From Acidobacteriota bacterium (lineage in GTDB: Bacteria; Acidobacteriota; Thermoanaerobaculia; Thermoanaerobaculales; Sulfomarinibacteraceae), in assembly GCA_013152895.1 (NCBI GenBank), contig JAADFN010000089.1, forward strand, positions 1 to 37,624: a stretch of DNA of 37,624 bases, in the 5' to 3' direction. The position numbers were made by a program, and so were the translations under genes. The notes below the pieces were generated by a model. That model made no database searches, was not told the DNA's origin, and saw only the letters and a program-made list of their open reading frames with translations. Shown piece by piece: positions 1 through 37,624 of the stretch. The stretch's first letter is position 1; the number at the start of each line of letters is the position of its first letter.

Positions 1-1200
1 GGCCCGGCGGAAGAGCTCCTCGACCAGGGGCCCCAGAGCGAGGTTCTCGATGCCAGCGGGTGCATCATCCTCCCGGGCCTCGTCAACACGCACTCCCATC
101 TCGCCATGACCCTGCTCCGCGGCCTCGCCGACGATCTCCCGCTCAAGGAGTGGCTCGAAAACCACGTCTGGCCGGCCGAGAAGGAGCACATGAACCGCGA
201 GGCGGTCAGGGCCGGTACCGCCCTCGCCGCCGCCGAACAACTGCTCGCCGGCGTCACAACGACCACCGACATGTATTTCTTCGACGATGAGGTCGCCGAG
301 GTTCTTGCGGGAATCGGGATGCGCGGCGTCATCGCCGAATCGCTCCTGGACTTCCCGACGCCACGCTGCTCAGGACCGGACGAGATGATCGACCGGCAGC
401 GCGAGCTGATCGAGGCGTACAAGGACCATCCACTGATCACGCCCTCCGTGGCGCCGCACTCCCCGTACACGGTCGGCGCAACCAGCCTGGTACGTGAGGC
501 CGAGCTCGCCGAAGAGTACGGCGTGCCCCTTCAAATCCATCTTTCCGAGACCCGCTGGGAGGTCAACAAGCTGCTCGAGGAGAAGGGTGTTTCTCCAGTG
601 CGGTACCTCGCTGATCTCGGCGTGCTCTCGGACAACACCATCGCCGCACACTGCGTGCACGTCTCCTCCGATGATATCGCGCTGCTCGCCGAGCTCGAGG
701 TCGGCGTCGCTCACAATCCTGTCAGCAACCTCAAACTTGCATCCGGCATAGCCCCGGTTCCGGCCATGCTCGAGGCGGGCGTTACCGTCGGCCTCGGCAC
801 CGACGGGACGGCCTCGAACAATACCCTCGATCTCATGCGGGACATGCAGGTCGCCGCGCTCCTCCACAAGGGGGTCAGCGGACAACCGACGGCGATTCCC
901 GCGTTCGAGGCGCTCCGGATGGCGACCACCGGAGGTGCCTCCGTTCTCGGACTTCAGGACACGATCGGCGTGCTCCGGGAGGGGATGGAGGCCGATCTCG
1001 TTTGTATCGACGCCGGCGTGCCGCACGCGACGCCTCTCTTCGATCCGGTCTCCCACCTGGTGTATGCGGCGCGTTCGGCCGACGTCCGCCACACCATCGT
1101 GCGTGGAAAGATCCTCGTCAGGGACCGGGAGCTCCAGACGCTCGATCTGACGGAAATCATCTCTCACGCCAACGAGATTGCGGGTAAGATCAAGCCATGA
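1..1200 (+). CDS. mtaD: 5-methylthioadenosine/S-adenosylhomocysteine deaminase-type amidohydrolase, 5' end cut by window edge
   Basis: The reading frame is open from base 1 and the metal-binding segment LPGLVNTHSHLAM lies before the first internal ATG (106), so the true start is outside the window and the ATG at 106 is internal. Seen in order: the HxH metal motif (HSH), a conserved HSPYTV segment, HLSET, AHCVH (metal His), HNPVSNLKLASG and GLGTDGTASNNTLD with the metal Asp. This is the pattern of cytosolic zinc amidohydrolases of the TrzA/AtzA/MtaD group, which hydrolytically deaminate S-adenosylhomocysteine or methylthioadenosine to the inosine derivatives. The role in S-adenosylmethionine by-product salvage is inferred from family; related enzymes deaminate other aromatic amines. 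It ends at TGA 1198-1200, tail to tail with the aminotransferase gene. Confidence 0.85.
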   Translation, partial: GPAEELLDQGPQSEVLDASGCIILPGLVNTHSHLAMTLLRGLADDLPLKEWLENHVWPAEKEHMNREAVRAGTALAAAEQLLAGVTTTTDMYFFDDEVAEVLAGIGMRGVIAESLLDFPTPRCSGPDEMIDRQRELIEAYKDHPLITPSVAPHSPYTVGATSLVREAELAEEYGVPLQIHLSETRWEVNKLLEEKGVSPVRYLADLGVLSDNTIAAHCVHVSSDDIALLAELEVGVAHNPVSNLKLASGIAPVPAMLEAGVTVGLGTDGTASNNTLDLMRDMQVAALLHKGVSGQPTAIPAFEALRMATTGGASVLGLQDTIGVLREGMEADLVCIDAGVPHATPLFDPVSHLVYAARSADVRHTIVRGKILVRDRELQTLDLTEIISHANEIAGKIKP

Positions 1201-1221
1201 GGTGCGGAGGCGTCCCGCCGT

Positions 1222-2673
1222 TCACTCGCCGTGTTTCTGCGGGGGCGCCACCATCCCGAAGGAGAGGCGCACGAAACGTTCCGCTTCACGCCGGAATGAA
1301 TCGAGTGTAGGATCGTCGCCGTTGAGGACCAGTCCGTGGCGGTCGAGGTTAGGATTGCCACAGAAGCCAGCCAGGGGAACGCCACCGATACCGGTTTCAA
1401 AATAGAAGGCGACCGTTGGCGAGACGCCATACTCCCGGGCCGCCTCGAAACACCTGTCGGAAAGGCGCACGACCGCGTACATCGAGCCTTCCCAGTCGAA
1501 ACCGAGAGGATCCGGAAGCAACGGCTGCTCTGTGTCGACGAGATCGCGGTACCGGTCGAAGATCCGTTCGAGATGCAGCCGCCGCCTGCTCTGCAGGTGC
1601 CGGCCGATCCTGAGCTGGAGATCGATGGCATGTTCCTCGAGCTCCTCGTCGCCGGCAAGGTATGGGGAGAGGAGCGCCAGCGACACGGCCTGCATCATGT
1701 TCGATGGGCCTGCCATCACGTTCTGCGCGTACCGCACGACACCGTTGGCCAGCGACGATGCCTTCGTCATCACCGCGCCGGACCGCAACCCTGTCACCCC
1801 GTGAGTCTTGGACAACGAGTCGATGAACATCACGTGATCCGCAAAACGTGGATCGTCCAGATACCATCGCAGGAGCTGGTCGTGGCGCGGGTGCAGACGG
1901 ACGTACACCGAATCGAGGATGATACCGGCATCGGGCCATCGATCGAGCACCGCTGCGACGAAGTCCCGCATCTGCCCCGGAGGCAGCGTACGGCCCGTCG
2001 GATTGTTGACGGGCATCATGTAGAGGCCGTCAATGTCGACACCGTCCGGAATCAGCCGGAGATCCTCCGCGCGCGGATCCATATCCGCGCCCGAAGGCGG
2101 TAGAAACACCACCTGCATCCCCTGCAGGGCGATCTGGTCCAGCGGACACGAGAAGGTCGGCAACGGCACGAGGATGGTGGCCGGACGCGCCGTTGTGTGC
2201 CGTTCGCGATGGGCCTCGGCAACGCCCAGGAGGGCCGCCTGCACGGCCTGGTTCCCGCCATGAAAGAGGAAGATCTCCGGTATTGCGCCGCGCCGGTTGG
2301 CGAAGTCGAGCCCAACTTGCGTGTGCCACACTCGCGACCATGCCTGAATCAGCGCTGGATACCCCACCGAATCGAGGTTGTACCCCAAGGGATGGGAGGA
2401 CAGCTGCCGCATCCAGGCAGCCGCATGATCAAACGCCCAATCGAGAAGCCTCCCCCACTCTTCGCGGAGGCCCGGGTCCTCGGAGTCCCCGGCCGGAACC
2501 GTACGCCAGTCCATGTCGCCGATGGCCGTCGCCTGGTCGTCGAACCCTTGTGCCTGCATGGCGCTGACGACCCGGCTCATCAGCCGGATCGGGGCGCTCG
2601 CAAAAAGGTCCTTGAACTGGTTGTACGTCTCGATACGCGTTTTCAACTCACGATCCGGGCTTGAATGATCCAT
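1222..2673 (-). CDS. PLP-dependent class I/II aminotransferase
   Basis: About 483 aa. Fold-type I aminotransferase signatures are present: NNPTGR in the middle, an Asp in ILDSVY for the pyridine nitrogen, the Schiff-base lysine in SLSKTHGVTGLRSG, and a C-terminal Arg in VRLSFG for the substrate carboxylate. The cytosolic role is transamination of an amino acid onto a 2-oxo acid; the substrate cannot be read from the sequence. I chose ATG 2673 because GGGAGG sits 8 nt upstream; the frame stays open to ATG 2727 but that start has no ribosome site. It converges on the mtaD-type gene with 21 bp between stops and lies downstream of the phosphofructokinase gene on the same strand. The N-terminal region is longer than in a minimal aspartate aminotransferase. 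Confidence 0.82.
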   Translation of the reverse strand: MDHSSPDRELKTRIETYNQFKDLFASAPIRLMSRVVSAMQAQGFDDQATAIGDMDWRTVPAGDSEDPGLREEWGRLLDWAFDHAAAWMRQLSSHPLGYNLDSVGYPALIQAWSRVWHTQVGLDFANRRGAIPEIFLFHGGNQAVQAALLGVAEAHRERHTTARPATILVPLPTFSCPLDQIALQGMQVVFLPPSGADMDPRAEDLRLIPDGVDIDGLYMMPVNNPTGRTLPPGQMRDFVAAVLDRWPDAGIILDSVYVRLHPRHDQLLRWYLDDPRFADHVMFIDSLSKTHGVTGLRSGAVMTKASSLANGVVRYAQNVMAGPSNMMQAVSLALLSPYLAGDEELEEHAIDLQLRIGRHLQSRRRLHLERIFDRYRDLVDTEQPLLPDPLGFDWEGSMYAVVRLSDRCFEAAREYGVSPTVAFYFETGIGGVPLAGFCGNPNLDRHGLVLNGDDPTLDSFRREAERFVRLSFGMVAPPQKHGE

Positions 2674-2751
2674 CCGTACGCCTCCCTCATCAGCGGGTAT
2701 CGTACGGGGATCCCGCGTTCCCGGCAACTCTGGATCGAACGTCGAGCGGGC

Positions 2752-3960
2752 TCAGTAGTCGCTCGTCATGATGAACACGGGCGCCCCGATGAAGCGGTTG
2801 TACTTCGGCCGGAGGCGATCGGCGTTGTAGAACTTTGCGACGTCTACGACTTTCTTGTGGCTCGTGACCACGTCGATCGGAACGTTGTCGTATCGCCCGT
2901 TGCGGACGTTCACGAGCCTTCCGGACACCCCGTCGAGCACCAGATCCATCGCCAGGTTCCCGTACGCCATCGGGACGATGGAATCCACGGCGTCCGGATC
3001 GCCGCACCGGACGAGATACCCCAACCGCTGGCTGATCGTGTTGACGCGGCGCCCGTTGTTGAAGCGTGGGGATACGTGCTTGAGCCCCCGCGCCACCATG
3101 TCCCCGATGCCGCCCAGCTTCCTGTGGCCGTACTGATCGGTCTCGGATTCCTGGTAGACCATCTCCTCCATGCCCGTGAATGTGGCGCCTTCCGAAACGA
3201 GCACGACGCTGTACCGGCTCGGGTTTTGCCTCCGGTCTTCGCTCAGCAGATCGGCGAGCTGCTCGAGATCGAAAACACTCTCGGGAATCACGCAGCGGTT
3301 GGCGGCGCCCGCCATCGTTGGAAGCAGGGCCGTGAAGCCCGCGTATCGTCCAAACACCTCGATGACGAGGAACCTCTCGTGGCTGCCAGCGCTGGTCCTC
3401 AGCGCATGCGTCATCTCGATCGTCCGGGTCACGCAGGTCGAAAAACCGATGCAGTAGTCGGTTCCCGGAACGTCGTTGTCCATCGTCTTCGGGATGGCCA
3501 CGACCGGCACGCCCATGTTGTGCAGATGCACCGCGTACGACAGTGTATCGTCGCCTCCGATCGGAATCAGCGTGTCGATACCGAGCCACTCGAGGTTGGC
3601 GAGCACCTCCGCCGTCAGGTCTACGACCTCGTCTTTCGTCGAATCACGGAGATGATCCGGCAGATTCTGCCGCGGAACGGCGTTTGGACGTGTACGGGAT
3701 GTGTGAAGAAACGTGCCGCCGGTTCTCCCAACCTTGCTGACCACCTGTTCGGTCAGCTCGATGACCTGGGACGATGACGGCTTCTTGAGATCACGGTTGA
3801 TCTCGATCAGGCCGGCCCATCCCCTCCGGATGCCAAGGACCCGGTAGCCCTCGCCAATCGCCCGGATCGTGATCGCCCGGATCACCGGGTTGAGACCAGG
3901 AACGTCGCCGCCTCCGGTCAGAATGCCAATCGTACCCTTGAGCCTTTTCACATGAGCCAC
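2752..3960 (-). CDS. 6-phosphofructokinase, residues indicate pyrophosphate-dependent type
   Basis: About 402 aa from the GTG at 3960. Glycolytic phosphofructokinase family: GILTGGGDVPGLN at the N terminus, the phosphoryl-donor motif GGDDT (135-139), the catalytic PKTMDND (157-163), GRYAG, and PESVFD. In the family, Asp after GGD together with Lys in PKT marks pyrophosphate as donor (ATP enzymes have GGDGS/T and usually PGT), so the expected reaction is reversible fructose-6-phosphate + PPi to fructose-1,6-bisphosphate + Pi in the cytosol. Start: GGGAGG abuts the ATG at 3969 directly, which is too close to serve it, but is 9 nt from the in-frame GTG at 3960. It is the next gene after the acyl-CoA dehydrogenase on the same strand, with a gap of about 90 bp. 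Confidence 0.85.
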   Translation of the reverse strand: MAHVKRLKGTIGILTGGGDVPGLNPVIRAITIRAIGEGYRVLGIRRGWAGLIEINRDLKKPSSSQVIELTEQVVSKVGRTGGTFLHTSRTRPNAVPRQNLPDHLRDSTKDEVVDLTAEVLANLEWLGIDTLIPIGGDDTLSYAVHLHNMGVPVVAIPKTMDNDVPGTDYCIGFSTCVTRTIEMTHALRTSAGSHERFLVIEVFGRYAGFTALLPTMAGAANRCVIPESVFDLEQLADLLSEDRRQNPSRYSVVLVSEGATFTGMEEMVYQESETDQYGHRKLGGIGDMVARGLKHVSPRFNNGRRVNTISQRLGYLVRCGDPDAVDSIVPMAYGNLAMDLVLDGVSGRLVNVRNGRYDNVPIDVVTSHKKVVDVAKFYNADRLRPKYNRFIGAPVFIMTSDY

Positions 3961-4057
3961 GATACGCATCCTCCCTCAACGTCCATACGTTCAAACGTTC
4001 CCGGCATGAGATCCATTTCGCCGTTCCCGGCCGCGCTACGCCTTCGAGCTTGAAAGC

Positions 4058-5215
4058 CTACAACGATTGGGCGAGCTCCTTCAGCGTCCTGGAGATCACG
4101 ATCTTCTGGACTTCCGATGTCCCCTCGTACACGGTCGTCACCCGTGCGTCCCGGTACAGGCGCTCGATCGCATATTCCTTCGAATACCCGTATCCGCCAT
4201 GAATCTGGATGGCGGATGCGACGACGCGGTTGCACATCTCGGATGCGAACAGCTTGGCCCGCGCAGATTCCCGCGAATGGCGCCCGGGCCTCGACGCAGC
4301 CTGCGCCGCCTCGTTGAGCAATGCGCGCGCCGCGGCGATGTCGGTGTCCATCTCCGCCAGCCTGAAGGCGATCGCCTCGTGGTCGAAGAGAGGCCGACCG
4401 AACTGACGCCGGTCACGGGCGTACCGGAGCGCTTCTTCCATGGCCGCCCGGGCAATGCCAAGGGCCTGTGCAGCGATCCCGAGCCTCGAATGGTCGAGCG
4501 TTGCCAGCGCGATGGAGAAGCCCTGTCCCTCTTTTCCGAGCAATGCCGACTTCGGCACGCGGACGCCATCGAGGGCGACCATCGCGGTCCTCGACGATCT
4601 CAGGCCCATTTTCTGTTCGGGCCTGTTAACGATGACCCCCTCCCGGTCAGCATCGAGGATGAACGCGGAGATGCCATGAGCACCCAGCGAAGGATCCTTC
4701 GTGGCCATGCACACGAAGGTCTTGGCTACGCCCGCGTTGGTGATCCACGCCTTGTTTCCATCCAGAACGTAGGCGTCGCCGGCATCTCTGTAGCGTGTCT
4801 TGAGGCTCGCCGCATCCGAGCCCGCCTCGGGCTCGGTCAGCATGAACCCGCCGAGGACCTGGCCGCTTGCAAGCGGGCGGAGGTAGCGTTCCTTCTGCTC
4901 CTCGGATCCGAAATGAAGGATCGGCCAGCAACAGACCGAGTTCGTCACCGAAATCGTCACCGCGATCGACGCATCGGCGCAGGCGACCTCCTCGACGATC
5001 ATCAGGTAGGTCGCAAGATCCATTCCGGCGCCACCAAGCTCCTCGGGCACGAAAATGCCGAATAGCCCCAGCTGTCCCATTTCTTCCAGGACCTCGGCCG
5101 GAAAATCCTCGGAGCGATCCCGCTCCGCAGCCCCGGGCCGGACCTTCTTCTTGCAAAACGACCTCACGAGGTCGCGCACCTGCTCGTACTGATCGTCGAA
5201 CGATGATGTGGTCAT
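4058..5215 (-). CDS. Acyl-CoA dehydrogenase (short/branched-chain type)
   Basis: 385 aa, normal length for the FAD-dependent acyl-CoA dehydrogenase family, which forms trans-2-enoyl-CoA and passes electrons to ETF. Seen: the FAD/substrate loop LTEPEAGSDAASLKT near residue 125, WITNAG, the domain-3 segment DRRQFGRPL, IHGGYGY, and YEGTSEVQ near the C terminus, where the Glu (about residue 364) matches the catalytic base of short/medium-chain enzymes. GGAGAG precedes the ATG at 5215. A crotonase-like gene follows the promoter region on the same strand. The chain length of the substrate is not readable. Its electrons could reach the quinone pool through the Fe-S membrane oxidoreductase encoded at 9259-11268. 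Confidence 0.92.
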   Translation of the reverse strand: MTTSSFDDQYEQVRDLVRSFCKKKVRPGAAERDRSEDFPAEVLEEMGQLGLFGIFVPEELGGAGMDLATYLMIVEEVACADASIAVTISVTNSVCCWPILHFGSEEQKERYLRPLASGQVLGGFMLTEPEAGSDAASLKTRYRDAGDAYVLDGNKAWITNAGVAKTFVCMATKDPSLGAHGISAFILDADREGVIVNRPEQKMGLRSSRTAMVALDGVRVPKSALLGKEGQGFSIALATLDHSRLGIAAQALGIARAAMEEALRYARDRRQFGRPLFDHEAIAFRLAEMDTDIAAARALLNEAAQAASRPGRHSRESARAKLFASEMCNRVVASAIQIHGGYGYSKEYAIERLYRDARVTTVYEGTSEVQKIVISRTLKELAQSL

Positions 5216-5286
5216 GGGTCTCTCCTCGTTAGAAATATTCTTGAAGACTTCTCCTCACGTCCAGATCCCGCCCGGACGCTGATGAG

Positions 5287-5907
5287 TTACCGGTGAAAGC
5301 GAGGGGCCCGGCGCTCAAGAAATGCCAGGGCCCCCTCCCGCGGCTCGCCGAGGGCGAAGAGGAAGCGAAACGTCGCCAGCTCGAGCTCCAAGGCACCCGT
5401 ACCACATGAAGACGAGCGCAAGAGATCCCGCGCGGCCGTCAACGCCGCCCGCGAGCTCCCGTCGAGGCATGGAAACTCTTCACCCTTTCCCAGAAGGGTA
5501 TGGACCAGTCCGCGATCGAAGGCCACCGCGGTGGCCACGGGGCCGCCTCCCAACAATGCGAGCGCGAGCCCGCGCCGCCCGGCACGTCCCGCCGCCCAGA
5601 GCAAACCTGCCGATGGAATCTCTTTGCCCGGCGGAAACAGGAGATGATCACCCTTGCGGGCTACCACGAAATCGCTGCAAAGAGCAACCTCCAGCGCGGG
5701 GGCCGCCAGATCTCCCCGGATGTCCGCCACCGTTACCGCCCTGACCGCTGTCCACGGTTCGAGGCAGCTCCACGATGGGGGACTCGCCGCAGGACCCGGT
5801 TCAAACACGACTCTCAAAATACCGGGCGCGCCTCCCATATCGCACAGCCGGCCGAGTTGACCCTCGGCCGGTTCAGCAGGATCCCACGTTGCAACCCTCA
5901 CGCCCAC
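5287..5907 (-). CDS. Degenerate enoyl-CoA hydratase/isomerase (crotonase) family protein
   Basis: 206 aa, against about 260 for a full crotonase. The C-terminal signature EGALAFLERRAPRF and the helix region with PSAGLLWAAGRAG are typical, and ALEVALCSDFVVAR matches the segment that usually reads GGGxELALxCD. The oxyanion-hole glycines and the usual catalytic Glu of hydratases are not recognisable, and the N-terminal half is shortened. It may be inactive, or do something other than hydrate enoyl-CoA. It lies just upstream of the acyl-CoA dehydrogenase on the same strand. There is no ribosome site; the hexamer TACACT (minus strand, 5913-5908) abuts the GTG at 5907 and is 6 nt before the GTG at 5901, so the true start may be that third codon. 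Confidence 0.6.
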   Translation of the reverse strand: MGVRVATWDPAEPAEGQLGRLCDMGGAPGILRVVFEPGPAASPPSWSCLEPWTAVRAVTVADIRGDLAAPALEVALCSDFVVARKGDHLLFPPGKEIPSAGLLWAAGRAGRRGLALALLGGGPVATAVAFDRGLVHTLLGKGEEFPCLDGSSRAALTAARDLLRSSSCGTGALELELATFRFLFALGEPREGALAFLERRAPRFHR

Positions 5908-6024
5908 AGTGTACCGCGAACCGGCCTGACCGCATCTCCATCACAACAAGCCGCCTATGAACGCCCCCTGGCATCATCAGACCCGGTCATGAAGCGCTTC
6001 AACCTCCCCTATCATATTTATCTC

Positions 6025-6053
6025 TTGCAATAACGAGTGCTTACATGTATACT
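6025..6053 (+). promoter_or_regulatory. Sigma70-type promoter of the macro-domain gene
   Basis: TTGCAA (6025-6030), a 17-nt spacer, then TATACT (6048-6053), with an AT-rich stretch upstream. Transcription is expected at about 6059-6061, which coincides with the ATG at 6060, so the mRNA would have no leader. Confidence 0.65.
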
Positions 6054-6059
6054 TCCAAT

Positions 6060-6614
6060 ATGAAGAGTGAGATCTTGTTCAGCGTCGGGCGGGGCCACAC
6101 GCGAGTAGATGCCGTGCTCGGCGACATGACCGAGGAGATTGTCGACGTTATTGTCAATGCCGCCAACAGCCAACTACAGCACGGGGGCGGCCTCGCTGGA
6201 GCTCTCGTGAGGCGCGGCGGTCGAAGCATCCAGGCCGAGTCGAGCCGCGTTGCACCGGTCCCGGTCGGTGGCGCCGCCGTCACGTCCGCAGGAACGCTTC
6301 ACGCCCGCTGGATCGTTCATGCAGTCGGACCGCGCTGGGGCGAGGGGGACGAAGAGCAGAAGTTACGCTCGGCGATCCGCGCCTCGCTCGGCAAGGCCGA
6401 TGAGCTGAAAGCACGTTCAATCGCGCTGCCCGCGATTTCCACGGGGATCTTCGGATATCCAAAACAGGCCGGAGTTCGAACCATCGTCGACGAGCTCTTT
6501 CGTTGGCTCGATGAGAATCCAAACACGGTGTTACGGCTGGTCCACCTGACAGCCTTCGATGAACCCACGGCGGCCCTTTTCGCGCAAGAGCTTCAGAATC
6601 CATCAGTTCCATGA
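6060..6614 (+). CDS. Macro-domain protein (ADP-ribose / O-acetyl-ADP-ribose binding hydrolase)
   Basis: 184 aa, a single macro domain. Seen: VDVIVNAANSQLQHGGG (the NAAN and GGG loops that hold the distal ribose), the HAVGPRW strand, and the phosphate-binding loop ALPAISTGIFGYP. Proteins of this class in the cytosol bind ADP-ribose and often remove ADP-ribose from proteins, or deacetylate O-acetyl-ADP-ribose; which of these applies here is not shown. ATG 6060 is chosen because it lies where the upstream promoter should start transcription; an in-frame ATG at 6045 lies inside that promoter. No ribosome site precedes either. The aminopeptidase gene follows in the same direction but has its own -10 box. 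Confidence 0.88.
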   Translation: MKSEILFSVGRGHTRVDAVLGDMTEEIVDVIVNAANSQLQHGGGLAGALVRRGGRSIQAESSRVAPVPVGGAAVTSAGTLHARWIVHAVGPRWGEGDEEQKLRSAIRASLGKADELKARSIALPAISTGIFGYPKQAGVRTIVDELFRWLDENPNTVLRLVHLTAFDEPTAALFAQELQNPSVP

Positions 6615-6641
6615 GGAACTGCGAAAAACGCACTCATGTGT

Positions 6642-6647
6642 TATAAT
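6642..6647 (+). promoter_or_regulatory. -10 element of pepA promoter
   Basis: A perfect TATAAT at 6642-6647, with only a weak -35 match (CTGCGA, 6619-6624, 17-nt spacer). It is followed by GGAGGGAGGG at about 6666-6675 and the ATG at 6688. Confidence 0.5.
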
Positions 6648-6687
6648 CCGCCGTCGATGCGCACAGGAGGGAGGGAAAGATCACCAA

Positions 6688-8181
6688 ATGGCTGATCTTT
6701 ACCAATATCGCGAACAATCAGAAGAACCACTTGATTGCCTTTATATCCTGCACTGCTCCGGTGAAAATTCGCTTGCCGGGCTCGAGTTCTCAGCCAAGGA
6801 GAAACGCCAGCTTCGTCAAAAAATGAAGGCGCTTTCTCCAAAGGGGAATGAGGGCGAGATCATCTCCGGAGAGTGTCCGCTCGAGATCGCTCACCGGATC
6901 ACCTTCGTTGGCCTCGGGGAGGAGAAACGCCTCACCCATGCCAAGCTCCGGGAAGGTCTTCGCAGGGTCATCAAACAGGCCGCAAAGAACCGCGAGTATC
7001 AGATCGCCCTCGGTCTTGCGCCTCGAGTGCACGGTCTTTCCGAGGCGGAGTCGCGTCTTTTTGCCCTGCTGGAAGCTGCGATCGCCGACTATACGTTCGA
7101 TCACTTCAAATCGAAGAAGAACGAATTCGACAAGATCGACGGGCTCCATATCGTGCCCCTGGCTGGTGAAACAGAGGAGGAGCTCGAGCACAGGCTCGAA
7201 CAGGTCCGACTCTATGCCAATGCCGTCCGCCTCGCACGCGATCTCGGGAATCGTCCCGGTAACGACTTGACTCCCGAAGCGTTTGCATCGACGGCGCGTG
7301 AGCTTTGTGAAGAGGAGGCCGGCCTCCGGGTGACGATCCTCGGTCCCAAGGAGCTGACCAAGGAAAAGATGGGCGGCATCCTGGGGGTCAGCCAGGGCTC
7401 CGTCCAGGAACCGCGTATGATCGTCATCGAGCATCGCCCCAAGAAGCCAAAGAAATCCCTGGTTTTCGTTGGAAAGGGCGTGACGTTCGATGCCGGCGGT
7501 ATCTCGCTCAAGCCCGCCCGTGATATGGGATGGATGAAATACGACATGTGCGGAGCCGCAATCGTCCTCGCCGTCATGTGCACGGTGGCGCAGCTCGAGC
7601 TCCCGTTCAAGGTCGTCGGCCTGATTCCGGCAGTCGAGAACCTGCCTTCCGGCACCGCCCTCAAGCCCGGGGATATCATCACGATGGCGAACGGAAAAAC
7701 GGTCGAGGTGGACAACACCGACGCGGAGGGCCGTCTCATCCTCGCCGATGCGTTGACCTATGCGGGGAAGTTCAATCCCGACGTCGTGATCGACTTCGCA
7801 ACCCTCACGGGCGCGTGCGTCGTGGCCCTCGGACATGAGGCGGCCGGCATCATGGGAAACGACACCGCTCTCCTCAACACCTTGGCCAAGCTCGGCGAGA
7901 CTGCCGGGGAAAGAGTGTGGCCGTTCCCTTTGTACGAGGAGTACTTCTCCTCGATCAAGAGCGACTGGGCAGACATGAAGAATGCGGGATCCCGCTGGGG
8001 CGGCCCCGTCACCGCGGGAACGTTCCTCAAACAATTCATCCCGGAGAAGGTCTCCTGGGCTCACCTTGATATCGCGGGCGTCGCCTATGCGGAGCACCCG
8101 CACAGCGGCCTTCCGATCGGAGCGACCGGTTTTGGCGTCGTCCTCACGCTGAGCTATCTCAATCAACTCATGAAAGGGTAA
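6688..8181 (+). CDS. pepA: Leucyl aminopeptidase (M17 family)
   Basis: About 497 aa, the usual length of the cytosolic di-zinc or manganese M17 aminopeptidases that remove N-terminal residues from peptides. The catalytic C-terminal domain is intact: GKGVTFDAGGISLKP gives the metal Lys and Asp, MKYDMCGAA a metal Asp, and NTDAEGRL the Asp/Glu ligands and the catalytic Arg. SGLPIGATGFG closes the protein. The N-terminal regulatory domain (about 160 residues) is present and divergent, as is usual. The start is ATG 6688 behind a GGAGGGAGGG stretch; the frame is open further upstream into the macro gene but that part has no family likeness. In some bacteria PepA also binds DNA; nothing here tests that. 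Confidence 0.93.
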   Translation: MADLYQYREQSEEPLDCLYILHCSGENSLAGLEFSAKEKRQLRQKMKALSPKGNEGEIISGECPLEIAHRITFVGLGEEKRLTHAKLREGLRRVIKQAAKNREYQIALGLAPRVHGLSEAESRLFALLEAAIADYTFDHFKSKKNEFDKIDGLHIVPLAGETEEELEHRLEQVRLYANAVRLARDLGNRPGNDLTPEAFASTARELCEEEAGLRVTILGPKELTKEKMGGILGVSQGSVQEPRMIVIEHRPKKPKKSLVFVGKGVTFDAGGISLKPARDMGWMKYDMCGAAIVLAVMCTVAQLELPFKVVGLIPAVENLPSGTALKPGDIITMANGKTVEVDNTDAEGRLILADALTYAGKFNPDVVIDFATLTGACVVALGHEAAGIMGNDTALLNTLAKLGETAGERVWPFPLYEEYFSSIKSDWADMKNAGSRWGGPVTAGTFLKQFIPEKVSWAHLDIAGVAYAEHPHSGLPIGATGFGVVLTLSYLNQLMKG

Positions 8182-8286
8182 GTGAGAAGCGCAGCCAAGG
8201 CACCCCGGATGTGTGCGCCCTGTTCCTCGCCCCCGCGCTCATAAGGGGTTTCGAAGTCGTGCTACGCTCTTGAGCGGGAGGTGGCC

Positions 8287-9105
8287 GTGCGTCTCAAACG
8301 TGTTCTTCACGTCTTTCGCAACACGCCCGTCGGGCGGGAAACGCTCCTCGGCGCATTGCATCTCTGTTCAATGACCGGGATGCAACTGTACCTCTACCGG
8401 CCGGAGGTGCCCCGTTTCACTCTTCAATTCGAGGATGAGCTGATCGAGGTTCCACTGGATGCCTCGTACGTCCAGGATCACCGGACCGCCAAGCGTCATG
8501 CTGAGGAGCTCTGCGCCGGAAAGAGATCAACGATACACTGGATCAAGACGCATCACCAACTTGCATCGACGTTACCCGTGATCCCCGATGATTTCGATCT
8601 GATGACCTGTCCTCACAGCCTCGCCGGACAGGGCCACGAGCGGGGTGGTGGCATCGTGGGCAGCCGCGTACGCCGGTTGATTCGCACCGCCCCCCATCCC
8701 GTCATCATCCTGCCGGCGCCACTCGTGGAATGGGATCAGATCACCGTTTTTTTTGAAGGGTCGTCGCACGCCGTGTGCGCCCTTGCCTGGGCGCGGGCGC
8801 TCGCAAAAGCCGCCGGCATGACGTATCAGGTCTTTACGCAGGATGAGGGTCACGCGGTAGCCCGCGCCTCTCAGGCGCTCGAATCCAACGGCTGGTTGAA
8901 AGAGGTGCAACAGCGCTGGCGAATTCTCCCAAAAGGACCTTTCGAGAACAATCTCTGGGAAGTTCCACGGACCAGCCTGGTGGTCGCCGGAGCATTCGGC
9001 TCAAGCGGCGTCAAGGCGCGTCTCTTCGGATCACGGACCGAGATGTTGCTCTCTCAGCTCGTCAACCCCTTCTTCCTCGTTGGCCCAAACGCCAGGAAAC
9101 CATGA
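8287..9105 (+). CDS. Tandem universal-stress-protein-like protein
   Basis: About 272 aa, long enough for two Usp folds. The second half ends with GAFGSSGVKARLFGSRTE, which fits the ATP-binding Usp pattern G-2X-G-9X-G-S, followed by the hydrophobic strand NPFFLVGP. The first half has a matching but looser ending, IVGSRVRRLIRTAPHPVIILPAP. Family members are cytosolic nucleotide binders linked to stress and dormancy; the function of this one is not known. GTG 8287 is preferred over GTG 8281 because GGGAGG ends directly at the latter and is 5 nt from the former. It is the last plus-strand gene before the terminator shared with the convergent Fe-S oxidoreductase. Confidence 0.6.
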   Translation: MRLKRVLHVFRNTPVGRETLLGALHLCSMTGMQLYLYRPEVPRFTLQFEDELIEVPLDASYVQDHRTAKRHAEELCAGKRSTIHWIKTHHQLASTLPVIPDDFDLMTCPHSLAGQGHERGGGIVGSRVRRLIRTAPHPVIILPAPLVEWDQITVFFEGSSHAVCALAWARALAKAAGMTYQVFTQDEGHAVARASQALESNGWLKEVQQRWRILPKGPFENNLWEVPRTSLVVAGAFGSSGVKARLFGSRTEMLLSQLVNPFFLVGPNARKP

Positions 9106-9160
9106 TCACGGCCTCGTGGCCGGAATCATCGTTCCTTCGCCTTCTGGAGAGGAACAGAGT

Positions 9161-9187
9161 AAAAACGACCCCCACGTGCGTGGGGGC
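9161..9187 (-). terminator. Intrinsic terminator between convergent genes
   Basis: CCCCCAC (9169-9175) pairs with GTGGGGG (9180-9186) around a 4-nt loop. Read on the minus strand the stem is followed by TCGTTTTT, a run of U in RNA, which fits termination of the Fe-S oxidoreductase transcript. On the plus strand the stem is followed by a CT-rich but not U-rich stretch, so it may act only partly on the Usp-like gene. Confidence 0.75.
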
Positions 9188-9258
9188 TCTCCTTCTTCCT
9201 CAAGCTCCGCCTTCCCTCTTCCTCATCATCATCCGCGGTTCAGGCACCGCGTTTCATA

Positions 9259-11268
9259 TCATGCTTCGAGAGACTCTGCAACCAGCTCGATGACATCGTG
9301 CGTGCGCGCATCTTCGTCCCCCAGCTCTTGCTGAGCGTTTGCGATCATCACGTTGCAGAAGGGACAGGCTACGCACGCCTCGTCGGTGCCCGTTTCCTTG
9401 AGCTGGGAGTACCGCACCTGGTTGATCCGCTCACCCAGCTTTTCTTCGAGCCACATCCGGCCGCCGCCCGCGCCGCAACACATCGATTTCTCCCGGTGGA
9501 GCTCCGGCTCCCGCACGCTCACGCCTGGAATGGCCGTCAGCAAGAACCTCGGCGCGTCGAATTCGGCGTTCGTCCGGCCGAGGTAACACGGATCGTGGTA
9601 GGCGACATCGATGTTCACCGGCTTCGTGAGCCTAACCCGGCCCGATCGCACCAGCTCCGCGACGAGCTGCGTTCCATGAACGACCTCGTAATTGCCTCCG
9701 AAATCGGGATACTCGTGGGCCAGCGTGTTGAAGCAGTGTGGACAGTTCGTTACGATTTTCTTGACTCCATACCCGTTCATCGTTTCCACGTTCTGTTGTG
9801 TGAGAACCTGGAAGAGGTATTCATTCCCAAGCCGGCGCGCCGAATCCCCCGAGCACGCCTCCTCCGCTCCGAGAATGGCAAACGTGATGCCCGCAGCCTT
9901 GAGGATCTTGACCAGCGCTTGGGAGACCTTCTTTCCTGCATCGTCGTAGCTGCCCGCGCAACCGACCCAGAACAGGTACTCGAAGTCCCCGCCGGCTTCC
10001 GCCGCCGTTGGAACGTCGAGGCCCTTGGCCCAGTCCGCACGCGTTTCAGCGGCAAGCTGCCATGGATTACCGTTGACCTCCATGCCGCGGAAGGCGATCT
10101 GAGCCTCTTCGGGAAACTCGGCTTTCTCGAGCACGAGGTTCTGCCGCATCTCGACGATCTTGTCGACATAGGAGATACCCAGCGGGCACGCCTCCTCGCA
10201 CCACCGGCACGTCGTGCACGCCCACACGATGTCCGGGTCGACGACCGCGGGAACCAGCTCCTTGTCCGAGATGCGTCCCGCGTCTCCAGGATCTCCCAAG
10301 AGCACGGATTGCTCGTGATAGAGCTCGTTGCGTACCGCCTTCGTCAACAGGACCGGTTGCAACGGTTTGTGCGTCAACGTCGTTGGGCAGAACTCCCGGC
10401 ACCTGCCGCATTCAGTACACGTGTAGAGATCGAGCATCTGCTTCCAGTTGAGATCCGTCACCGTGGCGATCCCGAACCGCGTATCCTCGTCGATGTTCTC
10501 GAGATCCATCGAGGGGAGCTTCCCAGGGGCATCGAGGTTGGCGAAAAAGACGTTGAACAGCGCCGTGTAGACGTGGAAGTGTTTTCCATACGGCAGCTCG
10601 TTGGCGAAGACGAAGAGCGTCGTGAGGTGGATCCACCAGAGCGTGGCGTACCACGTGTGAAGCGCGCTGTGGGAAAGACCCGTAAATAGGCCGCTGATCA
10701 AGGTGCTGACGGGGAGCCATGCTTCAGACATTCCAGCCGCGATCCGGGCGCCTTCCGAGGTGAGATCCGTGACCATCAGGATGCCAATCAGAACAATGAC
10801 GAGCCACGCACCAAATGATTGAATAATCCTGGACGGCTTCTGGATGGTACGCCGGTACGTGGCGAATCCAAGGCCGATCAGCACCAGGACCTCAAAAATA
10901 TCCTTCGTAAAGAGATAGATATGCCCGACAGGAGTATTGAGAAACGGGAGCTCCCATCCGCCCGCGAGGCCCTCGATCACCATCGAAGTCGTTCTCAGGC
11001 TGAGAACGAGGAACCCGTAGAAGATCATCACGTGGTACATCCCGGCGTAGGGGTCCTTGAACATCTTCTTCTGGCCGACGGCGTAGATCATCATGTGCTT
11101 GAACCGCTCGCCCAGCCGGTCGAACCGGTTGACTGGACGGGCCAGCTTGAGCAGTTGATACCGCCGGCTCAGGGAGTACACCACTCCCCCGGTTCCGAGA
11201 ATCGTCAGCAGCCAAAACCAGACATACCCCGGAATTCCAAGAAAGCTCCCCGCAGTGGCAAATAGCAT
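9259..11268 (-). CDS. Membrane-bound HdrD-like Fe-S oxidoreductase, probable ETF:quinone oxidoreductase
   Basis: About 669 aa. The N-terminal third holds about five membrane helices like the gamma subunit of respiratory nitrate reductase (cytochrome b type). Next come two 4Fe-4S motifs, CTECGRCREFCP (284-295) and CTTCRWCEEACP (351-362), and two CCG domains of heterodisulfide-reductase type: EEACSGD with NCPHC, where the first CCG reads CSG, and CCGAGGGRMW with ACPFC. Proteins of this layout next to ETF or acyl-CoA dehydrogenase genes have been proposed as ETF:menaquinone oxidoreductases in fatty-acid oxidisers such as Syntrophomonas; that role is inferred here from architecture and from the FadR-like operator. 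ATG 11268 is chosen for the GAGGAGGAG 2 nt upstream; the frame is open back to 11346 without a ribosome site. Confidence 0.82.
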   Translation of the reverse strand: MLFATAGSFLGIPGYVWFWLLTILGTGGVVYSLSRRYQLLKLARPVNRFDRLGERFKHMMIYAVGQKKMFKDPYAGMYHVMIFYGFLVLSLRTTSMVIEGLAGGWELPFLNTPVGHIYLFTKDIFEVLVLIGLGFATYRRTIQKPSRIIQSFGAWLVIVLIGILMVTDLTSEGARIAAGMSEAWLPVSTLISGLFTGLSHSALHTWYATLWWIHLTTLFVFANELPYGKHFHVYTALFNVFFANLDAPGKLPSMDLENIDEDTRFGIATVTDLNWKQMLDLYTCTECGRCREFCPTTLTHKPLQPVLLTKAVRNELYHEQSVLLGDPGDAGRISDKELVPAVVDPDIVWACTTCRWCEEACPLGISYVDKIVEMRQNLVLEKAEFPEEAQIAFRGMEVNGNPWQLAAETRADWAKGLDVPTAAEAGGDFEYLFWVGCAGSYDDAGKKVSQALVKILKAAGITFAILGAEEACSGDSARRLGNEYLFQVLTQQNVETMNGYGVKKIVTNCPHCFNTLAHEYPDFGGNYEVVHGTQLVAELVRSGRVRLTKPVNIDVAYHDPCYLGRTNAEFDAPRFLLTAIPGVSVREPELHREKSMCCGAGGGRMWLEEKLGERINQVRYSQLKETGTDEACVACPFCNVMIANAQQELGDEDARTHDVIELVAESLEA

Positions 11269-11321
11269 GGCTCCTCCTCGCTCTCTCATCCAGAAAAGAC
11301 GTGGGACTGCATCACGGGGGG

Positions 11322-11327
11322 AGTATA
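11322..11327 (-). promoter_or_regulatory. -10 element of the Fe-S oxidoreductase promoter
   Basis: TATACT on the minus strand, about 54 nt before the ATG at 11268. No good -35 box is visible (ATGAAT at 17-nt spacing matches three of six). The palindrome at 11330-11359 fills the space between -10 and -35, so a bound repressor would block polymerase. Confidence 0.5.
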
Positions 11328-11329
11328 CC

Positions 11330-11359
11330 AGACACTGAATGATCATTCATTCAGTGTCT
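11330..11359. promoter_or_regulatory. FadR/YsiA-like operator palindrome
   Basis: A perfect inverted repeat with 13-bp arms: AGACACTGAATGA (11330-11342), 4-bp centre TCAT, then TCATTCAGTGTCT (11347-11359). Its core TGAATGA-N4-TCATTCA has the half-sites and spacing of the box bound by the TetR-family fatty-acid repressor FadR (YsiA) of Bacillus. It also spans the last codons and the stop of mutY. It is not followed by a U-run, so it is a poor terminator. Confidence 0.6.
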
Positions 11360-12422
11360 CCCGCCGAGTGTTCCATTCGATCCAGCCGGGTTTGCACGCC
11401 TCCGACAGCTTCGCCAACAGCGAAGATGTAGGGACCCCGGGATCCTCGGACCGGACGAGCCGCCATCCGTCGGGAACCGCCCGCTCATCGAGGAGCTCGT
11501 AGAGAAATGGCATGATCCGGATCCTCCGGTAGGTCACGGAGTGCCGGACTTCCCTCCCGGCGCCGGCAGGCTTCACCATGACCGGTAGCAGCGCCCTTGC
11601 GCGAGCCTCACCGTCATCCTGGCCGGCGCCGGAAGCCCCGATCCAGGGAGGCAACCACAACCCCCGGAGGATCGGACCCGAGATGACCTTGGTGACGAGG
11701 ATACGGCCGTCGTCCGCGAAGACGCACGCAGCGACCCACCGCTCGGACTCGGGCGCCCGCGCCGTCCGGGGCCCCGGATAGCGATCCGGCGCACCGGAAC
11801 CCCACGCGAGACAACCCTCCTTGAAGGGACATACTCCGCACACCGGCCCCGCGGGGGTGCACACGGTCGCTCCGAGCTCCATCAGCGCCTCGTTGATCGT
11901 ACCCGGCGGGGCCTCTTCCATGAGCCCGAGGATCCACTCCGTGAACCGCGCGTTCGCTTGCCGCCCCCGGGCATCGCCTTCGAACCCGAGGAACCGCGCC
12001 GCCACTCGCCGCACGTTGCCATCCAACGTCACCGCACGACGTCCAAACGCGAACGAAGCGATCGCCGCCGCGGTGTACGGTCCTATTCCGGGCAGTTGCT
12101 GCAACGCCTCGACCGAGTCTGGAATCGGCGCTGCCCGCTCCACGAGGCTCCGCGCCAGCCCGAGCAACAGCCGCGCCCGCCGGTAGTACCCCAGCCCGGA
12201 CCACTGTTCCAAGACCTGCTCCTCGCTCGCTCCGGCGAGATCCCCTATCGTCGGAAACCGCGACATGAACTCGTCGAACTTTGGCACCACTCGCCCAACC
12301 TGCGTCTGCTGCAACATCAGCTCGCTGACCAGCACCGCGTACGGATCCCGCGGCTCGCGACGCCACGGAAGATCACGAGCGTGATCGGCGAACCATCGTG
12401 CAAGGGCGATCCCTTCCCGCAT
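11343..12422 (-). CDS. mutY: A/G-specific adenine DNA glycosylase
   Basis: 359 aa, normal for MutY, which removes adenine mispaired with 8-oxoguanine or G. Seen: SELMLQQTQV with the general-acid Glu34, the helix-hairpin-helix LPGIGPYTAAAI (110-121), the catalytic Asp134 in LDGNVRR, and the iron-sulfur cysteines C188-X6-C195-X2-C198-X5-C204. The C-terminal Nudix-like domain that reads 8-oxoG follows (WVAACVFADDGRILV onward). No ribosome site precedes the ATG at 12422; CATAAT on the minus strand (12435-12430) ends 7 nt before it, so the mRNA may be leaderless. The 3' end overlaps the operator of the next gene. It borders the integron island on its other side. Confidence 0.93.
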   Translation of the reverse strand: MREGIALARWFADHARDLPWRREPRDPYAVLVSELMLQQTQVGRVVPKFDEFMSRFPTIGDLAGASEEQVLEQWSGLGYYRRARLLLGLARSLVERAAPIPDSVEALQQLPGIGPYTAAAIASFAFGRRAVTLDGNVRRVAARFLGFEGDARGRQANARFTEWILGLMEEAPPGTINEALMELGATVCTPAGPVCGVCPFKEGCLAWGSGAPDRYPGPRTARAPESERWVAACVFADDGRILVTKVISGPILRGLWLPPWIGASGAGQDDGEARARALLPVMVKPAGAGREVRHSVTYRRIRIMPFLYELLDERAVPDGWRLVRSEDPGVPTSSLLAKLSEACKPGWIEWNTRRETLNE

Positions 12423-12429
12423 GCCGAGT

Positions 12430-12435
12430 ATTATG
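12430..12435 (-). promoter_or_regulatory. -10-like box directly before mutY
   Basis: CATAAT on the minus strand, five of six to TATAAT, ends 7 nt before the mutY ATG. Transcription would begin at or next to the start codon. Confidence 0.4.
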
Positions 12436-12637
12436 CACCGCCCCCTGACGCACCCCGGTCAGAGACGAGCCCAAGTAGCCTTATTGAGGTATCACCGAAA
12501 GTTGTGGATCGAGTGGATGAGAAGGGCGGCGTATCCTTCCGCGAGAGAAAACACGAATCCCTGGAAAGGACGAGGGGGAAGGGACGCCACCAATGTTGAG
12601 GATAGCGGAATTGGACGAAGGAAGCGAGGGGGTTCAG

Positions 12638-12802
12638 ACCCATGTGACGGGGATGGTGCTTCCCGTGGAAGAGGACGAAGCGCTTGACCCAGGCGACGAA
12701 GGCCTGCTCGGTACGATAGCCGAGATGACGTACTCTGGCCGCTTCCCGCACGCGGTCAAGGAGATTCGGTCGCCGCGCTGCGGATGACATGTTTGCACAC
12801 AT
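12638..12802 (-). pseudogene. intI: Integron integrase gene (intI), N-terminal fragment
   Basis: From the ATG at 12802 (GGAAGGGG 8 nt upstream) about 55 codons match the N-terminal SAM-like domain of integron tyrosine recombinases: RRPNLLDRVREAARVRHLGY, RTEQAFVAWVKRFVLFHGK, HHPRHMG. IntI1 has RTEQAYVHWVRAFIRFHG at the same place. After HMG the frame stays open to 12431, but it has no integrase likeness and the catalytic core (R-H-R-Y) is absent in every frame I checked down to mutY. The gene is therefore a deletion remnant and cannot recombine. It points away from the cassettes, as intI genes do, which supports the reading of the next 1.5 kb as an integron. Confidence 0.82.
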
Positions 12803-12933
12803 CACATATGCCCCTTCCGCGGCGCGGATGGGAAGACAACATCGTGATACCATGTCACTTGGAGGCACACAACCCTATGACGCATAACACCTAGCTGCGA
12901 AACAACATGTCACTTCGGACGTATAATTAGCAG
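12803..12933 (+). other. attI-like region of the integron
   Basis: The segment between the intI fragment and the first cassette. It holds a 10-bp direct repeat CATGTCACTT at 12851-12860 and 12906-12915, of the kind integrases bind in attI sites, and ends with G12933 before TTCGGAGG, the expected crossover point G|TT. Its position and the mapped cassette boundary define it; the sequence itself is not one I recognise. Confidence 0.6.
12922..12927 (+). promoter_or_regulatory. Pc-like cassette promoter, -10 element
   Basis: A perfect TATAAT 6 bp before the crossover base G12933; the -35 candidate GAAACA (12899-12904, 17-nt spacer) is weak. Transcription would begin at about the first base of the cassette, as expected for a promoter inside attI that expresses cassette genes. 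Confidence 0.5.
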
Positions 12934-13667
12934 TTCGGAGGCAATGAAGCCATGACCATACAAGATAAAGCCTCACAATTGGCCGATTACATCCGAAGTT
13001 TGCCAAGCTTCAGTATTGTCACTGAAATAGATGGAAACTATAACCACCTCGGAGCCACCATCGCAGATGCTGTCCTGCAGGCCAACATGAGGTACGAAAC
13101 CCATGTCCGTCCCAGAATATCAAGGATAAGGAGGGAGTTTCCTGAGGCAGCAACTATGTCAGGTTTAAAGAAGACATTGAAGGACAGAAGTGCCAGTGAT
13201 ATCTTGAATTGGGAAGGTGAGGACAGAGCAAGGCGTTTTTTGGAGATAGTTGATCTTCTGTTCTCAGAAGACGTTGAAACAGAGGATGATTTAAGACGTT
13301 GGCTGAAGGATGACGCAAACCTTTCTAAACTGGCAAAGATACAAGGCATTGGCCTGAAAACCATCGACTATTTCAAAATTCTCACGGGCATTCAAACGTG
13401 CGCAATAGATCGACGACTGCTCGATTTTCTGAAGCAGGCGGGTTTAAAGGTATCCGGTTATGATGAGGCTAAATCCATCATCAATCTGACAGCAGACATC
13501 ATGGACGTAAAGCGCGCTTACTTCGACCACAGCATTTGGAAGCACATCGGTGGAGGAAACCAACCAGCATGCAATTGAACAAAGGACCTCCGAACAATGC
13601 GCTGCACCTGACCGCTATTCCGCTGCGGCCTTCGGCTTTGCTCCATCGCGGCAGGTGAGTTTAGTCG
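12934..13667 (+). mobile_element. Integron gene cassette 1
   Basis: Left boundary G12933|TTCGGAGG and right boundary G13667|TTAGAC. The first bases GTTCGGAGG (12933-12941) are the exact reverse complement of CCTCCGAAC (13587-13595), the left core box of the attC at the cassette end. This is what a circular cassette integrated by IntI must show. It carries one gene on the plus strand and has lower GC than the chromosome (two sampled 60-nt lines at 43%). Confidence 0.85.
12952..13578 (+). CDS. Cassette-borne HhH-GPD-like DNA glycosylase relative
   Basis: 208 aa, not a family I can name. The C-terminal half has a helix-hairpin-helix KIQGIGLKTIDYF (129-141) followed 17 residues after its Lys136 by AIDRR with Asp153. 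In endonuclease III (LPGVGRKTA ... VDTHV) the Lys and Asp at these places are catalytic, so base-excision activity is plausible. The iron-sulfur cysteines are absent and the N-terminal half (about 110 aa) is not recognisable. The GGAGG at 12937-12941 precedes the ATG at 12952 by 10 nt; a three-codon ORF (ATG 12944, MKP) ends in an ATGA overlap with the start and may couple translation. It is the only gene of cassette 1, and its codon use and GC are unlike the neighbours. Confidence 0.7.
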   Translation: MTIQDKASQLADYIRSLPSFSIVTEIDGNYNHLGATIADAVLQANMRYETHVRPRISRIRREFPEAATMSGLKKTLKDRSASDILNWEGEDRARRFLEIVDLLFSEDVETEDDLRRWLKDDANLSKLAKIQGIGLKTIDYFKILTGIQTCAIDRRLLDFLKQAGLKVSGYDEAKSIINLTADIMDVKRAYFDHSIWKHIGGGNQPACN

Positions 13668-13673
13668 TTAGAC
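13587..13673 (+). other. attC recombination site of cassette 1
   Basis: Left core CCTCCGAAC (13587-13595). Left arm CACCTG-A-CCGC (13605-13615) pairs with right arm GCGGCAGGTG (13648-13657), 10 bp with a single extrahelical A at 13611. Right core GTTAGAC (13667-13673) fits GTTRRRY. The apical part contains GCCTTCGGC, able to form a small hairpin. Unpaired spacers flank the stem, as in other attC sites. Confidence 0.88.
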
Positions 13674-13727
13674 TTCCCCATCGATCTATTCCTGGGAAAC
13701 TGTCAGCCGTTTTGTTGAAGGAGAGGA

Positions 13728-14117
13728 ATGAGCACATACTCCAAACGAGCAACTCAACTATGTGTCGCCGGTGCCGTCATAGGCGTTGCCGGTCTTGTCT
13801 TCAGTTCGTGCGGCTATGCTGCTGGCGAGATTGCTCTTTATCCCGCCATCCTCATTTGGATGTTCGGCACAGTTTATTGGGCAATGGCAAAAGGATACCA
13901 TTGGGCTGTGGGCTTGCTTGGTGCCTCTTGTGTAGGCATTCTTGTTATCGCGTTCCTTCCAGAAATAGGAAAGCCCAAACCGGAGGAAGGTGGGTTACTG
14001 GACCTGAAAAGTATGGATTCTGCACTTGCAGCGCTGCCGTGGACGTGTCCCAAATGCAGCAACGACAATCCGAACACAACCTATCGATGCCAGTCATGCG
14101 GGCATTCTATCGTTTGA
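13728..14117 (+). CDS. Cassette-borne membrane protein with C-terminal zinc ribbon
   Basis: 129 aa, function unknown. Two to three hydrophobic segments lie at about residues 10-30, 36-55 and 58-78. A short linker follows, then a four-cysteine zinc ribbon, CPKCSNDNPN and CQSCG, at the very C terminus. The ribbon is expected in the cytoplasm and could bind nucleic acid or a partner protein. GGAG 4-7 nt upstream supports the ATG at 13728. It is the gene of the second cassette, which opens at 13668; GC is about 50% in one sampled line. Similar small membrane proteins are common in environmental cassettes without known role. Its own attC cannot be found intact downstream. Confidence 0.65.
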   Translation: MSTYSKRATQLCVAGAVIGVAGLVFSSCGYAAGEIALYPAILIWMFGTVYWAMAKGYHWAVGLLGASCVGILVIAFLPEIGKPKPEEGGLLDLKSMDSALAALPWTCPKCSNDNPNTTYRCQSCGHSIV

Positions 14118-14236
14118 TGAACGGCGAACACGATTAAACCAAGAACGGGCGGTGGGTTTCGCGCCCCAACCTAACTAGTTGGTTCATCTCGCAAATGAGG
14201 GGGTAGCGCTGACGTGAGCAGGGCGCTGTGACTTGA

Positions 14237-14820
14237 AGAGTCGCCGCCAGGTGGGTCATCCCCTTTGGTGGAAACACAAAGGGCGGGGCGGTCTATCACC
14301 ACGTAGAGTTGGCATTCGACCATAGGCGGTGCAGAGGCTGTGGGACCGAGTTGACCCTTGAGGGGCGGTTCAAACGGACGTTTCGAGCATTGCCAGTGGG
14401 CAGAAGGAGGCAGTTCATTGTCCTCCACGGCCACGAGCAGCTTTGCCGTCGCTGCGGCTTGAAGCTCCGGGAGCCGATACCGTTCGCCGAAGGCAAGCAA
14501 CGCCATATCAAGGCGTTCGAGCGTTTCATCGTCGACCTGTGCAGGATCGCACCGATCAAGCACGTGGCGTCGAGCTGGACCTTGGTCAAGGATGTGTTCA
14601 AGGAGGATCTCCGCCGTTTCTGGAAGATGCCCTCGAACAAGGCAGCCAAAGCCTTCCTCGGAGCATGGATCGCCCGCGCACTTGCGAACCGCCTCACTCA
14701 CATGGTCGCTCTTGCCAAAACCCTCCGGTCTCCCAGGCACGGCCGGCACGGCCTCCTGGCCTACTTCGAACACCCTATCTCCACCGCTCCGCTCATCGGC
14801 CTCACTCGGCCTCCTCATTC
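14237..14820 (+). pseudogene. ISL3-family transposase, internally deleted
   Basis: One open frame without a convincing start codon (in-frame stop at 14234-14236). The N-terminal part has the ISL3 zinc finger CRGCG ... CRRCG with FAEGKQRH and FERFIVDLCR before a helix-turn-helix-like segment SSWTLVKD. The text then jumps straight to KEDLRRFW, AAKAFLGAWIARAL and HGLLAYFEHPIST, which in full transposases lie some 200 residues later, past the DDE catalytic core. The end of the protein (LNNKIK and after) is also missing. The element is inactive. It closes the integron island and faces the 3' end of the Lon-like gene. Confidence 0.78.
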
Positions 14821-14929
14821 GTCATCTTCCGCCCCCTCTTGCCGCTTCCGAACCACGGGATGGATTTTTTGCGGGGGACAGCCGGCCGATGCCTTCCCAC
14901 GCCGAGACCGGGCACTCGCCCTCGTCTCT

Positions 14930-17353
14930 TCAGGACCCTGCCGTCTCGTCCTCGGCGTGCTCACCGCCGGTGCCTTTTCCCGCCTTGCGCAGCAGCCGGG
15001 CCATCTCTTCGAGACGTGCCTGGCACCGGCCGTATACGCTCCCGGGCGTCCACCGGTCGCCATCCTGGTGGCCAGCGGGAACGCCGGTCAGCAGCTCGAT
15101 CCCTTCTTCCACGCTCGTGACGGACCACACGTGAAACCGCCCCTGTTCAACGGCATCGACGACCGGCCCGTTGAGCTGAAGATCCGGGACGTTCGCCACC
15201 GGAATCATGACACCCTGCGTTCCGGTCAACCCACGCGCCCGGCAGATTTCGAAGAACCCTTCGATCTTCTCGTTGACGCCGCCGATCGGTTGAATGCCGC
15301 CGTACTGGTCCACCGAGCCGGTCACCGCGACGTCCTGGCGCAGAGGAAGGCCGGAGAGCGCCGAGAGGATGGCATAGATCTCGGTCGAGGAGGCCGAGTC
15401 TCCATCGACTCCGCCGTACGACTGCTCGAACGTGATCGAGCACGCCATGCTCAACGGGACCCGGCGTGCGAAGGTTCCCCGTAAGAAGCCGGTGAGGATC
15501 GCGACGCCCTTGTCGTACGTCGGCCCCGACAGCCCTGCGCTCCGCTCGACGTTGATGATGCCCTCCTTGCCAAGGCCAATCCGCGCCGTGATCCTCGAAG
15601 GGCTCCCAAAACGATGATGGCCAAGATCGTAGACGGCCAGGCCGTTGACCTGACCGACACATGTCCCCTCCGTTGCGATCTTGACAATCCCTTGCGCGAT
15701 CCATTCGTGGGTCTTCTCCTCACTCATCCCGTGCCGGCGGCGGCGCGCTTCCACGGCGCCATGGATGTGAGCGCCGGAGACGAGTGCAGCAGCATCCTGC
15801 GACGCCCGGAACGACGCCTCCCGGTACACATCGGCGAGATCGGAGAACCGGCTCGAAAAATGCCGCCTGAAACGTCCCTGGCGAACGGCCACCTCGAGGA
15901 TCGCAGCCATGCCGCTCCGGTCCAGGGCAACGAGATCCTCTTCCTCGCCCACCTTGCGCAATACGGAGAGTATGTTCTTCGCGGCGTCCGGCTCCGGTGG
16001 CATCAACGAATCGAAATCCGCAAGAACTTTGAAGACTTTCGAGAAATCGGCATCCAGCCGGTAGAGCAGGTCATAAACCCTCCGGTCTCCGATGACGACG
16101 ACCTTGACATCGAGGGGGACCGGCGACGGCTTGAGGGTGGTGGCTCCGAGGAGGACCGATTCGGGCGACTGGATCTGGACACGCCGGTACTTCAAGGCGC
16201 GTTTGAGACTCGGCCAGACACGTCCTTCGGCCAGCATGTCGTCGGCGTTGAGGACGAGGAACCCGCCGTTCGCCCTCAACAGCGACCCCGCCCGGATATT
16301 GAGGAAGCTGACGGCGTTCTCTTTCTGTGCTGTCAAGCCACGTTCGATCGTGCCGAACAGATTGGTGTACGTCGGCTCCGTCTCGATCTCGACGGGGCGT
16401 CCCTTCGTCTCGCTATTGTCCACGACAACATTGACTCTCCAGCGAACGAACGGATCTTCACCTCCTCCATCCGTGGTGTCGTCGGGCATCAACAGATCGA
16501 TGTTCTCTTCGAGATCCGTCCGTACCCCGTCCAGGTACTCTCCCGCTCCATCATCGTTGACGGTGTCCTTCGCGCGTTGGACGACGACATCGAGCAGAGG
16601 ACAGATCACCTCTTTTCGAACCTCCTTGGCACGCTCCTGCATTTTCTCGCGAAGTCCGGTGACCTCGGCAAAGACCTCCTCCATCTCCGACATCAGCTCG
16701 TTATACCTCGAAACGAGCTCCCGGGCTTCCTCTCGAGTCACATCGCCCGCCCGAACCCGGTCTCCCAGCTTCTCGATCGGTACGGTTTCATCGTTGACTT
16801 TCGCGTAGATATCCGGACGCGTCACCGCACCGAGTTGAATCTGGACCAGCTCGAATCCAGAACCCTTCACCTTCTTCTCGAAACTCGAGATTCGATCCTC
16901 TTCCCGCTTCTTGAGATCCCCAAGCGCCTGGTCGACCCGCTTGCGAAACGCCTGGTCGTTGATGATCTCCCCCAAGCTCTCGGCCAGCTCCGCGATCATG
17001 GCGTCCATCGCACCACGAAGCCTGTTCCCGGCAGAAGCCTTGAGCGAAAGGACCTGCGGCCGCCCGGGGCTCCGGAAGTTGTAGACGTAACAGATGTCAT
17101 TTGGAGGAGCGCTATCACCCTTTTGGCTGTCAAGGAAGCGCTTGATCGTCGTCAACCGGCCCGTTCCGGACAGACCGGTCACAAAAATGTTGTACCCGAC
17201 CCCACCGATGGCAAGCCCGAAATCGATCGCCTCCACGGCACGATCCTGGCCAACGATTGACCGTGCCGGTTCGATTTCGTCGAGCGTCTTCCACGTCAGC
17301 CAGCCTTCGGGACATCTCCAGGCAAGCTCTGCAACATCAAGCTCGTGTGCCAT
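14930..17353 (-). CDS. Lon-like ATP-dependent protease (AAA_32/S16 family)
   Basis: 807 aa. An N-terminal ATPase region contains the P-loop-like GLSGTGR (60-66), where Arg stands for the usual Lys-Thr, as often seen in this branch; a long helical region rich in charged residues lies at about 130-280. The C-terminal S16 protease domain has the catalytic Ser653 in DGDSASST and Lys696 in GGVNEKIEGF. These proteins are relatives of YcbZ/LonH rather than of classical LonA: no LonA N-terminal substrate domain is present. The expected role is cytosolic protein quality control; the substrates are unknown. GGAG lies 9 nt before the ATG at 17353. It is separated from the upstream KtrB gene by about 120 bp on the same strand. 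Confidence 0.87.
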   Translation of the reverse strand: MAHELDVAELAWRCPEGWLTWKTLDEIEPARSIVGQDRAVEAIDFGLAIGGVGYNIFVTGLSGTGRLTTIKRFLDSQKGDSAPPNDICYVYNFRSPGRPQVLSLKASAGNRLRGAMDAMIAELAESLGEIINDQAFRKRVDQALGDLKKREEDRISSFEKKVKGSGFELVQIQLGAVTRPDIYAKVNDETVPIEKLGDRVRAGDVTREEARELVSRYNELMSEMEEVFAEVTGLREKMQERAKEVRKEVICPLLDVVVQRAKDTVNDDGAGEYLDGVRTDLEENIDLLMPDDTTDGGGEDPFVRWRVNVVVDNSETKGRPVEIETEPTYTNLFGTIERGLTAQKENAVSFLNIRAGSLLRANGGFLVLNADDMLAEGRVWPSLKRALKYRRVQIQSPESVLLGATTLKPSPVPLDVKVVVIGDRRVYDLLYRLDADFSKVFKVLADFDSLMPPEPDAAKNILSVLRKVGEEEDLVALDRSGMAAILEVAVRQGRFRRHFSSRFSDLADVYREASFRASQDAAALVSGAHIHGAVEARRRRHGMSEEKTHEWIAQGIVKIATEGTCVGQVNGLAVYDLGHHRFGSPSRITARIGLGKEGIINVERSAGLSGPTYDKGVAILTGFLRGTFARRVPLSMACSITFEQSYGGVDGDSASSTEIYAILSALSGLPLRQDVAVTGSVDQYGGIQPIGGVNEKIEGFFEICRARGLTGTQGVMIPVANVPDLQLNGPVVDAVEQGRFHVWSVTSVEEGIELLTGVPAGHQDGDRWTPGSVYGRCQARLEEMARLLRKAGKGTGGEHAEDETAGS

Positions 17354-17473
17354 AAACAGGCTCCTTCACGATGTGAGCCGCCCGGGATCGATGGCGTGAT
17401 ACCGGCCGGAGCTGTGAGCCATGGCCGGAACCCGTACGACGGCAGGTACGTATGCCCTCGCGGGGCGCTCTCA

Positions 17474-18820
17474 TCATCCAATCATGACGGATTCCTCCGG
17501 CTGTTGCCAGTCCCCGGTATCTTTTTGGCTGAACAATGCAAGGCCAAGCGTCAGGGGACCAACCCGGCCAAAGAACATCAGGAGCACCAGCACGAGCCTG
17601 CTTGGAACCAGGAGATGACTCGTGATTCCCGTCGAGAGCCCAACGGTGCCAAAGGCTGAGACCACTTCGAAGAGCACGCGAATAAACGTGATGTCCCCCG
17701 GCAACGCGCCCCTGAGCTCGTTTTCGAGATGCAGGATGATCAGGGTGGCGAACAGAACCATCGTCATCGCCGACAGCATCAGGGCAACCGCCGATGCCAG
17801 CGCACCCGTGGGAAGGGTCCGGTTCCAGATATTGACCCGCCGGTGTCCACGAACCCTGGAAAGGGCTCCCGCAATCAGAACGCCGAGGGTCGTCGTCTTG
17901 ACCCCGCCGCCCGTCGAACCCGGGGAAGCACCGATGAACATCAACATGATCGTGAAGAGCAACCCGGCCTGTGTAAACGTTCCATAGTCCAACGTGTTGA
18001 ACCCGGCGGTCCTCGGCGTGACCGCCTGGAAGATGATCGACGTCAGCTTTTCCTGCCATCCAAGCCCTGCAAGCGCGCCGTGCCATTCGAAGAGTGCAAC
18101 TCCGATCGAACCACTGATAATGAGACCGGCGGTTGTCACCAGGACCAGGCGGGTATGCAGCGTCAGCGGTCTCTTTCGCGGCAGCTTCCAGCGCTCGTAC
18201 AGATCGGTCAGGGGAAGAAACCCGAGCCCCCCGATCACGATCAACCCGGCGACGGTCAAGACCACGACGGCGTTGCCCCGCCACGGGATCAACGACAACG
18301 GGTGAAGCCCGAAGCCCGCGTTGCAAAACGCCGAGACCGAATGGAAAACACCCCACCCGAGCGCCTTGCTCCAACCCATTTCGTGCTTCCAGGCGGCCGC
18401 GAGGACCAGCGCCCCGGTCCCCTCAACGAGAAACGTCACGATGGTCGTCATGCGCAGGAGGGGCCAGAAATCTTCCCACGGTCCTTCCGCAAGCGTGCTC
18501 TGGACGAGCGCCCTTCCGAAAAAGGACATCTTTCTCCCAACCAAGAGGACCAGGAAGAAACCGAAGGTCAAAACCCCAAGTCCACCGAGCTGAAAGAGGC
18601 ACAGCAACGCAACTTGTCCCGCAAAGGTGTAGTCATCCGGCGAGCGAACCACGAGCCCCGTGACGCAAACCGCCGAGGTCGCCGTGAAAAGCGCCTCATG
18701 CCACGCCAGATCCCTTCCCGGTTTCGTGATGCCCGGGAGCTCGAGGGTCACCGTCCCGAGGGCGATCAACAGGGCGAACGACGTCACGAACGCCCGGGCC
18801 GGCGTCAACCAGCTTTTCAC
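17474..18820 (-). CDS. Potassium transporter membrane subunit, TrkH/KtrB family
   Basis: 448 aa, the length of KtrB. The four pseudo-repeats each show a selectivity-filter loop: TSAVCVTGLV, SAFCNAGFG, VTPRTAGFN and SAFGTVGLSTG, with hydrophobic helix pairs between. It forms the K+ channel-like pore in the inner membrane and usually needs a cytosolic RCK partner (KtrA/TrkA), which is not encoded in this window. The start GTG at 18820 overlaps the stop of the preceding MMPL gene (GTGA), so translation is probably coupled. Confidence 0.9.
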   Translation of the reverse strand: MKSWLTPARAFVTSFALLIALGTVTLELPGITKPGRDLAWHEALFTATSAVCVTGLVVRSPDDYTFAGQVALLCLFQLGGLGVLTFGFFLVLLVGRKMSFFGRALVQSTLAEGPWEDFWPLLRMTTIVTFLVEGTGALVLAAAWKHEMGWSKALGWGVFHSVSAFCNAGFGLHPLSLIPWRGNAVVVLTVAGLIVIGGLGFLPLTDLYERWKLPRKRPLTLHTRLVLVTTAGLIISGSIGVALFEWHGALAGLGWQEKLTSIIFQAVTPRTAGFNTLDYGTFTQAGLLFTIMLMFIGASPGSTGGGVKTTTLGVLIAGALSRVRGHRRVNIWNRTLPTGALASAVALMLSAMTMVLFATLIILHLENELRGALPGDITFIRVLFEVVSAFGTVGLSTGITSHLLVPSRLVLVLLMFFGRVGPLTLGLALFSQKDTGDWQQPEESVMIG

Positions 18821-21324
18821 GGGCGGGTCCTGCCGAGAAGCGCCGGGAGCAGCGTCATGCTTACCACGGCGGTCGCCAACGCCCCGAGGATGGCCACCGC
18901 TCCGACGGTACGCAACCCGGGGAAGTGGGACAGCACGAGCGAGCCAAACCCGACAACGGTCGTCAAGGCGGCCACCGCGATCGCCCGGGATGTCTCCGTC
19001 ACGGCCCGCTCATCGCCTCCGGATTCGTTCCAACGGTGCAGGAGGTGCACGCCGTAGTCGACGCCGATACCGATGATCATCGTCACGACGAACACGTTCA
19101 TCACGTTGATGGACATCCCAAGGATCGCCATGCCGCCGAGCATCCACACGATCCCGACCGACAGTGGCAGCAGCGCAAGAATCGACTGCTTGACACCTCC
19201 CAGGTCGAGCATCAGCAACACGAAAACGGCGATCAAGCCGAGGATCGAGGCCCGCGCTGCATCGCCCCAGACGATCCTCCGCAACTCCCTCGAAATGACG
19301 TTGACCCCCGACAGCACCGCGTGTCGATGCCGCGCAACGACCCTCTCGAGGGCCGGAGGCGGTTCCCTCCTCCATCGCCCCTTCGGAGCGTAACAGTAGA
19401 TCACCGTGGACACCCCTCCGGGGAATGAGGCGATGTACCGGTCCAGGACCCGCGCCAGCGGCGTGCCCGCGACGTCGCGCGCCGAGATTGGCCGCCGCAC
19501 CGAAAGGGCCGCCACGAGGTGGTCGATTCCCGCCTGGAAAGCGGCGGGGTTGAGCCCCGCGGCGGCCAGCGATGCCCGCACCTCGACCCGTAACCGGCCG
19601 AGGTCGAGATGAGCAGCCCGCAACTCGCCGATGACGGCCTCTTGATCCGACACCGAAGGGATAAGATCCGCGATCGTGTCGATCCCGGCGAGGTTCTTCC
19701 CATCGACGAGCGGCCGAAGATCCTTGAGCAGACGCCTGGCCCGGCTCAGCGCCTCGTTTTCGTTACGGCCGTCGACACGGATCATCATTGGTGTAAAACG
19801 AAGGCCGAACTTCTCCATGATCTCGTGGCGGAGAATGACCCCCGGGTTCCCGGCAGCCCTCATGTTCCGGATGTCATCGTCAAAGTGTAGTGAAAACGCC
19901 GCGATCCCCAGGATCACGGTCATGAGAAACACCACCCCCAGGGCCACGCGCGGCTTCCGGAAGCTCAGGCGGCACAGGAAGTCCGACCCGAACGAGTGCA
20001 GGTGGGGCAAGGGCGCGGCCCGCCGCGCCGGGCGGATGATGGTGAGCAGGGCCGGAAGGAGGAGGAAAACCGTCAACGCCAGCAGGAGGATGCCGGTCCC
20101 TGTCAAGAGGCCGAGGCTTGAGAGCCCTTTGAAATCGGTCACGAGGAACGCGTAGAACGTTGCAGCGGTGGTCACGGCACCGAGGAGCACGCCAACGCCC
20201 GTGTTGCGCCCCATCGCCTCGATCGCGTCCTCGTGGGTTGCGCCGTTATGTATCTCTTCCACGTACCTGCCATACAGCACGATGACAAAATCGATACCGA
20301 GGCCGATCAACAGGGCGGCGAATCCGGACGTGACCGAGTTGAGCGTGTGCAGCGCGAGACCGACAAAAATCAGGGTCAACGCCAACCCCGTCACGAGCGG
20401 AAAGAAGGCGTAGACGAGTGCCGCGGGCCTGCGGAACGCTACCAAGAAGAGCAACAGGACTCCGACGAGGGAGCTCGCCATTCCAAGGGTCATGTCGCCC
20501 TTGATCAGTTGTGCGTCATCCATCGCGATGACATACCCGCCGGTGAACTGGACCTGTGGCGGATTCCACCCCCAACCGGCCTTGCGCCAGGAGAGATCCG
20601 CTGTCTTTACCCGTCGTTGCAGCCCGCGCACCAGCATGCGGTCGAAGACGAAGTCCTGGGCCGGCCGGACGGGTTTGGCCAATATCAGGAGACAGGTTCG
20701 ATGCGGATCGATCAGGTACCCGGTTCCCGGATCGAACCGTGCCCCAAGATTTCCAAGCCGTGCCCGCTTGAGAACGCCTTGCAACAATCCAAAGGGATCT
20801 TCCGTCAGGAAATCCTTGACCACCAATCCCTGGGGCGCCGTGAGCTCCGCCCGCAGCCAGTCCGCCCTTTCCTGGAGACCCCGGGGATCAAGCCCGTTGA
20901 GAAGATGCCGGACCTTTTCCGGGCCGAGGAAAAGGGTCGCATGATCGAGGAGAGGCGCTGCCGTCGTTGCGGGATCCTGAAGCCGGTACTCGACCCAATC
21001 AATCTTGTCCCAGCTCCTGAGCTGGCCCGCCAGCGTTTCTGCGTATGCCAGCTCGGCGTTGAGATTCTTCCCGGGGTCCAGCCGGACAACGGCCAAGAGG
21101 AGGTCGATCGATCCAAACCTCTTGAGGGTCGTTTTGAACTGGCTGACAACCGCGTTGTGCCGCGGCACCAGGGACAGGATGTCCGTCACCACGTGAATGT
21201 GGAACGCGACAACGCCTGCAAGAATCCAGGCAATGAGACTTGCGGCGATAACCATCCGGGGAAAACGGAATCCGATCGTCACAAGGAAGTGCGGCAGACG
21301 CCGCGGGAGGAAACCTCTCCTCAC
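18817..21324 (-). CDS. RND-superfamily (MMPL/HpnN-like) exporter
   Basis: 835 aa with the two-fold RND plan: an N-terminal helix, a large periplasmic loop (about 45-280), a helix bundle with GLGIDFVIVLYGRYVE, a second leader helix and loop (about 480-690), and a second bundle with GIGVDYGVHLLHRW. The Asp in each bundle corresponds to the proton-relay position. Proteins like this move lipids or hydrophobic compounds across the inner membrane (hopanoids for HpnN, mycolipids for MmpL). The cargo here is unknown, but the upstream neighbour is pgsA, a phospholipid gene. The start GTG 21324 overlaps the pgsA stop (GTGA), and the end overlaps the KtrB start. Confidence 0.85.
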   Translation of the reverse strand: MRRGFLPRRLPHFLVTIGFRFPRMVIAASLIAWILAGVVAFHIHVVTDILSLVPRHNAVVSQFKTTLKRFGSIDLLLAVVRLDPGKNLNAELAYAETLAGQLRSWDKIDWVEYRLQDPATTAAPLLDHATLFLGPEKVRHLLNGLDPRGLQERADWLRAELTAPQGLVVKDFLTEDPFGLLQGVLKRARLGNLGARFDPGTGYLIDPHRTCLLILAKPVRPAQDFVFDRMLVRGLQRRVKTADLSWRKAGWGWNPPQVQFTGGYVIAMDDAQLIKGDMTLGMASSLVGVLLLFLVAFRRPAALVYAFFPLVTGLALTLIFVGLALHTLNSVTSGFAALLIGLGIDFVIVLYGRYVEEIHNGATHEDAIEAMGRNTGVGVLLGAVTTAATFYAFLVTDFKGLSSLGLLTGTGILLLALTVFLLLPALLTIIRPARRAAPLPHLHSFGSDFLCRLSFRKPRVALGVVFLMTVILGIAAFSLHFDDDIRNMRAAGNPGVILRHEIMEKFGLRFTPMMIRVDGRNENEALSRARRLLKDLRPLVDGKNLAGIDTIADLIPSVSDQEAVIGELRAAHLDLGRLRVEVRASLAAAGLNPAAFQAGIDHLVAALSVRRPISARDVAGTPLARVLDRYIASFPGGVSTVIYCYAPKGRWRREPPPALERVVARHRHAVLSGVNVISRELRRIVWGDAARASILGLIAVFVLLMLDLGGVKQSILALLPLSVGIVWMLGGMAILGMSINVMNVFVVTMIIGIGVDYGVHLLHRWNESGGDERAVTETSRAIAVAALTTVVGFGSLVLSHFPGLRTVGAVAILGALATAVVSMTLLPALLGRTRP

Positions 21325-21863
21325 GCTTCGGCCTCCGACAGGATTTCACGGTTCTGCCAGAAGTAGATCACCATCGAGATGATGCTGAGGGTCAGGGCGA
21401 TCCAGAGCGCGATCTGGCCCAAGATCATCCATGCCCCGAGCTTCTTGCCGAGAATCAGCAGAGACACCGCAACAACCTGGCTCGTGGTCTTGGATTTGCC
21501 CCACCGGTTGGCAGCAATGGCAACATGCCTGGCCATGGCGATCATCCGCAGGGCGGTCACGGCGAATTCGCGTCCCACGATGACCGTCACCATCCACGCC
21601 GGGGCAAGCCCAAGCTCAACGAGCGAGATGAACGCCGCACTCATCAAGAGCTTGTCGGCGAGCGGATCGAGGAGGGTCCCGGTAACCGTCACCTCTCCGG
21701 TCCTCCGGGCTATAATCCCATCGATCAGGTCGGTGAACGCTGCCAGGAGGAAAATTGCAAGACCCCAGAACTCCTTATCCGGAAACTCCGTCAACAGGAT
21801 CACGACGAGCAGCGGCACCATGAAGATTCGCAAGACTGTCAACGAGTTGGGTAGGTTCCACAT
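21321..21863 (-). CDS. pgsA: CDP-diacylglycerol--glycerol-3-phosphate 3-phosphatidyltransferase
   Basis: 180 aa. The CDP-alcohol phosphatidyltransferase signature D-X2-DG-X2-AR-X8-G-X3-D-X3-D is complete (D45, D48, G49, A52, R53, G62, D66, D70). The N terminus WNLPNSLTVLRI is typical of PgsA. The enzyme makes phosphatidylglycerol phosphate in the inner membrane, the committed step to phosphatidylglycerol and cardiolipin. GAGGA lies 7 nt before the ATG at 21863. It is the first gene of a coupled three-gene cluster with the MMPL exporter and KtrB. Confidence 0.92.
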   Translation of the reverse strand: MWNLPNSLTVLRIFMVPLLVVILLTEFPDKEFWGLAIFLLAAFTDLIDGIIARRTGEVTVTGTLLDPLADKLLMSAAFISLVELGLAPAWMVTVIVGREFAVTALRMIAMARHVAIAANRWGKSKTTSQVVAVSLLILGKKLGAWMILGQIALWIALTLSIISMVIYFWQNREILSEAEA

Positions 21864-22001
21864 TTCATATCCTCATAAACATTTAGCTTTTGGTCCCACG
21901 GTGTTCGCCCACCGGCCGCCGGGCACGCACGACGAAACATGCTTCCAGTTCCGCTGCCCCCAGAAGCCAAGTGATTCTAACCGTCCCGGCCCGGTTCGAC
22001 A

Positions 22002-23726
22002 ATGAGCGCCCCTCACTGTTTCTTCCATCCCTCCAGGCACGCCGAGCGTCGTTGCGACGTTTGCGGCCGATGGCTCTGCGAACGATGCCAACGCACCGCG
22101 GCCGGCCATGTGTACTGCAGCCGCCTCTGCACGGCACGGGGATTTCTCGCTCTGGCGGTTGCACGGTTCCGCAAGACCCTTCGCATGACAGTTCCCCTGC
22201 CGTGGGTGATCACGGTTTTGATGGTCCTCGCGGTCGTGCTCGTGACAGCGCTCGGAACCATCTTCATCGAGCTGGAATCGGGACGCCATGCCGTCCCACC
22301 ACCGATCGTGCTCCGTCCCACGCCCCTGCCAGCGCTCCGGGGGCATCTTGAACGCTTCGGTCACTCCTGGAAGGCCGTTGTGACCGGCCAGCCCGGTCTG
22401 ACCGTGCTCGTCTCTTCGTCGTCACGGCCGCTGGCCATGGTCACCCTCGATGCTCATGGAAAAGCGACGACGCCCACCCTCCGGCTCCGGGGCCGGTACC
22501 CATCCGTGACCCTGACCCGCGTTGGCGAAGGCGTCACCGCCGTACCGGCAACGCCGACACCGACCGCAACACCGTCTCCAACCCCAACCAGTGCGCCCAC
22601 GCCAACCCCAACGAGCACGCCGCCCCCAACTCCAACGAAAACGCCGGTGCCCTCGCCAACACCCACGCCAGTGCCCTCGCCAACACCCACGCCGATTCCC
22701 GCGCCAACGTCCACGCCAACACCAGTCCCGAGCCCGACCCCGGCCCCGCCGCCTCCGCCACGGCCCACGGGAGCCCCCGCCTCGAGGCCCGCCCCTGCGC
22801 CGGAACAACCCGGGACATGGATCGCGTGGCCCACCCCGGGACCAGTCCATCGACAGGCGCGCCAACCCGCATACGCTCCTCCGGACCTCAGCCTCGTCCG
22901 GGATGCCGGTCCGCGCATCGCCCTCACCTTCGACGGCGGTTCGACCGCCGATGGCACTGCCAGGCTGCTCGATCTCCTCCGCCGCCTTCACCTGCGGGTA
23001 ACACTGTTCCTCACGGGTGCCTTCATTCGGAACAACCCTCCCCTGGTTCGCCAGGCCGTTCTCGACGGTTTTGAAATCGGGAACCACACGTTTTCCCACC
23101 CCCACCTCACCACCTACGCTCAGAATCGGCGTCAGCGCTTGCGGGCCGGAATCACACGGCGGTGGTTCGTCCACCAGCTGACCGCGACCGAGAATCTCTT
23201 CTTCCGGACCACCGGGCACCACATGGCTCCACTCTGGCGGGCGCCTTTTGGGGAAGAGAATCGCATCTTGCGTGGTTGGGCGTTCGAAGCCGGATACCTC
23301 CACGTTCGATGGAGCTCGCTCAAAGGGGCTTCTCTCGATTCGCACGACTGGGTCGAGGACGAGCACAGCAGTCTCTATGAGAATCCCAACACCATGCTCG
23401 CGAGGCTCCTTCGCTTCCCCAGGCTCGACGGCGGCATCGTGCTGATGCACCTGGCGACGCGGCGTCACGTGCCCCCGTGGAGCGTGCTCCCGACCTTCCT
23501 CCAGGCGCTCAGGGGCCGCGGACTCCAGCCGGGAACCGTTGGAGAGCTTCTGCGGGCATCACCACGGTGGCGTCCCCTTCTTGAGAAGGTCGAGGCAAAC
23601 CACCGCGCGAGGCTTGCAGCCTCGCGAACAGCTTGGGCGGCGGGCGCTCAGTCGGACAGAGGCGGCGTCAATCCAAGAAGACGCCGGGCAGCGGCGCGCC
23701 CGCACTCCACGAGGCGATCGAACTGA
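22002..23726 (+). CDS. Membrane-anchored NodB-type polysaccharide deacetylase with N-terminal zinc finger and Pro/Thr linker
   Basis: 574 aa. Residues 6-43 hold a B-box-like Cys/His cluster (C6, H9, H13, C18, C21, C26, C29 and C39, C43), cytosolic. One membrane helix lies at about 67-90, a small extracytoplasmic region follows, then a Pro/Thr/Ser linker (about 183-250) and a NodB domain from about 305. Catalytic pieces: TFDGGS (309-314), where the second Asp of the usual TFDDG is Gly, HTFSH (362-366) giving the zinc histidines, RAPFG (413-417), and the late VLMH. The fold removes N-acetyl groups from peptidoglycan or exopolysaccharide outside the cell; the missing Asp may alter metal binding. 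No ribosome site is clear at the ATG at 22002. Its Arg-rich tail overlaps the patatin gene on the other strand by 79 bp. Confidence 0.78.
   Translation: MSAPHCFFHPSRHAERRCDVCGRWLCERCQRTAAGHVYCSRLCTARGFLALAVARFRKTLRMTVPLPWVITVLMVLAVVLVTALGTIFIELESGRHAVPPPIVLRPTPLPALRGHLERFGHSWKAVVTGQPGLTVLVSSSSRPLAMVTLDAHGKATTPTLRLRGRYPSVTLTRVGEGVTAVPATPTPTATPSPTPTSAPTPTPTSTPPPTPTKTPVPSPTPTPVPSPTPTPIPAPTSTPTPVPSPTPAPPPPPRPTGAPASRPAPAPEQPGTWIAWPTPGPVHRQARQPAYAPPDLSLVRDAGPRIALTFDGGSTADGTARLLDLLRRLHLRVTLFLTGAFIRNNPPLVRQAVLDGFEIGNHTFSHPHLTTYAQNRRQRLRAGITRRWFVHQLTATENLFFRTTGHHMAPLWRAPFGEENRILRGWAFEAGYLHVRWSSLKGASLDSHDWVEDEHSSLYENPNTMLARLLRFPRLDGGIVLMHLATRRHVPPWSVLPTFLQALRGRGLQPGTVGELLRASPRWRPLLEKVEANHRARLAASRTAWAAGAQSDRGGVNPRRRRAAARPHSTRRSN
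22647..22694 (+). repeat. 24-bp tandem duplication in the Pro/Thr linker
   Basis: GTGCCCTCGCCAACACCCAC plus GCC(A/G), two head-to-tail copies (22647-22670, 22671-22694) that differ only in the last base. Each adds eight residues of VPSPTPTP. The repeat keeps frame, so slippage would change linker length only. Confidence 0.85.
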
Positions 23727-24547
23727 CTCCAATCGGACCACAGGACGCTGCCGACCTCGGGATGAACGACGATGTGAGCGTCTCTCAATTGACACTCGCG
23801 AAGGAGGTTCGAGGTCATCAGCCCGGTACGCATCAGCGTTTCGAGGACGAGCTTGCCCTCGCGGTACGGGGGCAACGGCGCTGAAACATCGACCGCGACA
23901 ACGCGGCCACCGATGCTGCGCGCCGCTGCGACGGGCACCTCGGCAATCACACCGGCGTCGACGAGTGGTACCCCGTCCACATTGACCGGGGGAACCAGCC
24001 CGGGAATCGAGCTCGAAGCCTGAACGGCACGACGCAACGACCCATGATCGAGGCGAACTTCCTCACCGGTCACGAGGTTCGTCGCCACCGCGATGAACGG
24101 CAGCCTCAGCTCCTCGATCTTGACGTCCGGAACGAGAAAATCGATGGCACGCTGAAGCTCCTCGGCATCGACCATCGTGCTCCTATTGACCGCAAGGGAG
24201 ATGACGACCCGGTCCCGGAATCTCCGGGCGGCCTGGAGCAAGGGATGATCGGCCGAATGATCGTCATCCTCACTGCTGAAGGTAGGAACGTCTACGATGA
24301 CGCCCTCGTCGAATGCCTCCTGCCAACGGGCGAGAACCGCCTGGCTCGTTCCATACGCCAGGAACATGCCACCGATGACCGAGCCCGCGCTCGTTCCGGC
24401 AATGCCGCTGATGCGGAACCCCTCGCGTTCAAGAACTTCCAGGAAACCGATATGGGCAAAGCCTCGCGCGCCACCTCCGCCCAGCGCGAGCACCGGCGGA
24501 TGAATCGCCCACGAGAGCCGCCGCCAGAGCTTTCCGGCCGCTCTCAT
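23648..24547 (-). CDS. Patatin-like phospholipase/esterase
   Basis: 299 aa. Patatin signatures: the oxyanion loop LGGGGARGFAHIGFLEVLE, the nucleophile in GTSAGS (Ser of GXSXG), and VDAGVIAEVPV carrying the catalytic Asp (DAG for the common DGG). Bacterial members such as RssA/YchK hydrolyse lipid acyl esters; the substrate here is unknown. The start ATG 24547 overlaps the stop of the yqeB-like gene (ATGA), so it is the last gene of a coupled ridA-yqeB-patatin unit. The 3' end overlaps the convergent deacetylase by 79 bp. Confidence 0.88.
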   Translation of the reverse strand: MRAAGKLWRRLSWAIHPPVLALGGGGARGFAHIGFLEVLEREGFRISGIAGTSAGSVIGGMFLAYGTSQAVLARWQEAFDEGVIVDVPTFSSEDDDHSADHPLLQAARRFRDRVVISLAVNRSTMVDAEELQRAIDFLVPDVKIEELRLPFIAVATNLVTGEEVRLDHGSLRRAVQASSSIPGLVPPVNVDGVPLVDAGVIAEVPVAAARSIGGRVVAVDVSAPLPPYREGKLVLETLMRTGLMTSNLLRECQLRDAHIVVHPEVGSVLWSDWSQFDRLVECGRAAARRLLGLTPPLSD

Positions 24548-25419
24548 CCGGCCCTCTCCGCCTGTTCGCGTTCCCGCAGCAACACGACCAGGGCCTCGTA
24601 GACGCCCTCTGCGACCCTCCGCGCCTTGTCTGAAATATGCTCGAGATCATCGGTTCGTCCCCGCGGATCGATATCGCCGATCTTCGCTCCCTCCTTGACC
24701 GGGACTCCATCACGAAGCAGCCCACGGATCACGCCCGCGATTCGGGCCTTGACGGCGTAGGAAACATCCACGGGCACACCCTTCCGGAAGTCATCGACGT
24801 CGAAAACCGACACGACCGTCCCGACACGCTCCCCCCGTCCAACCGTGTCACCGATGTGATGCGACGTGAAGAAAATGCCCTCTCGAGCCGCCTTGAGCAC
24901 GCGCTCCGTCGCATAACCCATGATCTCCGCCGGTGGTTCTTCAACGAGGTGTTCGCCGGTATCTTCAAGCACCGCCCCGACCTGGGGGCCGCGAAACGTA
25001 TCGACCACCGCGTGGCAATCCCGCTTGGCGATGTATCCTGGTCCCAACGCGATGACGATCGGTGCCATCGTTGGTTTGAGGCCGAGATTCTTTCGCTGCA
25101 TCGTCGCTTCGATGAAGATGTGCGGCTTCCAACCCTCCAATGCATCCTGCAACGGCATGACGGCAACCGCAATGTCGCCGAGCCGGTTGATGAATGCAAC
25201 TTGATCAAGATCACCAGCCAACCGCGCCGTCACTCCTTGGACATGCTGCATTCCTTCGAAAACCGCCTCCGAAAAACACACGTTGCGGCGAACCGCACCG
25301 GGATACCGGATTTCAAGCATCAGAATGTTCGTGAAGCCGGCGTGATACAGCTCGACCGCCGTGGCCGAGGCCAGCTCGCCAGCACCCCGTATCAGGACCC
25401 GCATCTCCCCTGAATTCAT
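24544..25419 (-). CDS. yqeB: YqeB/EF2563-type selenium-dependent molybdenum hydroxylase maturation protein
   Basis: 291 aa. Seen: the Rossmann-like opening VLIRGAGELASATAVELYHAGF, then MLEIRYPGAVRRNVCFSEAV, GPGYIAKRDCHAVVDTFRG, VIRGLLRDGVPVKEGAKIGDIDPR and ISDKARRVAEGVYEA. These match the EF2563/YqeB family, which is found beside selenium-dependent xanthine dehydrogenase-type molybdenum hydroxylases and is thought to act in their cofactor maturation; the biochemical step is not established. Neither hydroxylase nor selD is in the window, but a desulfurase and a DUF3343 gene of the same system lie 3-4 kb away. ATGA overlaps join it to ridA before it and patatin after it. Confidence 0.82.
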   Translation of the reverse strand: MNSGEMRVLIRGAGELASATAVELYHAGFTNILMLEIRYPGAVRRNVCFSEAVFEGMQHVQGVTARLAGDLDQVAFINRLGDIAVAVMPLQDALEGWKPHIFIEATMQRKNLGLKPTMAPIVIALGPGYIAKRDCHAVVDTFRGPQVGAVLEDTGEHLVEEPPAEIMGYATERVLKAAREGIFFTSHHIGDTVGRGERVGTVVSVFDVDDFRKGVPVDVSYAVKARIAGVIRGLLRDGVPVKEGAKIGDIDPRGRTDDLEHISDKARRVAEGVYEALVVLLREREQAERAG

Positions 25420-25793
25420 CCAACCTCCGCTATCGCCTCGACCTCGATCTCAACGTTCTTGGGAAGGGCCGCAACCTGGAGAGCCGACCGCGCCGGGCGG
25501 TGCTCGCCGAAGAACGCTCCATAGATCTCATTCAGGCGGCCAAACTTCCCCATGTCAGTCAGGAAGACGGTGACCTTGATAACACGGCTCCGGCTGCTTC
25601 CTGCGGCTCGAAGGACCGCATCCAGGTTCTCGAGAGCCTGCCGGGCCTGGTCTTCGAACCCTCCTCCGGCAATCTCACCGCTACCGGGATCGATGGGAAT
25701 CTGGCCGGATGTAAAGAGCAAGCCGCCGCTGATGACGCCATGGCTGTACGGGCCAACTGCCGCCGGTGCTTCCGAGCTCGTGACCATCTTCAT
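25416..25793 (-). CDS. RidA family reactive imine/enamine deaminase
   Basis: 125 aa, the usual length. Conserved parts: AVGPYSHGVISGGLLFTSGQ, the FLTDMGKF segment, and RPARSALQVAALPKNVEIE with the Arg that binds the substrate carboxylate in active RidA. It forms cytosolic trimers that hydrolyse 2-aminoacrylate and similar imines released by PLP enzymes. GGGAGG 6 nt before the ATG at 25793 supports the start. It is the first gene of the ATGA-coupled unit with yqeB and patatin. Confidence 0.9.
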   Translation of the reverse strand: MKMVTSSEAPAAVGPYSHGVISGGLLFTSGQIPIDPGSGEIAGGGFEDQARQALENLDAVLRAAGSSRSRVIKVTVFLTDMGKFGRLNEIYGAFFGEHRPARSALQVAALPKNVEIEVEAIAEVG

Positions 25794-25833
25794 ATGGAAC
25801 CTCCCGTCCGCATATCCACGCTGACCCGCGCCA

Positions 25834-25839
25834 TTCTAC
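25834..25839 (-). promoter_or_regulatory. -10 element of the ridA-yqeB-patatin unit
   Basis: TAGAAT on the minus strand, about 40 nt before the ridA ATG. The -35 region has no good match. The same hexamer precedes the class V aminotransferase gene (28717) and the MmgE/PrpD gene (36389). Confidence 0.4.
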
Positions 25840-25857
25840 CGTCTCCGCGAGCATTCG

Positions 25858-26379
25858 CTATTCCTCCGGAATGAACTCATGGATATCCGGAAGATTCCGG
25901 TACTGTTCTGCAAAATCGAGTCCAAAGCCGACGACGAAAATATCTTCGATCTCGAGTCCAATGAAATCCACGTTGATGTCGATCGTGCGCCGGGACGGCT
26001 TGGAGAGCAAGGTCACGAGCTGAATCGACCTCGGATGCCGGGCCTGAATCATGTCGATAAGGTCCCGAAGGGTCGTTCCCGTATCGATAATGTCCTCCAC
26101 GAGGTAGACGTCACGATCCCTGACATCTGTCGTGATGTCCTTGATGAGAACCACCGATCCGGAGCTGCTCGTGCTCGACCCGTAGCTGGACATCTGCACG
26201 AAATCAACCTCGAGCGGATGCCGAATGGCCTGGGTCAGCGCGGTGTAGAAGTACACGCATCCCTTGAGAACTCCAATAAAAACCGGCGAACGGCCTTCGA
26301 GATCGCTGTCGATTTCCTCGGCCATCTTCTGCACGACTCGCTGGATCCGTTCACGACTGATGACGATCTTTCCCAACAT
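25858..26379 (-). CDS. hpt: Hypoxanthine phosphoribosyltransferase
   Basis: 173 aa. The PRPP-binding motif VYLVEDIIDTGTTL, the upstream FIGVLKGCVYFYTAL, the flexible-loop SSYGSST and the C-terminal VGFGLDFAEQYRNLP are all present. It salvages hypoxanthine (and often guanine) to IMP/GMP in the cytosol. ATG 26379 is chosen because GGGAGGGG ends 5 nt before it; the ATG at 26394 would place that ribosome site inside the coding frame. It is divergent from the plus-strand 556-aa gene with 57 bp between start codons. Confidence 0.92.
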   Translation of the reverse strand: MLGKIVISRERIQRVVQKMAEEIDSDLEGRSPVFIGVLKGCVYFYTALTQAIRHPLEVDFVQMSSYGSSTSSSGSVVLIKDITTDVRDRDVYLVEDIIDTGTTLRDLIDMIQARHPRSIQLVTLLSKPSRRTIDINVDFIGLEIEDIFVVGFGLDFAEQYRNLPDIHEFIPEE

Positions 26380-26396
26380 CACCACCCCTCCCATCC

Positions 26397-26424
26397 TTGA
26401 TGGTTGACGAGACTGTTGTATGCT
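26397..26424 (+). promoter_or_regulatory. Promoter of the 556-aa gene
   Basis: TTGATG (26397-26402), 16-nt spacer, TATGCT (26419-26424). Four of six match in each box. Transcription would begin a few bases before the ATG at 26437. Confidence 0.35.
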
Positions 26425-26436
26425 AAACGGGACGAG

Positions 26437-28107
26437 ATGAACACGACGCCACCTTTCCGCCCGACCGAGCGCTACACGATTCTCTCCGATCGTTTCCGAT
26501 CGCTATGGACGTTCTACCAGTTTCTGGGGGGCGTCTTCAAGCACCAGGACCGCGGGAAGCTCCCGTTTTCGTACGATTTTCAATCCCTGTACAAACGAAT
26601 GCAGGATATTGTTCCGGGACTTGCAAACGCCTCCGAAAAAGATGCCGAGAAAGAAATCAACGGTATCGAACGCGAGCTTGCGAAGATTCACGCTCATCTC
26701 AGGACCATCGAGGAGGAGTTCGCTCCATCGCTGTTGCGGCGGCTCTTCGATCATCTCAAGCAGCAGGACGAGAAAATCCTCGTTGCCCTCGTCAAGTTCT
26801 ATCTCCAGTACGAAACGTATGATGAAGACACCCTTGACAAGCTCGATATCCTGCTGACCCGTCTCGCCCAGGCTCCGGGCGAGGGAGAGCGCGTCCTTCC
26901 CCGTAGCGATGCCGATCTCAGGGCGATGTTCGAGCGCCTCGCCGAGTTTGCGGGCATCGACATTCCCGATGCCGTTGAACGATCCGCCCTGCTCGTGGCG
27001 ATCCGCGAGTTCCGGAGTCAGATCGAGCAGATCCCCGACTTCGACGCGATCTTGGCCGGTGGCATTTACGACAGGTATCGCAATTTCAAACACAAGCTTG
27101 GTAGCTCTTTTCTCGATCCGGAGATTGCCGTCGAGCTCGTCAAGACGAACATCGCGGCCAAGAACCGATTCCAGGAGCTTTACAAGACTGAAGAGACGGG
27201 AATCCTGGAGGACACGAACAGGATCTTCGAAATCGAGCGGTACCTCGAAAAGAACCCAGACGCGGCGGATACCGATCTCAGGCTCCAGATCGAGGCTTTC
27301 AAACGCTTTCGGGGCCGGTTCGACGAAGGACGCAAGGAAGACAACATCAGGAGGGACGTCCTCGCCGAGCTGAGACGATCCGTGCAGGAGATCCTGCAGA
27401 GTTTCGATCCACCGGAACAACACGCCCCTTACTTCGCGAAACGAGCGGCAGTGGGACGCGAGGCTGATCTACCCGCGAAACCCCCGCCGGTGTACGAGCC
27501 GCCGGCTCAGTCGGTCCGATCGAGCGCTGTCGATGCAATTCCATTCGAGGACCAAGACGAGGGCGTCCCCCAACGCGCCTCGTCGACCATGTCTCTCGAC
27601 GAGCTCGTTCCCCCGGATACCCTGCTCAACGAATCCCTTCACAAGATCATGTTCGCCCTCGAGCTCGTGATCTGGGACCATCCCCCGGAGCGCGCTGTCA
27701 CACTGACCCAACTGAACAATCTCAAGCTCGAGCCGTGGGAAGCCGACGCGTACCGGCGCCTCGCCGGCGGCCTCGTGGCACAGGGGACACACGACTGGGA
27801 TCTCGCGCACTTCTTGCTGACCACAGCGGCCCTGCGCGTCAAAATGGACGAGGAGGACAGCGAGATCCTGAGATTGCAATCGACAAACTCTGGTGGCCGT
27901 CTGTTCGAAGTCCTGGAACGATCGGCCCAGAGTCTCGAGCGGGCGGGCGAGGTTGAAAAGAGATTTCATTGGTTTCTGGATGACATGCTGTACCGGGGAC
28001 ATACCGAGAAGCTCGATCAGCTCTCTCGCTCGCGCTTCCGCTTTCTGAAAACCTATGCAGCGTTGTGGCTCGATCACCAGAATGCCGGAGGCGTAACACC
28101 ACTGTGA
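26437..28107 (+). CDS. Unrecognised helical cytosolic protein
   Basis: 556 aa, no family that I recognise. No signal peptide or membrane helix is seen. The first 330 residues are rich in Glu, Lys, Arg, Leu and Ile and look helical, with heptad-like runs (EKDAEKEINGIERELAKIHA; EEFAPSLLRRLFDHLKQQDE). A Pro-rich, probably disordered link follows at about 350-400 (PAKPPPVYEPPAQSV). The C-terminal 150 residues are again helical and contain LELVIWDHPPERAVTLTQLN. Start ATG 26437 is taken over TTG 26404, which falls in the promoter. The stop overlaps the start of the RDD membrane protein gene (GTGA), so the two products probably act together, perhaps with this protein as the cytosolic partner; this is inference from coupling only. 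Confidence 0.75.
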   Translation: MNTTPPFRPTERYTILSDRFRSLWTFYQFLGGVFKHQDRGKLPFSYDFQSLYKRMQDIVPGLANASEKDAEKEINGIERELAKIHAHLRTIEEEFAPSLLRRLFDHLKQQDEKILVALVKFYLQYETYDEDTLDKLDILLTRLAQAPGEGERVLPRSDADLRAMFERLAEFAGIDIPDAVERSALLVAIREFRSQIEQIPDFDAILAGGIYDRYRNFKHKLGSSFLDPEIAVELVKTNIAAKNRFQELYKTEETGILEDTNRIFEIERYLEKNPDAADTDLRLQIEAFKRFRGRFDEGRKEDNIRRDVLAELRRSVQEILQSFDPPEQHAPYFAKRAAVGREADLPAKPPPVYEPPAQSVRSSAVDAIPFEDQDEGVPQRASSTMSLDELVPPDTLLNESLHKIMFALELVIWDHPPERAVTLTQLNNLKLEPWEADAYRRLAGGLVAQGTHDWDLAHFLLTTAALRVKMDEEDSEILRLQSTNSGGRLFEVLERSAQSLERAGEVEKRFHWFLDDMLYRGHTEKLDQLSRSRFRFLKTYAALWLDHQNAGGVTPL

Positions 28108-28700
28108 TCCGCACGCGGAAAAACGGACCTTCCCGGCGTCGGCTTTTCGAGACGTCGAGCCTTGTTCCGGCACGCGCCCGACGGCGCCTGGCCGCCACCC
28201 TCCTGGACATGCTGTTCTTCAGCCTCCTGACGCTGATCCTCGCTCTCCCTGTGATCCTCGAGTTTCCCCCTCAAGCGCTCGGCAAGGACATCCCTCATAT
28301 GCTACCCCTCATCGCAGCCGACCACGCGTGGTTGCGGCTGGCCGTTGTCGAGCTCGCGCTGTGGACTGCGTTGTGGTGGGCCTATTTCATCATCGGGTGG
28401 GGCTGGCTCGGCGCCACGCCGGGTCAATGGATTCTGGGCCTTCGAGTCGTGGATCACCGGGGCAGGTGCCCGATCGGTCCGGCGCGGGCCGCGCTTCGTC
28501 TGATCGCGTACTCCATCGGCTCGCTGCCCTTCATGGCCGGCCACCTTCTCGTCATCTTCCGGACCGATGCGCGCAGCCTTCATGACGTTCTCGCGGGAAC
28601 CCGCGTCGTCAGAGCCCGTTCCCTGGTTCCGGTGGGGGCGCCCCGGCCCGGCGGGGACACGACAATAGCCGGTTCCCCGAAGACGAAGAAACATCCCTGA
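28104..28700 (+). CDS. RDD family membrane protein
   Basis: 198 aa. The RDD pattern is present: RRRLAATLLDMLFF (Arg, Asp in the first helix), GATPGQWILGLRVVD after the second helix pair, and RSLHDVLAGTRVV at the end. Three to four inner-membrane helices. RDD proteins are poorly understood; some act as Na+(Li+)/H+ antiporters and some lie in gliding or transport clusters. I take GTG 28104, which overlaps the stop of the 556-aa gene (GTGA), as the start. The tail after residue 170 is basic and probably cytosolic. Confidence 0.82.
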   Translation: MIRTRKNGPSRRRLFETSSLVPARARRRLAATLLDMLFFSLLTLILALPVILEFPPQALGKDIPHMLPLIAADHAWLRLAVVELALWTALWWAYFIIGWGWLGATPGQWILGLRVVDHRGRCPIGPARAALRLIAYSIGSLPFMAGHLLVIFRTDARSLHDVLAGTRVVRARSLVPVGAPRPGGDTTIAGSPKTKKHP

Positions 28701-28716
28701 TACAACGTGTCTGCGG

Positions 28717-28722
28717 TAGAAT
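28717..28722 (+). promoter_or_regulatory. -10 element before the class V aminotransferase gene
   Basis: TAGAAT, followed 8 nt later by GAGGAGGG and the ATG at 28743. No -35 match. It lies in the 42-bp gap after the RDD gene. Confidence 0.35.
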
Positions 28723-28742
28723 CCCGCCCCTGAGGAGGGCCC

Positions 28743-29906
28743 ATGAGACGCATCTACCTCGATCACGGCGCCACATCTTTCCCAAAGGCGCCTGGAGTCG
28801 CGGACGCGGTCGCGTCCTTCCTCCGAAACGATGCCGGCAATCCTGGCCGGGGCGGCCACCGGCTGGCCGTCGCCGCGTCGCGGGCGATCGAAGACGCCCG
28901 GGAGTCTGTCGCCGAGCTACTGGGCGGACATCCGGAGCGGACTCTGTTCGGGCCAGGCTCGACGTTCTGGCTCAACACGCTTTGCGCGGGCCTGCTGGGT
29001 CCGGGCGACACCGTCGTGACATCGGTGCTCGAGCACAACTCGGTCATGCGTCCGCTGCGGTACCTGGAGGCGGCGAGGGGCATCACGATCGTCACGGTAC
29101 GCACCGCGAACGCGTCCGGCGTCCCGGATCCTGCGGAGGTTCGATCCGTCGTGAGTGCAGCACGTGCAAAGCTGGTCGTGATGACCCATGCATCCAACGT
29201 CACCGGCGCCGTCTTTCCAATCGAAGATATCGCGGACGCCGTTGCGCCGGTCCCCGTGGCCGCCGACGGAGCCCAGACCGCTGGAAGCGTCCCGTTCGAC
29301 TTCGCATCCTCCGGCCTTGCGGCCTACGCGTGCTCCGGTCACAAGGGACTCCTCGGACCGACGGGCACCGGCGTCCTTCTCCTGGCGCCACCGCTGGCGG
29401 ATGAGCTTCAGCCGCTCGTTCGCGGCGGCACCGGCTCCAGGTCCGAAAGCGAGGAGATGCCTGTTTTGCTTCCAGATCGCCTCGAAGCAGGAACGCCCAA
29501 CGGTGCCGGAATCGCGGGCCTCGGCGTTGCAGCACGCTGGCTCCTGGCCAGGGGCGTCTCCTCCATCCACCAGCACGAGAGCCGCCTCGTGGCCGCCCTC
29601 GCCGAGCGGTTGAGCTCCATCCCGGGCGCCCACGTACACGGTTGGGATCCGGGCCGGCCGCACACCGGCATCCTCTCCTTCACGGTGGACGGCGCGGACA
29701 CCGGGGAGCTCGCCGCCTGGCTCGACCGGGAACGGGGCATCATGCTGCGAGCCGGTCTCCACTGCGCTCCGGCCGCCCACCGGTGGTTGGGCACGTTCCC
29801 GTCCGGAACGCTGCGGCCCGGCCTTTCGCCCTTTTCGACCGGCGCTGACATCGAAGCGCTCGCCGCCGCCGTCGAGGAATTCGCCGCCCGGAGGAGGTCG
29901 ACGTGA
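28743..29906 (+). CDS. Class V aminotransferase / cysteine desulfurase, EF2568-like
   Basis: 387 aa. Seen: YLDHGATSFPKAPGV at the N terminus, GNPGRGGHRL, the PLP Asp in AADGAQTAG, the Schiff-base Lys in CSGHKGLLGPTGTG, and the sulfur-carrying Cys in RAGLHCAPAAHRWLGT near the C terminus. The opening and overall pattern resemble the EF2568 subfamily seen in selenium-dependent molybdenum hydroxylase systems, where it is thought to release sulfur or selenium from (seleno)cysteine. GAGGAGGG precedes the ATG at 28743. The last codons overlap the start of the DUF3343 gene (GTGA), a pairing expected if the second protein receives the S or Se. Confidence 0.85.
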   Translation: MRRIYLDHGATSFPKAPGVADAVASFLRNDAGNPGRGGHRLAVAASRAIEDARESVAELLGGHPERTLFGPGSTFWLNTLCAGLLGPGDTVVTSVLEHNSVMRPLRYLEAARGITIVTVRTANASGVPDPAEVRSVVSAARAKLVVMTHASNVTGAVFPIEDIADAVAPVPVAADGAQTAGSVPFDFASSGLAAYACSGHKGLLGPTGTGVLLLAPPLADELQPLVRGGTGSRSESEEMPVLLPDRLEAGTPNGAGIAGLGVAARWLLARGVSSIHQHESRLVAALAERLSSIPGAHVHGWDPGRPHTGILSFTVDGADTGELAAWLDRERGIMLRAGLHCAPAAHRWLGTFPSGTLRPGLSPFSTGADIEALAAAVEEFAARRRST

Positions 29907-30205
29907 CAAAGCCCCGCGATCTGATCATTGTCTTTGGTACCGTGCAACGAGTGATGCGCGCCGAGTCCCAGGCCAGGAAGCGGGGGCTCGACGTCGATGT
30001 CATCCCGGCGCCTCGATCGGTGAGCTCCGAGTGCGGCTTCGTGATCGAAGCACGATCGGAAGATGCCTCCCGTTGGTCCGGCCTTCTCCAGGAGCTCGAG
30101 CTGACGCCACAGTCCGTCTTCCGCCACACCGGGGGCGGCTGGGTGCCCGGGAGCCTGGAAACCGGGCCCCGGCCCTCGAACCGCCCGAGGCAACGCGGCC
30201 GGTGA
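29903..30205 (+). CDS. DUF3343 family protein, putative Se/S carrier
   Basis: 100 aa. The DUF3343 plan is visible: IIVFGTVQRVMRAESQARKR at the N terminus, DVDVIPAPRSVSSECGF with the conserved Cys-Gly, and a degraded C terminus rich in Arg and Pro. The family is described as a putative selenium/sulfur carrier, with the Cys as acceptor. The GTG start at 29903 overlaps the stop of the cysteine-desulfurase-like gene, which suggests direct hand-over from that enzyme. The last 30 residues (after PQSVFRHTGGGWVP) are unlike the family and could be extra. Confidence 0.78.
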   Translation: MTKPRDLIIVFGTVQRVMRAESQARKRGLDVDVIPAPRSVSSECGFVIEARSEDASRWSGLLQELELTPQSVFRHTGGGWVPGSLETGPRPSNRPRQRGR

Positions 30206-30440
30206 GACGGCTTTCGGGTGCGACCATCGTTGGAACCGTCGAAGAAGGCGCCTCCGGGCATTTCACCTCGAAAGGCACGTTCTCCCCACCAGGCGTCCCT
30301 GAGAAGAGCTCGTCCATCCGGAAACTGCCACGGTGGCCGGACCCTCGCGTGATCGCCACCCCGCATGTCTCACGCACTTCCCGCTGCGCACGACACCCGC
30401 CATCGCGACGTTTCTCGCGGCGCAAGCGCCGACAGCGTGC
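30206..30440. other. Intergenic, no gene supported
   Basis: 235 bp between convergent genes. Frames are open on both strands but none has a ribosome site or a recognisable product. No terminator with a U-run is seen. Confidence 0.5.
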
Positions 30441-31958
30441 CTACTGGCTCACGCCGATATCCTGTGGAAAGGTCCAGGCGCCCTGCCGTACGGCCACGGT
30501 AAAAGGTTTCTTGACGAGGATGTGCCTGGACAGGTGGTACAAAGGAATCAGCGGCCGGTCGGTGCAGAGTTGTCTCAGAGCGTTCTGGACGAGGGCATGG
30601 CGGGCGTCGGCCGTGGCGGCCGCCGGAACGCGTTCGATCCACCCGTCGACGGCTGCATTGGCGTACCCCATCCCGTTTTGCAATCCGAGGTGGAGCCGCG
30701 GCTGCCGCGAGTGGATCATCGCCTCCAGAAAATCGGACGAGTCTGCGAATGGAAAGTTCCAGCCCACGACGAAAGAGTCCAGATCCCCCTTCAGCAACCG
30801 TCCGTACAACACATCGTACGGCACGACCTCGACATGGGCTTCCAAGCCCGCCTTCTCGAGCGCCGTCTTGATATACCACGCGGCCGGAGCGGACTCGGTC
30901 GAAACGAGGAGACCGATGCTCGTTCCCGGTGGAACGCCGGCGCGTTCCAGGAGACGGTGGGCTTCCCTCGGGTCGGCACGATGCACCGCGCACGTCGGAG
31001 CAAAACCAAACACGCCGGCGGGAACATAGGAGACGGCCGGCTCTGCATCCCCACGGGGGAAGGCCTTCTTGACGAGCGCCGCGCGATCGATGGCACGATC
31101 GATCGCCTCGCGAACCCTGGCATTCCCGAGGGGCCAGCGCCTCAGGTTGAACCCCAACATCGTCGTCGTCAGCGCTCTCATCTCGATGACGCGATACTCA
31201 TGAGGCACGGAATGGGATGCCAAGAACGCCCGTGAAACCGGAACCACGACGTCAACCGCCCCGCTCGTGACCAGGCGTGCGAGCTCTTCTTGCGAGGAGA
31301 CCACCTCGATACGCACGGTTGCAAGCGCCGGCTTGATGCCCCAGTAGCTCTTCCACCTCTGGAGCACGAGCGATCCGTTATGCGACATGCTCACCACCCG
31401 GTACGGACCTGTTCCCACCGGGCGGGCCGGATCGAATCCCGAAGGCACGATTGCCACCGCTGTCAACCGCGTCAAGAGCAATGGCGACGGCATCGATGTG
31501 GTGATCTCGATCTTCCACGGCTCCCCCGGCACCCGGTGGATGCCCGAGACCGTCGAGAGGTACGAAGCCGTGGCCGAACCCGGCCAATGCAAGGCACGGC
31601 GCAACGAGCCAAGGACGTCATCCACCGTCAGACGCCGCCCATCGTGGAAAAAAACACCCTGGCGAATCCTCAGCTGCCACCGCGTCGGCGAAGGCGTTGT
31701 CCAGCTTTCGGCGAGACAGGGCGTCACCTCAAGATCGGGGGAAAGCCGTACCAGTGGCTCGTAGATCGATGCCAGGACCGAGGTTGTCGTCGTCTCGTCC
31801 TGGGCATGAGGGTCCAGGCTGACAATGCGATGCGCATACGCGACGGTGACTCTGTGCGGCGTCTCCGCCCTTCGGGCACATCCGGTGATCCCACCCAGAA
31901 GGGCGAGGCATACCAGAAACGCACTCCTCTTCGCGGAGATGAATAGAATCTCTTTCAT
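30441..31958 (-). CDS. Extracytoplasmic solute-binding lipoprotein (family 5, peptide/nickel/opine type)
   Basis: About 505 aa. A lipoprotein signal lies at the start: basic MKEILFISAKRS, a hydrophobic stretch, then lipobox ITGC (Cys about residue 27). The mature part has the SBP family-5 pattern: VSLDPHAQDETTTTSVLASI, YEPLVRLSPD, CLAESW, WQLRIRQGVFFHDGRRLTVDDV, GTGPYRVV, and NARVREAIDRAIDR. It should bind a peptide or similar ligand for an ABC importer, whose permease and ATPase genes are not in the window. ATG 31958 is taken for its good signal peptide; GTG 31970 and GTG 31976 are in frame and lie 7 and 1 nt after the -10-like TACACT, so one of them may be the true leaderless start. Confidence 0.87.
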   Translation of the reverse strand: MKEILFISAKRSAFLVCLALLGGITGCARRAETPHRVTVAYAHRIVSLDPHAQDETTTTSVLASIYEPLVRLSPDLEVTPCLAESWTTPSPTRWQLRIRQGVFFHDGRRLTVDDVLGSLRRALHWPGSATASYLSTVSGIHRVPGEPWKIEITTSMPSPLLLTRLTAVAIVPSGFDPARPVGTGPYRVVSMSHNGSLVLQRWKSYWGIKPALATVRIEVVSSQEELARLVTSGAVDVVVPVSRAFLASHSVPHEYRVIEMRALTTTMLGFNLRRWPLGNARVREAIDRAIDRAALVKKAFPRGDAEPAVSYVPAGVFGFAPTCAVHRADPREAHRLLERAGVPPGTSIGLLVSTESAPAAWYIKTALEKAGLEAHVEVVPYDVLYGRLLKGDLDSFVVGWNFPFADSSDFLEAMIHSRQPRLHLGLQNGMGYANAAVDGWIERVPAAATADARHALVQNALRQLCTDRPLIPLYHLSRHILVKKPFTVAVRQGAWTFPQDIGVSQ

Positions 31959-31972
31959 CGTTTGAGCCACCA

Positions 31973-31988
31973 ACACCAGTGTAACGCA
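31973..31988 (-). promoter_or_regulatory. Shared 16-bp motif before the solute-binding protein gene
   Basis: ACACCAGTGTAACGCA on the plus strand; on the minus strand it reads TGCGTTACACTGGTGT, containing the -10-like TACACT (31983-31978). It matches the motif at 32607-32622 in 15 of 16 bases. Confidence 0.4.
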
Positions 31989-32257
31989 AACTCTCTTTCA
32001 GACCATCTCCGCTCACGGCGTCCCGGAGACGAGAGAGCCGTTCCTCGCCCGTATTTCTCGCCGAGCTCCCACTGCGACCACATAGACGCCTTCCATTGCG
32101 GCGTTGCTCCCGGCAGCACCACGCCGGGACGTGCACTCCACTCGAAGGGCGGGCTCAAGGATCGCGTCCCCGCCAGGGGGCATGCGTGGACTGCGACGCG
32201 CCACGAGCACCCCCCGGGCGCCACGGCACCCCCCGCCCTGGGACAGGGGGTGGTGAC
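31989..32257. other. Intergenic, GC-rich, no gene supported
   Basis: About 270 bp. A hairpin CACCCCC / GGGGGTG (32227-32233 with 32246-32252) lies just after the stop of the 114-aa gene on the minus strand and may end its transcript, though no U-run follows. Short open frames on both strands have no ribosome site and no family likeness. Confidence 0.45.
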
Positions 32258-32602
32258 TCATGTGGGCCCAAGCAACAGGGACGGCTGTCGTGGAACGTGC
32301 TCCAGCCAGGCGAGCCGAAACACCCCTCCACCGAGTGCCTCAAGCGAAAAGTGAGGCGGATGGTGCTTCGGCCACGGGACCAGTCCGTTACGGAGGAAGA
32401 ACTCCTTGATCGCCGGAGATCTCAGCTCGGGGCAACGTTCCCAGAAGCTCTCCGTGATCGGCACCTCCACGGCCTCGTCGTGATCTGGAAAGATCAAGGA
32501 GACACTGTCCCACTCCCGGCGGAAGTACAACCACCGGCCGTTCCCGAGGATCCGCAGCCCGTAGACGTATCCCCGGCCGCCGCTCCACCCTGAAGCAATC
32601 AT
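32258..32602 (-). CDS. Small hypothetical protein, conserved-looking
   Basis: 114 aa, function unknown. The chain WSGG...YGLRI, FRREWDSVSLI, VEVPITESFWERCPELRS and a PWPKHHPPHF segment looks like a compact soluble domain that I have the impression recurs as an unnamed protein in diverse bacteria. I cannot verify that here. There is no signal peptide or membrane helix. No ribosome site precedes ATG 32602; TACACT (minus, 32617-32612) ends 9 nt before it, so a leaderless mRNA is likely. It stands alone between the HD-GYP gene and the solute-binding protein gene, on the same strand as both. Confidence 0.6.
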   Translation of the reverse strand: MIASGWSGGRGYVYGLRILGNGRWLYFRREWDSVSLIFPDHDEAVEVPITESFWERCPELRSPAIKEFFLRNGLVPWPKHHPPHFSLEALGGGVFRLAWLEHVPRQPSLLLGPT

Positions 32603-32606
32603 TCTG

Positions 32607-32622
32607 ACACCAGTGTAGCGCA
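32607..32622 (-). promoter_or_regulatory. Shared 16-bp motif before the 114-aa gene
   Basis: ACACCAGTGTAGCGCA on the plus strand, one base different from the copy at 31973-31988. It contains the dyad ACAC-N2-GTGT and, on the minus strand, the -10-like TACACT 9 nt before the ATG at 32602. Confidence 0.4.
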
Positions 32623-32777
32623 CGCGAACACCATGGCGGGGGTGACTCCCGGCCCAGGTGTCACGCCGGTGGTGGGAAAATGCCGGCTGGCGTCAGTCCA
32701 TACTCGCACGCAACCTTGCGGTCCGGGTGAGACGTGTCACGGGGACGAAGCGGCGACCTGCGACCCGGAGGGCGGAA

Positions 32778-34364
32778 TCACACGGACGGCGCCACGTTGC
32801 GGCGCCGTCTCTTGGGCGCGATCACGAACCCCCCGCTGTCCGCTGGGTTCAACCCGCGCCGCCGCAACACGCGGAGAAAGCTCCGGACCACGTTGGGATC
32901 GAACTGGCGCCCGGCCTCGCGCTCCAGCTCCCTGACGGCCTTGGCCACAGTCATCGCCCCCCGGTAGGGCCGATTGGAAACCATGGCGTCAAAAGCATCA
33001 GCCACGGCCACGATCCGGGCGCCGAGCGGGATCTCCTCGCCCTTGAGCCCAAAGTGACCCGCGAACCGGCCGGAGGTCTGTCCGTCCCAACGCTCCTCGT
33101 GATACCGCACCATCGGCGAGACGTCGCCGGGGAGTCCGCAGCGGTTCAGAATCTGAGCTCCGAGATCCAGGTGCTCCTCCATGACCGCGTACTCTTCCGC
33201 CGTTAGGGAATCCGGCTTCCTCAAAATCGCGGTCGGGACGCCGACCTTGCCGACATCGTGCAGGATAGCCGCGTACCGCACCTTGTCGACGAAGCTCTCA
33301 TCGAGCCCCATCTCGCTGGCGATTTCCGAAGCGAGGAGGCCGACCCGTTCGACGTGGTGAACGGTCGCAACATCGCTGGCCTCGAGCGCCGCCGCAAGGG
33401 CGACGACCGTGACATCCAGGCCCTCCTTGGTGTCTTCCCACTGCTGGTGAAGCCGCTTGGTGAGCTCGATATTGCGGGTGCGCATCGTGCCGGCGATCAC
33501 TGTAAAGAGCCAGAACACCAGGAGGTTCCCGTAGACGACGATAAGCCGGTGAGGGCTCTGAAGCGGGCTGATACCGGCAACGCTCGACTCGAAGCCGAGG
33601 GTCAAGAGGTAGAGCAGGGCCATGATGGCGTTTCCCAGCGCTCCCGCGGGCAACCCCCCGTCAACGAGGAGGATCGCGAGCGGAACCAGGTAGAGCAGGG
33701 CCGGCCAGTTGTAGCTGCCACCCACGATGGTATCGTGAAGGTAGATCAAGACGGAAACAGCGGCGATCAGGGCCACTGCCTTTAAGACCAGCCCTCGACG
33801 ACGAAGAAAATGCCAGGAGATGAGACTCGAATCGTCAAAGAACAGGTCTGGCCGTAACCAGAGGAGAAGCGGGAGCGCCAGGATCATGATGGCGATGGCA
33901 TCGGCGGACCACCACATGACGCCCGCCCGGATCGCTGCACGGTTCAACGGCTCGATTCCTGCCAGTATCTTGGGTCCCCGGCAGATGACGACGTTGAGCA
34001 AGGTGTTTGCCATGACAGCCCACACCAGCAGCTTCAGAAAAACCGCCGCATCGCTCCCACCCTTGCGTGGCTTGAGAATCAGCGCCGGGAAAACAGCCTC
34101 CACCGTGTTTCCGACGGCGTACACGAGCATCATGACGAGGGAGCCCTGGGAGCTCCACGGCGTCAGGAGAGTCGCCACGAAGACGGCGAGCGCCGATTCC
34201 CAGGGCCATACCAGGGCCGCCGCGACGCCGACGGCCGATGCCGGGTATACCATTGATATGCCCGGCACGACCCTGAACGCCGCAGCCAGGTGGTTCAACG
34301 CACCGTACACGATAGCAATCGCAACGAAACGAAGAACAAACCGTGGCGAGATCCTGAGAGGCAC
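32778..34364 (-). CDS. Membrane-bound HD-GYP-related phosphohydrolase, GYP motif altered
   Basis: About 528 aa. The first 300 residues hold eight or more membrane helices in MASE1-like layout (VYGALNHLAAAF, YPASAVGVAAALVWPWESA). The C-terminal HD domain has HHVERVGLLAS, ILHDVGKVGVP (HD about 369-370), KPDSLTAEEY and a late VSNRPYRGAMT. The usual HHERWDGxGYPxGLKGEEIP reads HEERWDGQTSGRFAGHFGLKGEEIP in two pieces: the second His is Glu, five residues are inserted and GYP is lost. The fold normally hydrolyses cyclic di-GMP; with these changes the activity is uncertain. GTG 34364 is taken because GGAGGAGG ends 1-5 nt upstream; an open frame extends to 34439 without a site. It probably senses a signal through its membrane part. 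Confidence 0.82.
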   Translation of the reverse strand: MPLRISPRFVLRFVAIAIVYGALNHLAAAFRVVPGISMVYPASAVGVAAALVWPWESALAVFVATLLTPWSSQGSLVMMLVYAVGNTVEAVFPALILKPRKGGSDAAVFLKLLVWAVMANTLLNVVICRGPKILAGIEPLNRAAIRAGVMWWSADAIAIMILALPLLLWLRPDLFFDDSSLISWHFLRRRGLVLKAVALIAAVSVLIYLHDTIVGGSYNWPALLYLVPLAILLVDGGLPAGALGNAIMALLYLLTLGFESSVAGISPLQSPHRLIVVYGNLLVFWLFTVIAGTMRTRNIELTKRLHQQWEDTKEGLDVTVVALAAALEASDVATVHHVERVGLLASEIASEMGLDESFVDKVRYAAILHDVGKVGVPTAILRKPDSLTAEEYAVMEEHLDLGAQILNRCGLPGDVSPMVRYHEERWDGQTSGRFAGHFGLKGEEIPLGARIVAVADAFDAMVSNRPYRGAMTVAKAVRELEREAGRQFDPNVVRSFLRVLRRRGLNPADSGGFVIAPKRRRRNVAPSV

Positions 34365-34393
34365 GCCTCCTCCATCCCTGATAATCTGTAACC

Positions 34394-34399
34394 AGTATA
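34394..34399 (-). promoter_or_regulatory. -10 element of the HD-GYP-like gene
   Basis: TATACT on the minus strand, 29 nt before the GTG at 34364. It is the same hexamer as before the macro-domain and Fe-S oxidoreductase genes. Confidence 0.45.
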
Positions 34400-34451
34400 C
34401 CTCAGGGAATCCAGTCCCTTGCCCACCCGGAAGTGGCATGCTGCCACGTTT

Positions 34452-35084
34452 TCAGGAACGCGGTTGAGAAACGTTCTCTTTACGCTCGCCGCGGGCTTCG
34501 GTCCCTTCGAGAGGGATTCCGGCCAGCCGGGTATAGACGGCGCCGGAGGGGCGGAGCTGGCTGGAAAAGAGAACCAGCTCCGAGCACCGGAACGGTTCGA
34601 AATCGAGATGTCCGCCCCACTCGAGGAAGCGGCTCGCCGCCGCCCGCGGCCACGGCGTCTTGAGGCGGGCGAGGGTCAGGTGCAGGCTCCAGCCACGTCT
34701 TTCGGGCGGCCAACCCGCGTGCACGGCCATCCGCTCGACGGCGTCGACGACTGGCTCCACGCCGGAAACCGTCCCGCCGATCCAGGCGACCCTGGCGCGC
34801 GAGGCCGTGGGGAAAAAGCCGCTCCCGCCCAGGGTGACCGTGACCGGGGGCAGAGCGGCGAGTGAACGGCCCAGCGCGAGAGAGAGATCGTCGAGACGCC
34901 CCCGCCTCGACTCTCCCAGGAACTTGATCGTCAGGTGCAACCCGCCGGGACGTACCCAGCGCGCGGGGGGAAGCTGGCGGTGCAACGCGGCCATGTCCCG
35001 TTCCAAGCGTTCCTTGATGGCCAGCGGGATCTCGAAGGCCAGGAACGCCCTGATCGCCGTCGAAGGCTGACCGCCGCCGTTCAT
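34452..35084 (-). CDS. thpR: RNA 2',3'-cyclic phosphodiesterase (2H family)
   Basis: 210 aa. The two HxTx motifs of the 2H fold are HLTIKFLGE and HLTLARLK. The start RAFLAFEIP and the spacing match ThpR (LigT), a small cytosolic enzyme that opens 2',3'-cyclic phosphates on RNA and can join tRNA halves in vitro. The ATG at 35084 overlaps the cinA stop (ATGA) and has GAGAGG-like bases upstream inside cinA. A cinA-thpR pairing is common in bacteria (often followed by recA, which is not next here). Confidence 0.9.
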   Translation of the reverse strand: MNGGGQPSTAIRAFLAFEIPLAIKERLERDMAALHRQLPPARWVRPGGLHLTIKFLGESRRGRLDDLSLALGRSLAALPPVTVTLGGSGFFPTASRARVAWIGGTVSGVEPVVDAVERMAVHAGWPPERRGWSLHLTLARLKTPWPRAAASRFLEWGGHLDFEPFRCSELVLFSSQLRPSGAVYTRLAGIPLEGTEARGERKENVSQPRS

Positions 35085-36334
35085 CTCTGCCTCTCGTCGA
35101 GCATCCGCCGGAGAAGGTCGAGCGCGAGGTTGGCGCTCCACGTCCGCACCATGGCGCGATCCCCGGGAAAGACCCGGTGGGCGTGCCGCGTTCCCTCCGG
35201 CCCGGCGACGGCCCAGTGCACCAGGCCAACCGGCTTTTCATCCGTACCTCCGCCGGGCCCTGCGATGCCCGTGATCCCGATACCCCAGTCGCTCCCGAAC
35301 CGTTTCTGAACCCCCTCCGCCATGGCGCGAGCCGTGGGCTGGGAGACGGCGCCGTGAGCCCTCAGGATCTCAGGAGAAACATCGAGCAAGGCTTCCTTGG
35401 CCGCGTTGGAATAGGAGATGACGCCTCCGAGAAAGACCTCCGACGAGCCGGGCACGTCGGTAATGAGCTTTCCGATCAGCCCGCCGGTACACGACTCGGC
35501 CGTCGCAAGCGTTTCTTCACGGTTCCGAAGGCGTTGGAGAATCAGCCCGGCAAGCGTGTCCACGTCGGCGCCAACCACGTCCCCGCCAAGCACGGCGCGA
35601 AACGCCCGCTCCATCTCGTCGAGCCGGGTGGCGGCCTCCCCGGCCGAACCAGAGGCCGCCAGGATCAGCCGGACGACTCCGGGCGATGCCAGGATCGTGA
35701 CGTTCTCTCTGCCGAACCGCCCGTACAACGGCTGGATCCTTGCCTCGACGGCGGACTCGATCACGCCGGAAAGCAACAAGGTGCGCGTCGCACACACGCT
35801 TCCCCCGTTTTTTCGCTCGAGCCCGGGGATCAGGTACGTCTCGAGCATCGCCTCCATCTCGGCGGGAACACCTGGAAAGACCGCGAGAAGAGCGCCGTCG
35901 ACATCGATCAGCATCCCGGGCGCCGTTCCACGGGGGTTGGGCAACATCGTTGCGCCAGGGATGCTCCAGGCCATCCGGGAGCACATCTCCGGCATGGGCA
36001 GGCCAAGGATCTCGTACCGCTTCTCGATCGCCGCCATCAATCCATCGTCGAACGCCAGCTCGCGCCCCAGCGCCCGCGCCACCGCCTGGCGCGTCACATC
36101 GTCCCGCGTCGGTCCGAGGCCGCCGGTAACCACGACCAGGTCGGCAGCGGCGAGAAGGCTGGTGACCGCCCCCTCGATGCGTTCCTCCTCGTCGCCGACG
36201 ATCCTCTTCTCGATCACGCGGACACCCACACCGGCCAGCGCCCGCGCGACCTTCAACGAATTCGTGTCCACCCGGGCGCCACCGAGGAGCTCACTCCCAA
36301 CCGCAAGACACGCCGCCGTCCGGATCATCGTCAT
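35081..36334 (-). CDS. cinA: CinA family nicotinamide-nucleotide amidohydrolase
   Basis: 417 aa with both usual domains. N-terminal MoaB-like part: AVGSELLGGARVDTNS, VVTGGLGPTRDDVTRQAVA, FPGVPAEMEAM. C-terminal PncC part: TAESCTGGLIGKLITDVPGSSEVFLGGVISYSN and GITGIAGPGGGT. Together they hydrolyse ADP-ribose or related pyrophosphates and deamidate NMN to NaMN, recycling NAD breakdown products. AGGAGGGG lies 3 nt before the ATG at 36334. It is coupled to thpR by an ATGA overlap and divergent from the MmgE/PrpD gene, with 118 bp between start codons. Confidence 0.93.
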   Translation of the reverse strand: MTMIRTAACLAVGSELLGGARVDTNSLKVARALAGVGVRVIEKRIVGDEEERIEGAVTSLLAAADLVVVTGGLGPTRDDVTRQAVARALGRELAFDDGLMAAIEKRYEILGLPMPEMCSRMAWSIPGATMLPNPRGTAPGMLIDVDGALLAVFPGVPAEMEAMLETYLIPGLERKNGGSVCATRTLLLSGVIESAVEARIQPLYGRFGRENVTILASPGVVRLILAASGSAGEAATRLDEMERAFRAVLGGDVVGADVDTLAGLILQRLRNREETLATAESCTGGLIGKLITDVPGSSEVFLGGVISYSNAAKEALLDVSPEILRAHGAVSQPTARAMAEGVQKRFGSDWGIGITGIAGPGGGTDEKPVGLVHWAVAGPEGTRHAHRVFPGDRAMVRTWSANLALDLLRRMLDERQR

Positions 36335-36388
36335 CCGCCCCTCCTGGAGGTATCATACGACACGTGCCCCTGGCCTCGCGGGGGCGTG

Positions 36389-36394
36389 TAGAAT
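36389..36394 (+). promoter_or_regulatory. -10 element of the MmgE/PrpD gene
   Basis: TAGAAT; transcription at about 36401 would give a leader of about 52 nt filled by the hairpins at 36402-36440. No -35 match is seen. Confidence 0.4.
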
Positions 36395-36401
36395 CAGCTG
36401 C

Positions 36402-36440
36402 CCGGAGCCGGACGCTCCGGCGTCCGTCCACTTGTGGACG
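36402..36440 (+). promoter_or_regulatory. Leader with three mutually exclusive hairpins
   Basis: CCGGAGC (36402-36408) pairs with GCTCCGG (36414-36420); CGGACG (36409-36414) with CGTCCG (36421-36426); CGTCCAC (36425-36431) with GTGGACG (36434-36440). Neighbouring hairpins share bases, so they exclude one another. The last ends 1 nt before GGAGG (36442-36446). Confidence 0.5.
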
Positions 36441-36452
36441 TGGAGGTTTGCC

Positions 36453-37624
36453 ATGGAACACGTGACCCGCCCGATCGCCGAATGGGCTGCAAAGCTGCAG
36501 TTCGAGGATCTTCCCGCCGAGGTCGTCCACGCGGCCAAGCGGTTCCTGATGGACGCCGTCGGCTGCGCCCTCGGCGGTTCCACGCAGCACGACGTTTCAC
36601 TGGCGCGGCAGGTTCTTGCCGAGATCGCCGGAACCGGCCCGGCAACCGTGATGGTCACGGGAGAGCGGATGGACCCGGTCTCCGCCTCCCTGCTCAACGC
36701 CCTGATGATCCGCGTCATGGATTACAACGACATCTACTGGAGGCAGGATCCCTCACATCCGTCCGACCTGATTCCGGCGGCCATGGCTGCCGCCGAACGC
36801 GCGGGCGGCTCCGGGCGGGACCTGATCGTCGGCATCGTCCTGGCCTACGAGTTCGAGCAGCGGCTCTGCGAGGCGTCCTTCCCGGGAATCCGGGAGCTCG
36901 GCTGGCACCACGCGACGCTGACCGCCGCCGCCGCGCCGATCGCGGCCGGCAGGATGTTAGGTCTCGACGCCGAGAAGATCCAGCACGCGATCGGCATCTC
37001 GGCCTCCCGGCACTGCACGACGGGCTCCGTCACGGCCGGCAAGCTGACGATGATGAAGAACACCGTCGATCCGATGGCGACGCAGTCCGGCGTCCTGGCG
37101 GCGCTCCTGGCCGAGCGCGGCTACACGGGGCCGGAGCACGTGCTCGACGGCAAGGAGGGATTCGCCCATGTCTTCGATTCGGAGTGGAAGTGGGAGATCC
37201 TCACGGATGGGCTCGGAAGCTCGTGGAGAATCCTCCAGTGCGGGATGAAGTTCTTCCCCACCGAGGCGCTGACCCACGCCCCGATCTCCGCGACGCTCGA
37301 CCTCGTCACCGGCAACGGCCTCGCTCCGGAAGAGATCGAGCAGGTCACCATCTACTCCCTGGCGCGCGCTGCCGACATCCTGGCCGATCCGAGCAAGTAC
37401 GATCCCCACACCAAGGAAACGGCCGATCACTCGCTGCCGTACGTGATCGCCGCGGCGATCGTCGATCGCGAGGTGACGCCGCGCCAGCTCCGGCCGGAAA
37501 AGATCAACGATCCCACGATCCGGGAGCAGCTTCACAAGGTCAAGGTGCTCGCCGATCCCGAGATCGAAAGCCTCTTCCCGCAGCTGCAACGCGTTCGCGT
37601 CGTCATCTCCACGAAGGACGGGCG
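36453..37624 (+). CDS. MmgE/PrpD family protein, 3' end cut by window edge
   Basis: 390 codons seen, open to the last base; the family is usually 450-500 aa. The N terminus RPIAEWAAKLQFEDLPAEVVHAAKR, then DAVGCALGG, DYNDIYWRQDPSHPSDLIPA, LGWHHATLTA, and KFFPTEALTHAPI match the MmgE/PrpD group, which includes 2-methylcitrate dehydratase, cis-aconitate decarboxylase and related dehydratases of the cytosol. 2-Methylcitrate dehydratase is possible in propionate catabolism, but no prpB/C/D neighbours are seen, so the substrate is open. GGAGG 6 nt before the ATG at 36453 sets the start. It has its own TAGAAT box and a structured leader. Confidence 0.85.
   Translation, partial: MEHVTRPIAEWAAKLQFEDLPAEVVHAAKRFLMDAVGCALGGSTQHDVSLARQVLAEIAGTGPATVMVTGERMDPVSASLLNALMIRVMDYNDIYWRQDPSHPSDLIPAAMAAAERAGGSGRDLIVGIVLAYEFEQRLCEASFPGIRELGWHHATLTAAAAPIAAGRMLGLDAEKIQHAIGISASRHCTTGSVTAGKLTMMKNTVDPMATQSGVLAALLAERGYTGPEHVLDGKEGFAHVFDSEWKWEILTDGLGSSWRILQCGMKFFPTEALTHAPISATLDLVTGNGLAPEEIEQVTIYSLARAADILADPSKYDPHTKETADHSLPYVIAAAIVDREVTPRQLRPEKINDPTIREQLHKVKVLADPEIESLFPQLQRVRVVISTKDG

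Follow-up and report, generated by a model that had tools for sequence, protein, structure and literature searches.

In the window analysed here (the whole stretch of 37,624 nucleotides), an inverted repeat lies between mutY and a gene for an HdrD-like protein, both on the minus strand, which raises the question of whether it is an operator and, if so, which regulator would read it and with which other genes. The repeat consists of two 13-bp arms, AGACACTGAATGA and TCATTCAGTGTCT (11330-11342 and 11347-11359), which are 100% complementary and stand 4 nt apart; no second perfect pair with 13-nt arms occurs in the window. The initial annotation had described a perfect palindrome of 30 bp, which holds for the arms but not for the centre, TCAT, which is not self-complementary. 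It had further placed a core TGAATGA-N4-TCATTCA upstream of the TATACT of the HdrD-like gene and partly in the last codons of mutY. Indeed, the core matches exactly with the minus-strand TATACT close behind it, and the mutY codons CTG AAT GAA TGA are themselves operator sequence, the stop (11345-11343) falling inside the core. By chance, about 1e-4 exact 14-base matches are expected in 37.6 kb, and 0.84 matches per window if up to three mismatches are admitted. In a relative of the same genus the extended arms outside the core are not conserved (AGGGAC...GTTTCT); hence, we take the core rather than the 30-bp hairpin to be the functional unit.

The fit to known operators is close though not complete. 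The Bacillus FadR consensus, WTGAATGA...TCATTCAW, has an A or T beside both half-sites. The window site carries C and G at these positions and lacks both W flanks, and the other boxes that we collected have one or two of them. The ends of the spacer at fadF are purines on both sides (3/3), and R..Y is found in 55/57 of the other boxes.

The genes and the promoter around the palindrome

Table 1. Features of the mutY-fadF/etfD region of the window, and related sites elsewhere in the genome
Feature	Position	Strand	Basis or remark
fadF/etfD, predicted membrane Fe-S ETF:menaquinone oxidoreductase, 669 aa	9259..11268	-	start ATG at 11268 behind GAGGAGG; CCG and Fer4 domains
Extended -10, TATACT with TGG before it	11323..11328	-	upstream of fadF in relatives
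Full inverted repeat, 13-bp arms	11330..11359	.	arm comparison in the window
Predicted FadR-type operator core TGAATGA-N4-TCATTCA, 18-bp register	11336..11353	-	exact match
14-bp palindrome TGAATGATCATTCA, TGAATG-N2-CATTCA register, common to the etfBA promoter	11336..11349	-	family-wide TGAAYGRYCRTTCA matches
mutY, adenine glycosylase; last residues LNE* written in the operator	11343..12422	-	TIGR01084, E 4e-73, below the curated cut-off
Exact core, contig C9			30 bp before the start of a TetR gene (fadR); the gene of a long-chain acyl-CoA ligase (fadD) comes next
Exact core, contig C17			46 bp before thiolase (fadA) and FadJ/FadB-like multifunctional enzyme (fadB)
Exact core, contig C59			between fadN-type 3-hydroxyacyl-CoA dehydrogenase with thiolase (fadN-fadA) and a divergent Chalcone_3 gene
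Exact core, contig C114			53 bp before long acyl-CoA dehydrogenase (fadE)
fadR site			TGAATGAGTGTTCATTCA
etfB site			TGAATGGTCATTCA

The HdrD-like protein, hereafter FadF/EtfD, aligns over nearly its full length with Mycobacterium smegmatis EtfD (PDB 9ojn; E 3e-118), and the alignment matches the CCG cysteines, both heme histidines and all eight cysteines of the cubane clusters (positions from PMC13083937). It thereby combines the Fer4 and CCG domains, the cluster cysteines and the two membrane heme histidines of the EtfD type, and the earlier suggestion of a putative ETF:quinone oxidoreductase gains from this homology to a solved EtfD the support that makes an EtfD-type ETF:menaquinone oxidoreductase the predicted product. 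As the genome has a single etfBA pair, and the iron-sulphur domain of the classical ETF-QO (Fer4_ETF_QO) was not found in it, FadF/EtfD is likely the outlet for ETF electrons. Upstream, the mutY of another locus (L044) has the same ending as that of the window. At the mutY stop, an overlapping ATG (ATGA, 11346) would lengthen fadF by 26 codons in frame (11268-11346). Stop codons interrupt this extension in the same-genus genome; it is, hence, probably fortuitous, and we rejected a translational coupling of this ATG to mutY. Elsewhere in the window (14930-17353) a Lon-like protease is encoded (TIGR00764, E 1.5e-30, below the cut-off).

In the family, 16 fadF genes have an intact start, and TATACT precedes every one of them. 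At fadF in the window, the core lies over the -35 region, and a minus-strand extended -10, TGGTATACT, follows it closely downstream. At most of the sites of fadR, fadE and fadN the core instead overlaps the -10 and the start region, and a -35 resembling TTGACA, TTGCAA or TTGCCA is found about 22-23 bp ahead of it. Both positions would be compatible with repression by blocking the polymerase.

A candidate FadR regulon in the same genome

A search of the genome (3.0 Mb in 221 contigs, 97% complete) recovered five exact cores and none of a reversed control pattern. The motif is thus not unique, and the four copies outside the window all adjoin fad genes, including that of the acyl-CoA ligase, which is where the initial annotation had expected them in tying the site to fatty-acid degradation. 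A weaker core precedes etfBA (C1:9288). The predicted targets are, therefore, beta-oxidation, acyl-CoA ligase and ETF-linked genes, and one operator stands at the gene of the regulator itself. Other inexact matches were set aside as probably due to chance: a core with one mismatch (C102:57831) inside a polysaccharide-type gene, and cores with two mismatches on C76, C144 and C182 without fad context. Two further observations concern neighbouring genes. In several genera, the Chalcone_3 (chalcone-isomerase-like) gene (L013:17-595, on C59, and several of L128-L179) and fadN diverge from one promoter with a FadR box, an arrangement that suggests that these proteins have a part in the use of fatty acids. 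A different palindrome, TAAGTGA-ATGG-TCACTTA (L024:1418-1435, on C7), stands before another TetR gene, which precedes a TolC-like gene, and is probably the operator of that adjoining TetR regulator itself.

A TetR-family fatty-acid regulator had also been predicted elsewhere in the genome, and the C9 gene answers to this description. Neither of the two outcomes that the initial annotation had named as refuting its reading was thus observed, and its main claim is supported. Among the six TetR genes of the genome it alone codes for the YsiA-like C-terminal domain TetR_C_4 (92.5 bits, cut-off 21; E 3e-26), along with TetR_N (53.4 bits, cut-off 24), both above the curated thresholds. Its closest solved relative over the full length is Bacillus subtilis FadR (PDB 1vi0/3whb; E 1.6e-37), B. 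halodurans FadR (5gpa, 5gp9) is also among the nearest, and the next TetR after the FadR structures follows at E 1.9e-14; the recognition helix is nearly the same as in B. subtilis FadR (VADGTLYLYF here, VADGTIYLYF there). The NCBIfam FadR equivalog NF053878 is the only family reported for it, at 171.4 bits (E 1.7e-50), below the 200-bit cut-off; hence, we call it FadR-type rather than a member of the equivalog.

Given that the same site precedes the repressor's own gene and other genes of fatty-acid breakdown, the palindrome very probably serves a FadR repressor of the Bacillus type as its docking site. We put at roughly 0.78 the probability that it is the operator of the FadR/YsiA-type TetR repressor encoded on C9 and controls fadF/etfD. 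The sequences themselves show the site and its conservation in relatives, the set of co-regulated genes and the homology of the regulator; from these we infer binding, repression and acyl-CoA as the ligand. When long-chain acyl-CoA is lacking, the repressor would sit on the core over the -35 region and block transcription of fadF/etfD; upon accumulation of acyl-CoA it would leave the site, and FadF/EtfD would then be made together with the products of fadD, fadE, fadN-fadA and fadA-fadB, the ETF:menaquinone oxidoreductase presumably passing the electrons of beta-oxidation to the quinone pool.

Conservation, the two operator registers and rival readings

The core recurs across the family: exact copies, one to five per genome, occur in 19 of its 20 genomes, and nearly all of those fetched lie before fadR-fadD, fadN, fadE or fadA-fadB. 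It stands 26-53 bp before the start of the FadR orthologue in 18/18 family members. In the sister family an exact core was seen in one of 17 genomes, and its FadR orthologues (45-50% identity) have degenerate cores in the same place, mostly with 1-3 mismatches. Across 297 Acidobacteriota genomes the core is present in 63 of the 72 with a strong TetR_C_4 match and in 5 of the 225 others (Fisher p 3e-48, the genomes being treated as independent despite their relatedness), and within 700 bp of the TetR_C_4 gene in 21 of the 27 phylum genomes listed. Before fadF, the core is exact in G000, G007 (same genus) and G014, and has 1-2 mismatches in L248, L249, L253 and L257, always beside TATACT; the element is wholly lost in L250, L251, L252 and L260. 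L028, L029 (Candidatus Sulfomarinibacter), L250 and L252 lack the operator upstream of fadF, with AATTCC/AAATCCG simple repeats in or near its place, but retain TATACT; in these, fadF has apparently dropped out of the FadR regulon. Separately, in L149, L152 and L157 (G008-G010) exact cores occur at a distance of about 360-390 bp from the gene of a large ATPase-like protein, in surroundings where we recognised no fad gene.

In most relatives the elements before fadF and etfBA both fit a 14-bp palindrome, TGAATG-N2-CATTCA, better than the 18-bp register. At the window site the two registers overlap with an offset of four bases: TGAATGA-ATGA-TCATTCA in the one and TGAATGATCATTCA in the other. Of the 14-mer the genome has two exact copies (TGAAYGRYCRTTCA), at fadF and etfBA. 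FadRSa of Sulfolobus acidocaldarius occupies its operators as a single dimer or as a pair of dimers, according to the operator, and the key G/C pairs are 11 positions apart (PMC6449355). The 18-mer has two such pairs, G2-C13 and G6-C17, and the 14-mer only G2-C13, from which we infer one FadR dimer on the 14-mer and two on the 18-mer. The spacers of the 18-mers are biased to outer R..Y in 11/13 distinct family spacers and to inner YR in 12/21 distinct spacers elsewhere in the phylum, the other two comparisons being weaker (p 0.08 and 0.06). Such a bias is what two interleaved sites would require, and a single regulator that reads two forms of operator is, therefore, the explanation that we favour.

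The rival that bears most directly on this is a second regulator that owns the 14-mer and controls only etfBA and fadF, the 18-bp match in this clade having come from a four-base duplication, so that fadF would be under this other regulator or under both. It would account for the near-restriction of exact TGAAYGRYCRTTCA to etfB and fadF in the 20 family genomes, for the 4-bp difference in spacing from the FadR boxes and for similar elements before fadF outside the family. However, none of the genome's six TetR genes, searched for an autoregulated owner, has an exact 14-mer upstream; the fadF of G014 (L247) keeps the 18-mer and has lost the 14-mer; a second etfB element, after its -10, is 18-mer-like in G014 and G012 (L226/L227); and the FadR boxes themselves hold two interleaved 14-mer-like halves. 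We regard a second regulator as unlikely, if the most serious of the alternatives. Much less credible is that the repeat acts as an RNA hairpin, be it a mutY terminator or an mRNA structure. The strand does fold well (z -3.2) at the end of mutY, but no T-run follows the repeat, its outer arms diverge even in the nearest relative, the core persists before fadF in L027, L026 and L036, for which a search upstream recovered no mutY, and the same core precedes many fad genes; we rejected the hairpin or terminator reading. That the palindrome is a functionless product of chance would be suggested only by the imperfect fit of its spacer and flanks, and we give this next to no credence: far fewer than one exact core is expected per genome, the five observed are all beside beta-oxidation genes, and the footprint before fadF is conserved in relatives, including other genera.

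Palindromes of 14 bp before fadF homologues were also seen outside the family, TGAACGGCCGTTCA-like in other Acidobacteriota (L030/L031/L033) and TGAACGACCATTCA in Myxococcota-type records (L066/L103). At somewhat under even odds, we suggest that etfBA and fadF form a regulatory class of their own in Acidobacteriota, and perhaps Myxococcota, read through TGAAYG-N2-CRTTCA, which resembles half of a FadR box. This could reflect either one FadR dimer whose threshold differs from that of the 18-bp boxes with their two dimers, so that induction is graded, or a separate ETF regulator; the two forms might interconvert by a 4-bp insertion, as the window suggests.

Comparison with known systems

In the literature searched we found no FadR regulon in Acidobacteriota and nothing useful on the operator string. 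Mainly new are the occurrence in Acidobacteriota and the presence of two operator spacings. The predicted operator would tie an HdrD-like EtfD/FadF oxidoreductase by regulation to fatty-acid degradation in this phylum; it is searchable and would predict fad genes across Acidobacteriota; and the natural series of 14-bp and 18-bp operators makes the stoichiometry of FadR binding directly testable.

The closest parallel is the FadR (YsiA) regulon of B. subtilis, where FadR represses fadF, fadNAE and lcfA-fadR-fadB-etfBA (PMC4525379). Common to both are a TetR-type regulator with TetR_C_4 and an operator at its own gene. The core and its spacing also agree with the B. subtilis consensus. The predicted targets likewise correspond, namely fadF, fadN-fadA, a fadE-type acyl-CoA dehydrogenase, an acyl-CoA ligase and probably etfBA (PMC4525379). 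Unlike in B. subtilis, the setting here is a high G+C member of the Acidobacteriota, fadR has fadD behind it and is not part of an lcfA-fadR-fadB-etfBA cluster, fadF follows mutY, fadN has a promoter in common with the Chalcone_3 gene, and there are two operator spacings, the 18-mer at fad genes and the 14-mer at etfBA/fadF. M. smegmatis EtfD, an ETF:menaquinone oxidoreductase characterised by cryo-EM (PDB 9ojn, PMC13083937), is a chain of 1042 aa, whereas the window protein has 669 aa and a predicted FadR-type operator. The cluster D1 cysteines are reportedly missing from B. subtilis FadF (PMC13083937), and in this respect the window FadF/EtfD is nearer to EtfD. FadRSa, too, is a TetR-type repressor released by acyl-CoA, with one- or two-dimer binding (PMC6449355), of which release and stoichiometry would be the parallels proposed here; it differs in being archaeal, and its ligand-binding residues are reported to have no homology to their counterparts in bacterial FadR (PMC6449355). 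Finally, the FadR of Thermus thermophilus is likewise of the TetR type, but its operator, TTRNACYNRGTNYAA, is unlike that of the window (PMC5597230).
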